NCBI GenBank assembly: GCA_018065895.1
Contig: JAGHSK010000045.1
Span: 1 to 64,000 of the forward strand
Length of the DNA: 64,000 nt
Source: Candidatus Cacconaster equi
Lineage (GTDB): Bacteria > Bacteroidota > Bacteroidia > Bacteroidales > UBA932
Direction of reading: 5' to 3'
The position numbers were made by a program, and so were the translations under genes. The notes under the pieces were generated by a model. The model worked only from the letters and a program-made list of their open reading frames with translations. It was not told where the DNA came from and did no database searches. Below, piece by piece: positions 1 through 64,000 of this stretch (position 1 is its first letter; each line of letters starts with the position of its first letter).

Positions 1-198
1 GTCAACGGAACGATGGAAATCTCGTTGGACGTACCCACTTTCGCTGATGTTGACAAGGAATTCGGACTTGCCGTCGAAATGGGGGCCAGACCAGTTCTTC
101 ATCCGACAACCGAACCTTGGGGCCAGCGCACCTGCTATATTGCAGACCCGGACGGAAATCTCATTGAGATATCCTCTTTTTCCGAAAACGCTTATTAA
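1..198 (+). CDS. VOC (glyoxalase-fold) family protein, C-terminal part
   Basis: The reading frame is open from base 1 and ends at the TAA at 196-198, so only the last 65 codons are in the window. The visible end has the usual close of a vicinal-oxygen-chelate domain: a CYIADPDGNLIEI strand, in which the final Glu is normally a metal ligand, preceded by an alpha-helical stretch with GARPVLHPTTEPWG. Members act as glyoxalases, dioxygenases or antibiotic-binding proteins, usually as dimers with one divalent metal; the substrate cannot be told from this fragment. The start, the first half of the fold and the upstream context lie outside the window. Confidence 0.8.
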   Translation, partial: VNGTMEISLDVPTFADVDKEFGLAVEMGARPVLHPTTEPWGQRTCYIADPDGNLIEISSFSENAY

Positions 199-592
199 AA
201 ACATTGATGAATATAAGACTTTTTATCATCCGCCAGGTGAATGGACATATCTGTTCAACAACCATTCCAAGAAATGGGCCACAGTCAATGGAGTTGTAGG
301 TTATGTGATAGCCCCGGACGACTTTACCGGAACTTTACAGGAATCATATGCAAATGACGCTGGATTGGCAGACGCCGGCAATCTCGTCTTCCTTCCCGCT
401 ACGGGCTACCGCCATGGTTCCAATGTCTCCTATGTCGGCACCAAAGGCTACTATTGGTCGTCATCTGCTTACGGCGAGTACGGTCCGTACGCCGCGTACA
501 GCGTGGACTTAGATGACTTCAGTGTCCATCCTGACTCCGGAATCGAACGCAAATTCGGCTCCAGTGTCCGCCTCGTGACAGAAGTGAAATAA
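199..592 (+). pseudogene. Remnant of a FISUMP/DUF1566-like surface or lipoprotein gene
   Basis: Right after the VOC stop codon a second frame is open to the TAA at 590-592 and encodes about 130 residues resembling the C-terminal domain of Bacteroidota 'major paralogous domain' proteins: GEWTYLFNN near the start, then LVFLPATGYRHGS, YYWSSSAYGEYGPYA and a final GSSVRLVTEVK. There is no in-frame ATG between the VOC stop and the first conserved residues; the open frame continues upstream only by overlapping the VOC gene, where it encodes nothing family-like. The 5' part with signal peptide is missing. I read it as a gene fragment left by deletion or recombination. The alternative, an unrecognised non-ATG start, seems less likely because the domain itself begins mid-way. 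Confidence 0.6.
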
Positions 593-620
593 TAAGAAAG
601 CGACTTTCCCAAAGCATTTG

Positions 621-645
621 CGCGCTGCCTCATCCGGGCAGCGCG
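621..645. other. Strong GC-rich hairpin downstream of the gene remnant
   Basis: CGCGCTGCC at 621-629 pairs with GGCAGCGCG at 637-645 around a loop of about seven bases. It stands where a terminator for the remnant would be expected but has no T-run on either side, so it is only a terminator candidate; it could also protect a 3' end. Confidence 0.5.
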
Positions 646-690
646 TGTCGTGTCGAAGCCGTTCACAATCTCTTCATACCTGGCGGTTTT

Positions 691-816
691 TGAAAATCAA
701 GGCCCCCTCTCAGAAGCGTCTGTAGGGCGTCCCTTTGATTTTCAAGCCCTTCCAGAAGCCCTTGAAAATCAGCCGCCCCTTCCTGAAGGCCCTCCAGGGC
801 AGGTGGCTGATTTTCA
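691..816. repeat. Four alternating inverted repeats of a TGAAAATCA core
   Basis: Copies lie at 691-700 (TGAAAATCAA), 735-746 (TTGATTTTCAAG), 761-772 (CTTGAAAATCAG) and 805-816 (GGCTGATTTTCA). Orientation alternates forward, reverse, forward, reverse. Neighbouring copies can pair as 1:2, 2:3 or 3:4, and the flanking bases extend the 2:3 pair (CTTGAAAATCA) and the 3:4 pair (GGCTGATTTTCA). The pairings are mutually exclusive, so two states are possible: 1:2 with 3:4, or 2:3 alone. The segment ends about 20 bases before the aldehyde dehydrogenase promoter box. No function is known to me. Confidence 0.7.
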
Positions 817-838
817 TTGATATCTGACAGACTTTCGT

Positions 839-846
839 TACCTTTG
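839..846 (+). promoter_or_regulatory. -7 promoter box for the aldehyde dehydrogenase gene
   Basis: TACCTTTG matches the Bacteroidota -7 consensus TAnnTTTG. The ATG at 853 begins seven bases after the box, so transcription would start at or within a few bases of the start codon. This also argues against the longer in-frame start at 817, which lies upstream of the box. Confidence 0.65.
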
Positions 847-852
847 TACACT

Positions 853-2262
853 ATGTCATATTCAAATCAAGAAATCCAGAAGACGGTTGAGGCCCAGAGG
901 GCATTTTTCCGTACCGGAACAACACTGGACGTCAGTTGGAGGCTGCGCCAGCTGCGGGTACTGCGTGATGCTGTCATTTCCCACGAAAAGGAATTCGAGG
1001 AGGCACTTCAAAAAGATTTGGGACGTAGCAAGGTGGAGGCTTACCTTTGCGACATCGGACCCGTAGTCGTGGAAATCAATGAAATGCTCCACGGGCTCAA
1101 ACGTTGGGCCCGTCCGGAAAGGCATTTCAGCGGGCTTATGTGCTTCCCGAGCCTCGTGACGAAAGTATATAAAATGCCATATGGGGTGACACTGGTGATA
1201 AGCCCATTCAATTTTCCGATTCTTCTGACCCTCGGAGTGGTTGCCGCCAGCATATGTGGCGGAAATACCGTTGTGATCAAGGCAAGCGCCAAATCGTGCC
1301 ACTGCACGGAAGTCATGAAGAAGTTCATTGCCAAAGTTTTCCCACCCGAATTCGTAACATTGATTGATGGAGGGCACGATGTGGCCGATATGTGCTTGGA
1401 GCAGCGCTGGGACAAGATTTTCTATACCGGATCGCCGAAGGTCGGCAAACACGTTCTTGCCAAGGCGGCTGAGAATCTGACCCCGGTAGCGCTGGAACTT
1501 GGTGGAGAAACGGGAAACTGGTGCATTGTCCGCAAAGATGCCGACATTGAGGATGCCGCGCGGAAGATTGTCTTCTTCAAACTGTGCAATGCCGGACAGA
1601 TTTGCATCAACATCAACCAGATTGCCGTTGCCAAGGAGATAGCGGAGCCGTTTATTGAAGCTTTGAAAGCAGCATTCGTCCGTCAGATTGGAGAAGATGC
1701 TCAAGAAAACATGGAATATCCCCGGCTGATAACATCACAGGCGTATGAAAAATGCGCTGCTATGGCCGAAGGGCACCGCAACAGAATTGTTTTCGGCGGC
1801 AAGGGAAATCCGGATTCACTCCGCTTTGCGCCAACCCTCATATACCCGGTCAATATCGATGAAGAAATAGTCCGGAAGGAGCTGTTCTGTCCATTGCTCC
1901 CGATTGTGCCTTTCAAGGACGATGACATCAATGATGTTCTTGAAGTCATCGAGAGCCGCGAACACCCTTTGGCAATGTACCTGTTTACCAAGGACATCAA
2001 ATGGGCGGAGAGGGTTATGAGCACTCACCAGTACGGCGGAGGGTGCATCAACGAGGTCTGTGTGCATATGATGGTGAAGGGTGTTCCGTTCGGAGGTGTA
2101 GGGCATTCCGGGATGGGGGCCTATCACGGTGAATGGGGATTCAGGGAATTCACCCATCCTTCCACTGTGCTGAAAGGTAGTACACATTTTAATCTTTCTC
2201 TCAGAGAACATCCGTACCGCGAAAGCCGGATCCTTCCGCTGTTGCGTCTTCTTGAACGATAA
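853..2262 (+). CDS. Aldehyde dehydrogenase family protein (ALDH3-like)
   Basis: A 469-residue NAD(P)-dependent aldehyde dehydrogenase that would oxidise aldehydes to acids in the cytoplasm. The Rossmann segment shows SPFNFP (about 117-122), a GNTVVIK strand (138-144) and GSPKVG (about 193-198). The catalytic base Glu is in ELGGE (215-219) and the nucleophile Cys251 sits in NAGQIC. Length and the compact N-terminus fit the ALDH3 / coniferyl-aldehyde dehydrogenase branch. Two conserved signatures are altered: the usual ELGGK is ELGGE, and the usual KPSE is KASA. The start at 853 is chosen because the promoter box ends at 846. The stop overlaps the region before the next gene, and the two are probably co-transcribed. 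The substrate is unknown. Confidence 0.88.
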   Translation: MSYSNQEIQKTVEAQRAFFRTGTTLDVSWRLRQLRVLRDAVISHEKEFEEALQKDLGRSKVEAYLCDIGPVVVEINEMLHGLKRWARPERHFSGLMCFPSLVTKVYKMPYGVTLVISPFNFPILLTLGVVAASICGGNTVVIKASAKSCHCTEVMKKFIAKVFPPEFVTLIDGGHDVADMCLEQRWDKIFYTGSPKVGKHVLAKAAENLTPVALELGGETGNWCIVRKDADIEDAARKIVFFKLCNAGQICININQIAVAKEIAEPFIEALKAAFVRQIGEDAQENMEYPRLITSQAYEKCAAMAEGHRNRIVFGGKGNPDSLRFAPTLIYPVNIDEEIVRKELFCPLLPIVPFKDDDINDVLEVIESREHPLAMYLFTKDIKWAERVMSTHQYGGGCINEVCVHMMVKGVPFGGVGHSGMGAYHGEWGFREFTHPSTVLKGSTHFNLSLREHPYRESRILPLLRLLER

Positions 2263-2284
2263 GAACATCATCTGTCACTTGAAA

Positions 2285-3028
2285 ATGAACCTGCTTCTAT
2301 CAGAAATGCTTGCTTGCAGCGACCCGTCTCAGGTCGCCTCCCTTTCCCGTTTCTTCAAGACGGGTCCGGGCCAGTATGGCGAGGGTGACCGCTTCCTTGG
2401 AATCAAAGTCCCCGTAACGAGATCCATAGTAAAAAACGTCTGGAGAGAGACTGATTTCAACGAACTTGAAGAATGCATCAGAAGCGAATACCATGAAGTG
2501 AGGCTGGCATCGTTGTTATCGCTGGTTCAGATATTCTCTCACGCAAGGAAGGATGAATCCCTGCAGAAGCGCTGCGTGGATTTTTACATCTGTCATACAG
2601 AATACATCAACAATTGGGATCTGGTGGACCTCAGCTGCCATGAAATCCTCGGCAGATGGCTGCTTGACAAGGACAGAGGTTTGCTTTATGACTTCGCCGA
2701 GAAAGGGAAAACCATTTGGGAACAACGCATAGGCATAGTTTCCACAATGCAGTTTCTGCGCAATGGCGAGACTGACGACACCTATGCTATCGCTGAAATT
2801 TTTCTTGAAAAGCCACAACCCCTGCACGACCTCCTTCAGAAAGCAGTCGGATGGCTGCTCAGGGAGGCCGGAAAAAGGGATGAGTTCAAACTGCGCGGCT
2901 GGGTGGAGTCCAACATTCAGAAGATGCCACGGACTATGCTCAGATACGCCATCGAGAAGTTTCCTGAAGAGGAGCGTAAAACGATCCTTTCAATCAGATG
3001 CCCATCAGCTCTTCCACAACAGGCTTGA
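2285..3028 (+). CDS. DNA alkylation repair protein (AlkD-like)
   Basis: A 247-residue alpha-helical HEAT-like repeat protein of the AlkC/AlkD glycosylase family, which removes alkylated bases such as 3-methyladenine and 7-methylguanine from DNA. The signature RFFKTGPGQYGEGDRFLGIKVP opens the domain (about 22-43), and the active-site segment NNWDLVDLS carries the Trp and Asp expected in AlkD; WEQR supplies the conserved Arg. ATG 2285 is preferred to a TTG at 2252 that would overlap the previous gene. The gene follows the aldehyde dehydrogenase by 22 bases and its end overlaps the opposing serine hydrolase gene by 35 bases. Confidence 0.85.
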   Translation: MNLLLSEMLACSDPSQVASLSRFFKTGPGQYGEGDRFLGIKVPVTRSIVKNVWRETDFNELEECIRSEYHEVRLASLLSLVQIFSHARKDESLQKRCVDFYICHTEYINNWDLVDLSCHEILGRWLLDKDRGLLYDFAEKGKTIWEQRIGIVSTMQFLRNGETDDTYAIAEIFLEKPQPLHDLLQKAVGWLLREAGKRDEFKLRGWVESNIQKMPRTMLRYAIEKFPEEERKTILSIRCPSALPQQA

Positions 3029-4100
3029 AGACGGCCCAGTTGAAGTCGACGCGATTTGAGAAGATTATGACTTCCACGTCAGAAGCCGGATAATAGGCGC
3101 CCAGTGTCCTGAATCCACCGTTGGCACCGGTATGATAGACATTGACCGGAGCGTTGTCGCGGTGTTCCACGATCCATCCGTAGCCATACTGACGTACCGG
3201 GTTTTCAGAAACAAGTATCTTCGGGGTTTGAGCCAGTTCAAGATATTCCTTGTCCAGAACCGTTCCATTGTGCAGAGCCTTCTCCCAAGAGAGGAATTCG
3301 TGTGTTGAAGTGTAGATGCCTCCGTCAGGACGGGTGGCGAAGAAAGTCTCCTCGCCATAATCACATTCGTGCCACAGGCTGTCCTGATCACCAAGTTCAT
3401 ATCCATGCGACATGTTGGGAATACGCGCGTCGAGGCCCGGCACATAATAAACCGTACTCTTCATTTGAGCAGGATCGAAGATGTGACTGCGCATATATGC
3501 TTCGAACTCCTCACCGCTGACTCTCTCCACGATTTTGCCGAGAACCACATAGGTAGGATTGATATATTCGTATTGCTCTCCCGGCTGAAAATTGAGAGTA
3601 TCCAGATTGTACAGATATGCCATCGAAAGGGAATCGGTGGCAAGGATCTTCTCTTCATAAGGGATGTAGCCTCTGGCATCCGGTACACCGGAAGTGTGGC
3701 TCATCAGATTGGCTATGGTGATTCTGTCCCAGAAATCAGCCTTGAACTCCGGAAAATATTTGTGTATACAGTCATCGACGGAAAGTTTCCCCTCCTGGGC
3801 GAGTTGGAGAATTGCAACGGCAGTGAATTGTTTGGACATTGAAGCAATGTTGAAGAAGGTATCACCGTCAATTTTTGCCTTGGTATCCATATCGGCAAGG
3901 CCGTAGCCCTTGTCAAGAAGGACTTTGCCGCCACGGGTGATGAGTACAGCCGCTCCAGGCCCGTCTTGAGGAAAGGCCGAAGAGAAAGTCTGATCGAGTG
4001 CATCGATCAAAGGCTGTTCCGGGTTCTTTTTGCAGGAAATGAGAGAAAGTGCCACCAGCATCAGTGCGAAACCGGCCGCCAGAATGTTCCGTTGTTTCAT
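2994..4100 (-). CDS. Exported serine hydrolase, beta-lactamase/DD-peptidase fold, predicted lipoprotein
   Basis: 368 residues with an N-terminal hydrophobic segment ending in a lipobox-like LISC (Cys23), so it is probably a membrane-anchored lipoprotein. The class-C beta-lactamase/esterase fold shows SMSK (Ser87 nucleophile, Lys90), a YINP motif for the YxN element, and HTGANGG near the C-terminus in place of KTG. Members cleave peptides, esters or beta-lactams; the substrate is not evident. The start at 4100 is the Met that begins the signal peptide; a longer frame to 4184 runs through the promoter boxes and into the opposing gene. A second, non-lipoprotein member of the family lies at 32854. 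Confidence 0.85.
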   Translation of the reverse strand: MKQRNILAAGFALMLVALSLISCKKNPEQPLIDALDQTFSSAFPQDGPGAAVLITRGGKVLLDKGYGLADMDTKAKIDGDTFFNIASMSKQFTAVAILQLAQEGKLSVDDCIHKYFPEFKADFWDRITIANLMSHTSGVPDARGYIPYEEKILATDSLSMAYLYNLDTLNFQPGEQYEYINPTYVVLGKIVERVSGEEFEAYMRSHIFDPAQMKSTVYYVPGLDARIPNMSHGYELGDQDSLWHECDYGEETFFATRPDGGIYTSTHEFLSWEKALHNGTVLDKEYLELAQTPKILVSENPVRQYGYGWIVEHRDNAPVNVYHTGANGGFRTLGAYYPASDVEVIIFSNRVDFNWAVFKPVVEELMGI

Positions 4101-4120
4101 ATCATCAGTATTATTCTTCC

Positions 4121-4158
4121 CAAAATTAAGAAAAAGTGACCGATTATTTCTAATTTTG
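4121..4158. promoter_or_regulatory. Divergent -7 boxes between the serine hydrolase and desulfidase genes
   Basis: Minus-strand TAATTTTG at 4121-4128 drives the serine hydrolase; plus-strand TAATTTTG at 4151-4158 drives the desulfidase gene. Both match TAnnTTTG, with 22 bp between them. The plus gene's ATG (4163) starts five bases after its box, so its mRNA is probably leaderless. Confidence 0.65.
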
Positions 4159-4162
4159 TGAT

Positions 4163-5461
4163 ATGTACAGTCAAATAATCTCACTTATTCGTCAGGAAGT
4201 GAAGCCGGCACTCGGCTGCACGGAGCCTGTAGCCGTGGCGTTGGCAGCGGCAAAAAGCTGCGAAATACTCTCCTCAACCGGAGAAAAGCCCGAAAAAATA
4301 GAAGCTGCGGTAAGCGCCAACATCTTAAAAAACGGGATGGGTGTGGGAATCCCAGGCACAGGTATGACCGGGCTGAATATAGCAGTAGCACTCGCTGCAG
4401 TATGCGGCAAATCAAAATACGGGCTGGAGGTTCTCAAGGAGTTGAACGATACTGCCGTTGCCAATGCGAAAAGAATGGTTGAGGAAGGAAAGGTCAAAAT
4501 CACATTGGCCGATACGGCGGAGACTCTCTTTGTAAGAGCCAGTGCATATTCTGCAAACCATATTGCCGAAGCGGTTGTAAGTGGCAGCCACGACACCGTG
4601 ACCGGAGCGTTTCTTGACGGAAATGCAATTTGCAGCGGTATTTCATCAAACCAGACAGGCGGAGAGGCCGATTCTTCAGTCGTACCGGAGAGTGCCGCCC
4701 GCGACTTGACCGTTTCCCAAATATGGGAGTTCGCCAACAACGTTCCTCTGGATGAGATCGAATTTATGATGGACTCCGTGAAGATGAATGAAGCACTTGT
4801 AAAAGAGGGGCTTGAGGGGGATTACGGGCTGAAAGTCGGGAAAACCATAGCACACGGCAGCAACAGTGAATTTTACGGAGATTCTCTGCTGATATATGCC
4901 ATGTCCTGCACAGCTGCGGCATCAGACGCAAGAATGGCCGGCAGCACACTGCCGGCAATGAGCAACTCGGGCAGCGGTAACCAGGGCATCACCGTCACCG
5001 TACCGGTGATAGCTGTTGCCGAAAAGATAAACGCTTCGCACGAACAGCTCGTAAGGGCTCTCGCACTCGCACACACCGTAGCCATTCATATCAAGGGACA
5101 CCTCGGTAAACTTTCAGCGCTCTGCGGATGCGTGATTGCTTCCACCGGAGCAGCATGCGGCATTGTTTACCTGAAGGGAGGTGGATACGAGGAAATCTGC
5201 GCCGCAATAAAGAACATGATAGGCAACATCACCGGAATGGTTTGCGACGGAGCGAAGGTTGGCTGTGCTATGAAAGTTGCATCCGGAGTCGCCTGCGCCA
5301 TGCAATCGGCAGTTCTGGCCCTTGAAGGGACCTGCATATCGCCGAACGACGGAATCATTGAGGAAGACATCGAAAAGACAATCTCAAACCTCGGCCGTAT
5401 TGGTTCAAAAGGAATGCAGACCACTGACAAGATGATTCTTGACATAATGGTCTGCAAATAA
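4163..5461 (+). CDS. cyuA: L-cysteine desulfidase / UPF0597 family protein (CyuA/YhaM-like)
   Basis: 432 residues matching the UPF0597 family related to the serine dehydratase alpha chain. The family breaks L-cysteine into sulfide, ammonia and pyruvate using an iron-sulfur cluster. The N-terminal LGCTEPVAVALAAA (from about residue 16) carries the first expected cluster cysteine, and further cysteines lie in SCTAAASDARMAGS, CGCVIASTGAACG and CDGAKVGCAMKV toward the C-terminus, a usual arrangement. Glycine-rich GNQGITVTVPV is another family signature. Length is as expected. It converges on prsW with four bases between stop codons. Whether cysteine is the real substrate here is inferred from the family. 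Confidence 0.85.
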   Translation: MYSQIISLIRQEVKPALGCTEPVAVALAAAKSCEILSSTGEKPEKIEAAVSANILKNGMGVGIPGTGMTGLNIAVALAAVCGKSKYGLEVLKELNDTAVANAKRMVEEGKVKITLADTAETLFVRASAYSANHIAEAVVSGSHDTVTGAFLDGNAICSGISSNQTGGEADSSVVPESAARDLTVSQIWEFANNVPLDEIEFMMDSVKMNEALVKEGLEGDYGLKVGKTIAHGSNSEFYGDSLLIYAMSCTAAASDARMAGSTLPAMSNSGSGNQGITVTVPVIAVAEKINASHEQLVRALALAHTVAIHIKGHLGKLSALCGCVIASTGAACGIVYLKGGGYEEICAAIKNMIGNITGMVCDGAKVGCAMKVASGVACAMQSAVLALEGTCISPNDGIIEEDIEKTISNLGRIGSKGMQTTDKMILDIMVCK

Positions 5462-5465
5462 AAGT

Positions 5466-6200
5466 CTATGCCATCAGCTCCGAAGCGGTTTTCATTCTGG
5501 CTATCTTTTTTCTTCCTGCCTTGAAGGTCATATGGCAGAAGAAAACGAACAGAATCACGAGAATTCCGGAAATTGCCGGGATCGTGTCTGAAATCATCAA
5601 TGTACCATCGAAGATGCCATGCAGCAGTATCGGAACCAGTATGGCGAGAAGCATATATTTGGCTTTCTGCTTTTTAGTGGTACTGCAGAAATGGGCCAGG
5701 GAATAATAGTATCCCATAGTTACAGCAAAGAAGAAATGCCCCGGGACTGAGAACAGCCCGCGCATCAGAGCCACACTTGCAAGGTTGTTGATATTCTCGA
5801 AGAGGTACAGGATATTTTCGAATCCGGCGAAGCCGAGCCCGATGCATGCCGCGTATACTATTCCATCAAAATATTCGTCGAAATACGGGTTCTTCCTGAG
5901 CAGTAGCCAGAGCATCAGCAGCTTGGCAGACTCCTCCGGAATTGCCGCAGAAAGGAACGCATCACTGACCGCCTTGGCAACTGTCCCTTCGGGAAGATGG
6001 GCAAGGGGGCTTACGTCATAGAAAATGCGGTCGAAGCACAAAGCCACGAATGCAGAGCATACGCCGAACAGTCCACCCAGCCAGAGCCACTTCGGAGGTT
6101 CCGGGTGCAGGCTGTCTTTTCTGAGAATGTAGAACATCAGCAATCCGACCGGAAGCAGCGCTGCTGCAAACGCCAATACAGGTAGCAGATTTATCACCAT
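5466..6200 (-). CDS. PrsW-like intramembrane metalloprotease
   Basis: 244 residues with about eight hydrophobic segments. The family motifs are present: EESAK (the EExxK metalloprotease motif), FAGFEN with the conserved Glu-Asn, PGHFFFAV, and HGIFDGT near the C-terminus. PrsW in Bacillus starts degradation of the anti-sigma factor RsiW; other family members have no known target, and no sigma/anti-sigma pair is visible nearby. The ATG at 6200 begins directly before the first transmembrane helix (VINLLPVLAFAAALLPVG); the frame is open to 6326 but that extension would overlap the tRNA. It probably lies downstream of the tRNA promoter, behind the tRNA terminator. Confidence 0.82.
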   Translation of the reverse strand: MVINLLPVLAFAAALLPVGLLMFYILRKDSLHPEPPKWLWLGGLFGVCSAFVALCFDRIFYDVSPLAHLPEGTVAKAVSDAFLSAAIPEESAKLLMLWLLLRKNPYFDEYFDGIVYAACIGLGFAGFENILYLFENINNLASVALMRGLFSVPGHFFFAVTMGYYYSLAHFCSTTKKQKAKYMLLAILVPILLHGIFDGTLMISDTIPAISGILVILFVFFCHMTFKAGRKKIARMKTASELMA

Positions 6201-6254
6201 AAGTCTTTCTATATTTCTTTTGTTAGAGAATGCAAATTTACACAAGAATATCTT

Positions 6255-6284
6255 AAAAAAGGCACCTGCTTTTGCAAGTGCCTC
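6255..6284 (-). terminator. Intrinsic terminator after the tRNA pair
   Basis: Read on the minus strand, GAGGCACTTGC, a short A-rich loop and GCAGGTGCC form a stem, followed by six T. It sits ten bases past the 3' end of tRNA-Met. One of only two clear intrinsic terminators in the window. Confidence 0.75.
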
Positions 6285-6293
6285 GTTTTCGAG

Positions 6294-6367
6294 TAGCGGG
6301 ATCCAGGATTGAACTGGAGACCTCATGATTATGAATCATGCGCTCTAACCAACTGAGCTACCCCGCC
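6294..6367 (-). tRNA. tRNA-Met (CAT), elongator type
   Basis: A 74-base cloverleaf: acceptor GGCGGGG pairing with TCCCGCT through two G-U pairs, D-arm GCTC/GAGC, anticodon stem CATGA/TCATG, loop TTCATAA and T-arm TCCAG-TTCAATC-CTGGA. The loop matches bacterial elongator Met; Ile2 (CAT read after TilS modification) usually has a C at the first loop position. The first acceptor pair is not the C-A mismatch typical of initiator tRNA. CCA is not encoded. Confidence 0.9.
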
Positions 6368-6384
6368 GGAATATTGAAAGGAAG

Positions 6385-6455
6385 TTGAGGTAGACGGATT
6401 CGAACCGCCACTAAGAGGACCAGAATCTCTTGTGCTGCCATTACACCATACCTCA
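6385..6455 (-). tRNA. tRNA-Gln (CTG)
   Basis: A 71-base cloverleaf starting TGAGGTA and ending TACCTCA plus A, with T-arm GGCGG-TTCGAAT-CCGTC (one G-T pair) and anticodon loop TTCTGGT. The overall sequence resembles Bacteroidota tRNA-Gln, but the anticodon is CTG rather than TTG. The base pair closing the anticodon loop is an A-C mismatch, while base 26 can pair with base 44. It lies 17 bases upstream of tRNA-Met in the same transcript. CCA is not encoded. Confidence 0.88.
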
Positions 6456-6469
6456 GTGTTTTGGGACTG

Positions 6470-6477
6470 CAAAGGTA
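6470..6477 (-). promoter_or_regulatory. -7 box of the tRNA operon
   Basis: On the minus strand TACCTTTG, matching TAnnTTTG, lies 14 bases before the 5' end of mature tRNA-Gln, leaving a short leader for RNase P to remove. Confidence 0.65.
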
Positions 6478-6541
6478 TGAATTATTTTTTCTTTTACAAC
6501 AAATTTTTGCTTTTCTGAAAAAAAATCACCGCCACGAAATC

Positions 6542-7021
6542 TCAAAGACTCCGGACCATAGCAGTCGCATAAACCGCTATGCCTTCACAACGTCCGACGA
6601 ATCCGAGTTTCTCCGTGGTTGTAGCCTTCACGGAAACACAGTCAACTCCTATGTCCATAGTACGTGAAAGCTCCTCCCGCATACTGTCGATATAGGGTGC
6701 GAGTTTAGGCTTTTGAGCCAGCACCGTGCAATCCACGTTGACTATGCCGTATCCCCTTTCAGCTATCATCCCGCACACTTTCCTGAGCAGGATTCTGCTG
6801 TCTATCCCGGCATACTCCTCAGAGGTGTCCGGAAAGTGCCTGCCTATGTCCCCCAACGCCAGAGAGCCTAACAGGGCATCGCACAAAGCGTGGATCAGCA
6901 CATCTCCGTCAGAATGAGCCACGCACCCCTGTGAATAAGGGATTCTGACGCCTCCCAGGACAAGTGGAAGCCCGTCGGAGAGCTGATGGACGTCGTATCC
7001 GTTTCCTATCTTGAAATCCAT
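6542..7021 (-). CDS. ispF: 2-C-methyl-D-erythritol 2,4-cyclodiphosphate synthase
   Basis: A 159-residue enzyme of the MEP isoprenoid pathway that turns 4-diphosphocytidyl-methylerythritol 2-phosphate into the cyclic diphosphate and releases CMP; it works as a zinc-dependent trimer. The N-terminal GYDVH supplies the Asp and His ligands, followed by GGVRIPYSQGCVAHSDGDV and the LGDIGRHFPDT motif; KATTTEKLGFVGR closes the active site. ATG 7021 places the family's conserved KIGNGYDVH directly after the start; an ATG two codons upstream (7027) is equally possible. It is a stand-alone gene; ispD of the same pathway lies 44 kb away. Confidence 0.95.
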   Translation of the reverse strand: MDFKIGNGYDVHQLSDGLPLVLGGVRIPYSQGCVAHSDGDVLIHALCDALLGSLALGDIGRHFPDTSEEYAGIDSRILLRKVCGMIAERGYGIVNVDCTVLAQKPKLAPYIDSMREELSRTMDIGVDCVSVKATTTEKLGFVGRCEGIAVYATAMVRSL

Positions 7022-7046
7022 ACACATTGATTTTTTTCGGTTTTCA

Positions 7047-7054
7047 CAAAAATA
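7047..7054 (-). promoter_or_regulatory. -7 box for ispF
   Basis: Minus-strand TATTTTTG, matching TAnnTTTG, about 20 bases before the ispF start. For the divergent transporter gene the best plus-strand candidate is TATATTTA at 7107-7114, which misses the final G. Confidence 0.55.
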
Positions 7055-7142
7055 ATCCTTCTTCGAATGATTGGCAAATGTTACTGGAAAATTGCGTAAA
7101 AAACACTATATTTAGGTCTCGAAAATAAACGGATAAAAACAG

Positions 7143-9869
7143 ATGGACAAACTCACCATTTTCCAACGTATTGCTGACTCCTTTGTAAAGAACATGATAG
7201 TTGAAGACAGGTATATGCTTATTCTGCAAGGCCTGCTGACGACAATTCTCATAACGGTTTTCGCATCTATTCTCGGAACGATTCTCGGTGGCATCGTATG
7301 CTGGATGAGGATGCGCGGAGGCAAAACCGTTCAGAAAATAGCGAAACTGTACGTTGACATCATGCGCGGGACACCTGTACTGGTGCTGCTTATGATAATG
7401 TACTACATTATTCTGGCCCCGGTCATCGAATCCGCGATAATTGTTGCCATCATAACCTTCTCCATGAACTCATCCGCATACATATGCGAGATGCTCCGAT
7501 CCGGAATAGGGTCCATCGACAAGGGGCAGACGGAGGCCGGGCTCTCCCTGGGTTTCAACAAAAGGCAGACTTTCTTTCACATTATCTTTCCACAGGTTGC
7601 CAGAAAGACACTACCTGTATACCATGGTGAGCTCATAAGCCTGCTCAAAAGCACTTCAATCGTCGGATACATCGCCATAATGGATATGACCAAGGCTTCC
7701 GACCTTATCCGTTCAAGAACATTCGACGCATTCTTCCCTCTCATAATAGTTGCCATACTCTATTTTGTTCTCGCCTGGCTGATCGGGCTGCTTCTGGATT
7801 TCATCAGCAAGAAGCGGACAAAGGGGTTTGTCCCGGCCATGGCAATGATTACAGCAGTTTTGATGGTTCTATGTTGTGAAAGTCCGGACAAATCATCCAA
7901 AACTGAGGAAAATCAAACGTTCACCTCTATAGAAGATGTGGCCAAGCGGGGCAGCGTGGCAGTTATGGAGGGGTCAATCTATGACATAGAGTACACCAAA
8001 CGCTATCCCAATGCCAAGATTGAAAGGGTGAAGAATATTTCCGAAGCTGCCGAGTTCGTTCTATCAGGAAAGGCTACTGCACTGATAGCTCTTGATGTTC
8101 AAACAAAATACGTGATGAGGGAGAATCCGGAGCTTACGGAGATGGATTCGCTCTTTTCAGCCGCTATGGGAGCAGGATTTCCGAAAGGCTCGCCTCTAAA
8201 AGACAAATTCAACGTTTTTCTCGAGGAGCTGAAAGCCTCACCGACCTACGATGAAATGATTCACAGATGGATAGAATGCGACATCGACACAGTTGCAATG
8301 CCGGATCTGAAGCTGCCTAATTCAGGTAACGTACTCAAAATGGCCATAACGGGCACTCAGACGCCGATGAACACTGTGCGGGGAGATGAATACGTAGGGT
8401 TCGACGTCGAACTCGGGATGCGTTTCGCAAAATATCTCAACCGCCCGATCAAATTGGAAGTAACCTCGTTCCAGGGGCTTATTCCCGATTTGACAATGGG
8501 AAGGGTTGATATGGCCGTAAGTGACCTCATCATCACCGAAGAGAGAGCTCAGAAAATAGATTTCTCCAACATATATTACGACAGCTATGCGTCCATTCTC
8601 ATACTGAAAACGACGTTTGAAGGCACCGCCACTGAAAAAACCCACTCGTGGACAGTCCTTTATATCATACTCGCTCTCATTCTCCTGAGCGGCGTCTTCG
8701 CATATTGGAGAAGAAAGGTCTTTCAGAAAAAAGTCAGAGAATATATGGGAGATGCCTACGACAGCCAGACGCCGTTGAAGAAGGGTGACACGGTGATCAG
8801 CGTATCGCATCTGCACAAGAAATTTGAGGATGAGAAAACTGTTCTCAAGGACGTGAACGCCGAAATCAAAAAGGGTGAAGTCATTTCCATCATCGGCCCT
8901 TCCGGAACCGGAAAGAGCACATTCCTCAGGTGTCTGAATCTTCTTGACAGGCCGACAAGCGGAAGCATTTTCATAAATGGCAAGGACATCCTTTCACCTT
9001 ATGCCGATGTGCCTCTGCTCAGGCGCAGGATGGGTATGGTGTTCCAGTCGTTCAACCTGTTTGACGGTATGACCGTACTGGAGAACATCACTCTGGCACC
9101 TGTCAAACTGCTTGGAAAGACACATCAGGAAGCGGGAGAGAGGGCATTGGAACTGCTTAAGATAGTTGGCCTTGCCGATAAAATAGATTCATATCCGAAT
9201 GAGCTGTCAGGTGGACAGAAGCAACGCATCGCGATTGCAAGAGCATTGGCCATGGACCCTGAAATACTCCTGTTCGACGAACCTACCTCAGCTTTGGATC
9301 CGACTATGGTAAGTGAGGTGCTTTCAGTTATCAGACTTCTGGCAAAGGAGGGGATGACTATGATTGTCGTAACTCACGAAATGCGTTTCGCACGTGAAGT
9401 CTGCAATCGGGTATTCTTCTTGTCAGAGGGATATATCTATGAGGAAGGCACCCCGAAAAAGTTGTTCGACAATCCTCAGAAGGAGCTCACGAAGATTTTC
9501 ATAAATCAGATAAGGGAACTCACCTACACCATCGACTCACCGGCTTATGACTATCACGGGATGATGGGTGCAATGGTTGTGTTTGCTGAAAAATACAATA
9601 TGTCGTATCAGGTCATCACCAATCTTCAACTGGCCGTTGAGGAATCACTCGGAATAATGGGAGCCCCTGTAGGAACACAAATAAAGGTAACATATTCAGA
9701 AAAAACACTTGCTCTGAAAGTTACCGTAAGTGTACCGAAGGAGGTGCTTCCGTCACAGTTCAGTTCGGATGACAACAGAATCTCCAATTCGATTCTGCAC
9801 GGAATAAGTTCCGACTTTGAGCTCAAGGATGAGGATAGCAGCACAGTGCTGACCCTGACATTGAAATAA
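7143..9869 (+). CDS. Single-chain amino-acid ABC importer: permease, lobe-swapped binding protein, ATPase and C-terminal domain
   Basis: 908 residues, with no internal stop, that seem to hold every part of a polar amino-acid importer. Residues 1-227 are a HisM/GlnP-type permease with several membrane helices and the coupling motif EAGLSLGF. Residues 229-247 form another hydrophobic segment ending in Cys-Cys, like a relic lipoprotein signal. Residues about 259-378 match the second lobe of an SBP_bac_3 binding protein (VAVMEGS, FVLSGKATALIALD, then the closing helix with MIHRWI), and about 397-490 match its first lobe (YVGFDVELGMRFAKYL, LIPDLTMGRVDMAVSD, IDFSNIYY). Residues 503-523 span the membrane again. 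Residues 550-790 are an ATPase with Walker A GPSGTGKST (585-593), LSGGQ (688-692) and Walker B LLFDEP (709-714). Residues 795-908 vaguely resemble an RsbW-like ATP-binding fold. The topology is consistent: lobes outside, ATPase inside. The lobe order is an inference from motif order. Confidence 0.82.
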   Translation: MDKLTIFQRIADSFVKNMIVEDRYMLILQGLLTTILITVFASILGTILGGIVCWMRMRGGKTVQKIAKLYVDIMRGTPVLVLLMIMYYIILAPVIESAIIVAIITFSMNSSAYICEMLRSGIGSIDKGQTEAGLSLGFNKRQTFFHIIFPQVARKTLPVYHGELISLLKSTSIVGYIAIMDMTKASDLIRSRTFDAFFPLIIVAILYFVLAWLIGLLLDFISKKRTKGFVPAMAMITAVLMVLCCESPDKSSKTEENQTFTSIEDVAKRGSVAVMEGSIYDIEYTKRYPNAKIERVKNISEAAEFVLSGKATALIALDVQTKYVMRENPELTEMDSLFSAAMGAGFPKGSPLKDKFNVFLEELKASPTYDEMIHRWIECDIDTVAMPDLKLPNSGNVLKMAITGTQTPMNTVRGDEYVGFDVELGMRFAKYLNRPIKLEVTSFQGLIPDLTMGRVDMAVSDLIITEERAQKIDFSNIYYDSYASILILKTTFEGTATEKTHSWTVLYIILALILLSGVFAYWRRKVFQKKVREYMGDAYDSQTPLKKGDTVISVSHLHKKFEDEKTVLKDVNAEIKKGEVISIIGPSGTGKSTFLRCLNLLDRPTSGSIFINGKDILSPYADVPLLRRRMGMVFQSFNLFDGMTVLENITLAPVKLLGKTHQEAGERALELLKIVGLADKIDSYPNELSGGQKQRIAIARALAMDPEILLFDEPTSALDPTMVSEVLSVIRLLAKEGMTMIVVTHEMRFAREVCNRVFFLSEGYIYEEGTPKKLFDNPQKELTKIFINQIRELTYTIDSPAYDYHGMMGAMVVFAEKYNMSYQVITNLQLAVEESLGIMGAPVGTQIKVTYSEKTLALKVTVSVPKEVLPSQFSSDDNRISNSILHGISSDFELKDEDSSTVLTLTLK

Positions 9870-9882
9870 GCCCGATATTAAT

Positions 9883-9890
9883 TAACTTTG
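9883..9890 (+). promoter_or_regulatory. -7 box of the mutL operon
   Basis: TAACTTTG matches TAnnTTTG; the first ATG of the operon (9911) lies 20 bases after it. It begins 13 bases after the stop of the transporter gene. Confidence 0.6.
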
Positions 9891-9910
9891 CACCTGTAAA
9901 AATCGACGAA

Positions 9911-10228
9911 ATGGGACTCAGAATCAGTTTTTTCAACACACCCTCTCACCGTGTATTCAATTATAGGCCACGCTATTACGATGAAACCAAAGAACACATC
10001 AAGGAGTTGGAGGAGAAATACGGCAAAACCGATGAAGCGGAGCAGGAGAAGAAAAGATACATTCCCGGAGCCGCTATTCAGAGTGCCTACAGAAGCGGGC
10101 TTCAAGGGGAGCGCCGTAACTCAGGCAACGGAAAACTGAAGAAGATAATCATACTCGTTTCGCTGTTGGCGGCAATGATAGCTGCCTATTATCTGGCTCA
10201 AGGTCTGGCGGAAATGATACTCAAATGA
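9911..10228 (+). CDS. Small conserved membrane protein of unknown function, upstream of mutL
   Basis: 105 residues. The N-terminus LRISFFNTPSHRVFNYRPRYYDE is aromatic and basic and looks like a short conserved motif; a charged, possibly helical stretch follows (about 25-50), then a basic linker, and one transmembrane helix near the C-terminus (KIIILVSLLAAMIAAYYLA, about 78-96). Similar small proteins precede mutL in other Bacteroidota genomes as far as I recall, but I know no function. The last codon and stop overlap the mutL start (ATGA), so the two are translationally coupled. Confidence 0.7.
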   Translation: MGLRISFFNTPSHRVFNYRPRYYDETKEHIKELEEKYGKTDEAEQEKKRYIPGAAIQSAYRSGLQGERRNSGNGKLKKIIILVSLLAAMIAAYYLAQGLAEMILK

Positions 10229-11982
10229 TAAAGGTACTTCCTCAGAACATATCTAACCTGATTGCAGCGGGAGAGGTGGTCTCAAGGCCTGCTTCCGCCG
10301 TCAAGGAATTGGTGGAAAACGCCATAGACGCCGGGGCCGGTTCCGTTTCCGTGACAATCACCGATGCAGGCAAAACGCTCATACAGGTAATGGACAACGG
10401 CTGCGGCATGAGTGCCGCGGAGGCCGAATTGTGTTTTGAAAGACACGCCACTTCAAAGATAGCGTCGGCGGAAGATCTCGAAAGGATAATGACGTACGGC
10501 TTCCGGGGAGAAGCATTGGCCTCCATCGCAGCGGTAGCACAGGTAACTCTCAAGACTCGCAGGGCCGATGATGAAATCGGCACTCAGGTGGAGGTGAACG
10601 AATCGGGGATCAAGTCCCGCACTTCGGTCTCCACACCCGTGGGAAGCCGGTTTGAGATACGGAGCCTGTTTTACAATGTTCCGGCACGAAGGAAATTCCT
10701 CAAATCGGACAACGTTGAGATGCGCAACATCATTCAGGAATTCCTTCGTATTGCAATAATACGGCCTCAGGTTGCCATGAAGCTCTATTCCAACGGAAAG
10801 GAGATATATAATCTGCATTCGACGCCCAATCTTAAACAGCGCATCCTCGACATCTACGGAATGAATCTGGCCAGGGAGCTCGTGCCTGTGAAGGTCGATA
10901 CCACCGTTGTCAGATTATCAGGATTCATAGGGAATCCTGAAGACGCCCAGAAAAGGCAGAACTGCCAATATCTTTTCGTGAACGGAAGATATTTCCGCTC
11001 CCCTTTCTTTCATAAAGCCGTATGTATGCCTTATGAGAAGCTCATAGCTGAAGGGAACACACCTGCTTACTTCATTTTTATGGAAGTGGACCCGGAGAAG
11101 ATTGACGTCAACATTCACCCGGCGAAGACGGAGATCAAGTTTGAAGACGAGCCGATGATTTTTGAGATCCTGATGGCGGCAGTCAGGGAGAGCCTTGGAA
11201 AGAACGATTTCACCCCAAGCATAGACTTTGACATGAAGGGGGCCCCTGAAATTCCCGTCGTGGGGAAAGCACACAATCAGGAATTCCATTACTCTGCTCC
11301 CCAAATCGACTATGACCCGTTGTTCAACCCTTTTGACGAAAAGTCGTTCGAATCGGAGAAACCTATATATGTCAACGAATCCACATCATACGGACGGATT
11401 TTCGAAGAGGAGACCATAGCCCACGACAACAGGATACTCATCCTGCAGAACAAGTTCATTGTCACGCCCGTAAAATCGGGGATGATGGTCATTGACGTAA
11501 AGAGAGCCAGGGAAAGAATATTTTACGAGGAATATCTGAAGAGGATGGTCGAACGGCAGCCTGTTTCACAACAGACATTGTTCCCTCAGACACTCAAGTT
11601 GAGCGGAGAAGATTTCCTTACCCTGATGGAGCAACCGGATCTTGTCGCAAACCTTGGCTTCGATATCCGTGATTTCGGTAACAGTACAATCGTCATATAT
11701 GCCCTTCCGGACGGTTATTCAACAGATCCGGAATCGGTAAAAAAAGAAATTGACTCTCTTATCGCCACACTGAAGGACGATATGCCTATGGATGACAGTT
11801 GTCAGAAAATGGCTGCAAAACTGGCACAAAACGCAGCATCCTGTGGAATGGAACGATTGAACGGCGAAACGGCACAGTTGTTGGTGGACAAGTTGTTCGC
11901 CTGCATGGAGCCGAATATGACGCCTGACGGGAGAAGATGCACAACAATTGTCACACTTGAAGATCTCGAAAAGAAATTATGA
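10225..11982 (+). CDS. mutL: DNA mismatch repair protein MutL
   Basis: 585 residues. The N-terminal GHKL ATPase is complete: ELVENAIDAGA with catalytic Glu31, DNGCGM (about 57-62) and GFRGEAL (about 93-99), followed by the NVPARRKFLK and VNGRYFRS elements of the transducer domain. MutL links MutS mismatch recognition to strand removal. The C-terminal dimerisation domain is present, but where nuclease-active MutL has DQHAxxE this one reads IDVKRARERIFYE (from 423), and near the end EPNMTPDGRR replaces the usual Cys-Pro-His-Gly-Arg-Pro. It may therefore lack endonuclease activity. It overlaps both neighbours by four bases in a coupled operon. Confidence 0.95.
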   Translation: MIKVLPQNISNLIAAGEVVSRPASAVKELVENAIDAGAGSVSVTITDAGKTLIQVMDNGCGMSAAEAELCFERHATSKIASAEDLERIMTYGFRGEALASIAAVAQVTLKTRRADDEIGTQVEVNESGIKSRTSVSTPVGSRFEIRSLFYNVPARRKFLKSDNVEMRNIIQEFLRIAIIRPQVAMKLYSNGKEIYNLHSTPNLKQRILDIYGMNLARELVPVKVDTTVVRLSGFIGNPEDAQKRQNCQYLFVNGRYFRSPFFHKAVCMPYEKLIAEGNTPAYFIFMEVDPEKIDVNIHPAKTEIKFEDEPMIFEILMAAVRESLGKNDFTPSIDFDMKGAPEIPVVGKAHNQEFHYSAPQIDYDPLFNPFDEKSFESEKPIYVNESTSYGRIFEEETIAHDNRILILQNKFIVTPVKSGMMVIDVKRARERIFYEEYLKRMVERQPVSQQTLFPQTLKLSGEDFLTLMEQPDLVANLGFDIRDFGNSTIVIYALPDGYSTDPESVKKEIDSLIATLKDDMPMDDSCQKMAAKLAQNAASCGMERLNGETAQLLVDKLFACMEPNMTPDGRRCTTIVTLEDLEKKL

Positions 11983-12656
11983 TGGATCAATATGGAAGAA
12001 CCGGCTTCTGGAGTATGATTACTCCGGTAGTCAAGAACCTTATAATAATAAACGTCATCATCTGGATTGCAAGTACGCTGATCGGCGACACGATGTATGA
12101 GAAGTTTGCGTTGTTCCCATTTGAATCGCCGCTGTTCAAATGGCACCAGCTTGTAACGCATATGTTCATGCACGGGGGATTCTGGCACGTATTCTTCAAT
12201 ATGTACACCTTGATGATTTTCGGAGTCGCACTTGAAAGGATATGGGGAAGCAACAAATTCCTCCTGTTCTACTTCGTGACCGGACTTGGGGCGGCACTCT
12301 GCCACAATCTCGTGCTTCACTTTGAGATTGCTCACGCCCTTGAAGCCGGCCAGACTCTTGTTGCCACAAACATCATGAGAACACCTACCGTAGGAGCATC
12401 AGGAGCGATTTACGGTGTGTTGTTGGGATATGCAATGCTCTACCCTAACAGTGTGCTTCAGCTTATCTTTCCGCCGATAGCTCTCAAAGCGAAATGGTTC
12501 GTGATCATTTTCGCGGTCATAGAGCTTGTCACCGGAATAACCGGAATGGGAGGAGGAATCGCCCATTTCGCTCATCTGGGAGGAATGTTGTTCGGTCTGA
12601 TTCTGATATTATATTGGAAAAAGCACAACAGAATGTATAGCGAATGGCAAAGGTAG
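11979..12656 (+). CDS. Rhomboid family intramembrane serine protease
   Basis: 225 residues with six or more membrane helices. Catalytic Ser141 lies in GASGAIYG and the partner His199 in HFAHLGG; the conserved HMFMHGGFWHVFFNM loop between helices contributes His and Asn for oxyanion stabilisation. Rhomboids cut membrane proteins inside or near the bilayer; the substrate is unknown. The start is within an ATGATG that overlaps the mutL stop, so Met1 or Met2 may be used. The 3' end overlaps the next gene by 13 bases. Confidence 0.92.
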   Translation: MMDQYGRTGFWSMITPVVKNLIIINVIIWIASTLIGDTMYEKFALFPFESPLFKWHQLVTHMFMHGGFWHVFFNMYTLMIFGVALERIWGSNKFLLFYFVTGLGAALCHNLVLHFEIAHALEAGQTLVATNIMRTPTVGASGAIYGVLLGYAMLYPNSVLQLIFPPIALKAKWFVIIFAVIELVTGITGMGGGIAHFAHLGGMLFGLILILYWKKHNRMYSEWQR

Positions 12657-13762
12657 TCAAGGAGTATGCCCGTATCAAACGGACGCGTCACAAGCAGAAA
12701 AGACAGCGCTCTCCATTTTCAGATGTGCTGTATCGCTTTTTCGCTCTGATTTTTGCGGCATCCCTTGTCATTTCATATATTTCTGTCTACATCGACCCCA
12801 CTGATTTCCATATCCCGATGTATTTCGGGTTATATTTCATTCCGCTGGCTTTCATAAACCTGATAATGCTCATAACAGGCATTTTCCGAAAGAAAGCATC
12901 CCTCCTCATCCCTCTTGTGGCACTGCTGCCTACACTTGTGATTTCAGACAGATTCGTGAAGATAGGAAAGGACTATACCGGACAAAGTGGCGAACATATC
13001 AAGGTGCTCACCTACAATCTCGGGAGATACATCTCTGCCGGAAGAAAGATTACTCAGGACCAGGCCATAAGCGAAATCAAAGGATTCATCAAAGGCGAAA
13101 ACGCAGACATTGTCTGCCTTCAGGAGTTCTCAATCAAGGATACCGCGCAATTGAGCAGGTATCTTCCGGATTATCCGTACCACGTGTGGCACCTCTTCAA
13201 GGGACAGAAATATTTCGGCAACATCACCCTCAGCCGCCACCCTATTGTCGAGAATGAAATTATCAAGTTCCCGAAAAGCACGAATCTTGCCATTGCCTCC
13301 GACATAAAAATCGGCAACAGGATGATAAGGATATACAACTGCCACCTTGAATCCTACAGCATATCCTTCACCTCAATCATCAAGAAGATCAGCAAACGCG
13401 ACACTTTCCAGGAGGAGTTCAACCACGTGCATGAACGGCTGCGTATCGCCAACCTGAAACGATCCGAACAAGTCAAGACAGTGCTTGAAAGCGAAGAGGC
13501 AAGCTGCTGCCCGACGATTGTCTGCGGTGACTTCAACGATATGCCGCTTTCGTATACCTACCATAAACTGACTTCAAGCAAAAAGGACAGTTTCGTGGAG
13601 GCGGGAGAAGGATTCAGCGCGACCTATTCCGTACTGTGGCCTTTGCTGAGAATCGATTATATCCTGATTCCGGGAGAATACAATGCCGACAAGCATATGA
13701 TCAAGAGAATTCCATACTCCGACCATTATCCAGTGACAACAAACATTTACTTTGAACAATGA
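12644..13762 (+). CDS. Membrane-anchored endonuclease/exonuclease/phosphatase family protein
   Basis: 372 residues: a basic N-terminus (KRTRHKQKRQR), three hydrophobic segments at about 28-50, 55-81 and 85-101, then a metal-dependent EEP domain from about 120. Active-site elements are visible in order: VLTYNLGRY, CLQEFS (metal Glu), NCHLES, CGDFNDMP and SDHYPV (catalytic Asp-His). The family includes DNases and phospho- or sphingomyelin diesterases; with the domain facing outward, a lipid or phosphodiester target in the periplasm is possible but unproven. It sits between rhomboid and tsaC with overlapping ends. Confidence 0.85.
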   Translation: MAKVVKEYARIKRTRHKQKRQRSPFSDVLYRFFALIFAASLVISYISVYIDPTDFHIPMYFGLYFIPLAFINLIMLITGIFRKKASLLIPLVALLPTLVISDRFVKIGKDYTGQSGEHIKVLTYNLGRYISAGRKITQDQAISEIKGFIKGENADIVCLQEFSIKDTAQLSRYLPDYPYHVWHLFKGQKYFGNITLSRHPIVENEIIKFPKSTNLAIASDIKIGNRMIRIYNCHLESYSISFTSIIKKISKRDTFQEEFNHVHERLRIANLKRSEQVKTVLESEEASCCPTIVCGDFNDMPLSYTYHKLTSSKKDSFVEAGEGFSATYSVLWPLLRIDYILIPGEYNADKHMIKRIPYSDHYPVTTNIYFEQ

Positions 13763-14337
13763 ATACCGATATCGACATCACCGAAATAGAAGCTGCCATC
13801 GAAGTTCTCAAGGATGGCGGAGTGATACTCTATCCTACCGATACAGTCTGGGGCATAGGGTGTGACGCCACAAATGAAGAAGCTGTCGCAAAAGTCTATG
13901 AAATCAAAAAAAGGTCTGACAGTAAAAGTCTCATTACGCTTGTGTCAGATGCCGACATGCTTTGCAAATATGTAAAGGTCATACCGGAAATTGCCATCAA
14001 CCTGATTGAAGTCAATGACAAACCTATGACCATCATCTACCCGGGAGCGATGAACCTCGCAAAGAACGTTATTGCCGAGGACGGATCTGCCGGCATCCGT
14101 ATTCCGATGAATGACTGGTGTGTGGAACTTGTGAAGAGATTCCGCAAGCCAATAGTCTCCACTTCCGCCAATATTTCAGGAGAGCAGGCACCCGCCCTGT
14201 ATGAAGAAATCCCTATAGGGATAATTGAAGCAGTCGATTGGGTGGCAGACCCATATCTCGAGGAAGGATCCACCGGGAAAGCCTCCCAAATCATCAAGGT
14301 TGCGCTCAACGGAGAGGTCGCCGTAATAAGAGAGTAG
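13759..14337 (+). CDS. tsaC: L-threonylcarbamoyladenylate synthase (Sua5/YciO/YrdC family)
   Basis: 192 residues; makes threonylcarbamoyl-AMP from threonine, bicarbonate and ATP, the first step of the t6A37 modification of ANN-decoding tRNAs. The nucleotide- and threonine-binding motifs are clear: YPTDTVWGIGCDA near residue 25, EIKKRSDSKSL (about 49-59), RIPMNDW and STSANISGE. It is the short single-domain form, without the Sua5 C-terminal domain. Its start overlaps the EEP gene by four bases, and its stop directly abuts the stop of the opposing phosphoesterase. tsaE of the same pathway is at 20836-21255. Confidence 0.92.
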   Translation: MNTDIDITEIEAAIEVLKDGGVILYPTDTVWGIGCDATNEEAVAKVYEIKKRSDSKSLITLVSDADMLCKYVKVIPEIAINLIEVNDKPMTIIYPGAMNLAKNVIAEDGSAGIRIPMNDWCVELVKRFRKPIVSTSANISGEQAPALYEEIPIGIIEAVDWVADPYLEEGSTGKASQIIKVALNGEVAVIRE

Positions 14338-14832
14338 TCAGGAACGTTTCCACTCTCCCACCTCCATATCGTGTATTTTTCCTTCATCGATATGGAATCT
14401 CAACGCAGTACGTACAAGATGGAAGCCCTGAATCCCGGCAGCACCGGGATTCAGGACCAGCATATTGTAGTGTTTGTCGTTCACGACTTTCAGAATGTGT
14501 GAGTGGCCGCACACGAAAATATCGGGACGATGAGCCTCAATCAAACGCAACGCATTGAAATCATAACGGCCCGGATATCCTCCGATGTGCATCATCAGGA
14601 CCTTCATCCCCTCAACGTCAAAGATCTGTATGCGGGGACATATCTCCCTTATGTCATACCCGTCGCAGTTGCCGTAAACGCCCACGACAGGCTTGCAAGT
14701 GACTATGTCACTGTAATTTTCCACGTTTCCGAAGTCCCCTGCATGCCATACGACATCAACCGGCTTGAGAAATTCCCTGAGCTTGTTGTCGAAATAGCAG
14801 TGGGTGTCGGATATGAGGCCTATATATGCCAC
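14338..14832 (-). CDS. YfcE/MJ0936-type metallophosphoesterase
   Basis: A 164-residue calcineurin-like phosphoesterase with the standard metal-binding series: ISDTHCY (Asp, His), WHAGDFG (Asp), GNCDGYD (Asn), MMHIGGYPG (His) and CGHSH (His-His). Family members hydrolyse phosphodiesters such as 2',3'-cyclic nucleotides or model substrates; the biological target is unknown. The gene lies three bases downstream of the DUF5009 gene and is probably co-transcribed from its promoter. Confidence 0.88.
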   Translation of the reverse strand: MAYIGLISDTHCYFDNKLREFLKPVDVVWHAGDFGNVENYSDIVTCKPVVGVYGNCDGYDIREICPRIQIFDVEGMKVLMMHIGGYPGRYDFNALRLIEAHRPDIFVCGHSHILKVVNDKHYNMLVLNPGAAGIQGFHLVRTALRFHIDEGKIHDMEVGEWKRS

Positions 14833-14835
14833 GAC

Positions 14836-16005
14836 TTAGAGTTTGATGACAATCTTCTTTCTATACAGCCACATTGCCATTGCCACGAACAGGGCTACAT
14901 AGCAGATAGCGTACATAAGAGATGCATATTCGTTGTTGCCGAAAATGCTCACGCAGCAATGCTGGTAGAACCACCCAAGGCAGTTTACGGTAGAGCCGTC
15001 AGCAGCTTTCCACTTGATAACGCGTCCGAGCAGCTTGACTGACACTCCCGCCATCACAAAGGCGAAGAGCGGATTCATGCCCATAGCTTTGAAAATTGTG
15101 AACGGCTTCTCCTTTCCCTTGACGTCAATCCAATAGATGAAGAAAGCCAGACAGAGAATTGCCCAACCGCCTGCATAAAGCACGTATGAGCCTGTCCACA
15201 ACGGCTTGCTGATTGGAAGCCATATGCTCCAGATACATCCCAGAGCAAGACAGATGACCGCTATGGTATAGAGTTTGGCCACTGCATCGATCTTGTTTTC
15301 AGTATGGCGGATGGTCTGTCCGATATAATAGCCCAGCAGTACCGTCCCGGCCCCTGAAAGTGCTCCGAGAATGCCTTCCGGGTCGAATGGAATGCCATAT
15401 CCGTGATATACGTGGTTTTCACCGAGAAGCGCAACGTCGATCTTTCCGGAGATATTTCCCTCAAGGGTTGACCAGCCTTCTCCACCGAACACCCTCAGAA
15501 TAATCCAGTGAAGAATTGTCACGCCTGCTATCCCAAGAAGAATTCTCTTGGGAGTCTTGAGCCACAAAGCAAGAAAACCGCCGATTATATAACACATTGC
15601 GATTCTTTGAAGCACACCGAATATTCTGATGTTCTGCAGCCAATAGACATAGTTCTGACCGAAGGTCCAGGTCTCGTCGTGAAGCGAGGTCGGATAGAAC
15701 GGGAACATGTTCAAACCGAGGCCCACAAGAAAGATGAGAATTCCACGTTTCACAATCTTCCTGGAGGTGTCTGCATTAAGTGAATCCCCATATTTCGCGA
15801 ATGAAAAGGCCATTGCCACGCCCACGCAGAACAGGAAGAAAGGAAAGACAAGGTCAGTAGGAGTACATCCTATCCAAGGAGCATGTTTAAGTGGAGGAAA
15901 GATGTGGCCCCAACTGCCCGGATTGTTGACGAGAATCATACCCGTCACAGTCATGCCGCGCAGAACATCCAGAGCGACATATCTTTGTGTTTTAGTCTGT
16001 TCCAT
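14836..16005 (-). CDS. DUF5009/NagX-like membrane acyltransferase family protein
   Basis: 389 residues with about ten membrane helices, related to heparan-alpha-glucosaminide N-acetyltransferase and NagX. The N-terminal signature RYVALDVLRGMTVTGMILVNNPGSW and the following TPTDLVFPFFLFCVGVAMAF (about 48-67) are diagnostic. Eukaryotic relatives move an acetyl group across a membrane onto glucosamine; bacterial members are often linked to amino-sugar use but their reaction is not settled. The putative amino-sugar operon (16788-20839) is nearby on the same strand but separated by rsmE. Confidence 0.85.
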   Translation of the reverse strand: MEQTKTQRYVALDVLRGMTVTGMILVNNPGSWGHIFPPLKHAPWIGCTPTDLVFPFFLFCVGVAMAFSFAKYGDSLNADTSRKIVKRGILIFLVGLGLNMFPFYPTSLHDETWTFGQNYVYWLQNIRIFGVLQRIAMCYIIGGFLALWLKTPKRILLGIAGVTILHWIILRVFGGEGWSTLEGNISGKIDVALLGENHVYHGYGIPFDPEGILGALSGAGTVLLGYYIGQTIRHTENKIDAVAKLYTIAVICLALGCIWSIWLPISKPLWTGSYVLYAGGWAILCLAFFIYWIDVKGKEKPFTIFKAMGMNPLFAFVMAGVSVKLLGRVIKWKAADGSTVNCLGWFYQHCCVSIFGNNEYASLMYAICYVALFVAMAMWLYRKKIVIKL

Positions 16006-16026
16006 AGTCAGAAGTTTATATCATTA

Positions 16027-16055
16027 CAAATATACGACATTTTCCACTATCTTTG
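16027..16055. promoter_or_regulatory. Divergent -7 boxes between the DUF5009 gene and rsmE
   Basis: Minus-strand TATATTTG at 16027-16034 (22 bases before the DUF5009 start) and plus-strand TATCTTTG at 16048-16055 (rsmE ATG begins at 16063). Both match TAnnTTTG; 13 bp lie between them. Confidence 0.65.
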
Positions 16056-16062
16056 TGCCGCT

Positions 16063-16791
16063 ATGGAACTGTTCTACTCAAAAAACATTTCGCAGGGAGG
16101 CACCTGCCTCGATCAGGAGGAATCAAACCACTGCATCAAAGTGCTGCGTCATCACAACGGGGACCGTATAAACGTCGTTGACGGGCACGGCATGCTCTAC
16201 ATCTGCACTATTGTGAGCGACAACGCGAAGTGCGTTGAATTCGAAGTGGAACAATCCGTGGAGAATTATGGCTCACACGACTACCGTCTCCATATGGCCG
16301 TAGCTCCTCCGAAAAATTCTGACAGATTCGACTGGTTCGCCGAAAAAGCCACGGAAATAGGAGTGGATGAGATTACTCCTCTTTTCGGCGACTACTCGGA
16401 AAGGAAGGTCTTCAAGGGAGAGAGAGTCGGAAGAATCCTTGTTGCAGCGGCAAAGCAGTCGCATAAGGGTGCCATTCCGAAATTGAACGAAGCTGTCACG
16501 GTCAGGGAATTCCTCACCTCGGACAGATTCGGCGGAAGCAGGAAGCTGATCTGCTATTGCGACGAAGTCTCTTCTTTGGGAGTGGAGAAGGTTCCGATTG
16601 GAAAAGCTGTTGAAGGAGCAAAAGATATTGTGATAATGATAGGCCCGGAGGGCGATTTCTCGCGAAGCGAAATCCAGCTCGCCGTCGAAAAAGGGTGGCA
16701 GATCGTATCTCTCGGGGATAGCCGCCTGAGAATAGAAACTGCCGCCATGATATCCACAGCGGCAGTCTATCTTAAAAGTCAAGGAGTTTAG
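16063..16791 (+). CDS. rsmE: 16S rRNA (uracil-1498 N3)-methyltransferase
   Basis: A 242-residue SPOUT-class methyltransferase that methylates U1498 in the small-subunit decoding region. The N-terminal PUA-like domain (about 1-70) includes HCIKVLRHHNGD; the SAM-binding trefoil knot contains IGPEGDFS (193-200) and LGDSRLRIETA (about 217-227). KATEIGVDEITPL is another family motif. The start at 16063 follows the promoter box by eight bases; an open frame extends to 15883 but runs backward over the promoter. The 3' end overlaps the opposing SIS gene by four bases. Confidence 0.95.
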   Translation: MELFYSKNISQGGTCLDQEESNHCIKVLRHHNGDRINVVDGHGMLYICTIVSDNAKCVEFEVEQSVENYGSHDYRLHMAVAPPKNSDRFDWFAEKATEIGVDEITPLFGDYSERKVFKGERVGRILVAAAKQSHKGAIPKLNEAVTVREFLTSDRFGGSRKLICYCDEVSSLGVEKVPIGKAVEGAKDIVIMIGPEGDFSRSEIQLAVEKGWQIVSLGDSRLRIETAAMISTAAVYLKSQGV

Positions 16792-17549
16792 CAGCCAGCA
16801 ACGAGTTTCTTGTACTGCTTGATGCACTCTGCAAGGCGCTCATGAGCTGTAGTGTCGCCCGGAACGTTGTGAGATGGGTGAATGTAGAGTTTCACTCCAC
16901 GTTCCTCAAGAATCTCAGCTACGGTGCAGATGGTCATCCATACGGTGGTCACGAATGCAACTGTTGAGAGAGGTCCGATCTTGTCGAATTCCTTCTTCAT
17001 CTTTACAGAAGCATCCTGGAGAGGGCAGCAGGAATCCACTACATAGTCAGCAATCTGGAAAAGATTCTTTCCGCAGGAATGGCGGGGAACCTTGTTGCCG
17101 GTCTCAGAAGCCGAACCGAAGACAATCACCTTCATTCCACGTTTCTTCGCCTCAAGAGCCACGTCGATGTTCACGGCGTTGATACCTGTATGTGAGAAAA
17201 TCCAGATGCAGTCGTTCTTGTCGAAGTTCCAGCTTTTCATGACTGCCTGACCGTAACCTTCAGCCCTTTCAAGCCAGAGGAACTGTTCGATACCCATCTC
17301 GCCCACAATGTGAGTGAAGAATGTGAGAGGGAGTTCGCACAAAGGGTGGAATCCCACGAAACCTCCGATACGCGGATACATCTCTTCGATAGGAAGGTTT
17401 GCATGGCCGCAGCCGAAGGTATGTACCATATGGCCGCTCTGGATGCAGTCAGCCATTACCTTCGCGACCTCTTTGATTTTCTCCATTTGAGTCGCCTCAA
17501 TCTTGTCCATAACGCCCTGGGCGTTCTTTTTCCATTCGTTTGCGTACAT
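16788..17549 (-). CDS. SIS-domain sugar-phosphate protein (UPF0309-like)
   Basis: 253 residues with a sugar isomerase (SIS) fold. The phosphosugar-binding turns are seen as HTFGCGHANLPIEEM (about 43-57) and FSHTGINAVNIDVA (about 118-131). Relatives include MurQ etherase, GmhA and uncharacterised UPF0309 proteins; the sequence fits UPF0309 best and lacks the typical MurQ signatures. It is the last gene of a run namZ, ROK kinase, MFS transporter, SIS, so it may act on the phosphosugar made by the kinase. It starts 27 bases after the MFS stop. Confidence 0.82.
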   Translation of the reverse strand: MYANEWKKNAQGVMDKIEATQMEKIKEVAKVMADCIQSGHMVHTFGCGHANLPIEEMYPRIGGFVGFHPLCELPLTFFTHIVGEMGIEQFLWLERAEGYGQAVMKSWNFDKNDCIWIFSHTGINAVNIDVALEAKKRGMKVIVFGSASETGNKVPRHSCGKNLFQIADYVVDSCCPLQDASVKMKKEFDKIGPLSTVAFVTTVWMTICTVAEILEERGVKLYIHPSHNVPGDTTAHERLAECIKQYKKLVAGC

Positions 17550-17576
17550 TTTAAATCTTATTTATGTTATCGTTCA

Positions 17577-18728
17577 TTATTTGACTTTCGTATTCTTCCC
17601 GACTTTAACTGAGAGTGGAACAATGCACATCATTATCAATATGGCGGCTGTGAGTATCGCCGGCAGCATATTGTAATTGCCATTGTTGAATGCCACGCCC
17701 GTAATGCGCTTGAGGGTGAACTGCCCGAGCAGCGCAATGAACACTGCAACTGAAATGGCTGTTCCCGAATTGTTTCTGAAGGTGCCTCCCACATAATTGA
17801 GGATTACCGGGAAAGTTGCGCCAGCGCCATATCCGATAAGAATCATAGCCACGTAAACTCCCGCGGCGGATTTCATCAGATAAAGCATGGCCACCCCTGC
17901 AAGAGCTATCACAAGGTAGATGAAGAGTGTCCCGAGATCCTTCGCGAATTTCATGAAAGAGCCGAGCAGAAGCCTTCCCGCAAGCATACCGATAGTGAAC
18001 CAGGTCATTGCAAGAGTCGCTGCTGCAGTGTCAAGTGAACGGGTTCCAGTCAGATACGACACCGTGAAATCGCCGCTGGCTCCTTCAAAGCCGCTTTGAA
18101 AGAAGAGTACAAGGCCGAAAAGCAGAAGCGCCGGGTATTTGAACAGGCCCAAGGTCTTCTTCATCGAAACATTCTCTGCCGGCTTTGCCTCAGGGAATCT
18201 GATAAAGCAGAAGAATATGACAAAGCATCCCATTACGGCGCTCGTGAGATAAAGCGGAGTGTGATAATCCGCTATAAAATAGTTCAGCAAGGTCCATAGA
18301 AGCGCGCCTATGCAGTAGAATGCACCCAGCAGACTGAGCCTCGATCCACGTTTGTCGTCTTCATATATGTCCGAAACAAGGGCATTTGTCAACCCGTTCA
18401 AAACACCTCCGCCGATGCCGAGACAGCAGATGGAAGCCTGAAGCAAAGTATCGGTATCAAATGAGGAGAGTCCGAGTATTCCTCCGAGAGCGAGAACGGA
18501 ACTGAGAATGATAAGCCCTTTGTAACCGAACTTGTCAACAATAGGCCCGAAAAGAAGAGTTCCGATAATGATGCCGGCAGTAAGTGTCGGCGACAAGGCA
18601 GTGGCATTGACTCCCAATTCGCCGATACGTCCCATTATCGGGCCCAGCGAAAGCATTGTCACGCCAAAGAAAGCCATTCCGGCGCAGGCAGCAACAAACA
18701 CGGAAGTGGTGTTGTATCTCTTTTCCAT
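17577..18728 (-). CDS. Major facilitator superfamily sugar transporter
   Basis: 383 residues with about 12 predicted membrane helices. The loop between helices 2 and 3 (GPIVDKFGYKGL) is the MFS motif A, and DIYEDDKRGSRLSLLGAFYCIG resembles motifs in FucP/NanT-like sugar porters. Start at 18728 (MEKRYN) is preferred over a TTG seven codons upstream inside the preceding gene. It follows the ROK gene by four bases, which points to import of the sugar that the kinase phosphorylates. Confidence 0.85.
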   Translation of the reverse strand: MEKRYNTTSVFVAACAGMAFFGVTMLSLGPIMGRIGELGVNATALSPTLTAGIIIGTLLFGPIVDKFGYKGLIILSSVLALGGILGLSSFDTDTLLQASICCLGIGGGVLNGLTNALVSDIYEDDKRGSRLSLLGAFYCIGALLWTLLNYFIADYHTPLYLTSAVMGCFVIFFCFIRFPEAKPAENVSMKKTLGLFKYPALLLFGLVLFFQSGFEGASGDFTVSYLTGTRSLDTAAATLAMTWFTIGMLAGRLLLGSFMKFAKDLGTLFIYLVIALAGVAMLYLMKSAAGVYVAMILIGYGAGATFPVILNYVGGTFRNNSGTAISVAVFIALLGQFTLKRITGVAFNNGNYNMLPAILTAAILIMMCIVPLSVKVGKNTKVK

Positions 18729-18732
18729 ACTG

Positions 18733-19647
18733 TTATCTGTTTTTGTCAATTTCTCTTATTGCAAGAGCGGCGGCTCCGAGCAGAGCGGCCTCCCCATCGA
18801 TCAGGGACGCGCAGAATTCGACGTCTCTCATAGAGATCGGCTGTCCCCATTTGCGGGCCTGCTCATATATTTGTGGTATGAACTTCTTTGCAGGGCCGAA
18901 AATACCTCCTCCGAAAATAACCTTCTGCGGGTTGAACAGGCTGACCAGATTGGCCGCACCCATTCCCCACATCATAATTGCCTTGTCAAGGATAGCTGTT
19001 GCAATCGGATCTTTGCCGTATCCGGCAAAAACGTCGTAACTGCTCTTGCCGTTGTCATTGTAAAGCAGTTTTGCCTGATTGCCGATGCCGTTGCCGGAAG
19101 CATAATATTCGAAGCATCCTACGGGGATGAACTCCTCTCTGTATGGTGCTTCAAGAGCCATCCATCCGGTAGCCCCCACTATGTCGTTCGCTCCGTGCAC
19201 AATTCTGCCGTCAAGCAGAATTCCCGCACCTATCCCGGTGCCGACTGCAAGGTATATGGCATCAGTACAACCGTGCGCTGCGCCTTTCCACTCCTCACCC
19301 AATATATAGCAGGTACGGTCACTCTCAATGAAAACAGGGACATCCGGTCCCATTGCCCGGGAGATATATCCCTTGAGCGGGAAGTCGTCCCATCCCGGGA
19401 TGTTAGGAGCCCATACCGTCTCCTTCTTTGAGTACACGATACCCGGGATGCAGATGCCCACAGCCTCTATTTTCTCATCCGGAGCACCTGCAACAAGGGT
19501 CTTGAGGTTCTCGACTATGCATACAGCCACATCAGGACCTTCCGCACCGTCGAGCAGTTTGTACTCCTTTGCAACAATATGCCCATCGCTGTCGAAAATC
19601 GCAGCGGCGACCTTCGTACCTCCGAGATCAACTCCGATAACTGCCAT
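18733..19647 (-). CDS. ROK family sugar kinase
   Basis: 304 residues, an ASKHA-fold kinase of the ROK family. GVDLGGTKVAAA (about 5-16) is the phosphate-binding loop, with a second phosphate loop at VGTGIGAGI; ESDRTC carries the likely catalytic Asp. The usual zinc-binding CxCGxxGC motif is not intact: only the last Cys remains in PVGCFEYYASG. Members phosphorylate glucose, N-acetylglucosamine or N-acetylmannosamine. Placed between namZ and an MFS porter, it may phosphorylate MurNAc or GlcNAc, but the sugar cannot be read from the sequence. Confidence 0.88.
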   Translation of the reverse strand: MAVIGVDLGGTKVAAAIFDSDGHIVAKEYKLLDGAEGPDVAVCIVENLKTLVAGAPDEKIEAVGICIPGIVYSKKETVWAPNIPGWDDFPLKGYISRAMGPDVPVFIESDRTCYILGEEWKGAAHGCTDAIYLAVGTGIGAGILLDGRIVHGANDIVGATGWMALEAPYREEFIPVGCFEYYASGNGIGNQAKLLYNDNGKSSYDVFAGYGKDPIATAILDKAIMMWGMGAANLVSLFNPQKVIFGGGIFGPAKKFIPQIYEQARKWGQPISMRDVEFCASLIDGEAALLGAAALAIREIDKNR

Positions 19648-19672
19648 ATCAAATTCTGGAATTGTAAGTGTG

Positions 19673-20839
19673 TTACTCTGCGTAGAGGAGATAAGGCTTT
19701 CTCTGCGTTTTGAACTTTGCTACGTCATCAGCCCACATAGCTTTGATTTCCGCCGCGGACTTGCCCTGCTTGATCATCTTGCGGACATAGTCGCGTCCGA
19801 TGAGCAGTTCGAAGAAAGAACGGAAGAAGTGGTCGTCCAGATTAAGGTTGTTATATGCGTCGATGATGTATTCGAGATTGATGCCTGCTTCGTTGATCTG
19901 GTCAATCGAAGGCTTCTTGCGGAGATCCACACCGTAGCACTTCTTGTTGAGTTGTGGCGGATATTTCGCACCCGGAATGCTTTTCGGGGTAAAGCTGAAT
20001 TTGTATCCTTTCATATTCGGATGCCCGTACATTTCGAACGCCCATGCAGTGCCGCGGCCAAGGCTGACCGGAGTGGCCTCGAAATAGCACATTGACGGGT
20101 AGAGATATATCGAGCGCATATCCGGGAGATTAGGTGAAGGCTTAACCGGAAGCACATATTTTGACTGATGCGTGTAATTCTTGCACCTGATCACAACAAG
20201 ATCGCACTGAGCACCATCCGGCAGCCATTTTTCGCCATTTATCATCATGGCAAGTTCGCCGAGAGTCATACCGTGGCATACAGGAATTGGAAGATAGCCC
20301 ACTCCAGACTTGTATTTCATGTCAAGGATAGGTCCGTCAACATAAAATCCGATAGGATTCGGACGGTCGAGAACAATCATCTTCTTTCCATTCTTCGCGC
20401 ATACGGCCATCATCCTGGCCATCGTGGCATTGTATGTATAGAAGCGGCATCCGACATCCTGAAGGTCGAATACCAGAACGTCGAATTCGTCAATCACTTC
20501 CTGGGAGACACCTCCCTTGCCGTCATAAAGGGAGCGGATAGGAACGCCTGTCTTTTCGTCAACTGAACTGTTGACAATCTCTCCTGCATCTGCAGTACCT
20601 CTGAAGCCGTGTTCAGGCGAGAAAATCGATACGACGTTCACATCCAAGGCGATGAGAGTGTCGAGGACGTGTTTGTCCGGAGTGATGATACCTGTCTGGT
20701 TGGAGAGGAGTGCCACACGCTTTCCCTTGAGCATCGGAAGATATTCATCAACCGATTCGGCACCTGTCATAATGCGGGATTCTGCAAAACATACGCCCGC
20801 GACGAGCATCAGGCTCATCATTAATGCTAATTTTTTCAT
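19673..20839 (-). CDS. namZ: Exo-beta-N-acetylmuramidase NamZ (DUF1343 family), exported
   Basis: 388 residues with a cleavable signal peptide (MKKLALMMSLMLVAGVCFA). The DUF1343 family was shown to release MurNAc from the non-reducing end of peptidoglycan fragments. Family motifs are intact: GKRVALLSNQTGI near residue 40, FSPEHGFRG with the catalytic Glu (about 93-101), VFDLQDVGCRFYTY and the VSLGRGTAWAFE strand. Length is normal. Its ATG overlaps the tsaE stop by four bases (ATGA), and it heads the sugar part of the operon: namZ, ROK kinase, MFS, SIS. Confidence 0.9.
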   Translation of the reverse strand: MKKLALMMSLMLVAGVCFAESRIMTGAESVDEYLPMLKGKRVALLSNQTGIITPDKHVLDTLIALDVNVVSIFSPEHGFRGTADAGEIVNSSVDEKTGVPIRSLYDGKGGVSQEVIDEFDVLVFDLQDVGCRFYTYNATMARMMAVCAKNGKKMIVLDRPNPIGFYVDGPILDMKYKSGVGYLPIPVCHGMTLGELAMMINGEKWLPDGAQCDLVVIRCKNYTHQSKYVLPVKPSPNLPDMRSIYLYPSMCYFEATPVSLGRGTAWAFEMYGHPNMKGYKFSFTPKSIPGAKYPPQLNKKCYGVDLRKKPSIDQINEAGINLEYIIDAYNNLNLDDHFFRSFFELLIGRDYVRKMIKQGKSAAEIKAMWADDVAKFKTQRKPYLLYAE

Positions 20840-21255
20840 ATGTGGAATGTTAACTTTCTCGTATCTTCATCAACCACCTCGATTTTCACCTTGAGGGTCT
20901 CTTCCGGAAGAAGTTCCTCTATCATTTCAGGCCACTCTATCAAGCAGAGGTTACCCGAATCGAAATATTCATACAGTCCTATATCCATTGCTTCTGAAAG
21001 CCTGTTGATGCGATAGAAATCGAAATGATAGACAGGCGTACCATCGATAGTCCTGTACTCATTGGCGATGGTGAATGTAGGGCTGTTGACGATGTCATCC
21101 ACTCCAAGCTCCCGGCACAGTGCAGTGATGAAAGTAGTCTTGCCAGCCCCCATAGATCCGTAGAAGGCTATGATGGAACTCTTTCCCTTCCTTTCCAGGA
21201 ATGTCTTCGCCGCCCTGGACAGATCTTCAGTCCCGTTGATGATGATTTCAGTCAT
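20836..21255 (-). CDS. tsaE: tRNA threonylcarbamoyladenosine biosynthesis ATPase
   Basis: 139 residues, a P-loop ATPase that powers the TsaB-TsaD-TsaE complex transferring threonylcarbamoyl to A37 of tRNA. Walker A is GSMGAGKTTF, followed by VNSPTFTIANEY and the HFDFYRI strand; LIEWPEM supplies the Walker B-like end. Start at 21255 (MTEIIING) gives the family length; the frame is open to 21297 inside yifB. It overlaps yifB by eight bases and namZ by four. Confidence 0.93.
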   Translation of the reverse strand: MTEIIINGTEDLSRAAKTFLERKGKSSIIAFYGSMGAGKTTFITALCRELGVDDIVNSPTFTIANEYRTIDGTPVYHFDFYRINRLSEAMDIGLYEYFDSGNLCLIEWPEMIEELLPEETLKVKIEVVDEDTRKLTFHI

Positions 21256-22780
21256 TCGTCTTTCTTCTATCCAATGTTCTGAACTGCACAGCTTCACTGA
21301 TGCTTTGCAAAGTTAATAAATTATTGCCTTCCAAATCCGCAATTGTGCGGGCAAGTTTCAATATTCTGTCATATGCTCTGGCAGAAAAGCCCATTTTGTC
21401 GATGACACCTCTGAGGAACTCCTTTTCCGCACTCCCTGTACGGCAGTACTTTCTTATCTGAGCGGCATTCATCTGCGAATTGGTGAATATGCCTTCGTTT
21501 CTGAAGCGTTCCTCCTGAACCCTTCTCGCGGCGGCGACACGCTTTGCTATTTCTGCACTGGATTCCGCCTGCGAATCATTGACAAGTTCGCTGCTGTCAA
21601 TCTGAAAACAATTGATATGCAAGTCCATACGATCAAGAAAAGGGCCGGATAAACGCTCCTGGTAGCGATCCACGGCATTTCTCGAACAATGGCATCTTCC
21701 GCTTCCGTCCCCATAATATCCGCACGGACAGGGATTCATCGAAGCTACGAGCATAAAGGAGCAGGGGTATTCGACCTTGTATCTGGCTCTGCTTATGACA
21801 ACACGGCCATCCTCAATCGGCTGGCGCAGGGAGTCGAGCAATGTCTTTCCGAATTGCGCAACCTCATCAAGATAAAGCACACCGTTGTGAGCAAGTGAAA
21901 TTTCACCGGGAGAGGCGTTCGCTCCCCCGCCGATAATTGAAACCAGACTCGAACTGTGGTGAGGAGTGCGGAAAGGTCTCTCTCTCATCAGCCCCCTGGA
22001 ACTGCCGTATCCGGCAATCGAATAGATTTTACTCGTCTCGATTGATTCTTCCCTGGTCATCGGAGGCAGGATAGAAGGCAGACAGGAGGCCATAAGCGAT
22101 TTCCCGCTCCCCGGGGATCCGGAAAGAAGCACAGAATGTCCACCCGCAGCAGCTATCTCCAGACCGCGCTTCGCGATTGCCTGTCCCTTGACATCCTTGA
22201 AATCATTTGAATACATCGGTCCTGACGGAGTGACTGGATATTCGGCAGTTACGAGCAACTCACGCATATCCTTCCTCCCGCACAATATTTCAATCACCTC
22301 CGACATCTTCTCCACACCATATATCTCAATCCCGTCGAGATCGACGGTCTCCAATGCCGAAGGACGTGGGAAGATACATCCTTTGAATCCTGCCTCCTTT
22401 GCGTGAACAGCAATCGGCAATGCCCCCGGCACCGGCCGCACACTGCCATCAAGAGCCAGCTCACCCACAATGAGGTAGTCCTGGATGAAAGGCATTTTCA
22501 CTTGTCCCGAAACGGCAAGCAGACCTACGGCAATGGCAAGGTCATATGAGGATCCCTCCTTCCTGATGTCGGCAGGAGCGAGATTCACCACAATCTTCTT
22601 CCCCGGCACGGAAAAGCCATACGAATTGAGTGCAGTGGTCACTCTAAGCAGGCTCTCTCTTACAGCACTGTCCGGAAGACCCACCAGGTGCAACCCCACT
22701 CCTACCGAAATATCCATTTCTACTGTCACCGTCACCGCATTTATCCCCATACAGGTGGCGCAAAAAGTTTTTTCAAGCAT
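21248..22780 (-). CDS. YifB family Mg-chelatase-like AAA+ ATPase (ComM-like)
   Basis: 510 residues. The N-terminal part (about 1-165) is the Lon-like ChlI domain (NLAPADIRKEGSSYDLAIA); the AAA+ module follows with Walker A GSPGSGKS, Walker B GVLYLDEV, FRTPHHS and a cysteine cluster at CPCGYYGDGSGRCHCS; a C-terminal helical bundle closes the protein. ComM relatives are hexameric helicases that promote branch migration during natural transformation. ATG 22780 is chosen over an upstream non-ATG extension to 22807. It is the first gene of the minus-strand operon; a weak -7 box TAATTTCG is at 22789-22796. Confidence 0.9.
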   Translation of the reverse strand: MLEKTFCATCMGINAVTVTVEMDISVGVGLHLVGLPDSAVRESLLRVTTALNSYGFSVPGKKIVVNLAPADIRKEGSSYDLAIAVGLLAVSGQVKMPFIQDYLIVGELALDGSVRPVPGALPIAVHAKEAGFKGCIFPRPSALETVDLDGIEIYGVEKMSEVIEILCGRKDMRELLVTAEYPVTPSGPMYSNDFKDVKGQAIAKRGLEIAAAGGHSVLLSGSPGSGKSLMASCLPSILPPMTREESIETSKIYSIAGYGSSRGLMRERPFRTPHHSSSLVSIIGGGANASPGEISLAHNGVLYLDEVAQFGKTLLDSLRQPIEDGRVVISRARYKVEYPCSFMLVASMNPCPCGYYGDGSGRCHCSRNAVDRYQERLSGPFLDRMDLHINCFQIDSSELVNDSQAESSAEIAKRVAAARRVQEERFRNEGIFTNSQMNAAQIRKYCRTGSAEKEFLRGVIDKMGFSARAYDRILKLARTIADLEGNNLLTLQSISEAVQFRTLDRRKTND

Positions 22781-22866
22781 TTTTTTCTCGAAATTACATC
22801 TTTGCACACATTTTGCTCAGTCCATCATATAACCTCGGCATAATCGATTATTTTTAAAAAATTCGC

Positions 22867-22874
22867 TAATTTTG
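22867..22874 (+). promoter_or_regulatory. -7 box of the TPR/EnvC-like operon
   Basis: TAATTTTG matches TAnnTTTG; the ATG at 22888 starts 14 bases after it, giving a leader of about nine bases. Confidence 0.6.
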
Positions 22875-22887
22875 CGGATTGACACAT

Positions 22888-24531
22888 ATGAAAACATCTA
22901 TTTTTTACAAATTTCTGCTTGCGATTGCAGTATCCTTGCTGTCAGTTGTTTATACGGCCAGTGCCCAATCTGATGATTTTATCCGGGCTACCCATCTGCT
23001 TCAGACCGGAGACCTTGCGACAGCGCGTACCCTTCTTGAAAAGGAGATTGCCGCGAATCCTGACAATGACGCAGCATACTATTTTCTGTCAAACGCTGTA
23101 AGTTTCGAAAATGAGCAATCCACAGTTGAATACTGTCTGAAGAAGGCCGTCGCCTTGGCACCGGACAACTTCTGGTACAAGTACAACCTTGCCATCTTCT
23201 ACGCCAACACCGACAGAGTCGAGCTTACAATCAAGCTGCTGGAGGACCTGATATCGGAATATCCGAAGAAAAGTTCCCTCTATTTCGACCTTGCAAACCT
23301 GTATGTGTCGCAGCATGAAATAGACAAGGCCATCGCCGCTTTGGACAAGATTGAAGGCAAGCGGGGCAAGAGCGAAGCGATTGCTCTCACCAAATTCGAG
23401 TTGATGTCCAAGTCACCGACATCAAATGCCGACAGCGTTTATACCTTCATATCGCACTATTATCAAGACTGCAAAACCCCAAGGCTGGCCACGATGCTCG
23501 GGGATTATTACGCAAGGTCCTATAACGACTCCCTTGCCCTGAAGTTCTACAACGAAGCCACTGCCATTGATGAGGATTACAGCCCAGCTTACTTTGGAAA
23601 AGCAAACATATATCAGTCAAAAAGGCAATACGGACGCTATTTCGAGAATCTTGGCAGATTTATGGAAGATGAGAACATCAACCCTGCCGTCAAGGCGGAT
23701 TATATGAATGAACTCACCTCTTCAGCCCAGTTCACGCATACTTTCAAGCCGGAGCTTGATTCCATAATAGGAATCATTCAGGACACGCATCCGGGTGACA
23801 GTGTGATAAGCGTAATGTCCAGCGGGTACTACTACCGCACCGGAAGGCCATATCTGGCGGCAGACATCCTCAAGCAGACATCCGATCTGTATCCGGAGAG
23901 TTCTTCCATTGCCATGCAGTACCTTATTTTCCTGTATTATCAAAAAGCCTGGCCCGCACTGATTGAGCAGTCCACGCTCATGTTGCAAAGATTCAAGGGG
24001 AACACCGACATCCTGCAGATAAGAGCGATTGCATTCACACAACAGGACAACCTGCGCGCCGCCATCGAGGATTACCAAGCCATTCTGGACCAAAAGCCGG
24101 CAGACACTCTGATAACGGTTTCCACCTACTCCGCCATAGGTGACCTGTATTACAAAGTGGGAGAAACGACAAAGGCATATCTATGCTACGATAAGGCACT
24201 CAAAATTAACCCTGGCTATTGTCCTGCTCTGAACAACTATGCCTATTTCCTTTCACTGGAAGGCAAGAAGCTGAAGAAGGCCAAGGAAATGAGCAAACGG
24301 ACAATTGAAGCCGAACCGGACAATCCTACATATCTGGACACTTATGCCTGGATTCTCCACCTTATGGGAGACAACCTTGAGGCGAAAGCCATGTTCAAAC
24401 ACGCAATGCAATACGGAGGGAAGGATTCCGCAGAGATGTTAAGGCATTATGCGGAGGTCCTGCAGGCCCTTGGGGAGAACGATCTGGCAAACATCTACCG
24501 CACACAGGCAAAGAATCTCGAACAACGCTGA
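22888..24531 (+). CDS. Exported tetratricopeptide-repeat protein
   Basis: 547 residues: a signal peptide ending near Ala-Ser-Ala-Gln (about 26-29), then tandem TPR units along most of the length (for example RATHLLQTGDLATARTLLEK, and AYLCYDKALKINPGYCPALN near the C-terminus). TPR arrays hold protein partners together; in Bacteroidota such proteins often sit in the periplasm or at the outer membrane. The protein has no enzymatic domain. It is 19 bases upstream of the EnvC-like gene and probably shares its operon and envelope role. ATG 22888 is preferred over the TTG at 22879. Confidence 0.85.
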   Translation: MKTSIFYKFLLAIAVSLLSVVYTASAQSDDFIRATHLLQTGDLATARTLLEKEIAANPDNDAAYYFLSNAVSFENEQSTVEYCLKKAVALAPDNFWYKYNLAIFYANTDRVELTIKLLEDLISEYPKKSSLYFDLANLYVSQHEIDKAIAALDKIEGKRGKSEAIALTKFELMSKSPTSNADSVYTFISHYYQDCKTPRLATMLGDYYARSYNDSLALKFYNEATAIDEDYSPAYFGKANIYQSKRQYGRYFENLGRFMEDENINPAVKADYMNELTSSAQFTHTFKPELDSIIGIIQDTHPGDSVISVMSSGYYYRTGRPYLAADILKQTSDLYPESSSIAMQYLIFLYYQKAWPALIEQSTLMLQRFKGNTDILQIRAIAFTQQDNLRAAIEDYQAILDQKPADTLITVSTYSAIGDLYYKVGETTKAYLCYDKALKINPGYCPALNNYAYFLSLEGKKLKKAKEMSKRTIEAEPDNPTYLDTYAWILHLMGDNLEAKAMFKHAMQYGGKDSAEMLRHYAEVLQALGENDLANIYRTQAKNLEQR

Positions 24532-24550
24532 CGCATTATATCGAACTCCT

Positions 24551-25723
24551 ATGAAAAGGGCTCTTCTGATTGTACTTCTGATGGTAATGCAATGGTCTGC
24601 TTCAGGCCAGGACATCAGTCGTCAGTCGGAGCGCAAAAAACAGATTGAAGAGGAAATTTCATTCATAAACAACCAGCTGAAGAATCTATCATCCAAGCAG
24701 AAAGCAAGCACAGCCGAGCTTACGCTCATTAAAAAGAAGGTGGCAAACCGCAAGAAGCTGATAAACGGCATGGATGCGCAGATCAAGACCTACAACGATC
24801 AGATATATCTCAAGCAGAAGGAGATCTACAGGCTCCATAAGGAGCTGGACACCCTTGAGATGTATTATAACAAGCTCATTCTCAATACCTACAAGAACCG
24901 GAATGCAAAGGTTTGGTTTATGTATATCCTTGCCAGTGAAAACATCGGGCAAGGATACAGAAGATTCGCCTATCTTAAAAACCTTGCAGGTGAGGTGAAC
25001 CGGCAGGGCACCAAAATCAAGGAAAAGGAGAAAGAGATAGAGGACGAACGTGCCAGACTTGCGGAGATTCTCAGCGAAACACAGAAGGCCAAGAGCGAAA
25101 GACAAGCCGAATACAACAAGCTCGTATCAGAAGAGAATGCATCCAAGAAAGCCATCAAGACGATGGCCAAGACCGAAAAGCAGTATAGGGCGGAACTTCA
25201 GAAAAAACGCCAGGAGGTCGATAAGCTGAACCGCGAAATAGAGCGTATCCTCAGCAAGACCATCGAGACCCAGAAAAAGGACAATACCAAGATTGACTAC
25301 GCTCTTGCCAAAGAATTCGAGAAAAATAAAGGCAAACTGCCGTGGCCTATCAAACAGGGGGTCGTCATAGAGCATTTCGGCATAAACGAACATCCTGTCT
25401 ACAAAAACCTCAAGCTTCCGCAGAACAACGGAGTCACCTTCTCGACGACAAGGAATGCAACCGTTTACAGCGTATTCGACGGTGTGGTCAAACAAATAGT
25501 GGTGATGCCGGGCTACAGCCAGTGCGTGCTGGTACAGCACGGTACTTTCTTCACCTTCTACTGCAAACTCTCCAAAGTGAAGGTCAAGAGCGGTCAGAAA
25601 ATCAAAACCGGTGAAGCCATAGGTACGTTGGAGGAAGACGGCAAGAACAGTTCAACGTTCCACTTCCAGATATGGAAAGGTACCGAGAAGCAGAATCCGG
25701 AAAATTGGATTGCAGGTCTTTAG
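24551..25723 (+). CDS. EnvC-like murein hydrolase activator, degenerate LytM (M23) domain
   Basis: 390 residues. A signal peptide (to about 18, ASGQ) is followed by a long charged coiled coil (about 25-250) and a C-terminal LytM/M23 fold (about 275-385). The zinc ligands of active M23 peptidases are lost: the HxGxD position reads NNGVT, the HxH motif reads TFH, and YAHL is YCKL. The domain is therefore unlikely to cut peptidoglycan and more likely activates cell-wall amidases during daughter-cell separation, as EnvC does. ATG 24551 starts the signal peptide; an open frame back to 24449 overlaps the TPR gene. Confidence 0.88.
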   Translation: MKRALLIVLLMVMQWSASGQDISRQSERKKQIEEEISFINNQLKNLSSKQKASTAELTLIKKKVANRKKLINGMDAQIKTYNDQIYLKQKEIYRLHKELDTLEMYYNKLILNTYKNRNAKVWFMYILASENIGQGYRRFAYLKNLAGEVNRQGTKIKEKEKEIEDERARLAEILSETQKAKSERQAEYNKLVSEENASKKAIKTMAKTEKQYRAELQKKRQEVDKLNREIERILSKTIETQKKDNTKIDYALAKEFEKNKGKLPWPIKQGVVIEHFGINEHPVYKNLKLPQNNGVTFSTTRNATVYSVFDGVVKQIVVMPGYSQCVLVQHGTFFTFYCKLSKVKVKSGQKIKTGEAIGTLEEDGKNSSTFHFQIWKGTEKQNPENWIAGL

Positions 25724-25727
25724 AATC

Positions 25728-26702
25728 CTAATAAGAAAATCCTGAACCACCGATAAACTCTCTGACAATGGATGTCGGAGGGATGTTTTTGGTCTCGACA
25801 GGAGTCATCGCAATCAACGTTCTGATCATCTCCAGCAAGCGTAATGCCTCCCCATATGCGGGAGAGGTTGCAGGGATGGTCTGCAACAACGGTTCTGCAT
25901 AGCATTTGAGCATCGGCATCTCATATACAAGAGCAGAATTGAACAGAGCGTCGGCATTGTTCTTATATGGAAGGATGTATTTCGCCTCACCTGCACGGAC
26001 ACTCGGCCAGCGCATAATAGTGGATTCAGGTGAGGTGCCGCGGAACTGGTTGTCCCTTACCATACGCCGCAGAAGCCTGTAATCGGATGCGAACATAGTG
26101 GTGGTATGGTCTATGGCCAGAGGTGTCAGAACCGATACGTATATTCTGAACATATTCTCATCTGCTATGAGCGGAGTGAGTTTTGGATTGAGGGCATGAA
26201 TGCCTTCCATTATGATAATATCCCTCTCCTTCATCCTGTATTTCTCCCCGGAGAATCTTCTCTCTCCGGCGGCGAAATCATAATGTGGGACCTCTATTTC
26301 CTCTCCGGCAATAAGTTGCGAGAGCTGCTTGTTGAGAAAATCCACGTCAAGCGCTTCAAGGCATTCGAAATCGTATTCCCCATTCTTGTCCAGCGGAGTA
26401 TCGACTCTGTTCACGAAATAGTCGTCGAGCGACAGGACTATCGGATTGAGCCCGTCTACCAGAAGATGAAGGGCCAGACGTTTTGACGAGGTGGTCTTTC
26501 CACTGCTCGAAGGGCCGGCGATAAGTACGAACCTGACGCTTTCGCGCGAAGCTATCTCATTTGCTATCTCGCTGTAACGATGTTCGTGAAGAGTCTCGGA
26601 AAGATGGATGATCCTCCTCCCCTGTCCTGCAGCAATCGCCTGATTAAGTGTAACAATGTCATTGTCGCGCATCAGATTGCGCCAAATCGCCAATTCCTTC
26701 AT
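25728..26702 (-). CDS. Uridine-kinase-like nucleoside kinase, N-terminally short form
   Basis: 324 residues containing a uridine kinase/phosphoribulokinase P-loop domain: GPSSSGKTTSSKRL (about 63-76), LSLDDYFVNR, and IIMEGIHALNP. It would phosphorylate a nucleoside, probably uridine or cytidine. In other Bacteroidota the equivalent protein is about 550 residues with a TGS and a threonyl-tRNA-synthetase-like SAD domain before the kinase. Here those domains are absent, and the sequence begins close to the helical linker before the kinase. The ATG overlaps the uvrA stop (ATGA), so the short form looks like a stable, coupled gene rather than a miscalled start. Confidence 0.85.
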   Translation of the reverse strand: MKELAIWRNLMRDNDIVTLNQAIAAGQGRRIIHLSETLHEHRYSEIANEIASRESVRFVLIAGPSSSGKTTSSKRLALHLLVDGLNPIVLSLDDYFVNRVDTPLDKNGEYDFECLEALDVDFLNKQLSQLIAGEEIEVPHYDFAAGERRFSGEKYRMKERDIIIMEGIHALNPKLTPLIADENMFRIYVSVLTPLAIDHTTTMFASDYRLLRRMVRDNQFRGTSPESTIMRWPSVRAGEAKYILPYKNNADALFNSALVYEMPMLKCYAEPLLQTIPATSPAYGEALRLLEMIRTLIAMTPVETKNIPPTSIVREFIGGSGFSY

Positions 26703-29509
26703 TTCAATATTTTCTTCAAGTATTTTCCAGTATACGAAGCGGGATTTTCCGCCACCTGTTCAGGAGTTCCTTCCGCAATAATCGTTCCACCGTCCGCTCC
26801 ACCTTCCGGTCCCATATCGATAAGATAATCCACGGATTTGAGCACATCCAGATTGTGTTCAATTATCACAACCGTGTTGCCTTTGTCCACCAATTTCTGG
26901 AGCACATCCATCAGTACACGGATGTCTTCGAAATGGAGTCCTGTAGTAGGCTCATCCAGAAGATACAACGTGTTGCCGGTATCCTTCCTCGAGAGTTCGG
27001 CAGACAACTTCAGCCTCTGGCTTTCGCCACCGCTCAAGGTTGTGGCCGGCTGACCGAGAGTGACATATCCCAGACCCACCTCTTCCATTGTCTTGAGTTT
27101 CTGCGAGATTGCCGGAATGGCCTCAAAGAATTCCGCTGCCTGGCTGACTGTCATGTCAAGAACCTCACTGATATTCTTTCCCTTATATTTCACGGCCAAA
27201 GTATCCGGCTTGAAACGTTTTCCGTTGCATTCCTTGCAGGTGACCTGCGCAGTCGGCAGGAAATGCATCTCTATCAGTTGTATTCCCGCTCCTTTGCAAG
27301 TTTCGCATCGGCCGCCCTTCACGTTGAAGGAGAACCGGCTCGCCTTGAATCCTCTCACCTTTGCGTCCGGAGACTGCTCGAACAATTTGCGGATATCTGT
27401 CAGAACGTCCGTATATGTGGCAGGATTGCTTCGCGGAGTACGGCCGATAGGGGCCTGGTCAATCTGAATGACCTTGTCGACATTACCTGCACCTTCTATC
27501 TTGTCGTACGGCAAGGCGGGATAGGATGAACGATACATCATATTGCTCAAGACAGGCATCAGAGTTTCATTGACAAGCGAACTCTTTCCGCTGCCGCTCA
27601 CACCGCTCACACCGACAAGCAGGCCGAGAGGAAGGCGCAACGTCACGTTCTTCAGATTATTGCCGCGTGCTCCGGTGAGCGTTATGAACCGGCCGTCACC
27701 CCGTCTGCGGTCAGAAGGGATTTCAATCCGCTTGTCTCCTTTAAGATAATCGATAGTCGGTGAAGACGCCCCGCTTCCCACCATATCGGAAGGTCTTCCG
27801 TTGAACAGCAGTTCTCCTCCCTTTTCGCCGGCGCCTGGACCGAGATCGACCAGCCAGTCCGCATTTTCCATCATCTCCTGATCGTGCTCCACTACCATGA
27901 CCGAATTGCCTTCATCCCGAAGATGTTTCAGGGAATTGATGAGTTTGACGTTATCACGCTGATGCAATCCTATACTCGGCTCATCAAGGATATATAGCAC
28001 GTTCACCAGCTTGGCCCCTATCTGCGTGGCAAGTCTTATACGCTGACTTTCCCCGCCGCTCAGAGAACGGGTAGAGCGGCTGAGGGTGAGGTAATTCAAG
28101 CCTACGTCGCGAAGAAAACCTATCCGCGCAGTCAATTCCTTTATGATATCGGAGCCGATAACCATCTGCCTGTGGGTCAGTCTGGACGGAAGAGCCTTCA
28201 CCCAATCGTACAAAGTGTCGATATCCATATCCGACACCTCCGCAATGTTCTTGCCGTCAATCTTGAAATATAGCGATTCCGGTTTCAGCCTGGTGCCGTT
28301 GCACACAGGGCATACCATATCTTCAACAAAGAGTTCCTTCTTGTTCTGCTTGCGCTCACTCTCTTCGTCGTCAGAGGAAAGTTGTGCAATTATGCCCGGG
28401 AAAGTGGCCATCTCCGTATCCGATCCCTCTCCTATCCTTATCAACTCGTCCGACCCGTACAGAATCAGCTGCAGTGCATCGGAAGGGATTTCCTTGATGG
28501 GATCGTGAAGAGAAAAACGGTACTTGCGCGCAATTGCCTCAAGGAATGAAAAAAGAGTGTTGTTGCGCATTGGGCCGATGCTCTCGATGCCACCATCCGC
28601 TATCGATTTATTCTGGTCAGGAATTATTCTGCCGATATCAACCTTGGCGATTGTACCAAGCCCATGGCAATGAGGGCAGGCACCCTGCGGAGAGTTGAAT
28701 GAAAAGGTGAAAGGTGCGGGCTGGTCGAACGACAGACCTGTATCAGGACATACAAGATTCCGGCTCAGATGCTCGAACGTGCCATCTTCCATCGACAGCA
28801 CCGCCATAGATCCCTTGCCCTGCGAGAGGGCCGTCGTGACTGACGATTTGACTCTCGCCCTGTCGTCCGGAGTCGGAATTATCTTGTCAATGACCAACTC
28901 TATGAAATGGATCTTATATCTGTCAAGCGGCTTCACGTCGGAAAGATACTGTATCGCCCCGTCTATTCTCACCTGATTGTACCCTTTCCTCTGAAGTTGT
29001 TCGAACAGTTCCTTATAATGGCCTTTCCGACCTTTTACAAGAGGAGACAAAATCACCAGTTTCTCTCCCTGGTGACGGTCCATTATCAAATCGACAATCT
29101 CCTCGTCGGAATATCGGACCATCTCCTTGCCGGTGGCGGGAGAGAAGGCTTGTGACGCTCGGGCATACAGCAGCCTGAAAAAATCATATATCTCAGTGAT
29201 GGTGCCGACTGTCGAACGGGGGTTGCGGCCCACAGTCTTCTGCTCTATGGCTATGATCGGGCTCAATCCGTCGATACGGTCAACGTCCGGACGCTCGAGA
29301 ATTCCTATGAACTGGCGGGCATAGGAGGACAATGTGTCCATATAACGACGCTGTCCCTCCGCAAAAATGGTGTCAAACGCAAGCGATGACTTGCCGCTGC
29401 CGGAAAGCCCTGTAACAACGACAAGTTTGTTGCGTGGGATATCCAAGTCGATATTCTTCAGATTATGGACCCGCGCACCTCTGATTTCAATCTTGTCCTG
29501 TCCGGCCAT
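26699..29509 (-). CDS. uvrA: Excinuclease ABC subunit UvrA
   Basis: 936 residues, the damage-recognition ATPase of nucleotide excision repair. Two ABC modules are complete: Walker [10 protein letters not shown] near residue 35 and GVSGSGKSS near 635, signature [12 protein letters not shown] and [12 protein letters not shown], and Walker B LYILDEPS and LYLLDEPT. Zinc-finger cysteines are seen at CPHCHG, CPVCNG, CETCKG and CKECNG. ATG 29509 ([11 protein letters not shown]) is chosen; the frame is open to 29554 inside the upstream gene. Operon order is MBL-fold hydrolase, uvrA, nucleoside kinase. Confidence 0.97.
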
Positions 29510-29516
29510 CTGACTG

Positions 29517-30158
29517 CTAATAAGTTTCGAGGAACGGGTTGGTCGAACGTTCATAGCCTATGTTTGTGGAAGGGCCATGACCAGGGAATACGCTAACCTC
29601 ACCGTCAAGTTTCATAAGCTTGTTGACAATGCTGCCCATCAGTTTTTCATAATCCCCACCGATATGGTCCGTACGTCCTATGCTGCCGGCAAAAAGAGTA
29701 TCGCCGCTGAACAGCACGGCATCCTTTCTGCAAAAATAGCATATGCCGCCTTCGGTGTGACCAGGGGTGGCTATCGCCTCCAGCTCCGTATTTCCGAAAC
29801 GTATGATGTCGCCATCTTTCACGTCGATTCCCTCGCCCGTAAACGGGGATGTGTTCAAGCCGAGCATCGAGCAATATGCCGGAGCGCCTTTTATCTGTAT
29901 GTCATCCAGACGGCTGAAATATACGGGAACGCTCCAGAAACGCCAGGCCGCCTCCAATCCGAGAATATGATCGAAGTGTCCGTGGGTAAGGAGTATTTTC
30001 ACCGGTTTCAGATTTTCCGTTGCAATATATTTCTTCAAACGGTCAAACTCATTGTCCGAACCGAATCCGGGGTCGATGACCACACATTCGCCGGTCTCGT
30101 CCCACGCAACGTAGCAGCACTCCCGCAATTCGTTAAAATAGAAAGATTTGGTTTTCAT
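29517..30158 (-). CDS. MBL-fold metallohydrolase (glyoxalase II-like)
   Basis: 213 residues with the metallo-beta-lactamase fold. The metal site is intact: THGHFDH (HxHxDH, about 59-65), TPGHTEGG, SGDTLF and PGHG. Such proteins hydrolyse thioesters such as S-lactoylglutathione, or other small esters; Bacteroidota often lack glutathione, so the substrate is open. It is the first gene of the uvrA operon, seven bases ahead of uvrA. Confidence 0.9.
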   Translation of the reverse strand: MKTKSFYFNELRECCYVAWDETGECVVIDPGFGSDNEFDRLKKYIATENLKPVKILLTHGHFDHILGLEAAWRFWSVPVYFSRLDDIQIKGAPAYCSMLGLNTSPFTGEGIDVKDGDIIRFGNTELEAIATPGHTEGGICYFCRKDAVLFSGDTLFAGSIGRTDHIGGDYEKLMGSIVNKLMKLDGEVSVFPGHGPSTNIGYERSTNPFLETY

Positions 30159-30184
30159 ATCCGAGGCTACAACACATTATTTTA

Positions 30185-30213
30185 CAAAAATACAAAAAGA
30201 GTTTGTATTTTTG
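30185..30213. promoter_or_regulatory. Divergent -7 boxes between the MBL-uvrA operon and the dNK gene
   Basis: Minus-strand TATTTTTG at 30185-30192 and plus-strand TATTTTTG at 30206-30213, both TAnnTTTG, separated by 13 bp. Leaders of about 20 to 30 bases follow on each side. Confidence 0.65.
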
Positions 30214-30244
30214 TCGCAGGAACACACAATAAAGATTACAAGCC

Positions 30245-30859
30245 ATGCACATCGCCATAGCAGGAAATATCGGAAGCGGCAAGACTACATTGACAAGAAT
30301 GTTGGCTGAGCATTACAAGTGGACCCCCAAGTACGAATCAGTGGATTTCAATCCTTATCTTACTGATTTCTATAATGATATGGAGCGTTGGTCCTTCAAT
30401 ATCCAGATTTATTTCCTCAACAAGAGGTTTCTTGACGTGGTGGAGATCAGCAAGCACTCCGACATCATAGTTCAGGACAGAAGCATCTACGAGGATGCCT
30501 GCATCTTCGCTCCCAACCTTCACGACATGGGGCTTATGGAGACTCGCGATTTTGAAAACTACACTTCGCTCTTCTCGTTGATGTCATCACTTGTAAAGGC
30601 TCCGGACCTTCTGATATATCTGCGCGGGTCCATTCCTCATCTGGTAGGCAACATCCAGAAGAGAGGACGCGAATATGAGAGCAGCATCCGTCTCGATTAT
30701 CTGAAGGGCTTGAATGTGCTTTATGAAAAATGGATTGAAAACTACAACGACGGGAAACTGCTCATCATTGATGTTGACAAGCTCAATTTTGAAGAGAATC
30801 TCGAAGATTTCGGTGTAATCTGCGACAGGATCGAAGCTCAGATGAACGGACTTTTCTAG
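30245..30859 (+). CDS. Deoxynucleoside kinase
   Basis: 204 residues of the deoxynucleoside kinase family, which salvages deoxynucleosides to their 5'-monophosphates. P-loop GNIGSGKTT (7-15), the DRSIYED motif with the catalytic Asp-Arg (about 79-85), the Arg-rich lid IQKRGREYE (about 136-144) and the DVDKLNF end are all present. Members differ in preference for dA/dG or dC/T; that cannot be read here. It converges on the PfkB kinase gene with a four-base overlap. Confidence 0.9.
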   Translation: MHIAIAGNIGSGKTTLTRMLAEHYKWTPKYESVDFNPYLTDFYNDMERWSFNIQIYFLNKRFLDVVEISKHSDIIVQDRSIYEDACIFAPNLHDMGLMETRDFENYTSLFSLMSSLVKAPDLLIYLRGSIPHLVGNIQKRGREYESSIRLDYLKGLNVLYEKWIENYNDGKLLIIDVDKLNFEENLEDFGVICDRIEAQMNGLF

Positions 30860-31848
30860 TCCTCTATTCCCATCATTCCGCGAATTTCCTTCTTCGCGGC
30901 TTTCCAACGTGGGATATCTATCTTGGTGCCTATAACCTCAACGACACGGGCAGCTATTGCTGACCCCACCTCTCCGCATGTCTGAAGAGGCATTCCCATA
31001 GAGTGGGCATACAGAAAACCTGCGGCATAGGTATCGCCCGCACCGGTAGCGTCAACAGCATCCCCCGGCCAAGGTTTGATGAAATGATACTCATCACCGC
31101 TTTTGACCATGGAACCCTCTTTTCCTACCTTGACGACGGCTATACGGCTCATCCTTGCCATCTCGTCAACTGCATCGCGCGGCTCCATCCCTGTAAATGC
31201 CTTGGCTTCGGTTTCATTTGCAAAAACAATATCAACGTAGTTGCTGACAATATCATGCAGGAAAGCATTGTTGGACTCCACCACATTATAGCTGGCCATA
31301 TCGATGGATATAATCATTCCATGCTCCCGCCCGAGCTCGGCAATCTTTCTCAGAAGCCGCTGGTTCTGCACAAGATATCCCTCAATGTGAAGATAGTCGT
31401 AGCCTTCGAAATACTCCGGCTTCAAATCTTCCGGGTTCAACTCAAGGGCCGCACCCAGATATGTGGCAAAAGTCCTGTCGGCATTCGGCGCCGTTATGAA
31501 CACCATCGCTCTTCCGGAAGCCGCCTTACCCTTGAGCAGAATGGATTTGATACCGTTCTGCGTCTGATCGGAATGGAACAACGATCCCAGTTCGTCATCG
31601 CCCACCTTGCCGATAAAAGCGGAAGGCATACCGAAGATGGCGGTAGCGGAAATGGTATTTGCAGCTGAGCCGCCTGCCACATACTGTACCCCTATCTCCT
31701 TGAGCTCAGCCCAGATCTTATTGCCTGTGGGGGCGTCTACATGCTGCATGCTGCCCTGCGGGAGGTTATATTTCTTGAGAAGAGTGTCGTCAGGAAGCAC
31801 TGCGAGAATGTCCGTCAGAGCGTTTCCGATGCCAAGGATTGATTTCAT
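30856..31848 (-). CDS. PfkB family carbohydrate/adenosine kinase
   Basis: 330 residues of the ribokinase fold. The N-terminal ILGIGNALTDI, the glycine pair in VAGGSAANT and the C-terminal DATGAGDTYAAGFLYA with the catalytic Asp are characteristic; overall it resembles the adenosine-kinase-like branch common in Bacteroidota. It would phosphorylate a sugar or nucleoside with ATP. Start 31848 (MKSILGIGN) is chosen; the frame remains open to 31899 over the upstream gene's end. It lies ten bases downstream of the nucleotidyltransferase gene. Confidence 0.88.
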   Translation of the reverse strand: MKSILGIGNALTDILAVLPDDTLLKKYNLPQGSMQHVDAPTGNKIWAELKEIGVQYVAGGSAANTISATAIFGMPSAFIGKVGDDELGSLFHSDQTQNGIKSILLKGKAASGRAMVFITAPNADRTFATYLGAALELNPEDLKPEYFEGYDYLHIEGYLVQNQRLLRKIAELGREHGMIISIDMASYNVVESNNAFLHDIVSNYVDIVFANETEAKAFTGMEPRDAVDEMARMSRIAVVKVGKEGSMVKSGDEYHFIKPWPGDAVDATGAGDTYAAGFLYAHSMGMPLQTCGEVGSAIAARVVEVIGTKIDIPRWKAAKKEIRGMMGIED

Positions 31849-31858
31849 TGGGGATATG

Positions 31859-32776
31859 TTATTTGTTCCAGAGACTGTGAGGGTAAACCCCTTTCTCAAT
31901 AAGTTCGTTTATCTTTGACACAACGAATGGCCTGTCCTCCTTGTATGTGACGCCGAACCATCTGGCATCGCACTCAAGTACGTCAAACGTCGCCTGTTTT
32001 CTCCTTATGAGGGTATCCGCAACATATGGTATGAAGAACTCGGCCTTGAGGTTGGTTCTGGTGGAAGGCATATCCAGGAATGTCTTGAACAGTTCTTCCG
32101 AATAATCGAAATAATCCGGTGTAAATCCCCAGAAATTCATTGAAACGATGGTATCTTCCGGAACCGGGCAGTCTGCCCCATTCTCAGTATAATATACGTT
32201 TCCGTCTGCCTTGCGTGCAATTGCGGTACGCTCGTGCACTTCCGACAGATGGGCTTGAGAGTCCACGACGCAACAGCCTCTTGACACCGTTCCGAACTCT
32301 GAAAGAGTGTTTTTCAAATGATATCCGACGAGGCAGTACCGGCCTTTCTGACCTTCCGCCAGGCGCAGGAACTCAGCAATGGTACTGAAGCCCTCTCTTC
32401 CGTAGAAGTCATCCGAATTTATGACAGCGAACGGCTCGTGGATGACATCCTTTGCCATCATGACAGCGTGGTTTGTGCCCCACGGTTTCTCTCTTCCCTC
32501 AGGAACGGAATAACCTTCCGGCAGGCAGTCCAGCTCCTGATAAACGAATTCTATATCTACCTGATTGCCAAAACGTTCTTTTGTAAACACAGATTGGAAC
32601 GCCTCTGCAAACGAGTGTCTGATTACAAATACCACCTTGCCGAATCCAGCCTGGATTGCATCATAAATGGAGTAATCTATAATAGCTTCCCCACACGGCC
32701 CCAAACCATCCATCTGCTTGAGTGACCCATATCTCGAGCCCATTCCGGCCGCCAAAACCAAAAGAGTCGGTTTCAT
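31859..32776 (-). CDS. Sugar-phosphate nucleotidyltransferase
   Basis: 305 residues with a GT-A-like nucleotidyltransferase fold. LAAGMGSRYGSLKQM (8-22) is the nucleotide-binding signature, GTNHAV and INSDDFYG (metal-binding Asp-Asp) follow. The protein would join a nucleoside triphosphate and a sugar phosphate to give an NDP-sugar, but neither substrate is clear; no sugar-nucleotide genes lie beside it. It heads an operon with the PfkB kinase. Confidence 0.85.
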   Translation of the reverse strand: MKPTLLVLAAGMGSRYGSLKQMDGLGPCGEAIIDYSIYDAIQAGFGKVVFVIRHSFAEAFQSVFTKERFGNQVDIEFVYQELDCLPEGYSVPEGREKPWGTNHAVMMAKDVIHEPFAVINSDDFYGREGFSTIAEFLRLAEGQKGRYCLVGYHLKNTLSEFGTVSRGCCVVDSQAHLSEVHERTAIARKADGNVYYTENGADCPVPEDTIVSMNFWGFTPDYFDYSEELFKTFLDMPSTRTNLKAEFFIPYVADTLIRRKQATFDVLECDARWFGVTYKEDRPFVVSKINELIEKGVYPHSLWNK

Positions 32777-32795
32777 ATTCTTTCAATTAATACTG

Positions 32796-32833
32796 CAAAT
32801 TTAGACAAAATATGCCTAAAAAGGTTAAATTTG
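32796..32833. promoter_or_regulatory. Divergent -7 boxes between the nucleotidyltransferase and second serine hydrolase genes
   Basis: Minus-strand TAAATTTG at 32796-32803 and plus-strand TAAATTTG at 32826-32833, separated by 22 bp. The plus box lies downstream of the first open-frame ATG (32812), so the true start must be 32842 or 32854. Confidence 0.65.
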
Positions 32834-32853
32834 TGAATAATATGATTCAATCT

Positions 32854-34431
32854 ATGAAAAGGGTTCTCACAGCCGTCATTTTGATTGCGGCAATCTTCTC
32901 AACAAATGCACAGACAGACAAGAACATTCCTTCAAGGCAGCAGGTTCTATCCGATGAAGAGATAGTGGCCGGGCTGAATTCGTATATCGAGCAGGTACGC
33001 TCCGACTGGAAGATTCCTGGGATGGGAGTGACTCTGATGAAAGATGGCAAGGTCCTTCTGATGAAGGGCTATGGCGTGAAGGATTATGCCACAGGGGAAA
33101 AAGTGGACAAAAGCACTTTGTTCCAAATCGGGTCCGTATCAAAATCATTCACTTCCGCACTGATCGCCTCACTCGTCGATGAAGGGCTTCTGCATTGGGA
33201 GGACACCGTCAAGAACATTCTTCCCGACTTCGAGATGTATGACCCATGGGTTTCCGAGAACATGCAGATCAAGGACCTGACAAGTCATCGCACAGGTCTC
33301 AAGGAACAAGCCGGCACCTACATCCCGAATATGGGTTACGACCGTGACGACATATACAGGATGCTCAAGTTGATGAAACCGGTATATACATTCCGCGGTG
33401 ATTACCAATACAACAACATAACCTTTATCCCGGCCGCAAAAATAATCGAGAAAGTTACAGGGAAAAGCTGGGAGGACAATGTCCGCGAACGCATCTTCGA
33501 ACCGCTGGGAATGACTCACTCAACTCTTAACGGAGAGGGATTTTCAGAGGTGATGAAAACCGGCGGAGCCGCTCTTCCTTATGAGTTCGTCCGCAACGGG
33601 AAGCAGATGCAGGTCAACCCGCTCTACGGTGACGAACAGGCTCTCTGGTGGCTCACCGTCATTGGACCTGCCGGAAGTGTCTGCTGTACTCCTGAAGATC
33701 TCCTCAAATGGGCTGAATTCCACCTCAACAACGGAAAGGTCGGCGACAAGCAGGTGATAAGCGAAAAGCAGATGAACTACCTTCACCGGGGTGTGACCAT
33801 CACTTCACAGAACGGAGGCAGGACCAACCTGTACGGGCACAGCTGGTTCATCGAGCAAACCCGCAAATGCCGCATCTATTATCATACGGGAACAACCTGG
33901 GGAATGACCACCCTCTGCTTCTTCGTTCCGGAACTTAACGTCTGCGGCACCGTCCAGGTCAATTCAGAAGCTCCTTCCGAGCCTCGTCACGCAATAATGC
34001 GCAGGGCCCTCGATATGTTTATGGGGTATCCTGATTATGATTATAACAAAGAATATCTGGACGACTGGTACGCCACCGCGGCCAAGCGTGCCGAGCGTGA
34101 TTCCGCAGCCGCAGCCGAAAGAGTGGTGGAGCCAGCTCCTGAACTTAGAAAAATTGCGGGCAAATATGGAAAAGAGGCCCCGTTCGGAGACGCCTCAGTC
34201 ACCCTTGAAAACGGCAAGCCGTTCATAACTATAGGGCCTAAAGGGTGGAAGCGCGAACTCAAGCACGTCAATGGCAACAAGTATAATTTCCGGATGGACG
34301 GCTGGGGATTCGACATCACATTCCTTTTCGAAGAGGGAACTGCCGGCAGTTCGATGAAATCCGCATATGGATTCGAAATTGCCTGGGGTGAAGGGGAAGA
34401 GAAAGATTTCGGAATCTGGAGAAGAAAATAA
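32854..34431 (+). CDS. Exported serine hydrolase, beta-lactamase fold, with C-terminal DUF3471-like domain
   Basis: 525 residues with a cleavable signal peptide (MKRVLTAVILIAAIFSTNAQ). The class-C beta-lactamase/esterase fold shows SVSK (Ser94, Lys97), YQYNN for the YxN element and YHTGTTWG for the third motif. A C-terminal beta-rich domain (about 425-525, GKYGKEAPFGDASVTLENGKP) resembles DUF3471. The substrate is unknown. The ATG at 32854 fits the signal peptide; 32842 is the alternative. It begins a run with the C26 hydrolase and arginine genes. Confidence 0.85.
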   Translation: MKRVLTAVILIAAIFSTNAQTDKNIPSRQQVLSDEEIVAGLNSYIEQVRSDWKIPGMGVTLMKDGKVLLMKGYGVKDYATGEKVDKSTLFQIGSVSKSFTSALIASLVDEGLLHWEDTVKNILPDFEMYDPWVSENMQIKDLTSHRTGLKEQAGTYIPNMGYDRDDIYRMLKLMKPVYTFRGDYQYNNITFIPAAKIIEKVTGKSWEDNVRERIFEPLGMTHSTLNGEGFSEVMKTGGAALPYEFVRNGKQMQVNPLYGDEQALWWLTVIGPAGSVCCTPEDLLKWAEFHLNNGKVGDKQVISEKQMNYLHRGVTITSQNGGRTNLYGHSWFIEQTRKCRIYYHTGTTWGMTTLCFFVPELNVCGTVQVNSEAPSEPRHAIMRRALDMFMGYPDYDYNKEYLDDWYATAAKRAERDSAAAAERVVEPAPELRKIAGKYGKEAPFGDASVTLENGKPFITIGPKGWKRELKHVNGNKYNFRMDGWGFDITFLFEEGTAGSSMKSAYGFEIAWGEGEEKDFGIWRRK

Positions 34432-34449
34432 AGAAAAAACCATACAACT

Positions 34450-35244
34450 ATGAAGAAAATACTGACACTTGCAGCCGTTCTGCTTATTGCAGCCGGAACA
34501 CTCTCTGCAAAAACCCCTATCATCGGCATCTCTGGATATACGGCAGACGGTACCTGCGAGGCCGGAATGACATATATCAACTCCGTACGTATGGCCGGTG
34601 GCGTGCCGCTGGTCATCCCCGTAACTTCTGACAAAGCGCAGATTGACGCGATACTCAACGTCATCGACGGCCTTATCATGACGGGTGGAGAAGATTTCGA
34701 TCCGCTCAAATGGTATGGCGAGGAGCCTCTGCGCACTTTGGGCGAGGTGGTTCCGGAACGCGACGATTTTGACGTCAAACTCATCAGGGCCGCCGTTGCC
34801 AAAGGTATTCCCGTACTCGGCATCTGCCGCGGGGAACAACTTATCGCTGTGGCTTTCGGAGGCGCATTGTGGCAGGATATTCCATCTCAGGTCAAGGGCA
34901 ATTTCGTAAAGCACAGACAAGGCCCTACCACAGGAAAATACGGTACTCACACCATCTCTATCGAGGGTGACTCCAATCTGGCAAGCATCCTCAATACGGA
35001 AAGAGCGACCGTCAACTCATTCCATCATCAGGCAATCAAAGGCATTCCTTCCGGATTGAGGGTTGTGGCACACTCGGCGGACGGTATCGTGGAAGCCGTT
35101 GAGCGCAGCGGAAAAATTGAAGGTTTTCCTGATGGAAACGGCTGGATTCTGGGAGTCCAGTTCCACCCTGAAATCATCACAAATGCCGGAAGCAAGGAAT
35201 TTCTCCCGATCTTCAAGGCTCTTGTTAAAGAATCATCCAAATAA
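34450..35244 (+). CDS. Exported gamma-glutamyl hydrolase-like class I glutamine amidotransferase (peptidase C26)
   Basis: 264 residues: a signal peptide (MKKILTLAAVLLIAAGTLSA) followed by a class I glutamine-amidotransferase fold of the gamma-glutamyl-GABA hydrolase (PuuD) type. The triad is intact: Cys126 in GICRGEQ, His239 and Glu241 in QFHPEI. Such enzymes split gamma-glutamyl amide bonds; export suggests an extracellular gamma-glutamyl peptide substrate. It is 18 bases after the serine hydrolase and 15 bases before argG. Confidence 0.87.
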   Translation: MKKILTLAAVLLIAAGTLSAKTPIIGISGYTADGTCEAGMTYINSVRMAGGVPLVIPVTSDKAQIDAILNVIDGLIMTGGEDFDPLKWYGEEPLRTLGEVVPERDDFDVKLIRAAVAKGIPVLGICRGEQLIAVAFGGALWQDIPSQVKGNFVKHRQGPTTGKYGTHTISIEGDSNLASILNTERATVNSFHHQAIKGIPSGLRVVAHSADGIVEAVERSGKIEGFPDGNGWILGVQFHPEIITNAGSKEFLPIFKALVKESSK

Positions 35245-35259
35245 CCAACAGCAACAGAT

Positions 35260-36465
35260 ATGAGCAAGAAAGTGGTTGTCGCATTCAGCGGCGGGTTGGA
35301 TACATCCTATACGGTGATGTATCTGGCAAAGGAAAAAGGATACGAAGTTTACGCCGCATGCGCCAACACAGGCGGATTCAGTCCGGAGCAACTGAAGGCC
35401 AATGAGGAAAACGCCTACAAACTGGGGGCGAAACAATACGTGACTCTTGACGTCACAAAGGAATACTATGAGAAGAGCCTGAAATACATGATATTCGGCA
35501 ATGTGCTGCGCAACGGCACCTATCCGATTTCAGTTTCATCGGAGAGAATCTTTCAGGGAATGGCCGTAGCCCGCTATGCAAAACAGATTGGAGCCGATGC
35601 GATCGCTCACGGTTCCACAGGGGCAGGCAACGACCAGGTCCGCTTCGACATGACCTTCCTCGTAATGTGTCCTGAAATGGAGATAATAACCCTCACGCGC
35701 GACGGAAATCTTTCACGCAAGGAAGAGGTGGACTACCTCAATCGCAACGGATATTTCGCTGACTTTACAAAGCTCAAATACTCCTATAACGTCGGCATCT
35801 GGGGCACCTCCATCTGTGGTGGTGAGATTCTGGACTCAGCGAAGGGCCTGCCTGAAAGTGCATATCTCAAGCAGGTGAAAAAGGAAGGCTCCGAACTTCT
35901 CAGGATAGAATTCGAAAAGGGTGAGATTGTCGGTGTCAACGACAGAAAATACAGCGACAAGATCGCCGCCATTCAGGCGGTTGAGGCTGTCGGCGCAGCA
36001 TACGGCATCGGCCGTGACTGTCATGTCGGCGACACCATTATCGGCATCAAGGGACGCGTCGGTTTTGAAGCAGCCGCACCTATGCTCATCATCGGAGCTC
36101 ACAAGTATCTCGAAAAATTCACTTTGTCGAAGTGGCAGCAGTACTGGAAAGACCAGGTCGCCAACTGGTATGGAATGTTCCTCCACGAAAGCCAGTATCT
36201 TGAGCCTGTAATGCGTGACATAGAGGCAATGCTCAATGAGAGCCAGCGCAATGTCAACGGCACGGTGACGCTGGAGGTCCGTCCGCTTTCATTCTCCACC
36301 GTCGGTGTCGAGTCGAAGGATGACCTGGTTAAGACAAAACTCGGAGAATATGGAGAAACTCAGAAAGGCTGGAGCGCCGAAGATGCCAAAGGCTTCATCA
36401 AAGTCCTGTCAACTCCTTTGAGAGTTTACTACGGAAACCACGACAACGAATCTGAAAAACTATAA
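35260..36465 (+). CDS. argG: Argininosuccinate synthase
   Basis: 401 residues; joins citrulline and aspartate with ATP in arginine synthesis. FSGGLDTSY near the start is the PP-loop ATP-binding motif, followed by HGSTGAGNDQVRFD and SYNVGIWGTS for citrulline and aspartate binding. Length is typical. The following deacetylase starts three bases after the stop, and the run argG-argE-argH forms one unit. Confidence 0.97.
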   Translation: MSKKVVVAFSGGLDTSYTVMYLAKEKGYEVYAACANTGGFSPEQLKANEENAYKLGAKQYVTLDVTKEYYEKSLKYMIFGNVLRNGTYPISVSSERIFQGMAVARYAKQIGADAIAHGSTGAGNDQVRFDMTFLVMCPEMEIITLTRDGNLSRKEEVDYLNRNGYFADFTKLKYSYNVGIWGTSICGGEILDSAKGLPESAYLKQVKKEGSELLRIEFEKGEIVGVNDRKYSDKIAAIQAVEAVGAAYGIGRDCHVGDTIIGIKGRVGFEAAAPMLIIGAHKYLEKFTLSKWQQYWKDQVANWYGMFLHESQYLEPVMRDIEAMLNESQRNVNGTVTLEVRPLSFSTVGVESKDDLVKTKLGEYGETQKGWSAEDAKGFIKVLSTPLRVYYGNHDNESEKL

Positions 36466-36468
36466 AAA

Positions 36469-37554
36469 GTGATTGCAAGAGAAGCCCTGATTACGGATGC
36501 ACGCAAACTGCTGTGCAAAATGGTCGAAACCCCTTCCGTGACGTTTTCCGAGGAGGCGGTCTCTGACTGCATTTGCAAGGCCCTTATGTTCTGGGGTATA
36601 CGACACGAAAGAATTGGCAACAACATCATCTGCTATCAGAACAGCTTTGACCCTGCGAAAAAGACGTTGCTCCTATGCGCGCATATGGACACTGTGCCTG
36701 CCGCCGACGGTTACAGCTTCGATCCGCATGCCCCCGAAAACCCTGACATGCCAGGCGCCATCTTCGGCCTGGGCAGCAACGATGACGGGGGAAGTGTTGC
36801 TGCAATGCTCTCCACGCTGAGGCACTATGCCGGCACAGTTCTTCCGTTCAATCTCATAGCGGCCATCACTGCCCAGGAGGAGAAGTCCGGTCCCGACGGA
36901 GTCAGGTCGCTCAAAGCGAAATTCAAGGAACTGAACGTTGAGTGGTGCATTGTCGGAGAGCCTACCGGAATGCAGGCCGCAACAAGCGAGAAGGGACTCC
37001 TTGTAATTGATGCCACAGCCAAGGGAATAAGCGGTCATGCGGCAAGGAATGAAGGCGTAAATGCCCTTTACATCGCAATCGACGACATCAACACCCTGCG
37101 TAATCACACATTTGCGAAAAAATCGGGCATAATGGAAGATGTGCATCTGAATGTCACGCAAATCAATGCCGGCACCGCACACAACGTAATCCCGGACACC
37201 TGCACCTTCGTTGTGGATATACGGCCTTCGGAAGCATACGACAACAGGGAGCTGCTCGACGAACTTCAAGGCCTGTGCTCAAGCACACTCACAGCCCGCA
37301 ATCTCAACAACCGGTCATCTGCCACCCGGGTCGGCTCTCCGCTTATCCGATGCCTTGACCGAATGGGAATCAAGACATTCAGTTCCTCAACGACTTCCGA
37401 TTGGATGCATCTTGAATGCGATGCCATAAAGATGGGGCCCGGAGAGTCGTCGAGATCACATAATAAAGATGAGTACCTGCTCGATGAAGAGCTGTACGAA
37501 GCTATTGACACATACATCGAATTCATAAGGAATTATGCCGACACTTTGGAATAA
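36469..37554 (+). CDS. argE: M20 family deacylase of arginine biosynthesis (ArgE-like)
   Basis: 361 residues of the M20 zinc peptidase family, placed between argG and argH, so it most likely releases ornithine from its N-acyl form. Metal-site motifs are HMDTVP (about 66-71), GSNDDGG (about 104-110, metal Asp) and AQEEKSG (catalytic Glu pair); DCTFVVDIRP-like dimerisation segment follows. In Bacteroidetes the acyl group may be succinyl rather than acetyl. The start is a GTG at 36469; no upstream alternative exists because argG stops three bases before. It overlaps argH by 20 bases. Confidence 0.88.
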   Translation: MIAREALITDARKLLCKMVETPSVTFSEEAVSDCICKALMFWGIRHERIGNNIICYQNSFDPAKKTLLLCAHMDTVPAADGYSFDPHAPENPDMPGAIFGLGSNDDGGSVAAMLSTLRHYAGTVLPFNLIAAITAQEEKSGPDGVRSLKAKFKELNVEWCIVGEPTGMQAATSEKGLLVIDATAKGISGHAARNEGVNALYIAIDDINTLRNHTFAKKSGIMEDVHLNVTQINAGTAHNVIPDTCTFVVDIRPSEAYDNRELLDELQGLCSSTLTARNLNNRSSATRVGSPLIRCLDRMGIKTFSSSTTSDWMHLECDAIKMGPGESSRSHNKDEYLLDEELYEAIDTYIEFIRNYADTLE

Positions 37555-38824
37555 AGGAACCCAAGCCACCAAGCTGGTTGAAGAATTCACCGTATGCGGT
37601 GACCGCCAGTTGGATATGGCCCTCGCTGAATATGACGTCATCGGATCGAAAGCTCACATCAAGATGCTGGAAAACATAGGTCTGCTTGATGCCGACGAAC
37701 TTGCTCTGCTTGATAATGGTCTGGATGAAATTCTCGCCCGGATCAAGGAAGGGCGGTTTGTTCTGGAAGATGATGTGGAGGACATCCACTCTCAAGTGGA
37801 ACTTCTGCTCACCCGCCGGCTGGGAGATATCGGCAAAAAGATTCATTCCGGCAGATCGCGCAACGACCAGGTGCTGGTTGACATCAAACTGTTTCTTCGC
37901 GACGAATTAAGGACTTTCCGGCAGGAAATTCTCGACCTGTTCGGGGTACTTCAGGAGTTGAGCGAAAAATACAAGGATGTGCTTCTTCCAGGCTACACGC
38001 ACGAACAGATAGCAATGCCTTCGTCATTCGGAATGTGGTTCGGAGCATATGCTGAGAGCCTTGCAGAGGATATGTATATGGTCGCAGGAGCATATAAAGT
38101 AGTAGACTGCAACCCTCTCGGATCAGCTGCCGGATATGGCAACTCCTTCCCGCTTGACAGAGCCATGACAACAAAGGAACTGGGATTCGAAACCCTCGAT
38201 TTCAACAGCATAGCCGCACAACTGAGCCGAGGCAAATGCGAGAAAGCCGTTGCATCAGCCTTGGGCGGCGTGGCTCTCACCCTCGGCAAATTCGCTGCCG
38301 ACTGCTGTATGTATATGTGCCCGAATTTCGGATTCATTTCATTCCCGTCAGAACTCACTACAGGTTCGAGCATAATGCCTCACAAGAAAAACCCTGACGT
38401 GTGGGAGATAATCAGGGGCCACTGCAACCGCATAATGGCTTGTGAAAATGAAATTTCGATGCTCTGCAGCAACCTGCAGCACGGATATCACAGGGATTTC
38501 CAGCTCCTCAAGGATATTCTCTTCCCTGTTCTTGCCATAGCCCACGACTCCCTGAAGATGGCCGCATATATGATCCGTCAGGTCAAGGTGAACAGAAACA
38601 TTCTTGACAATCCGTTATACGACCCGATGTTCACGGTTGAAGAGGTGAACCGAAAGGTGCTTGCCGGCAAGCCGTTCCGCGATGCATACAAGGAGGTTGG
38701 ACTTGAGGTTGCCGACGGGTCATTCAAGGCAGTGAAAGAAATCACGCACACACATATGGGGAGCATCGGCAACCTGTGCAACGATATGATTTCAGAAAAA
38801 ATGAAAAAAGCCTCAGACTTCTGA
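37535..38824 (+). CDS. argH: Argininosuccinate lyase
   Basis: 429 residues of the fumarase/aspartase superfamily; splits argininosuccinate into arginine and fumarate. HSGRSRNDQV (about 105-114) and the signature GSSIMPHKKNPD (about 280-291) are intact, and TGSS carries the catalytic Ser. Slightly shorter than the E. coli enzyme (457). The start overlaps argE by 20 bases. A broken DUF212 gene follows 39 bases later. Confidence 0.96.
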   Translation: MPTLWNKGTQATKLVEEFTVCGDRQLDMALAEYDVIGSKAHIKMLENIGLLDADELALLDNGLDEILARIKEGRFVLEDDVEDIHSQVELLLTRRLGDIGKKIHSGRSRNDQVLVDIKLFLRDELRTFRQEILDLFGVLQELSEKYKDVLLPGYTHEQIAMPSSFGMWFGAYAESLAEDMYMVAGAYKVVDCNPLGSAAGYGNSFPLDRAMTTKELGFETLDFNSIAAQLSRGKCEKAVASALGGVALTLGKFAADCCMYMCPNFGFISFPSELTTGSSIMPHKKNPDVWEIIRGHCNRIMACENEISMLCSNLQHGYHRDFQLLKDILFPVLAIAHDSLKMAAYMIRQVKVNRNILDNPLYDPMFTVEEVNRKVLAGKPFRDAYKEVGLEVADGSFKAVKEITHTHMGSIGNLCNDMISEKMKKASDF

Positions 38825-38863
38825 GAATGATTTTCAAACAACTTCCTGAGAAAGAAAAGCATT

Positions 38864-39210
38864 ATGGGATACGAACTGATTGCCTCCACCGTTATTGCGT
38901 GGATCCTTGCACAGATTATCAAGTCCGCCATCAAACTTGCCAAAGGGAAAAATCGGCTATGGCAATTAGCTGCCTTCTCTATTACGGCGCGAATTCATTC
39001 CAGTTTGCAATCTCCTTCCTGCTGGCAGGCGTGGTAATACACGACGCGTGCGGAATTCGCAAGGAGAGCGGACGCCACGCCAAGGCCATCAATGAGATTC
39101 TCAAAGAAAAGAGGTTCAACGAAATGCTTGGCCATTCCATTACTCAGGTGATTCTGGGAATGCTGTTGGGAATAGTCACAGCTGTCTTGACAAGGCTCTT
39201 GTTCTCCTGA
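38864..39210 (+). pseudogene. Broken DUF212 (divergent PAP2-like) membrane protein gene
   Basis: From ATG 38864 one frame reads 57 codons (ASTVIAWILAQIIKSAIKLA, then GKNRLWQLAAFS) before a TAA at 39035-39037; that opening matches the N-terminus of DUF212/YuiD proteins. The rest of the family (YYGANSFQFAISFLLAG, HDACGIRKESGRHAKAIN, MLGHSITQVILGMLLGI) is in another frame, open to 39210. The conserved GGMPSSHS motif and about 20 neighbouring residues are absent at the junction near 38990. The simplest reading is an internal deletion plus frame change; an assembly error cannot be excluded. It follows argH. Confidence 0.7.
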
Positions 39211-39216
39211 ACACAA

Positions 39217-39248
39217 GTAAATTCGGGACAAGTAGATTTACCTGTCCC
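39217..39248. other. Two overlapping hairpins between the DUF212 remnant and the symporter gene
   Basis: GTAAAT (39217-39222) can pair with ATTTAC (39236-39241), and GGGACA (39225-39230) with TGTCCC (39243-39248). The two stems interlock, so they are either alternatives or a pseudoknot. There is no T-run. They lie between two converging gene ends and may be a factor-independent or bidirectional stop signal. Confidence 0.4.
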
Positions 39249-39273
39249 GCAAAATCCATCGAATTCTTATTTC

Positions 39274-40539
39274 TTAAATGGTCAGTTCCTCTCCTTCCGA
39301 GTGAGCGATGATGACAGCGCCGCAAGAATCGCCGTAGGTGTTGATGCAGGTACGAGGCATATCACAGAGCTGCTCAACGGCCAGTACAAGTCCGATACCC
39401 TCCAATGGAAGCCCGACAGCGGAAAGAACGATTGTCAGCATCACCATTCCGGCCATAGGAATACCTGCAGTACCGATTGCCGCCAGAAGCGCCGTAAAGA
39501 CTATCATAATCTGTTGGGCGATGCTCAGGTCGATGCCATATGCCTGTGCTATGAATATTGCCGTGACACACTCATACAGAGCCGTTCCGTTCATATTGAT
39601 GGTACTTCCCAAAGGCAGTACGAATGAGGCTATCTTATTCGACACGCCGCATTTTTCCTGAGAGTCGCGGATATTTATTGGAAGCGCAGCTCCAGAAGAG
39701 CAGGTGGAGAATGCCGTTAGAAGGGTTGTCGACATCTTGGAGATATGGCGCCAAGGGTTCTGTTTCCCCAAAAAACGGACAAGGCAAGGCAAAACGATTC
39801 CACCCTGGATAACCAGTCCGGCCCATACCACAAGCACGAAGATTCCAAGACTTCCAGCCATACTCAAAAGCGCCTGAGGATCATTGGCCTGTTTTCCCAC
39901 CACATTTGTCACGATAGCGAACACTCCGTATGGAGCAAGGGTAATGATGAAGAATGTTATCTTCATTATGACTTCGTAAACGGATGTGAACATATCGGTA
40001 AGAAATCCCGTATATTTTTCATCGACCTTGTTCATGAAGCATCCGAAAATAACGGCAAAGAAGATTATAGGCAACAAATCGCCTTTAGCCATCGATTCGA
40101 ATACATTGGAAGGCACTATGGCCACAATCTGATCGATGAATGAAACATCTCCGCTTGCCGCACCGACGGAAGTCACGTTTTCAGAAAGGTTCAGCGGAGC
40201 TCCCACGCCGGGTTTGACTATATTCACCAGCAGCAAGCCTATGGTGGCGGCAATGGCAGTAGTAACCAAATAATACGCAATCGTCTTGCCGGCTATCCTG
40301 CCAAGAGCGGCGGAATTGCCCATCCCTGCGACACCAAGGGCAATGGAGGTGAACACCAACGGTATAACAATCATCCTCAAGCCACGAAGGAAGATGTCAC
40401 CCGCCCATTTAATGTATGGGCTCCAATTCTCATAAGGGGTTATTTTACAAAGCAATATTCCGGCCAAAATGCCGAGTCCGATGCCTATCAGAATTTTCCA
40501 GTGAAGGGCCAGGCCCTTTTTCTTTGTCTCTGCTGCCAT
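39274..40539 (-). CDS. Dicarboxylate/amino acid:cation symporter (DAACS family)
   Basis: 421 residues with eight predicted membrane helices and two re-entrant loops, as in GltP/DctA. The first re-entrant loop shows FSTCSSGAALPI (Ser-rich), and TINMNGTALYE is the NMDGT cation-binding motif (Asp to Asn here). IGTAGIPMAG is the second loop, and GDSCGAVI the helix-8 substrate site. It would import glutamate, aspartate or C4-dicarboxylates with sodium or protons. Leader is about 45 bases from the box at 40589-40596. Confidence 0.9.
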   Translation of the reverse strand: MAAETKKKGLALHWKILIGIGLGILAGILLCKITPYENWSPYIKWAGDIFLRGLRMIVIPLVFTSIALGVAGMGNSAALGRIAGKTIAYYLVTTAIAATIGLLLVNIVKPGVGAPLNLSENVTSVGAASGDVSFIDQIVAIVPSNVFESMAKGDLLPIIFFAVIFGCFMNKVDEKYTGFLTDMFTSVYEVIMKITFFIITLAPYGVFAIVTNVVGKQANDPQALLSMAGSLGIFVLVVWAGLVIQGGIVLPCLVRFLGKQNPWRHISKMSTTLLTAFSTCSSGAALPINIRDSQEKCGVSNKIASFVLPLGSTINMNGTALYECVTAIFIAQAYGIDLSIAQQIMIVFTALLAAIGTAGIPMAGMVMLTIVLSAVGLPLEGIGLVLAVEQLCDMPRTCINTYGDSCGAVIIAHSEGEELTI

Positions 40540-40588
40540 TATGTGTCAAGTATTATTTGTCGTTTGAAATCAAAGAGGTCAGTCTATG

Positions 40589-40615
40589 CAAAGATAACTA
40601 TTTTTCATAACTTTG
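40589..40615. promoter_or_regulatory. Divergent -7 boxes between the symporter gene and radA
   Basis: Minus-strand TATCTTTG at 40589-40596 and plus-strand TAACTTTG at 40608-40615, with 11 bp between. The radA ATG (40622) begins seven bases after its box, so its transcript is near leaderless. Confidence 0.65.
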
Positions 40616-40621
40616 CGAATT

Positions 40622-42010
40622 ATGACAAAGGCTAAAACTGTTTGGTTTTGCACATCTTGTGGGAACGAAAGTCCGAAGTGGATGGGTCGCTGCCCTGCGT
40701 GCGGAGAATGGAACACTATGGTGGAGGAGCCGAAAGCCCCCAAAGAGGCCTCCTCTGCGACCGCCTTGAGCAGATCGAGAGCCATCATCTCCGCTCAGGA
40801 TGCCCTGCCTCAAATGCTTGACGACATCGACTTTTCTGCAGAGAGCCGTTTCTCCATAGGAATAGCTGAGCTTGACCGCGTCCTAGGCGGAGGAATGGTT
40901 GAAGGTTCGATGATTCTCATAGGCGGAGAGCCTGGCATCGGAAAGTCCACCCTGTCGCTACAGATTCCGTTGTGCTGCAAAAATCTCAGAACACTTTACG
41001 TTTCAGGAGAAGAGAGCCCGAAGCAGATAAAACTGCGTTCTGAAAGGCTTGGCGGGAACGGAGACAATTGTATGGTTCTCAGCGAGACCCTGCTGGAAAA
41101 CATTGTCGGGCAGGCGAAAAAAACCGCCCCACAACTCCTGATAGTCGATTCCATCCAGACCATCTACAGCGAAGCCCTCGACTCCTCTGCAGGAAGCGTA
41201 TCCCAAGTGCGCGAATGCGCATCCGCCCTGCTGCGCTTCGCAAAGGAGAGCAACACTCCCGTCATTCTGATCGGCCATATCACCAAAGACGGCACCATCG
41301 CAGGGCCGAAGATCCTTGAGCACATAGTTGACGTGGTTCTTCAGTTCGAAGGGGATACGAAGGGCTCCTATCGCATCCTGCGAAGCATCAAGAACAGATT
41401 CGGATCCACCGACGAGCTGGCAGTATTCGAAATGACCGGCATCGGTCTGCGGGAAGTGAGCAACCCTTCCGAAATCCTGATACCTATGCATCAGGATGAC
41501 TTGAGCGGCATTGCAATCGGAGCAATGATTGACGGGACAAGGCCCTTCCTGATCGAGATTCAGGCGCTGGTCAGCACAGCGGCATACGGCACACCACAGC
41601 GTTCCGCAACGGGATTCGACAGCCGCCGTCTGAATATGCTCCTTGCGGTGCTTGAAAAACGCGCCGGTTTCAAACTTGCCTCAAAAGATGTATTCCTCAA
41701 TATCGCCGGAGGGCTGAAAGTTTCCGACCCGGCCTGCGACCTGGCGATCGTCGCGTCGGTGCTCTCATCCAATTTCGACCTTTACATCTCACCTAAGGTG
41801 TGCTTTGCTGCCGAAGTGGGGTTGAGCGGAGAAATCCGGCCTGTCAGCCAGATTGAAAGAAGAATTGCCGAAGCTGAAAAGTTGGGATTCGAGCAGATTT
41901 TCATCTCCTCGTTCAACAAGGAAAGCTCATTTGCGCGACGCAAGGACAGCAGAATAAAAGTGACGGCAGTAAGCGACATCGCAGCACTATGCCGCGTACT
42001 GTTCCAATAG
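40622..42010 (+). CDS. radA: DNA repair protein RadA
   Basis: 462 residues: an N-terminal C4 zinc finger (CTSCGNES, CPACGEW), a RecA-like ATPase with Walker A GGEPGIGKST (about 101-110), the RadA-specific KNRFGS motif and a C-terminal Lon-protease-like domain. RadA is a helicase that drives branch migration in recombinational repair. ATG 40622 is chosen over the TTG at 40613, which lies within the promoter box. The stop is ten bases from that of the opposing receptor gene. Confidence 0.95.
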   Translation: MTKAKTVWFCTSCGNESPKWMGRCPACGEWNTMVEEPKAPKEASSATALSRSRAIISAQDALPQMLDDIDFSAESRFSIGIAELDRVLGGGMVEGSMILIGGEPGIGKSTLSLQIPLCCKNLRTLYVSGEESPKQIKLRSERLGGNGDNCMVLSETLLENIVGQAKKTAPQLLIVDSIQTIYSEALDSSAGSVSQVRECASALLRFAKESNTPVILIGHITKDGTIAGPKILEHIVDVVLQFEGDTKGSYRILRSIKNRFGSTDELAVFEMTGIGLREVSNPSEILIPMHQDDLSGIAIGAMIDGTRPFLIEIQALVSTAAYGTPQRSATGFDSRRLNMLLAVLEKRAGFKLASKDVFLNIAGGLKVSDPACDLAIVASVLSSNFDLYISPKVCFAAEVGLSGEIRPVSQIERRIAEAEKLGFEQIFISSFNKESSFARRKDSRIKVTAVSDIAALCRVLFQ

Positions 42011-42020
42011 CCTGGCAGGA

Positions 42021-43997
42021 TCAGCGGCTTGCGCCGAAACGGTATGAAACGCCAAGGTCGATGTAATTGTCGTAAATGTTGTCCCTTCCTACGGTTACAT
42101 AGCCTTTCTCATCCACTGAAGTGCTTTCGCACTTGTGGTGGAATATGTCCGACAGGCCCAAATGTACAGTCCATCCCTCTCCGAGCGATTTGTTAACCCT
42201 GGCTCTGGCATAGAGATAGTCGCTCATAACAGTGTTGCCTTTTACTTCTTTGCTGTTGTAAAGAGTGTATAGAGATACGCTCCATCTGTTTTTCAATCGG
42301 AACAGCGATGCAAGGTTGAGATTGAAGTAGCCGTGTTCTATCTTATCCGGGCCGTCCCACGTAACGCTCTCGAACAGGTTTCCGGCAAAGATCAGAGTCA
42401 CTATACCTATTTTGTAGTGAACGGTGGCATTGATATTATAGATATTTTCATTGCCGGCGTTTACATACGTGGTATAGACCGATCCGATGTTGACATCATA
42501 GAACTGCCGCGGTTCGAAGAGTCCTTCGGCGTAATCGTATCGAAAGCCTACGTGTGTCATCAGACTCTGGGTCCCTTTATTCCAGTCAAAGATATAGCTC
42601 AATTCAGCCGTATTCAAATATGCTGACTCAAGTTTCGGGTTACCACAAAACCACCTCTCGTTTTCAGGTTGCCAGACCATGAACGGATAGAGCAGATCCA
42701 TACCGGGGCGGATATAGTTGCGCGAAGCCAGCAGGCGCAGTGCATTATGAGGCGCCATCTGCCATACAATATTGACGTTACCTGTCATATCGTGGGCTTT
42801 CTTTTCGAAAACCCCGCCAGGCGTTCCATAGCTATGAGACATCTCGTTGAAAGTGTACTTGAGTCCGCTGTTGACCGAAATCCTGCTGCCGGTATATTTG
42901 AAAGTGCCGAATACTGCAAGGTTGTGTGATGAATTATCAGTCACGTCCGACCAGTCCTTCGTATAGTATGTGTTCGCTCCAAATTCTATCACACCTTTAC
43001 CCCTGGTCATTGTGCTTATCGGCAAAGTGAGTTTCACCTCTCCGTCAACAGTAAAAGGGCTCACCTGCTTGTCAATGTCTTTTCTTGACCTTTCCTTCCA
43101 TTTCGCATTGTTGTCGTGCTGATATCCGGCATCGATATTCACCTTCCCACCACCATTGAAAACCTGTTCATATTCAGTTCTGGCGTTGATATTCTGATTT
43201 CTGGAAAAACTGGTATTCTCTGCATATTCTCCGAATTTATTCGTCAATGGATTCAAAGGAACTTCGGACCTGTATGCCTTTCTTTTTTCATCATACACCT
43301 CACCGCTCTCCCAAAACCACGCCTTCAATTTGCTTTTTTCAGAGAAAGTGTACACCATATTGACCTTTGCCGTCTGCAGATAGTTCTTCAGCCAGAGGCT
43401 GTCCAACGCCTCCACCTTGTATGTATCGTATGTCGTCTTGTACTCCTTGCCTTTTACGATATCGTAGTACTCCAACGACAGATTCCCACGGATCTCAAGC
43501 TTCTTATTCTTGTAATTCAAGTTCAGGGAAGGCATCGCATCCCACTCGGTACTGGCATCCAGTGTAACGTTTCCTCCGAACCCCTCTTTGAGTTTCACCG
43601 GTACGATGTTAATAACTCCTCCCTGTCCGCTTTTCTGCTGGGTAACGGTAGGAGAAGATGTGATTTCAATTTTTTCCACATCCCCAATCCAAGTCGTCTC
43701 AAGAATCACGTCACGTGCCGAACCTGTGCTCTTGCCATCGAACTGGATGTCGTAGTTGGTGAACAGGCCGTCATCTCCCCTCTGAAGCAACTCCGGCAAT
43801 ATCCCGAGAAACTCACGGAGTTTGGTATTGCCCGGCAGGCCGGTTTCCTTTACGTGGATCACCTTCTTTGTGGGAAGAATCTCAAGCATATAGTTCGGCT
43901 TCGGAGCCTCATTCTGAGCATAAGACACAGAAGATGCAGTCATAAGTGTGGCTGTCGCAAGGAAAGCGATTGTCAGAAACTTGTGGGAGCGTTTCAT
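42021..43997 (-). CDS. Outer-membrane beta-barrel receptor (TonB-dependent receptor-like)
   Basis: 658 residues with a signal peptide ending at about 28 (SYAQ). A plug-like domain (about 45-140) includes the family motif IGDVEKIEITSSPTVTQQKSGQGG and VINI; a long series of alternating strands rich in aromatic residues follows, ending in YIDLGVSYRFGASR, consistent with a barrel of the OMP_b-brl_3 type. No carboxypeptidase-like N-terminal domain or SusD partner is present, so the ligand cannot be guessed. It is downstream of prmC (15 bases) in the PBP1A-ddl-prmC unit. Confidence 0.85.
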   Translation of the reverse strand: MKRSHKFLTIAFLATATLMTASSVSYAQNEAPKPNYMLEILPTKKVIHVKETGLPGNTKLREFLGILPELLQRGDDGLFTNYDIQFDGKSTGSARDVILETTWIGDVEKIEITSSPTVTQQKSGQGGVINIVPVKLKEGFGGNVTLDASTEWDAMPSLNLNYKNKKLEIRGNLSLEYYDIVKGKEYKTTYDTYKVEALDSLWLKNYLQTAKVNMVYTFSEKSKLKAWFWESGEVYDEKRKAYRSEVPLNPLTNKFGEYAENTSFSRNQNINARTEYEQVFNGGGKVNIDAGYQHDNNAKWKERSRKDIDKQVSPFTVDGEVKLTLPISTMTRGKGVIEFGANTYYTKDWSDVTDNSSHNLAVFGTFKYTGSRISVNSGLKYTFNEMSHSYGTPGGVFEKKAHDMTGNVNIVWQMAPHNALRLLASRNYIRPGMDLLYPFMVWQPENERWFCGNPKLESAYLNTAELSYIFDWNKGTQSLMTHVGFRYDYAEGLFEPRQFYDVNIGSVYTTYVNAGNENIYNINATVHYKIGIVTLIFAGNLFESVTWDGPDKIEHGYFNLNLASLFRLKNRWSVSLYTLYNSKEVKGNTVMSDYLYARARVNKSLGEGWTVHLGLSDIFHHKCESTSVDEKGYVTVGRDNIYDNYIDLGVSYRFGASR

Positions 43998-44012
43998 TAT
44001 GCGAAGGTATTT

Positions 44013-44858
44013 TTACCGGACCACATAGCGGTCCTTCCCGTTAATATCCTTATATATGGTCGAACCGGGGAACAAAGCGGATGTCTGTTCTGGGAAACGT
44101 TCATTGATTTCCAGATATATCCTTCCCGACGGCTTGAGCCTGCTTTCAGCCCATCTGGCCACAGCCCTGTAAAAGAGCAGAGGGTCATCATCCGGCACGA
44201 AAAGAGCCTCTGCAGGTTCGTATGAAAGTACATTTTCACGCATTTGTGCACGTTCGCCCTCACACACGTAAGGTGGATTCGAAACGATAATGTCAAATTC
44301 CGGAAGACCGGCAGGCGGATCCTGCAATATGTCGGCCTTGAACAGGACCGGCCTCGCCCCCAGGAGTTTTACCCTCTGTCTGCAGGCGATTGCAAGCGCA
44401 TCATCCGAAATATCGCACCCATAAACCATCGCTTCGGGGAATTCTGCAGCCAGGGAATATGCAATGCATCCGCTTCCCGTGCACAGATCCAGGATATTGA
44501 AACCTTCTTCTCCTGCCATGTAATCGGAATATTCGTCGGCTATCCTGTAAACAAGTTCCTCCGTCTCCGGCCTTGGGATAAGACATCCCTCCCTTACCTT
44601 GAAACGGTGGCCGCAGAATTCTGCATATCCGAGAACATACTGCAACGGACGTCCGGTACAAAGTTGTTCAAGCGCGCCTGACATGGCCTCCGATTTTTCA
44701 TTCTCGGGGAGGATCAGATCAGGCTCGGCGATATACTTGTAGGACGGCATCTCCAGGAAATGTTCCAACAGACGGAAAGCCAACGACTTTGCCTCCGCTT
44801 TCGGATAGAGCCCGGAAAGATTCCCCACCGCACTGTCAATGAATGTTCTGACTGTCAT
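44013..44858 (-). CDS. prmC: Release factor glutamine methyltransferase
   Basis: 281 residues; methylates the GGQ glutamine of peptide release factors RF1 and RF2. An N-terminal helical domain (about 1-80) precedes a Rossmann methyltransferase with ILDLCTGSGCIAYSLA (motif I), GCDISDDAL and VSNPPYV (the NPPY catalytic motif). Its ATG overlaps the ddl stop by four bases. Confidence 0.95.
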   Translation of the reverse strand: MTVRTFIDSAVGNLSGLYPKAEAKSLAFRLLEHFLEMPSYKYIAEPDLILPENEKSEAMSGALEQLCTGRPLQYVLGYAEFCGHRFKVREGCLIPRPETEELVYRIADEYSDYMAGEEGFNILDLCTGSGCIAYSLAAEFPEAMVYGCDISDDALAIACRQRVKLLGARPVLFKADILQDPPAGLPEFDIIVSNPPYVCEGERAQMRENVLSYEPAEALFVPDDDPLLFYRAVARWAESRLKPSGRIYLEINERFPEQTSALFPGSTIYKDINGKDRYVVR

Positions 44859-45823
44859 TTGCCGGATGCCTGCGAGATAATGTTGTCAAGTATTTCTGAA
44901 AGGTTGAGCCCCGCCGCCTTTATCTGAGCCGGAACCAGACTCATCTTTGTCATTCCGGGAACAGTATTGATCTCAAGGAAAAAGACCTTACCGTCAGGGC
45001 GCACTATATAATCACAGCGGACTATGCCCATACATCCGAAATGATGATATATCCGGCAAGTGTATTTTGAAACAGTGGCCGCAACTTCCTGTGGTATGTC
45101 AGCCGGACATATTTCATCACTCTTTCCATTGTACTTCGCATCATAGTCGAAATATTCGTTATGCGAAATAATCTCCGTAATTGGTAGTGGAACGATATCG
45201 TTTCCGTCAAAATAAACTCCCTGCGTAAGCTCCCGGCCCTCTATGAACTGCTCAAGCAGGACAGTTTCACCCTCCTCGAAGGCTGATTTTATCGCCGTAT
45301 CCAAATCTTCGATGCGCTTGACCTTCGTAATGCCGAAACTGCTTCCCCCGTCACTCGGTTTTACGAATACAGGCAGTCCGAGATGCTCCGCAATCGTTTC
45401 CACCGAATATGAATCACCCCTGCGCAGATATACATCCTTCGCCATCGGAATATTCACGTCCCGCATAAAAGTCTTGCAGGCGAACTTGTCAAAAGTCAGA
45501 GAAGAGACATAGGAAGAACAAGTGGTGTAAGGCACCCCGATCATTTCAAAATAACCCTGCAAAAGGCCATTCTCGCCAGGTGTTCCGTGAATCATTATCA
45601 GCGCCACGTCAAACTTGACCTTCCCTTCGTCGAGCGTTACGGAAAAATCGGTCTTGTCCACCTGAATGCCTCGACAACTCCAGTCCGAGCCACGCAAGAG
45701 TATCTCATAAACGTCATACTTGCGTGAATCCAGCGATTGAGCCACATTCTTGCCGCTCATTACGGAAATCTCCCACTCGGAAGAATTTCCACCATATACC
45801 AGCGCTATCTTTTGCCTCATCAT
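44855..45823 (-). CDS. ddl: D-alanine--D-alanine ligase
   Basis: 322 residues of the ATP-grasp family that joins two D-alanines for the peptidoglycan stem. KIALVYGGNSSEWEISVMSG opens the domain, with the conserved Glu; MIHGTPGENG is the Ddl signature, KPSDGGSSFGI the ATP loop, and FFLEINTVPGMT the metal-binding end. Start is at one of two adjacent Met codons (45823 or 45820) just one base after the PBP1A stop. It is the second gene of the PBP1A-ddl-prmC-receptor unit. Confidence 0.95.
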   Translation of the reverse strand: MMRQKIALVYGGNSSEWEISVMSGKNVAQSLDSRKYDVYEILLRGSDWSCRGIQVDKTDFSVTLDEGKVKFDVALIMIHGTPGENGLLQGYFEMIGVPYTTCSSYVSSLTFDKFACKTFMRDVNIPMAKDVYLRRGDSYSVETIAEHLGLPVFVKPSDGGSSFGITKVKRIEDLDTAIKSAFEEGETVLLEQFIEGRELTQGVYFDGNDIVPLPITEIISHNEYFDYDAKYNGKSDEICPADIPQEVAATVSKYTCRIYHHFGCMGIVRCDYIVRPDGKVFFLEINTVPGMTKMSLVPAQIKAAGLNLSEILDNIISQASGK

Positions 45824-45824
45824 A

Positions 45825-48182
45825 TCAATTGAAAAAATCGTCACCGGATGTCTTTCCTGACACCATGTCAGACGACGAACCGTTGCAGTTCAGACTCATA
45901 TTCCATCCCAAAGGCGGAACGAAGACATCGCTCTTGCCGATAGGTATAGTAGGATCATTGTAAACTTTCTGCATGAAAATACCCCAGATTGGGAGAGCCA
46001 TATTCGAGCCTCCTCCATAATACAGACTCTCAAAGTGCACCTGACGGTCCTCGGCTCCTGTCCACACGCCGGCAGTAAGCTTCGGGGTATAGCCTATGAA
46101 CCATCCGTCCGAATGATCATTCGTCGTTCCCGTCTTGCCGGCGAGTTCACCCTCGAGCCCGTATTTCCATTTGATGCGGCCTGCCGTACCTTCGTTGATC
46201 ACTCCCTGCATAAGGTTGACCATAAGATATGCCGTCTGTTCGCTTATCGCCTCACGCTTGCGGGTCGAGAAATTAGACAGGACGTTTCCGTCACTGTCTT
46301 CGATTCGTGTGACGAACATCGGATAGCAGAAGACTCCGCGGCTTGGGAAGGTGTTGTAGGCAGATACCATCTCCTTGACACTGAGGTCACAAGATCCGAC
46401 GCAGAGAGAATAAACCGGATCGAGATAGCTGCCAATGCCCATTTTCCGGGCCATTTCTATCATAGGGAGCGGTCCGAACTGCTTCATGAGATATGCGGAA
46501 ATATTGTTGGAGCTGTGGGTGAGGCCCCATTTCAAGGTTACGGTGCAGCCAATGTATTCAGCCTTGTCCGTACTCTTCGGTGTCCACACCTGCCCACCAT
46601 CCATATCAAATGAATACGGTCTGTTCACAACCTTGTCGCAAGGTGTATAGCCCTCCTGCATTGCAAGCGTGTAAAGGAACGGCTTCATCGTTGAACCGAC
46701 CTGACGTTTGCCCTGTCCCGCATTGTCGTACTTGAAAAAACGATAGTCGGGACCTCCGACATACGCCTTCACATATCCCGTATTAGGCTCGACGGCGAAG
46801 AATGCGCTGCGAAGAAACGACTTGCAATATTTGATGGAGTCCATAGGCGTCATCGTCGTATCGACGTAGCCCTTGTCGTTCCACGCAAAAACTCTCATCT
46901 TCACAGGAGTCTGGAAAGCTTTGTCTATTTCGCTTTGAGAGCAACCCTCCTCCTTCATTCCACGGTAACGGTCACTCCAATGTACAGCCTGCCTCATCAC
47001 CAGATCTATAACCTCCTGCGGAACGTCATTTGAGAACGGAGCGCGACGCTTGGTCTTGAGTTCCTGATCGAAAACCTTCTGCAGGTCCTTGCCCAGATGT
47101 TCCCGTACGGCTTCCTCGGCATATTTCTGCATTCTGGAATCAATTGTCGTAAATATTTTCAGGCCATCCCTGTCAAGATTGTATTGGGAGCCGTCAGGCT
47201 TCAGGTTCTTGTTAAGCCATCCGTACAAAGGGTCTTCCATCCATGCAAGCGAATCTACCCTGTAATCCTCAATCTGTGCATATGACGAGGCCTTCGGTTT
47301 GGTCGCATTCATATATTTGCGCAGCATATCCCTGAAATATGGAGCCAGACCGGCATTGTGGTCCTGCATCTGATAATCAAGCACTATCGGAAGCTGCGAC
47401 AGCGAGTCGCACTCGACTCGGCTCAGATATCCGTATTTCTGCATTTGATGCAACACGTGGTTGCGGCGGTTGAGCGATTGCTCCGGATTGATGACAGGAT
47501 TGTATCTTGTCGGTTTGTTCACCATTCCCACGAGACATGCGCCCTCTTCTATGCTCAAATCCTTAGTATCCTTGGCAAAGAAGGTTTGGGCGGCAGACCT
47601 GATGCCGTATGCGTTTCCCCCGAAGAAAATCTGGTTGAGATACATCGTGACAATCTCGTTCTTGGTGTAGTTGCGCTCCAGCTTGACTGCGGTAATCCAT
47701 TCCTTCAATTTAATCACAAGCAATTTGAAATATTTCCCCCCGGGGATTTTGCTCTGCACGTTCTCGCGCGGATAAAGAGTTTTGGCAAGCTGCTGAGTTA
47801 TGGTACTTCCGCCACCTTGAGAAGAGTCTCCCATAAGCAACGTTTTCACACCCACACGGGCCAACCCTCTGAAGTCGATGCCGGAATGCTTGTAGAAACG
47901 GGCGTCCTCAGTGGCGACAGCAGCATTGACAACGTGCGGAGGAAGATCTTCGAACGTGACGTACGACCTGTTTTCGATATGGTATGTATTGATGACCTTT
48001 CCGTCTGATGACACCAGAAGCGTGGCGAGATTGCTGTCAGGATCCTCAAGCTGCTTGAATGAAGGAATCTTCGCGAACAGGCCGACCAGAAGCAGCGCAA
48101 CAAGCAGGCACACAACCGGAATGACGACCAGCGCCCAGAATATTTTGACTATCTTTTTTTTCGTCTCTTCTTTCAGATACAT
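45825..48182 (-). CDS. Class A penicillin-binding protein 1A (glycosyltransferase/transpeptidase)
   Basis: 785 residues. One membrane helix at about 12-35, then a GT51 glycosyltransferase domain (TEDARFYKHSGIDFRG, GGSTITQQLAKTLYP, LNQIFFGGNAYG) and a transpeptidase domain with Ser497 in GSTMK, SSN in THSSNNIS and KTGTTND. It polymerises glycan strands and cross-links their peptides in the periplasm. A domain of roughly 130 residues between the two catalytic parts is typical of PBP1A/MrcA. It heads the ddl-containing operon. Confidence 0.94.
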   Translation of the reverse strand: MYLKEETKKKIVKIFWALVVIPVVCLLVALLLVGLFAKIPSFKQLEDPDSNLATLLVSSDGKVINTYHIENRSYVTFEDLPPHVVNAAVATEDARFYKHSGIDFRGLARVGVKTLLMGDSSQGGGSTITQQLAKTLYPRENVQSKIPGGKYFKLLVIKLKEWITAVKLERNYTKNEIVTMYLNQIFFGGNAYGIRSAAQTFFAKDTKDLSIEEGACLVGMVNKPTRYNPVINPEQSLNRRNHVLHQMQKYGYLSRVECDSLSQLPIVLDYQMQDHNAGLAPYFRDMLRKYMNATKPKASSYAQIEDYRVDSLAWMEDPLYGWLNKNLKPDGSQYNLDRDGLKIFTTIDSRMQKYAEEAVREHLGKDLQKVFDQELKTKRRAPFSNDVPQEVIDLVMRQAVHWSDRYRGMKEEGCSQSEIDKAFQTPVKMRVFAWNDKGYVDTTMTPMDSIKYCKSFLRSAFFAVEPNTGYVKAYVGGPDYRFFKYDNAGQGKRQVGSTMKPFLYTLAMQEGYTPCDKVVNRPYSFDMDGGQVWTPKSTDKAEYIGCTVTLKWGLTHSSNNISAYLMKQFGPLPMIEMARKMGIGSYLDPVYSLCVGSCDLSVKEMVSAYNTFPSRGVFCYPMFVTRIEDSDGNVLSNFSTRKREAISEQTAYLMVNLMQGVINEGTAGRIKWKYGLEGELAGKTGTTNDHSDGWFIGYTPKLTAGVWTGAEDRQVHFESLYYGGGSNMALPIWGIFMQKVYNDPTIPIGKSDVFVPPLGWNMSLNCNGSSSDMVSGKTSGDDFFN

Positions 48183-48220
48183 AACGGTTTTTTTAACTAC
48201 GTTAAAGGGTGTTCAACTTG

Positions 48221-48271
48221 CAAATTTAACAAATAAAATTTGGAAATTTACCTTCTTTATCCGTTACTTTG
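48221..48271. promoter_or_regulatory. Divergent promoter region between the PBP1A operon and topA
   Basis: Minus-strand TAAATTTG at 48221-48228 matches TAnnTTTG for PBP1A. For topA the best box is TTACTTTG at 48264-48271, one base off. They are 35 bp apart. Confidence 0.5.
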
Positions 48272-48292
48272 CAGTGTGAAAACGACAATGTC

Positions 48293-50578
48293 ATGGGAGA
48301 GAATCTGGTAATAGTTGAGTCACCTGCGAAAGCGAAGACCATCGAAAAGTTCCTTGGAAAAGGATACAAAGTCAAATCAAGTTTCGGTCACATCCGTGAT
48401 CTTTCTGAAAAAAAGTTAGGCATCGACACTGAAAACGGCTTCCAGCCACAGTATGAGATATCGAAGAACAAGGGAAAAGTTGTCTCTGAACTGGCATCAG
48501 ATGCAAAAAAAGCCGATATAGTGTGGCTTGCATCCGATGAGGACCGTGAAGGAGAAGCCATTGCCTGGCATCTTAGAGAGGCGCTCAAACTCGATCCGGA
48601 GAAAACTCGCAGAATAGTATTCCACGAAATCACCGAGAACGCCATCCTCAATGCGATAAAGAATCCGAGGGACATAGACATGAATCTCGTGATGGCACAA
48701 CAGGCCCGCAGGGTTCTCGACCGTATTGTGGGTTTCGAATTGTCGCCGGTGTTGTGGAAGAAGGTCCAGCGCGGTCTTTCAGCAGGCCGCGTACAATCCG
48801 TCGCCCTCAGGTTGATTGTTGACAGGGAAAGAGAAATAGCCGCTTTCACTCCGGAAGTTTTTTACAGAGTCGAGGCGGTTTTCAAAGCGGAAGGCGTGGC
48901 CACTCCGGTCAAGGCACAACTTGACGCCAGGTTCAAGACGGAGAAGGAGGCGCTTGCATTCCTTGAAAAGTGCAGGAATGCAGGGTTCAAGATTGCACAG
49001 ATCGACAAAAAAGAGGGCACAAGGTCACCTGCCGCACCTTTCACGACTTCAGCGCTGCAGCAGGAAGCCGCAAGAAAGCTGGGCTTTTCCGTAAGCCAGA
49101 CAATGTCCGTGGCACAGTCGCTCTACGAAAGAGGTCTTATCACCTATATGCGTACCGACTCCACAAATCTTTCTTCGCTTGCCATCAACACAACGAAGGA
49201 GGCGGTCACCAACCTATATGGTGAAGAATATTCCAAAGTACGCAATTTCAAAACAAAGGTGAAAGGCGCCCAGGAAGCTCACGAAGCGATCAGGCCCACC
49301 TATGTTTCCAACCTTGAAATCGAAGGCACTCCCGCTGAAAGAAAACTCTATAATCTGATTTGGAAAAGAACCGTTGCCAGCCAGATGGCTGACGCCAGGA
49401 TTGAAAAGACATCCGTGATCATAGAGGCGGACAATATGGCGGAGAAGTTCATTGCCCAGGGAGAGGTTATTCTTTTCGACGGATTCATCAAGGTATATAG
49501 CGAAGGTAGGGATGACGCGGAGAATGAGGAGCTCGTGCAGCTTCCAAAGCTCAAAACCGGGATGGCTTTGGCCACCAAGGAGATTTCCGCCACGGAAAGA
49601 TACAGCCAGAGGCCTCCGCGCTACAGTGAAGCGAGTCTCGTCAAGAAACTTGAGGAACTCGGCATCGGTCGTCCTTCCACATATGCTCCTACCATCTCCA
49701 CGATCCTCAAGAGAGGCTATATCATAAAAGGAGACAAAGAGGGTACGCCTCGCGAATTCAGCAAATTCACACTCAAGGGCGACACCATCAGCAAAACCGT
49801 CTCAAGCGAAATGACCGGAGCCGAAAAGAAGAAACTTCTGCCGGAGAATATCGGCATTGTAGTGACAGACTTCCTCTCCTCCAACTTTTCTGATATCCTC
49901 GATTACAATTTCACAGCAAACGTCGAGGAGGACTTTGACAAGATTGCTTCAGGCAAAATGACCTGGAACAAACGCATAGCGGATTTCTACGAGCCGTTCA
50001 GGAAAGAGGTGGAAAAATCGCTCGGAGACAAATCTCCCAACAACGCCGAAAGAATCCTTGGCACTGATCCGGCCACAGGTAAAGTTGTCCTCGCCCGAAT
50101 AGGGCGCTTCGGACCGCTCGTGCAGAAAGGAGCCAGTGATGACCCTGAAAAAGTTTTCGTAGCTCTGCCAAAGGGCCAACTTATTGAAAACATCACGTTG
50201 GAGGAGGCTCTATCCTTGTTTGAACTTCCGCACCTCCCAAGAACCGTCGGAATGATCGATGGGAAGGAGGTCATTGCCGCAAACGGGAAGTTCGGTCCAT
50301 ACATCAAGTACGACGGCACCTTTTATTCCTTGGGAAAAACGCACAATCCTTTCACGATATCCGTCGAAGAAGCCGATTCTCTGATAAAAGAATCTCTTAA
50401 AAAGAAAGCGCCGATAGCCGAGTTCAAGAAGTCTGGCATTCAGGTCTTGAACGGAAGATATGGCGCCTACATCAAGCAGGGCAAAGAAAACTATAAAATC
50501 CCGAAAGGAACCGACCCGAACTCTCTTGATGAAGAGCAGTGCCTGGAGATTATCAGAAAAACTCCGAAGAAAAAATAG
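48293..50578 (+). CDS. topA: DNA topoisomerase I
   Basis: 761 residues, a type IA topoisomerase that relaxes negative supercoils. The Toprim domain begins at once (IVESPAKAKTIEKFLG) with DEDREGEAIAWH carrying the metal site; the catalytic Tyr285 is in YMRTDSTNLS. The C-terminus holds short repeats (RFGPLVQKG, KFGPYIKY, RYGAYIKQ) in place of zinc fingers, as is common in Bacteroidota. ATG 48293 is preferred over a TTG at 48269. A clear terminator follows. Confidence 0.96.
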   Translation: MGENLVIVESPAKAKTIEKFLGKGYKVKSSFGHIRDLSEKKLGIDTENGFQPQYEISKNKGKVVSELASDAKKADIVWLASDEDREGEAIAWHLREALKLDPEKTRRIVFHEITENAILNAIKNPRDIDMNLVMAQQARRVLDRIVGFELSPVLWKKVQRGLSAGRVQSVALRLIVDREREIAAFTPEVFYRVEAVFKAEGVATPVKAQLDARFKTEKEALAFLEKCRNAGFKIAQIDKKEGTRSPAAPFTTSALQQEAARKLGFSVSQTMSVAQSLYERGLITYMRTDSTNLSSLAINTTKEAVTNLYGEEYSKVRNFKTKVKGAQEAHEAIRPTYVSNLEIEGTPAERKLYNLIWKRTVASQMADARIEKTSVIIEADNMAEKFIAQGEVILFDGFIKVYSEGRDDAENEELVQLPKLKTGMALATKEISATERYSQRPPRYSEASLVKKLEELGIGRPSTYAPTISTILKRGYIIKGDKEGTPREFSKFTLKGDTISKTVSSEMTGAEKKKLLPENIGIVVTDFLSSNFSDILDYNFTANVEEDFDKIASGKMTWNKRIADFYEPFRKEVEKSLGDKSPNNAERILGTDPATGKVVLARIGRFGPLVQKGASDDPEKVFVALPKGQLIENITLEEALSLFELPHLPRTVGMIDGKEVIAANGKFGPYIKYDGTFYSLGKTHNPFTISVEEADSLIKESLKKKAPIAEFKKSGIQVLNGRYGAYIKQGKENYKIPKGTDPNSLDEEQCLEIIRKTPKKK

Positions 50579-50611
50579 TTTCAATTCATTATTTCACATA
50601 ATACTCAATTC

Positions 50612-50652
50612 AAATGCATCCAACGGGCTTTTTTCCCTTGGGTGCATTTTTT
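50612..50652 (+). terminator. Intrinsic terminator of topA
   Basis: AAATGCATCC-AACGGG, a T-rich loop and CCCTTGGGTGCATTT form an imperfect stem (one bulge and G-T pairs) followed by T. It lies 33 bases after the topA stop. Confidence 0.7.
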
Positions 50653-50687
50653 ACTTCGTATTTTGTTACAATTTGATATTTTTTTAA

Positions 50688-50695
50688 TAATTTTG
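50688..50695 (+). promoter_or_regulatory. -7 box for the Lrp/AsnC regulator gene
   Basis: TAATTTTG fits TAnnTTTG; a TTTG at 50662-50665 stands about 22 bases upstream, near the place of the -33 element. The ATG at 50721 leaves a leader of about 20 bases. Confidence 0.6.
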
Positions 50696-50720
50696 CCGCA
50701 GAAACCGAAAATGATATAAG

Positions 50721-51242
50721 ATGAATCTCGAAACGGACAACAAATATCAGATTGATGCCACAGACCAGAAAATTCTGGCTTTTCTTGTCAAAGACGCGCG
50801 AATGCCATTCCTTGAGATTGCTCGTGAATGTGGAGTATCAGGAGCAGCTATACACCAGAGAGTCAAGAAATTGGAGAGCTGTGGGGTCATTACCGGATCG
50901 CGTCTGCTGGTCAAGCCGCAGGCCCTTGGCCTTGAGGTTTGTGCCTTCGTGTGCGTAACACTTACCGAAGCCAACTGCTACCCCCAGGTAATCGATGCGT
51001 TGAAAAAAATGCCCGAAGTTGTGGAGTGTCATTTCATCACGGGCGAGCATGCTCTGCTGCTCAAGATTTTCTGTTTTGACCACAATCATCTTATGAACCT
51101 GCTTATCAAGAAGTTGCAGAACATTCCAGGAGTCGGAAAAACTGAAACCTGGGTATCTCTCGACCAAGCGATAGAACGTCAGATATGGGTAAAAGATTAC
51201 GAATACGACATACCCGAAAAGAAAAGCAGGAGGAAGAAGTGA
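50721..51242 (+). CDS. Lrp/AsnC family transcriptional regulator
   Basis: 173 residues. An N-terminal winged helix-turn-helix (DQKILAFLVKDARMPFLEIARECGVSGAAIHQRVKKLE split across about 14-51) is followed by the ligand-binding RAM/AsnC domain (about 70-155). Such regulators sense amino acids and form dimers or octamers. The basic C-terminus (KKSRRKK) is unusual for the family. No adjacent amino-acid gene is an obvious target; its stop lies one base from that of ispD. Confidence 0.9.
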   Translation: MNLETDNKYQIDATDQKILAFLVKDARMPFLEIARECGVSGAAIHQRVKKLESCGVITGSRLLVKPQALGLEVCAFVCVTLTEANCYPQVIDALKKMPEVVECHFITGEHALLLKIFCFDHNHLMNLLIKKLQNIPGVGKTETWVSLDQAIERQIWVKDYEYDIPEKKSRRKK

Positions 51243-51243
51243 T

Positions 51244-51918
51244 TCAAAGCAATTTCTCTGCGAGATAAAGGTCCTCGGGAGTTGTTATTTTCAGATTCCA
51301 ACGCTCCCCCGGAACCATGTGGATTTCATATCCGGCAGACTCCACCACCGACGCATCGTCAGTGAATGACGGCTTGAATGCCTGCGTGTATGCCTCTTTC
51401 AGAATTTCGGAGTGAAAGACCTGCGGCGTCTGCACAGTCACATAGCGGCTTCTGTCCACCGAACGGCTTCCAATCTTCTCAAAATCGGAGTACTCCCGCA
51501 ATGATTCCGTCACCGGCATAACCGGGATGACCGCCTTCTTTTCAGACGCTTCCACAAACATTTTCTCAAGAAAGGAAGATGACACTATTGGGCGCACGCC
51601 ATCGTGCACCGCAACCAATGCTCCGTCCTCAACATATGAAAGCGCGTTCTGAACGGAATGAAACCTCGTAATACCGCCCGAGGTGAGGATATGCTTGTCT
51701 CTGAACCCGCTCATCCTGCAATACTCTTTCCAGTATTCCTTCTGTGCCGTAGGCAGCACCACTATCAGCTCGATGTCCCGCCCCAGGGCGAGGAACTTCT
51801 CCATCGTAAGTCTGAGAATCGGTTTGCCGCCAATTTCAAGGAACTGTTTCGGCAGAGCCGAGCCCATTCTTTCACCCTTTCCTCCGGCAACTATTACGGC
51901 GTACGATTTTCGATTCAT
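51244..51918 (-). CDS. ispD: 2-C-methyl-D-erythritol 4-phosphate cytidylyltransferase
   Basis: 224 residues of the MEP isoprenoid pathway; couples CTP to methylerythritol 4-phosphate. VAGGKGERMG...PKQF (about 10-25) is the CTP-binding motif; VHDGVRP and TDDAS carry catalytic Asp residues. Start and length are typical. Divergent from mreB. Confidence 0.95.
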   Translation of the reverse strand: MNRKSYAVIVAGGKGERMGSALPKQFLEIGGKPILRLTMEKFLALGRDIELIVVLPTAQKEYWKEYCRMSGFRDKHILTSGGITRFHSVQNALSYVEDGALVAVHDGVRPIVSSSFLEKMFVEASEKKAVIPVMPVTESLREYSDFEKIGSRSVDRSRYVTVQTPQVFHSEILKEAYTQAFKPSFTDDASVVESAGYEIHMVPGERWNLKITTPEDLYLAEKLL

Positions 51919-51938
51919 CTTTTTTTCATTTTATTGGA

Positions 51939-51977
51939 CAAAAATAATTAAATATCCCGAAAATATTTGTATTTTTG
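51939..51977. promoter_or_regulatory. Divergent -7 boxes between ispD and the mre operon
   Basis: Minus-strand TATTTTTG at 51939-51946 and plus-strand TATTTTTG at 51970-51977, 23 bp apart. mreB has a leader of about 33 bases; ispD about 17. Confidence 0.65.
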
Positions 51978-52013
51978 TTAGTTAGTAGAATTTGATAAAA
52001 AACGACGAAACAT

Positions 52014-53030
52014 ATGGCATTTTCATTTCTGACCCAGGAGCTGGCAATTGACCTCGGCACAGCCAATACAGTCATTTTCATGAACGACGAGAAGGTTGTT
52101 GACGAACCTTCAATCGTAGCCATCGACAAGCTTAACGGAAAACCCGTTGCAGTGGGAACCAAAGCCAAGGAGATGCACGAAAGGACAAGCCCGAACATTA
52201 AAACCGTCAGGCCTCTGAAGGACGGCGTGATTGCTGACTTTGACGCCACAGAACAGATGATACGTGAGTTTGTCAAAATGATAAACTGCAAGCGTTTCAT
52301 CTTCTCACCGAGCCTGAGGATGGTTGTCTGCATACCTTCAGGATCGACCGAAGTTGAAAAACGTGCAGTACGCGACGCGTCCGAGCATTCAGGCGGCAGG
52401 GATGTGCAGATGATTTATGAGCCTATGGCAGCAGCCCTCGGTATCGGGCTTGACGTTACCGCTCCAAGCGGAAATATGATTGTTGACATCGGAGGAGGTA
52501 CGACAGAAATCGCCGTAATCTCCTTGGGTGGAATTGTGGCCGACGAAAGCATAAAGACTGCAGGAGACGTCTTCACAAGTGAAATCCAGCAGTATATGCG
52601 TCAGCAGTACAACATCCGCATCGGAGAGATTACCGCCGAACAGATAAAAATCCGCATAGGCGCAGCCATCTCGGAGCTGGAAGAACCGCTCGAACCGTAT
52701 GTCGCCACAGGCCCTAACCTGATGACCACCCTCCCTGTAGAGGCACCCGTAACATACCAGGAGATCGCGCATTGCCTTGACAAATCACTCTCGAAGCTTG
52801 AGGTAAGCATAATTCAGGTACTCGAAAAAACCCCTCCTGAGCTTTACAGCGATATCGTAAAAAATGGCATTTTCCTCACAGGAGGAGGCGCTCTGATCCG
52901 CGGTCTCGACCAGCGTCTGTCAAAGAAGATCAATATTCCTTTCCACGTGGCGGAAGATCCTCTTCGCGCAGTTGCACGAGGTACCTGCCTTGCACTCAAG
53001 AATCCTTCATTCCCATTCCTGATGCGCTAG
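52014..53030 (+). CDS. mreB: Rod-shape determining protein MreB
   Basis: 338 residues of the bacterial actin family; polymerises on the inner face of the membrane and directs lateral cell-wall synthesis. The actin-fold nucleotide motifs are intact: AIDLGTANTVIF, VDIGGGTTEIAVIS and FLTGGGALIRGLD. The N-terminal amphipathic start MAFSFLTQELAIDLG is typical. First gene of mreB-mreC-mreD-mrdA-rodA; mreC begins three bases after the stop. Confidence 0.97.
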   Translation: MAFSFLTQELAIDLGTANTVIFMNDEKVVDEPSIVAIDKLNGKPVAVGTKAKEMHERTSPNIKTVRPLKDGVIADFDATEQMIREFVKMINCKRFIFSPSLRMVVCIPSGSTEVEKRAVRDASEHSGGRDVQMIYEPMAAALGIGLDVTAPSGNMIVDIGGGTTEIAVISLGGIVADESIKTAGDVFTSEIQQYMRQQYNIRIGEITAEQIKIRIGAAISELEEPLEPYVATGPNLMTTLPVEAPVTYQEIAHCLDKSLSKLEVSIIQVLEKTPPELYSDIVKNGIFLTGGGALIRGLDQRLSKKINIPFHVAEDPLRAVARGTCLALKNPSFPFLMR

Positions 53031-53033
53031 TCG

Positions 53034-53852
53034 ATGAAGAGCCGGAACGGTATCATAGCCAACCTGGCCACACTGCTGTTGTTTATCGGACTGGAGGTTC
53101 TCTCCTTTGTCTTGATTTCCAACAACAGCGTCATTCAGCGTTACAGAATAATGAGTTCTATCCGGGACGTCCAATCCTATGTCTGGAACAAGCGCGTAGG
53201 TTTCAAGCAGTTCCTTAGTTATAAAACGGAAAACGAACGATTGTGGGAAGAGAACGTAACTCTTCGGCAACAGCTTGAAAACATAAGAAGCTATCAGTTC
53301 CAGAACGATTACGATTCCATCGAATTCAATCCGGATTTCACCTACCTCCAGGCCAGGGTAATCAAGAGTTTCACCAACCGGCAGCATAACTGCATCATTC
53401 TCAACAAAGGACAGAAAGAGGGGATAAAAGAGGGAATGGGCGTGGTAACCGACAGGGGTATCATCGGAATCGTGAATGCAGTAAGCGAGAACTACGCCCA
53501 GCTGATTTCATTTCTGAACATTGAACAGAGCATCAGCGCAAAGGTTCTCAAGAGCGGAGAATTCGGACCAATGGTATGGTCGGGAGATGCCGCTGACAGA
53601 GCCATCATCCGTGAAATTCCTATCCATTCCGATGTCGCCCCGGGCGACACCATAGTTTCAAGCGGATTCTCGTCAATCTATCCTGCCGAGATTCCTATCG
53701 GAACTGTTTACCGCACGGAGGAGGTCAATGGAGTCTCCAAGAATCTCTTTGTAACTCTCTTTGAAAACTTCAAGGCTCTGGACAGGGTATATGTGGTAAG
53801 AAGCAACCATATCGATGAAATAAACGAGCTTATAGACGGAAATGCAAAATAA
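53034..53852 (+). CDS. mreC: Rod-shape determining protein MreC
   Basis: 272 residues: one N-terminal membrane helix (about 10-27), a coiled-coil (about 55-85, NERLWEENVTLRQQLENI) and a periplasmic beta domain ending in ENFKALDRVYVV. It scaffolds the elongasome and activates PBP2. Overlaps mreD by 11 bases. Confidence 0.93.
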   Translation: MKSRNGIIANLATLLLFIGLEVLSFVLISNNSVIQRYRIMSSIRDVQSYVWNKRVGFKQFLSYKTENERLWEENVTLRQQLENIRSYQFQNDYDSIEFNPDFTYLQARVIKSFTNRQHNCIILNKGQKEGIKEGMGVVTDRGIIGIVNAVSENYAQLISFLNIEQSISAKVLKSGEFGPMVWSGDAADRAIIREIPIHSDVAPGDTIVSSGFSSIYPAEIPIGTVYRTEEVNGVSKNLFVTLFENFKALDRVYVVRSNHIDEINELIDGNAK

Positions 53853-54351
53853 GATTTTCAGAATACTGTTCCTCGTTCTGCTGTTCGTGCTTCAGGTAAT
53901 CATAAGCGAATACCTGAATCTCGGACCGTTCGTCTATATCTGCCTCGTTCCGATAATCATCCTGAATATTCCGTTGTCCACAAGAACATGGATTCTGTTG
54001 CTGGAGGCATTCGCAATCGGGTTGCTTCTCGACATGTTTTCGAATGGAGTCCTCGGGCTCAACTCTGCAGCCGCCGTCCTTCTTGCTGCCTGCCGCAAAC
54101 CGATCTACAAATTCACCGCCCGGCGTGACCGTCAGGACAAAACGGAGATTCCGAATGCCGGGAACATCGGAGCCAACAAATATCTGGAGTATCTGGCAGC
54201 CTGTACGGCCCTCTACATCCTTACCTATACGCTGATTGACGGAGCAGGCATAAACCCGTTCTGGTTGATTCTGGCCAAATTCCTGGCAAGCACTGCCGTC
54301 AACGTTCTTGTTGCGCTTCTCATAAACAGGGCCATACCCGAAAGGAGTTGA
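53842..54351 (+). CDS. mreD: Rod-shape determining protein MreD
   Basis: 169 residues with about five membrane helices (for example FRILFLVLLFVLQVIISEYL near the N-terminus). The family is recognised by its position and hydrophobic profile rather than by strong motifs; GLLLDMFSNGVLGLNS matches the common G-LxD-x-G-xxG segment. It partners MreC. The stop is one base before the mrdA ATG. Confidence 0.9.
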   Translation: MQNKIFRILFLVLLFVLQVIISEYLNLGPFVYICLVPIIILNIPLSTRTWILLLEAFAIGLLLDMFSNGVLGLNSAAAVLLAACRKPIYKFTARRDRQDKTEIPNAGNIGANKYLEYLAACTALYILTYTLIDGAGINPFWLILAKFLASTAVNVLVALLINRAIPERS

Positions 54352-54352
54352 T

Positions 54353-56197
54353 ATGGCTATTTCCAGAGACAGGCGGAGCGCATTGATTACTATGATGGTG
54401 GTTGCATTTATTGTAATCGCAATTCGTCTGTTCTCTGTACAGATTCTTGACAAGCAGTACCGTATCACGGCTGAAAACAATGCCTTGAAATATACGACCC
54501 GGTATCCTGCACGAGGGCGCATAATAGATAGGAACGGTGAGATTCTCGTAGGAAACAAACTGACCTACGACATTATGGTGACCCCTATCGACGTAAGGGA
54601 GTTCGACACTCTCGAACTGTGCAGAATTTTCGATTTGGACACCTCCATCGTAAAGGAAAAGTTCAGGGAATACAGGACGTACCGCACCAAAATAGGGTAT
54701 CAGACACTCACTTTCAAGAAGCAGGTTTCCAATGAACAGTACAACATGTTCATAGAAAAAGCGTTCATGTTTCCTGGATTCACCGGAATGCCCCGCACGT
54801 CAAGGACATATCCTTTCAATGCCGGAGGCAACCTCCTGGGCTATATATCCGAGGTTGACGCGGATTACATCAAGAAGCATCCGGAATACAGAAGCGGAGA
54901 CTACGCCGGCAAAACCGGAATGGAGGAGGCTTACGAAAAACTGCTGCGTGGGGAAAAGGGTTACACCATCTATCTCCGCGATTCACGCAACAGGATAATG
55001 GAGCCATATGCTAATGGAGAATACGACAAGTTAGCCGTTCCGGGGACCGACGTGGTAACCACAATTGACGCTCATCTCCAGGCATACGGCGAGCAGTTGA
55101 TGAAAAACAAAGTGGGTTCTCTCGTGGCAATCGAGCCATCGACCGGAGAGGTCCTCACAATGGTTTCAAGCCCCGGAATAAACGTCGAGCAACTCGCTGA
55201 AATAAGCAAATACTATCGCGACATAGTTACGGACCCGTATAAGCCGATGTTCAACAGGGCGGTGATGTCTCCGCAGCCTCCCGGATCGGTGTTCAAACTC
55301 GTCAACGGCCTGATCGGACTTCAGGAAGGAGTCCTAACGCCACAGACACAATACCCTTGCCACAGAGGATACGTTATCGGAAATTTGAGAGTAGGCTGCC
55401 ACAATCACTCGAGCCCGCTCAATATGTATCAGTCCATAATGATGTCGTGCAACGCATATTACTGTTACGTTTTCCGCTCAATCATCGACAATCCGAAATA
55501 CGGCAGTGTGCGTGAAGCCTTCAACAAATGGAAAGCCTATACCGAAAGTTTCGGATTCGGAAAGAAACTCGGAACCGACATTCCATCAGAGCAGGCGGGC
55601 ACAATGCCTACCGCAGAGCGGTACGACAAACTTCACGGCAAGAACAGATGGAAATCCATATCGATAATATCCCTTTCCATAGGCCAGGGAGAGATTGGCT
55701 GTACTCCGATGCATATCGCCAACTTTGCAGCCACACTGGCCAACAGGGGGTATTACTACATCCCACACATTCAGAAGGACACGCCTGAGGCGCCTATTAA
55801 TTCTTCATTCAAGGAGCGCCATTACACTATGGTGGATACCTCATATTTCACGGAGGTCGTCAAGGGAATGTATATGGCCATCAACGGGGAAGCGGGCGCA
55901 ACTGCGCGCATAGCAAAGATCCCTGGTGTAATAGCCTGCGGAAAGACCGGAACTGCCCAGAATCCACATGGTGACGACCACTCCGTATTCATCTGCTTCG
56001 CCCCTATGGACAACCCCAGAATAGCCGTCGCCGCATATGTGGAGAACGGAGGGTTCGGAGCTACCTGGGCCGCTCCTATCGCCTCCCTGCTGGTGGAGAA
56101 ATATCTCAACGGAAAAATAGCGCCTGAAAGGGCTTACCTTGAGCAACGGGTTACAGAGGGTAACCTGATGTACAAAGTCAAAGTTAAAAAAAGATGA
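54353..56197 (+). CDS. mrdA: Penicillin-binding protein 2 (elongation-specific transpeptidase)
   Basis: 614 residues of class B PBP. One membrane helix (about 9-28), a pedestal domain (KYTTRYPARGRIIDRNGEIL split about 40-65) and the transpeptidase domain with Ser312-x-x-Lys315 in PGSVFK, SCN in MMSCNAYY and KTGTAQN. It cross-links new glycan made by RodA. A GTTAC-rich spacing is absent; it is coupled to mreD and overlaps rodA by four bases. Confidence 0.94.
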   Translation: MAISRDRRSALITMMVVAFIVIAIRLFSVQILDKQYRITAENNALKYTTRYPARGRIIDRNGEILVGNKLTYDIMVTPIDVREFDTLELCRIFDLDTSIVKEKFREYRTYRTKIGYQTLTFKKQVSNEQYNMFIEKAFMFPGFTGMPRTSRTYPFNAGGNLLGYISEVDADYIKKHPEYRSGDYAGKTGMEEAYEKLLRGEKGYTIYLRDSRNRIMEPYANGEYDKLAVPGTDVVTTIDAHLQAYGEQLMKNKVGSLVAIEPSTGEVLTMVSSPGINVEQLAEISKYYRDIVTDPYKPMFNRAVMSPQPPGSVFKLVNGLIGLQEGVLTPQTQYPCHRGYVIGNLRVGCHNHSSPLNMYQSIMMSCNAYYCYVFRSIIDNPKYGSVREAFNKWKAYTESFGFGKKLGTDIPSEQAGTMPTAERYDKLHGKNRWKSISIISLSIGQGEIGCTPMHIANFAATLANRGYYYIPHIQKDTPEAPINSSFKERHYTMVDTSYFTEVVKGMYMAINGEAGATARIAKIPGVIACGKTGTAQNPHGDDHSVFICFAPMDNPRIAVAAYVENGGFGATWAAPIASLLVEKYLNGKIAPERAYLEQRVTEGNLMYKVKVKKR

Positions 56198-57627
56198 TGC
56201 AGCCCGCCACATATCGAAAACTTGATTGGGTCCTGATAGGAACATATCTTTTCCTCGTTCTCTTCGGGTGGATGAACATCTATTCATCCTCATCTATGGA
56301 CAGCGGCAGCCTGCTCGATTTCAAGACCAAGTATGGGATGCACCTGATATGGATCGCATCGTCATTCCTGATTGCGACGCTCATCATCACGGTCATTTCA
56401 CCGAAGTTATATAGTTCGATAAGCTGGCCTTTCTACTTTGTCATGGCATTGCTGCTGCTTGCCGTGGCATTCGTCGGGGTGGAGGTCAACGGATCGAAAT
56501 CCTGGCTTGAAATAGGGCCGATAAGATTCCAGCCTGCCGAATTCTCAAAAATATCCACGTCCCTGCTTCTGGCCTACATAATGAGCAAATACGACTTCTC
56601 CTTCAAGTCCAAACGTGACGTGATAAAGGTGGTTCTTGTCCTGTTGATCCCGATGGTGTTCATTCTCTTGGAGAAAGAGACAGGCTCCGCTTTGGTATAT
56701 ATGGGATTTCTTCTCGTATTCTTCCGTGAAGGAATGTCAGGATGGGTTCTGGGGCTTGGGGCCATCTGCATATTGCTGTTCATCATCACCCTGCTTCTGC
56801 CAACGCTTACGACAATGCTGATATTCATCGGCATTCTGGCGGCAATCTGGGCATTTTATGCAAAGCACAACGGTGTTCTGGTTCTGTTCTTCGCAGGCCT
56901 GCTCATTCTGCTGCTTGCGTTCGCGCCACGCCTTTACGAAACCTTGTCCGACGGTTCGATGTTCATCGCAAAATATCCGGTTGAAATCTGGGTTGCCGCA
57001 ATCACGATTCCCCTCGCCCTCTTCTTTGCGATACGCGCGTATATGAGAGGCAACAAGACGATACGCAACGTGATGGCAGGGTATATTCTCGGCGTTGCGA
57101 TGATTTTCTCAGTGCAATTCATCTTCGACAACATACTGCAGGATCACCAGAGAGCCAGAATAGAAGTTCTGCTCGGAATACGTGACGACCCTATGGGAGT
57201 CGGGTACAACGTTCACCAGTCGCTCATCGCAATAGGTTCAGGAGGATTGTTCGGCAAAGGATACCTTAACGGCACTCAGACAAGGTTCAACTTTGTCCCG
57301 GAGCAGAGCACAGATTTCATTTTCTGCACTGTGGGCGAAGAATGGGGATTCATAGGGGCGATAGTTGTACTTGCCGCATATCTTGTCATGCTGATACGCC
57401 TGATCAACTCCGCGGAGAAACAGAACGACAGATTTACGAGGATATTCGGATATTGCGTGGCCTCCTGTCTGTTCATGCACGTACTGATAAACATAAGCAT
57501 GACAATAGGTTTGATGCCTGTGATCGGAATCCCGTTGCCGTTCCTGAGCTATGGGGGATCATCGCTCTGGGCATTTACAATTCTGCTGTTCATCTATATC
57601 CGAATGGATCTCGAAAAAAGGAAATAA
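56194..57627 (+). CDS. rodA: Peptidoglycan glycosyltransferase RodA
   Basis: 477 residues with ten or more membrane helices of the SEDS family. The helix and loop signatures are visible: NGSKSWLEIGPIRFQPAEFSKIS, EKETGSALVYMGF, and PVIGIPLPFLSYGGSS near the C-terminus, where the Asp and Pro residues of the catalytic groove are found. It is longer than E. coli RodA (370), because of an inserted hydrophobic block around 200-280. Works with PBP2 (mrdA) encoded just upstream. Confidence 0.94.
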   Translation: MMQPATYRKLDWVLIGTYLFLVLFGWMNIYSSSSMDSGSLLDFKTKYGMHLIWIASSFLIATLIITVISPKLYSSISWPFYFVMALLLLAVAFVGVEVNGSKSWLEIGPIRFQPAEFSKISTSLLLAYIMSKYDFSFKSKRDVIKVVLVLLIPMVFILLEKETGSALVYMGFLLVFFREGMSGWVLGLGAICILLFIITLLLPTLTTMLIFIGILAAIWAFYAKHNGVLVLFFAGLLILLLAFAPRLYETLSDGSMFIAKYPVEIWVAAITIPLALFFAIRAYMRGNKTIRNVMAGYILGVAMIFSVQFIFDNILQDHQRARIEVLLGIRDDPMGVGYNVHQSLIAIGSGGLFGKGYLNGTQTRFNFVPEQSTDFIFCTVGEEWGFIGAIVVLAAYLVMLIRLINSAEKQNDRFTRIFGYCVASCLFMHVLINISMTIGLMPVIGIPLPFLSYGGSSLWAFTILLFIYIRMDLEKRK

Positions 57628-57655
57628 TAAATAATAATCTTAAAAATACTGTACT

Positions 57656-60469
57656 ATGCCACTCAAATTCGTCGACCGTCACAACGGTCCAAGAGCTCAA
57701 GAAGAGCAGGAAATGCTGAAAGTCCTCGGCGTAAACAGCCTGGAAGAGCTTGTAAGGCAAACCGTTCCTGAAGACATTCTGCTTAAGGATCTTCTGAATC
57801 TTTCTCCTGCAGTCAGCGAAAGCCAATACACTGCAAAACTTAAGGAAATCGCATCAAAGAACAGAAAATTCCGTTCACTTATCGGAATGGGATTCTACGG
57901 TACCGCTTCTCCAGCCGTCATCATCCGCAATATCTTCGAGAACCCGTCCTGGTACACTTCATACACTCCGTACCAAGCCGAAATCTCCCAAGGGCGTTTG
58001 GAAGCCCTTATCAACTTCCAGACAATGATCAGCTCCCTGACAGGATTCAGTCTTGCGAACTGTTCAATGCTGGACGATGCCACAGCATCGGGCGAAGCGA
58101 TGAGAATGATGTATGAACTTCGAAGCCGAGACGCCGTGAAGGCCGGTAAGAATGTCATTTTCGTCGACCAGAACATATTTCCTCAGGTTCTTTCCGTAAT
58201 GAAAACACGTGCATGGGGCCTCGGAATCGAAATCCATACCGGCGACTTCAGGACATATGAGTTCGAAGAAAAATGCTACGGTGCATTCGTCCAATACCCT
58301 GCAGCAAACGGCGAAGTACGCGACTATGCAGAATTCTGCGAAAAAGCACATCAGGCAGGCTGTCTCGTTTCCGCATATTGCGACCTTCTCTCACTCGCAC
58401 TTCTCAAGGAGCCTGCAGCCTGGGGCGCAGACATAGTTTGCGGTACAACTCAGAGGTTCGGACTTCCAATGGGATTTGGCGGACCGGCAGCAGGATATAT
58501 GGCCTGCTCTGACAAATATAAGAGAAATCTCCCGGGACGTATCATAGGCATCTCCGTTGACCGTCTCGGAAAGAATGCCGTACGACTCGCACTACAGACA
58601 CGCGAACAGCATATCAAGAGAGAGAAAGCAACCTCCAACATCTGCACCGCTACCGCTCTGATGGCTACAATGACTGGAATGTTCGCCATATGGCATGGTC
58701 CGAAAGGCATCACTGAAATAGCGATGAACGCTTACGGATTCGCACACGCATTCGCAGGCAAACTGATAGAGGCAGGATACAAGCTTTCGACCGACAAGTT
58801 CTTCGATACAATCGAGATAATGGATGCCCCTGTAGAGCAGATCCGCAGAAAGGCAGAAGCAGCAGGATTCAACTTCTTCTATACTGCAGAAGGCAACATC
58901 CGTATCAGTTTCGATGAACTTTCAACCTGCGAAGAAGCAAAGGTTCTCGGTGAAATATTCGGATGCAAGGAGGGATGCCCGGCAGCTCCGGAAAAGCCTT
59001 CCTTCATGAAGAGAGAAAGCGCCATACTCACTCAGAAGGTATTCAACGCCTATCATTCTGAAACCGAGATGATGCGCTACATCAAAAAGCTCGAGCGCAA
59101 GGACATCTCCCTGACACACTCCATGATTCCTCTTGGAAGCTGCACGATGAAGCTCAACGCGGCTGTCGAGATGATGCCTCTTTCATGGAGCGAATTCGGG
59201 AACGTACATCCTTATGCACCGGCAGAGCAGTGCGAAGGTACAATGCAGATAATAAAGGAACTTGAACACGACCTTGCAGTTATCACCGGATTTGACGGTT
59301 GCTCGCTCCAGCCTAACAGCGGTGCAGCAGGTGAATATGCCGGACTTATGACAATCCGCAATTTCCATCACGCCAACGGAGGTGACAACCGCAACATAAT
59401 GATCATCCCTACTTCCGCTCACGGAACAAACCCTGCATCAGCTGCAATGGCAGGCTTTGACATCGTGCTGGTAAACTGCGACGACAAGGGGAACATCAAC
59501 GTTGACGAACTCCGCGAAAAAGCCGCACAGGCAGGTGCCAACCTCGCCGGAATGATGATTACATATCCGTCAACCCACGGTGTGTTTGAGGTGAAGATTC
59601 GTGAAATCGCAGCCATCATCCACAAAGAGGGTGGTCTGCTTTATATGGACGGTGCGAATATGAATGCCCAGGTGGGCCTCACCAACCCCGGATTCATCGG
59701 AGCTGACGTGTGTCACCTCAACCTCCACAAGACATTCGCAATGCCTCACGGAGGCGGCGGTCCTGGCGTAGGTCCTATCTGCTGCACAAGCGCGCTCAAA
59801 CCATATCTTCCTGGCCATCCTGTAGTGGAGGAGTGCGGTGGGAAAGGCATCACTTCAGTAAGTGCAGCCCCTTACGGAAGCCCGCTGCTTCTGCCTATCA
59901 CCCACGCATATATCAAACTTCTTGGTCCTGACGGACTGCGCAAGGTGAGTGAAATTGCGATCCTCAACGCAAATTATATGTCAGCAAAGCTGATGCCTGA
60001 GCTCAAGACCCTCTATTCAGGCGCTACCGGTCGCGTTGCGCACGAATGCATCATCGATCTCCAGCATTTCCGTGCAGAATATGGAGTTGATGCCACTGAC
60101 GTTGCAAAGCGACTGATGGATTTCGGATTCCATGCTCCTACCCTTTCATTCCCTGTTCACGAGACTCTTATGATCGAGCCTACCGAGAGTGAGCCTCTCA
60201 GCGAACTTGACCGCTTCGTGGAGGCCCTCAAGTGCATAGTGGCTGAATGTGAAGAGATCAAGGCAGGCCGATCTGACAAGGAGGACAACCCTCTCAAGAT
60301 GGCGCCTCACACTGCCGAAGAGGTTTGCGGAAACGAGTGGAGTCACCCTTACAGCCGCGAGCAGGCTGCCTACCCTCTCGACTGGGTACGCGACAACAAG
60401 TTCTGGCCTGCATCAAGCCGCGTTGACAATGGTTACGGAGACCGCAACCTTGTAACAGTCGTGGAATAA
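57656..60469 (+). CDS. gcvP: Glycine dehydrogenase (decarboxylating), P-protein of the glycine cleavage system
   Basis: 937 residues, the single-chain form with both halves fused. It decarboxylates glycine with pyridoxal phosphate and passes the aminomethyl group to the lipoyl H-protein. The PLP-lysine is Lys692 in NLHKTFAMPHGGGGPG; SAHGTNPASAAM and NSGAAGEYAGL are other PLP contacts. The N-terminal half keeps GMGFYGTASPAVI. The other gcv genes are not in the window. It starts 28 bases after rodA with no TAnnTTTG box, so read-through is possible. No glycine riboswitch is visible in that gap. Confidence 0.96.
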   Translation: MPLKFVDRHNGPRAQEEQEMLKVLGVNSLEELVRQTVPEDILLKDLLNLSPAVSESQYTAKLKEIASKNRKFRSLIGMGFYGTASPAVIIRNIFENPSWYTSYTPYQAEISQGRLEALINFQTMISSLTGFSLANCSMLDDATASGEAMRMMYELRSRDAVKAGKNVIFVDQNIFPQVLSVMKTRAWGLGIEIHTGDFRTYEFEEKCYGAFVQYPAANGEVRDYAEFCEKAHQAGCLVSAYCDLLSLALLKEPAAWGADIVCGTTQRFGLPMGFGGPAAGYMACSDKYKRNLPGRIIGISVDRLGKNAVRLALQTREQHIKREKATSNICTATALMATMTGMFAIWHGPKGITEIAMNAYGFAHAFAGKLIEAGYKLSTDKFFDTIEIMDAPVEQIRRKAEAAGFNFFYTAEGNIRISFDELSTCEEAKVLGEIFGCKEGCPAAPEKPSFMKRESAILTQKVFNAYHSETEMMRYIKKLERKDISLTHSMIPLGSCTMKLNAAVEMMPLSWSEFGNVHPYAPAEQCEGTMQIIKELEHDLAVITGFDGCSLQPNSGAAGEYAGLMTIRNFHHANGGDNRNIMIIPTSAHGTNPASAAMAGFDIVLVNCDDKGNINVDELREKAAQAGANLAGMMITYPSTHGVFEVKIREIAAIIHKEGGLLYMDGANMNAQVGLTNPGFIGADVCHLNLHKTFAMPHGGGGPGVGPICCTSALKPYLPGHPVVEECGGKGITSVSAAPYGSPLLLPITHAYIKLLGPDGLRKVSEIAILNANYMSAKLMPELKTLYSGATGRVAHECIIDLQHFRAEYGVDATDVAKRLMDFGFHAPTLSFPVHETLMIEPTESEPLSELDRFVEALKCIVAECEEIKAGRSDKEDNPLKMAPHTAEEVCGNEWSHPYSREQAAYPLDWVRDNKFWPASSRVDNGYGDRNLVTVVE

Positions 60470-60472
60470 AGT

Positions 60473-61288
60473 ATGCGTGTTCACGCGCTATATTTCAGTG
60501 CAACTTTGACGACGAAGAGAGTCGTGGAGGCGATTGCCTCCGCGACTGCCTCTGCGTTGTCTGTGACATCTTTCGACACGCACGACGTCACGACTCCATC
60601 TGCAAGGGAAAAACGGCTTGAATTCTCTGCAGATGATATCGTAATATTCGGTACGCCCGTATACATCGGGCGTGTTCCGAATCTCATAAAGCCATACCTT
60701 GAAACTATTTGCGGCGGTGGAGCTACCGGCATTCCCGTCGTAGTTTACGGCAACCGCCATTTCGATGACGCTCTGGTGGAACTGTACGATCTGATGACCA
60801 ACGGCGGGTTCCGCTGCATCGCGGGAGCGGCCTTCATCGGAGAGCACTCTTTCTCACGCAAACTTGGAGAAGGCCGGCCTGACGCGGCAGATATGGAAGT
60901 TGCATCGGAATTCGGAGAGAAGATTGCACAGATTGTCCGGAATTCCGCAGGCGTCTCTCCTCAGCGGCCGGATATTCCCGGCAGCCGCCCGTACCGCTTC
61001 TTCAAGGCGGTGGACGATGAGGGTAAACCTTTCGATATCCGCAAGGTCAAGCCTGTGACCGACAGTGGCAAATGCAACAAGTGCGGTGTCTGTGTACGAA
61101 TATGCCCGATGGGGGCCATCGATCCTCAGGACCAGTCTCTCGTTCCCGGAATCTGCATCAAATGCGGAGCCTGCGTCAAGAGATGCCCAACCGGGGCCAA
61201 ATCATTCGCCGACACGGAATATCTCCGCCACCTGGCAATCCTCGAGCGCGACCATATCTCCCGCAAGGAGCCAGTGCTATTCTTCTGA
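60473..61288 (+). CDS. EFR1-type flavodoxin-ferredoxin fusion protein
   Basis: 271 residues. The N-terminal part (about 1-165) is a flavodoxin-like fold starting HALYFSATLTTKRVVEAI with the FMN-phosphate loop and VIFGTPVYIGRVPN. The C-terminal part has two [4Fe-4S] clusters, CNKCGVCVRICP and CIKCGACVKRCP (about 203-214 and 222-233). Likely an electron carrier with an unknown partner. It follows gcvP by three bases; its 3' end is five bases from the opposing lactonase stop. Confidence 0.88.
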   Translation: MRVHALYFSATLTTKRVVEAIASATASALSVTSFDTHDVTTPSAREKRLEFSADDIVIFGTPVYIGRVPNLIKPYLETICGGGATGIPVVVYGNRHFDDALVELYDLMTNGGFRCIAGAAFIGEHSFSRKLGEGRPDAADMEVASEFGEKIAQIVRNSAGVSPQRPDIPGSRPYRFFKAVDDEGKPFDIRKVKPVTDSGKCNKCGVCVRICPMGAIDPQDQSLVPGICIKCGACVKRCPTGAKSFADTEYLRHLAILERDHISRKEPVLFF

Positions 61289-61293
61289 AAAAA

Positions 61294-62391
61294 TCACTCG
61301 ATGACCGTCAGGACAGGGCACTTCGCTGAAATTCTCTTTTCAGCCATTTCGCTCATCAATCCGCTGACGGGGTCAATCTGGAAAAACTGAATCAGGTCAC
61401 TGTTCTTGCAAGGTACGATCATCGTGCAGCCATCCGGAAGAATCGTGAAGTTGCGGGGATGAAGCGCTGTGCTGCAAGAAGATTTGCGCGCCGCCATGCC
61501 ATTGCTGTCCAGTTCGAAAATAGCTATCTTGTCCGCTCCGTTACGGAGAGAGGCATACAGATATTTCCCATTCGGATGCAGTTGGATATCTCCTCCAGCC
61601 TGAGTGTTGACTCCGCTCACGAGCGGGTTGTTTGCAATGACCTCATCGTCGGAATCTCCGATGAAGAGGCGCTGAATGAGCCGCATCTCGATATTGTCCC
61701 CGGTCCTGTCCTCTTTCAACATATACACATAAAGCTCGCAACTGACCTCTGAAAGAAGGTAAAGCCTTGTTCCTTTTGCATTTATCGCCATATGGCGCGG
61801 ACCTGAGCCAGGGGCGGTCCTCACGTCGAAAAGTGAATCCAGATGCAATCCACTCTCCTGCGAAATCTTCAGCACGTGAAGTCTGTCACCGCCGAGGTCT
61901 GATGCGAAGAGCCACTTCCCCGAGCTCTTGAACTGGTGGATGTGCGACGACCGCTGACGGACAGTGTCAAGCCCGCTGCAATTGAATCTGACAACCTGCG
62001 AAGCCGGTTTCACATATCCCTCTTCGACGGGAAACACAGAGATGCTTCCACCGGAATAGTCCCCTGTCATAAGATAGGTGCAAAGGCCCTGATCGGTCGC
62101 AACATCTCTTGTAACGATGAAGCAAGGGTCCATAGAGACTCCTTCTATGCAGGAAAGCCGTCTGTACGGGAACTTGTTCTCAAATGAAGAGATCTTCGAA
62201 TCCGCACCTGACTCTGAAACGGTATAGAAATATTTTCCGTCGGAGGAGAGAGCCAGATACGAAGCATTGTCAACAGCAACAGTGTCACACCCGAGAATCT
62301 CGAATGTAACACTGTCAACTTTCATCTTATATATCTGCTCGCCATAAGTTCCGACAAGCATCTGAAGAATCATGGCAAAAAGAAATGACAT
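61294..62391 (-). CDS. Lactonase-like seven-bladed beta-propeller protein
   Basis: 365 residues of the 6-phosphogluconolactonase (PgL/YbhE) propeller family. The N-terminus is a short hydrophobic stretch (MSFLFAMILQMLVGTYG) that may be a signal or just the first blade. Repeated blade motifs with SSDGKYFYTVSE, GTRLYLLSEVS and HPNGKYLYASLR are seen, and GSGPRHMAI holds the conserved metal-binding residues. Could hydrolyse 6-phosphogluconolactone; other oxidative pentose-phosphate genes are not nearby. Starts 27 bases after pgk. Confidence 0.85.
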   Translation of the reverse strand: MSFLFAMILQMLVGTYGEQIYKMKVDSVTFEILGCDTVAVDNASYLALSSDGKYFYTVSESGADSKISSFENKFPYRRLSCIEGVSMDPCFIVTRDVATDQGLCTYLMTGDYSGGSISVFPVEEGYVKPASQVVRFNCSGLDTVRQRSSHIHQFKSSGKWLFASDLGGDRLHVLKISQESGLHLDSLFDVRTAPGSGPRHMAINAKGTRLYLLSEVSCELYVYMLKEDRTGDNIEMRLIQRLFIGDSDDEVIANNPLVSGVNTQAGGDIQLHPNGKYLYASLRNGADKIAIFELDSNGMAARKSSCSTALHPRNFTILPDGCTMIVPCKNSDLIQFFQIDPVSGLMSEMAEKRISAKCPVLTVIE

Positions 62392-62418
62392 CCCTTGGAA
62401 CCTGTTTTGAAATGGTTC

Positions 62419-63669
62419 TTAATCGCGGATTGCCGCGATGCCTGGGAGGTCCTTCCCTTCAATGGCTTCAAGCATTGCGCCGCCACCTGTTGAGACATAA
62501 CTTACCTTATCGGCATATCCCATCTGCGAAACCGCAGCTACGGAATCACCGCCGCCTACGAGAGTATATGCGCCGTTTTCGGTTGCCTCGGCGAGAGCTT
62601 CAGCTATCTTGAGAGTACCTATGGCGAAATTCGGCAGTTCGAATACACCCACAGGTCCGTTCCACAGAACTGTCTTTGAAGAGACAATTATCTTTTTCCA
62701 ATTGTCTATTGAAGCCTGTCCGGCATCCATTCCCTCCCATCCTTCAGGAATTCTGCCGGAAGGGACAACCTTGACGTTTGCGTCGTTGCTGAAGGAGTCA
62801 GCTACTTTTGTCTCCACTGAAAGTGAAAGATTGACACCGTTTTCCTTTGCAAGCCTGATAATCTCAAGAGCATCCGGAATCAGGTCATCTTCGTGAAGGG
62901 AATTGCCTATGCTCCCACCCTGAGCCTTGATGAAGGTGTAGCCCATTCCTCCACCGATAATCAGATTGTCGACCTTTGTCACAAGGTTCTTCAGAACTTC
63001 AAGTTTTGAAGAAACCTTTGAACCGCCGATGATGGCAGTGAAAGGATGCTGCGCATTCTTGAGCACGTTGTCAATGGCCTTCACCTCATTCTGCATAAGG
63101 TATCCGAACATCTTGTCCTCTGGGAAATATTTTGCAATCAGGGCTGTTGAAGCGTGGGCGCGGTGAGCTGTACCGAATGCATCGTTGATATAGCAGTCGG
63201 CATATGAGGCAAGGACCTTCGTGAATTCCTTCTGGCTCTCTTTTATTGCAGCCTTTGCAGCCTTCTTCTCGTCGTCAGAAGCGTCCTCTGCAAGGCCACG
63301 CGGCTTGCCCTCCTCCTCTGCATAGAAACGCAGGTTTTCAAGGAGCAGCACCTCTCCACTCTTGAGAGCATCAGCCTCAGATTTCGCCCTCTGGCAGTCC
63401 GGCGCAAACTTGACGGTTGTGCCGAGATATTTTTCCAATCTTGCAACGATATGCTTCAAGGAAAGCTTGTCAGATGGTCCCTTCGGGCGTCCGAGATGGG
63501 ACATGATAATGAGGGAGCCACCTTCTGAGAGTACCTTCTTCAAAGTAGGAATAGCGGCACGGATGCGTGTGTCATCTGTAATTTCGAGGGCGTCATTCAA
63601 AGGAACGTTGAAATCGACGCGTACAATGGCTTTCTTGCCACTGAAGTCATAAGAATCTATATTTTTCAT
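62419..63669 (-). CDS. pgk: Phosphoglycerate kinase
   Basis: 416 residues; transfers phosphate from 1,3-bisphosphoglycerate to ADP. Motifs intact: [12 protein letters not shown] (about 13-24), [44 protein letters not shown] and GGGDSVAAV. Start 63669 (MKNIDSYDF) follows the box at 63690-63697 by 20 bases; the open frame to 63738 crosses the promoter. Confidence 0.97.
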
Positions 63670-63689
63670 CCTTCTAGAGTTTTCAACTG

Positions 63690-63717
63690 CAAAATTAGAA
63701 AAAATATGGTAACTTTG
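63690..63717. promoter_or_regulatory. Divergent -7 boxes between pgk and the methyltransferase gene
   Basis: Minus-strand TAATTTTG at 63690-63697 and plus-strand TAACTTTG at 63710-63717, separated by 12 bp. The plus ATG (63724) begins seven bases past its box. Confidence 0.65.
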
Positions 63718-63723
63718 TAAGTT

Positions 63724-64000
63724 ATGACAATAGAACACCCATCCTGCGAGTGGAAAGATTATGAACTGATTGACTCGGGCGATTTTTCAAAACTTGAGCG
63801 CTTCGGGCAATACGTTATGATTCGTCCGGAGCCCAAGGCTCTGTGGCACAAATCCATGACCGATTCCCAATGGAGAAGTCTCGCACAAACGGAATTCAAA
63901 CCAGGCGCAGGCTTCGGCAAGGCAGGAAAGGAGGACAGCGGCTCCTGGACCATGTTAGGGAAAATGCAGGAGCAGTGGGTCATCGCCTACCCTTCGATAG
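63724..64000 (+). CDS. Class I SAM-dependent methyltransferase, RlmI-like, N-terminal part
   Basis: The first 92 codons of a gene that continues past the window. The protein starts [20 protein letters not shown] and goes on to [19 protein letters not shown], a segment I recognise from the N-terminal region of Bacteroidales SAM-dependent methyltransferases related to the RlmI/RlmK group of rRNA-modifying enzymes. The methyltransferase core itself would be downstream, so the assignment rests on this leading block only. Confidence 0.65.

Follow-up and report, generated by a model that had tools for sequence, protein, structure and literature searches.

An open reading frame of 908 codons on the forward strand (positions 7143–9869), with its frame intact, encodes a half-unit of a polar-amino-acid ABC importer, whole in one chain. 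It lies in the window, the stretch of 64,000 nucleotides from Candidatus Cacconaster equi that was analysed here. The order along the chain is permease, membrane helix TM6, binding domain, membrane helix TM7, ATPase and a C-terminal tail with a predicted RsbW-like fold. Judged by its sequence, the binding domain belongs to the SBP_bac_3 family in circularly permuted form. An earlier note on this DNA had proposed a whole amino-acid importer in one chain with the binding-protein lobes in reversed order, and the profile and structure-database matches described below bear out both points. The RsbW-like domain and the gene neighbourhood of the relatives were missed there. We regard the protein as a variant of the type I amino-acid importers, all in one chain, that is probably controlled by, or reports to, a partner-switching system.

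Domain architecture of the one-chain importer

Pfam matches were returned for a permease (BPD_transp_1), SBP_bac_3 and an ABC ATPase (ABC_tran). The permease, with five membrane helices, corresponds to residues 1–225 (7143–7817, forward strand, as for all features below), of which 45–225 match with 75.1 bits, and its sole PDB relative at E ≤ 1e-5 is the amino-acid ABC permease 4yms_D (E 7.4e-35). The ATPase, of GlnQ/HisP type, spans residues 551–785 (8793–9497; ABC_tran on 568–716 with 127.7 bits) and carries Walker A (GPSGTGKST), signature (LSGGQ) and Walker B (LLFDEP) motifs. A BPD_transp_1 permease is thus joined to a GlnQ-type ATPase with intact motifs, as in the importer family, for which ATP-driven amino-acid uptake would be expected by analogy. 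Scores against the NCBIfam models TcyN, GlnQ, EhuA and HisP all fall under their respective cut-offs, and none of the 25 matches listed reaches an equivalog cut-off. The C-terminal domain comprises residues 790–908 (9510–9866). The reading frame is flanked on one side by an opposite-strand gene, which we take to be ispF-like, and on the other by a small open reading frame followed by a further gene that is presumably mutL-like.

The binding domain is circularly permuted

In the genome search, positions 1–92 of the SBP_bac_3 profile matched at 8334–8609 with 72.5 bits, and positions 97–130 matched upstream of this, at 8037–8273, with 20.9 bits (alone below the curated cut-off). Both halves and the family motifs are therefore present, and the usual order, in which the first half (S1) precedes the second (S2), is not kept. 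The same swap is seen against structures. For the window sequence alone the top PDB match was 4ymx, in which protein residues 414–487 (query 169–242) align with chain residues 59–132 (53.3 bits) and residues 265–377 (query 20–132) with chain residues 142–258 (29.8 bits). A 41-row family profile aligned to AncQR (4zv1) with 126 and 109 bits, again with halves swapped, and a stand-alone relative of 260 amino acids (L068) matched 6svf with its residues 163–258 on 7–102 (85 bits) and 33–148 on 114–228 (62 bits). No permuted chain was found among the best 60 of 486 PDB matches for the 41-row profile, the best 60 of 240 for L068, or the best 60 of 111 for the window sequence. A full-length AlphaFold model calculated with two alignment rows reached a pLDDT of 35.8 and was set aside; the evidence for the permuted fold therefore comes from sequence comparison.

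The half placed first (residues 260–380, 7920–8282) contains lobe 2 together with the C-terminal strand and helix of lobe 1. The old C- and N-termini are joined by a linker (residues 381–396, 8283–8330), after which the N-terminal part of lobe 1 follows (residues 397–492, 8331–8618). That the linker is short, as had been proposed, holds for relatives also: in 55 permuted domains, 15–28 residues separate the S2 match from the S1 match. The assignment of residues 259–378 to lobe 2 stands in part: this piece includes lobe 2, but its last approximately 40 residues presumably form the C-terminal strand and helix, which are part of lobe 1 in SBP_bac_3. Lobe 1 is then uninterrupted, and the chain is opened where it first crosses the hinge, directly behind the first hinge strand. 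The permutation would accordingly leave a single covalent crossing between the lobes.

The arginine that follows the ITxER motif (R468, in the S1 half) is conserved in all 41 alignment rows and is presumably the residue that binds the alpha-carboxylate in SBP_bac_3. The column that we take to be the usual site of the alpha-amino-binding aspartate of lobe 2 holds Leu317 in the window, with Asp318 next to it, and aspartate in 19 of the 41 rows; because of this replacement the substrate is uncertain.

Some relatives carry tandem S2-S1-S2-S1 arrangements, for which a normal binding protein nested within a split one had been suspected. Since stand-alone S2-S1 proteins exist, nesting is needless as an explanation for the family, although within the tandem proteins themselves a nested normal domain may be present. 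A separate case was observed in a binding protein from Oscillospiraceae (L026:4953-5741), in which the chain is circularly permuted in a different way: it begins with the C-terminal strand and helix of lobe 1, continues with S1 and finishes with lobe 2. Its new ends are at the second hinge, and its match to 6h30 runs over two tandem domains.

The C-terminal domain is predicted to have an anti-sigma-kinase fold

A model of the tail from AF2, followed by a fold search, indicated a fold of the RsbW/SpoIIAB/UsfX type; the model was calculated from two alignment rows and is weak around tail residues 81–100. Profile comparison also links the tail to the RsbW fold (control against an unrelated profile, 0.4%). 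The window tail was not matched by the Pfam profile HATPase_c_2; the L057 tail scored 13.4 bits, and the ATPase tail of genome G156 reached E 7.2e-5 and 24.8 bits, below the curated cut-off of 27.4. In the reverse direction, the tail profile matched stand-alone frames of 139–157 amino acids with E-values from 5e-6 to 4e-4; three of these are HATPase_c_2 matches, and one, in L127, matches the RsbW profile. Searched against PDB sequences, the tail profile returned nothing significant, its one chance match having E 0.34.

The asparagine of the N-box and the aspartate that follows it are both present in all six operon-encoded RsbW proteins, and neither occurs in any of 18 tails. The tail is predicted, on the strength of the model, to have the fold of an anti-sigma kinase that has lost its ATP site. 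A near-invariant Ser-Glu-Lys turn is found in the same 18 tails (YSEK in the window, residues 851–854, 9693–9704), with the glutamate in all and the serine and lysine in at least 90%, though the ATP-site residues are lost. In the titles and opening parts of abstracts of the open-licence PMC literature, no published description of an ABC ATPase that carries an RsbW-like domain is apparent.

Partner-switching genes recur near relatives

Split relatives encode the ATPase with the same tail as a separate gene, and some of these genes lie beside genes for STAS, HATPase_c_2 and SpoIIE proteins as identified by Pfam; the products would be an RsbV-like STAS protein, an RsbW that retains its ATP-site residues and an RsbU/SpoIIE phosphatase. 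In 17 genomes, selected by their permuted binding-protein matches, 11 of 79 SpoIIE genes are at most 10 kb from an ABC-tail gene, against 0.67 expected, and such a pair occurs in 10 of the 17. The binomial tail of 8e-11 takes no account of relatedness, and green sulfur bacteria make up seven of the ten genomes with a pair. Family f35 was taken as green sulfur bacteria because the FMO bacteriochlorophyll protein is present in all nine f35 genomes tested (partial in G115); it was found in none of six other genomes tested. Of 81 SpoIIE matches, the 79 used exclude two below the curated cut-off and include a fragment on contig C58 of G303 that is possibly part of its neighbour. The tail set comprises 25 of 29 matches, with three RsbW-like frames of 142–157 amino acids and one 456-amino-acid frame of G156 left out, and two half matches of G406 and a fragment (G288:C216) counted.

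At least one switch gene is present in 18 of 41 regions with split ABC-tail genes, and at least two kinds in 16; as the regions were selected by their matches, these counts do not give rates. The genome from which the window derives has SpoIIE and HATPase_c_2 matches on other contigs (C36 and C42) and a phosphatase-STAS-RsbW set elsewhere (L078). Two further gene arrangements were observed. A secreted binding-protein-like gene directly precedes a SpoIIE phosphatase gene in four regions (L057:1925-4874, L077:9109-11963, L078:7494-10362 and L080:1393-4241), so that the pair recurs and is found in the window's genome also; the first gene was identified as NMT1 by Pfam in L057 and by eye in the rest, and the L057 phosphatase has a Cache-HAMP sensor. 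In L107:8688-11021, L108:3-2336 and L111:32-1765 a phosphatase and an RsbW domain are fused in one protein, which adjoins the importer operon in L107 and L108.

The tail could be a leftover RsbW fold, serving as a clamp for the ATPase dimer or as a sensor of small molecules, with no link to partner switching. This reading has somewhat less than an even chance. It would fit the loss of the ATP site and the 23 of 41 split regions without a switch gene, as well as the six one-chain regions examined, none of which has one (L103 being a 5-kb contig); unrelated C-terminal regulatory folds also occur on other importers, for example MetN C2 and ModC, in the part of a review available to us (PMC10710835). 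Against it, SpoIIE, STAS and RsbW genes recur nearby, and three of the regions that have them come from the genus to which the window belongs (L077, chosen for a nearby SpoIIE match, L107 and L108). The available text of the same 2023 review of transporter regulation contains neither anti-sigma nor STAS (PMC10710835), and a link between nutrient uptake and an anti-sigma switch appears to have no published description in the portions of the open-licence PMC literature that were searched.

A working model for the importer

For the importer linked to partner switching, we envisage that two chains would form a complete homodimeric type I importer. The periplasmic Venus-flytrap of each, permuted at the first hinge, would be tied to the membrane by both of its ends, at lobe 2. 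The permease pair, common to both chains, would be loaded by each flytrap, and the pair of ATPases would power uptake. Docking of an unphosphorylated STAS protein on the tail would switch the ATPase pair on or off; alternatively, the importer would sequester the STAS protein and so report uptake to the switch. A more extensive version is possible but doubtful, namely that a family of amino-acid importers found throughout the phylum is hard-wired into partner switching. Here the pseudo-anti-sigma tail would compete with the true anti-sigma kinase for the STAS protein, the phosphatase would set uptake and importer occupancy would set sigma-factor release, and the receptor-like mounting of the flytrap, at two points on lobe 2, would pass ligand closure directly down TM7 to the ATPase and tail.

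The chain might instead act mainly as a sensor, in which amino-acid capture controls the switch via TM7, the ATPase and the tail, and transport is secondary. The binding domain is mounted at two points where glutamate-receptor-like channels have their mounting, and phosphatase genes lie beside relatives, both of which would suit a sensor. The ATPase and permease are, however, conserved across four aligned one-chain proteins and strongly constrained, and we consider a mainly sensory role improbable.

Membrane mounting and lipoprotein ancestry

Hydrophobic segments lie on either side of the binding domain, as had been suggested with slightly different limits (229–247 and 503–523). TM6 corresponds to residues 226–248 (7818–7886; hydropathy 2.43) and TM7 to residues 499–524 (8637–8714; hydropathy 2.59). 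Positive residues are on the expected cytoplasmic sides of both, KKRTK just ahead of TM6 and RRK...KK after TM7, which continues into WRRKVFQKKVR.

TM6 of the window carries a Cys-Cys pair at 244–245 (VLCC), from which a lipoprotein ancestor had been proposed. Relatives agree with this proposal. In a paralog from the same genome (L076) the sequence LLGGC is at the TM6 position of the window, and inspection by eye places a lipobox-like cysteine at the end of TM6 in four of the eight one-chain proteins, these being L076 and, with TSC or SSC forms, L075, L103 and L104. Split relatives start with lipoprotein-like signal peptides. The sequences suggest that TM6 descends from the signal peptide of a lipoprotein and was retained as a membrane helix. 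Two permeases of the importer family (L068:4726-5508 and L123:4698-7649) themselves begin with a signal peptide of lipoprotein-like type (AFAGC, LLTAC).

The same features allow for an internal lipobox that is still used, with signal peptidase II cutting after TM6 to give two chains, a permease and a lipid-anchored binding protein-ATPase. The LLGGC of L076, the TSC and SSC forms and the signal peptides of the split relatives are in its favour, but the VLCC of the window is not a proper lipobox, and L025, L105 and L123 have no lipobox-like cysteine at the TM6 end as seen by eye (L025 and L123 have an intrahelical one). Cleavage of this kind is unlikely, and we continue with TM6 as a retained helix in an uncut chain.

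The permuted order extends beyond the fusion

A search for the domain order across the phylum, a check put forward in the earlier note, found the permuted order in several families and the one-chain form in eight proteins; the latter is the rarer of the two. Of 59 regions collected, 55 were selected because they matched the permuted profiles or the tail profile, and four (L077–L080) were included for nearby SpoIIE or RsbW matches, so that the counts are not rates; some regions are short contigs. The 59 regions hold 25 stand-alone S2-S1 genes, 26 S2-S1-permease genes and six one-chain genes, with two S2-S1 copies ahead of the permease in 16 genes and three copies in five. One normal-order gene was found (L062); normal-order proteins get low scores from the permuted-family profiles (each half of L062 reaches 22 bits), and further ones were possibly missed. 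Among the matches listed, the full-length permuted ones are spread over families f1, f34, f35 (the green sulfur bacteria) and f52 of the phylum, and 174 of 392 genomes have a match to the permuted profile, many to one half only, which does not amount to a rate.

It had been argued that the permutation enables the binding domain to be threaded between permease and ATPase. Selection for threading would agree with the position of the domain ends next to both membrane helices. It does not agree with the stand-alone permuted genes (19 in the first 20 regions, 25 in all 59) or with fusions of permuted binding protein and permease that have no ATPase. In genomes such as G201 and G241 permuted binding proteins are lipoproteins of approximately 260 amino acids or precede a permease, and the tail search found no one-chain frame there; the permutation is therefore not tied to threading. 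Both ends of an ordinary SBP_bac_3 protein are on lobe 1, which would make threading feasible for an unpermuted domain as well. This explanation is thus very unlikely, and the distribution suggests that the permutation is older than the fusion.

Members and origin of the one-chain form

The eight one-chain proteins are that of the window, L076, L025, L075, L103, L104, L105 and L123, of which L075 and L103 have two tandem permuted domains. Tail-profile searches matched 14 of 40 genomes of the genus, some weakly, with six one-chain frames in four of them (G000, G020, G432 and G444), and 22 of 295 genomes of the order, with one more one-chain frame (G645). A scan of named genomes gave two loci, L025 and L026, and no relatives were found among the viral contigs searched.

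L025, from a Bacteroidaceae MAG from horse faeces, is 71% identical to the window protein. Across the five folded domains, pN is 0.13–0.16 and pS is 0.74–0.89 (near saturation), corresponding to pN/pS of approximately 0.2 in each; identity is 26% in TM6 and 20% in the 493–527 stretch that includes TM7. The window's genome is a draft (61 contigs, 84% complete), but with eight intact one-chain proteins and this degree of constraint in every folded domain, an artefact of fused genes, which the earlier note had listed among the refuting findings, or of degraded genes can practically be dismissed.

In the ATPase tree seven one-chain proteins form one clade (100/100) and L123 is placed elsewhere, which implies two changes. 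Between L105 and L123, however, the binding domains share 59% identity, and L105 is on a long branch and unusual in composition; the one-chain form may therefore have had a single origin, with exchange of the ATPase.

Comparison with known systems

The window protein has its permease, ATPase and binding-protein families in common with the 4yms/4ymx system and GlnPQ. In GlnPQ the binding proteins are fused to the permease and the ATPase GlnQ is separate (PMC8025302, in the part available). Both systems have the S1-S2 order and a separate ATPase, whereas in the window the lobes are swapped, everything is in one chain and the ATPase bears an RsbW-like tail. A complete importer in one gene would be a handy object for single-particle and single-molecule study of the coupling between binding protein and transporter.

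The tail shares its predicted fold with the anti-sigma kinases RsbW, SpoIIAB and UsfX. It differs from them in having no ATP-site Asn or Asp, in a lid region that is shorter in the alignment, and in its fusion to an ABC ATPase. Should it bind STAS proteins, a single molecule would bring together nutrient uptake and anti-sigma switching.

A natural circularly permuted ABC binding lipoprotein is described in the available part of the report on Tp0684/MglB-2 of Treponema (Type Ic, Cluster Bc), whose authors raise a link of the permutation to membrane anchoring (PMC4990184). By analogy, the permutation seen here may be related to anchoring. The fold of Tp0684 is Type I/cluster B and binds sugar, and its chain is cut at a different place, which requires a fourth hinge crossing; the window instead has a Type II SBP_bac_3 domain cut at the first hinge.

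A parallel for the position of the cut is seen in glutamate-receptor-like channels, whose membrane domain is inserted at these profile positions, with S1 before it and S2 after it. Two such channels with a TVGYGD filter were observed in genomes of the window's order (L011:1306-2505 and L014:1345-2487), having first surfaced as weak profile matches. In both, the S1 match ends at profile position 93, and the S2 match, of only 14–15 bits, starts at 3 (L011) or 1 (L014). Lobe 2 of the window also matches residues 168–250 of the kainate receptor GluK1 (whole-sequence E 9.6e-8, 35.3 bits), with no single stretch passing. A natural permutant of SBP_bac_3 appears to have no published description in the titles and first parts of abstracts of the open-licence PMC literature. 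The order is S1-membrane-S2 in the channels and membrane-S2-S1-membrane, within an ABC importer, in the window; the binding domain would be a naturally occurring circular permutant of the fold that binds ligand in glutamate receptors, attached to the membrane at the point used by the receptor domain.
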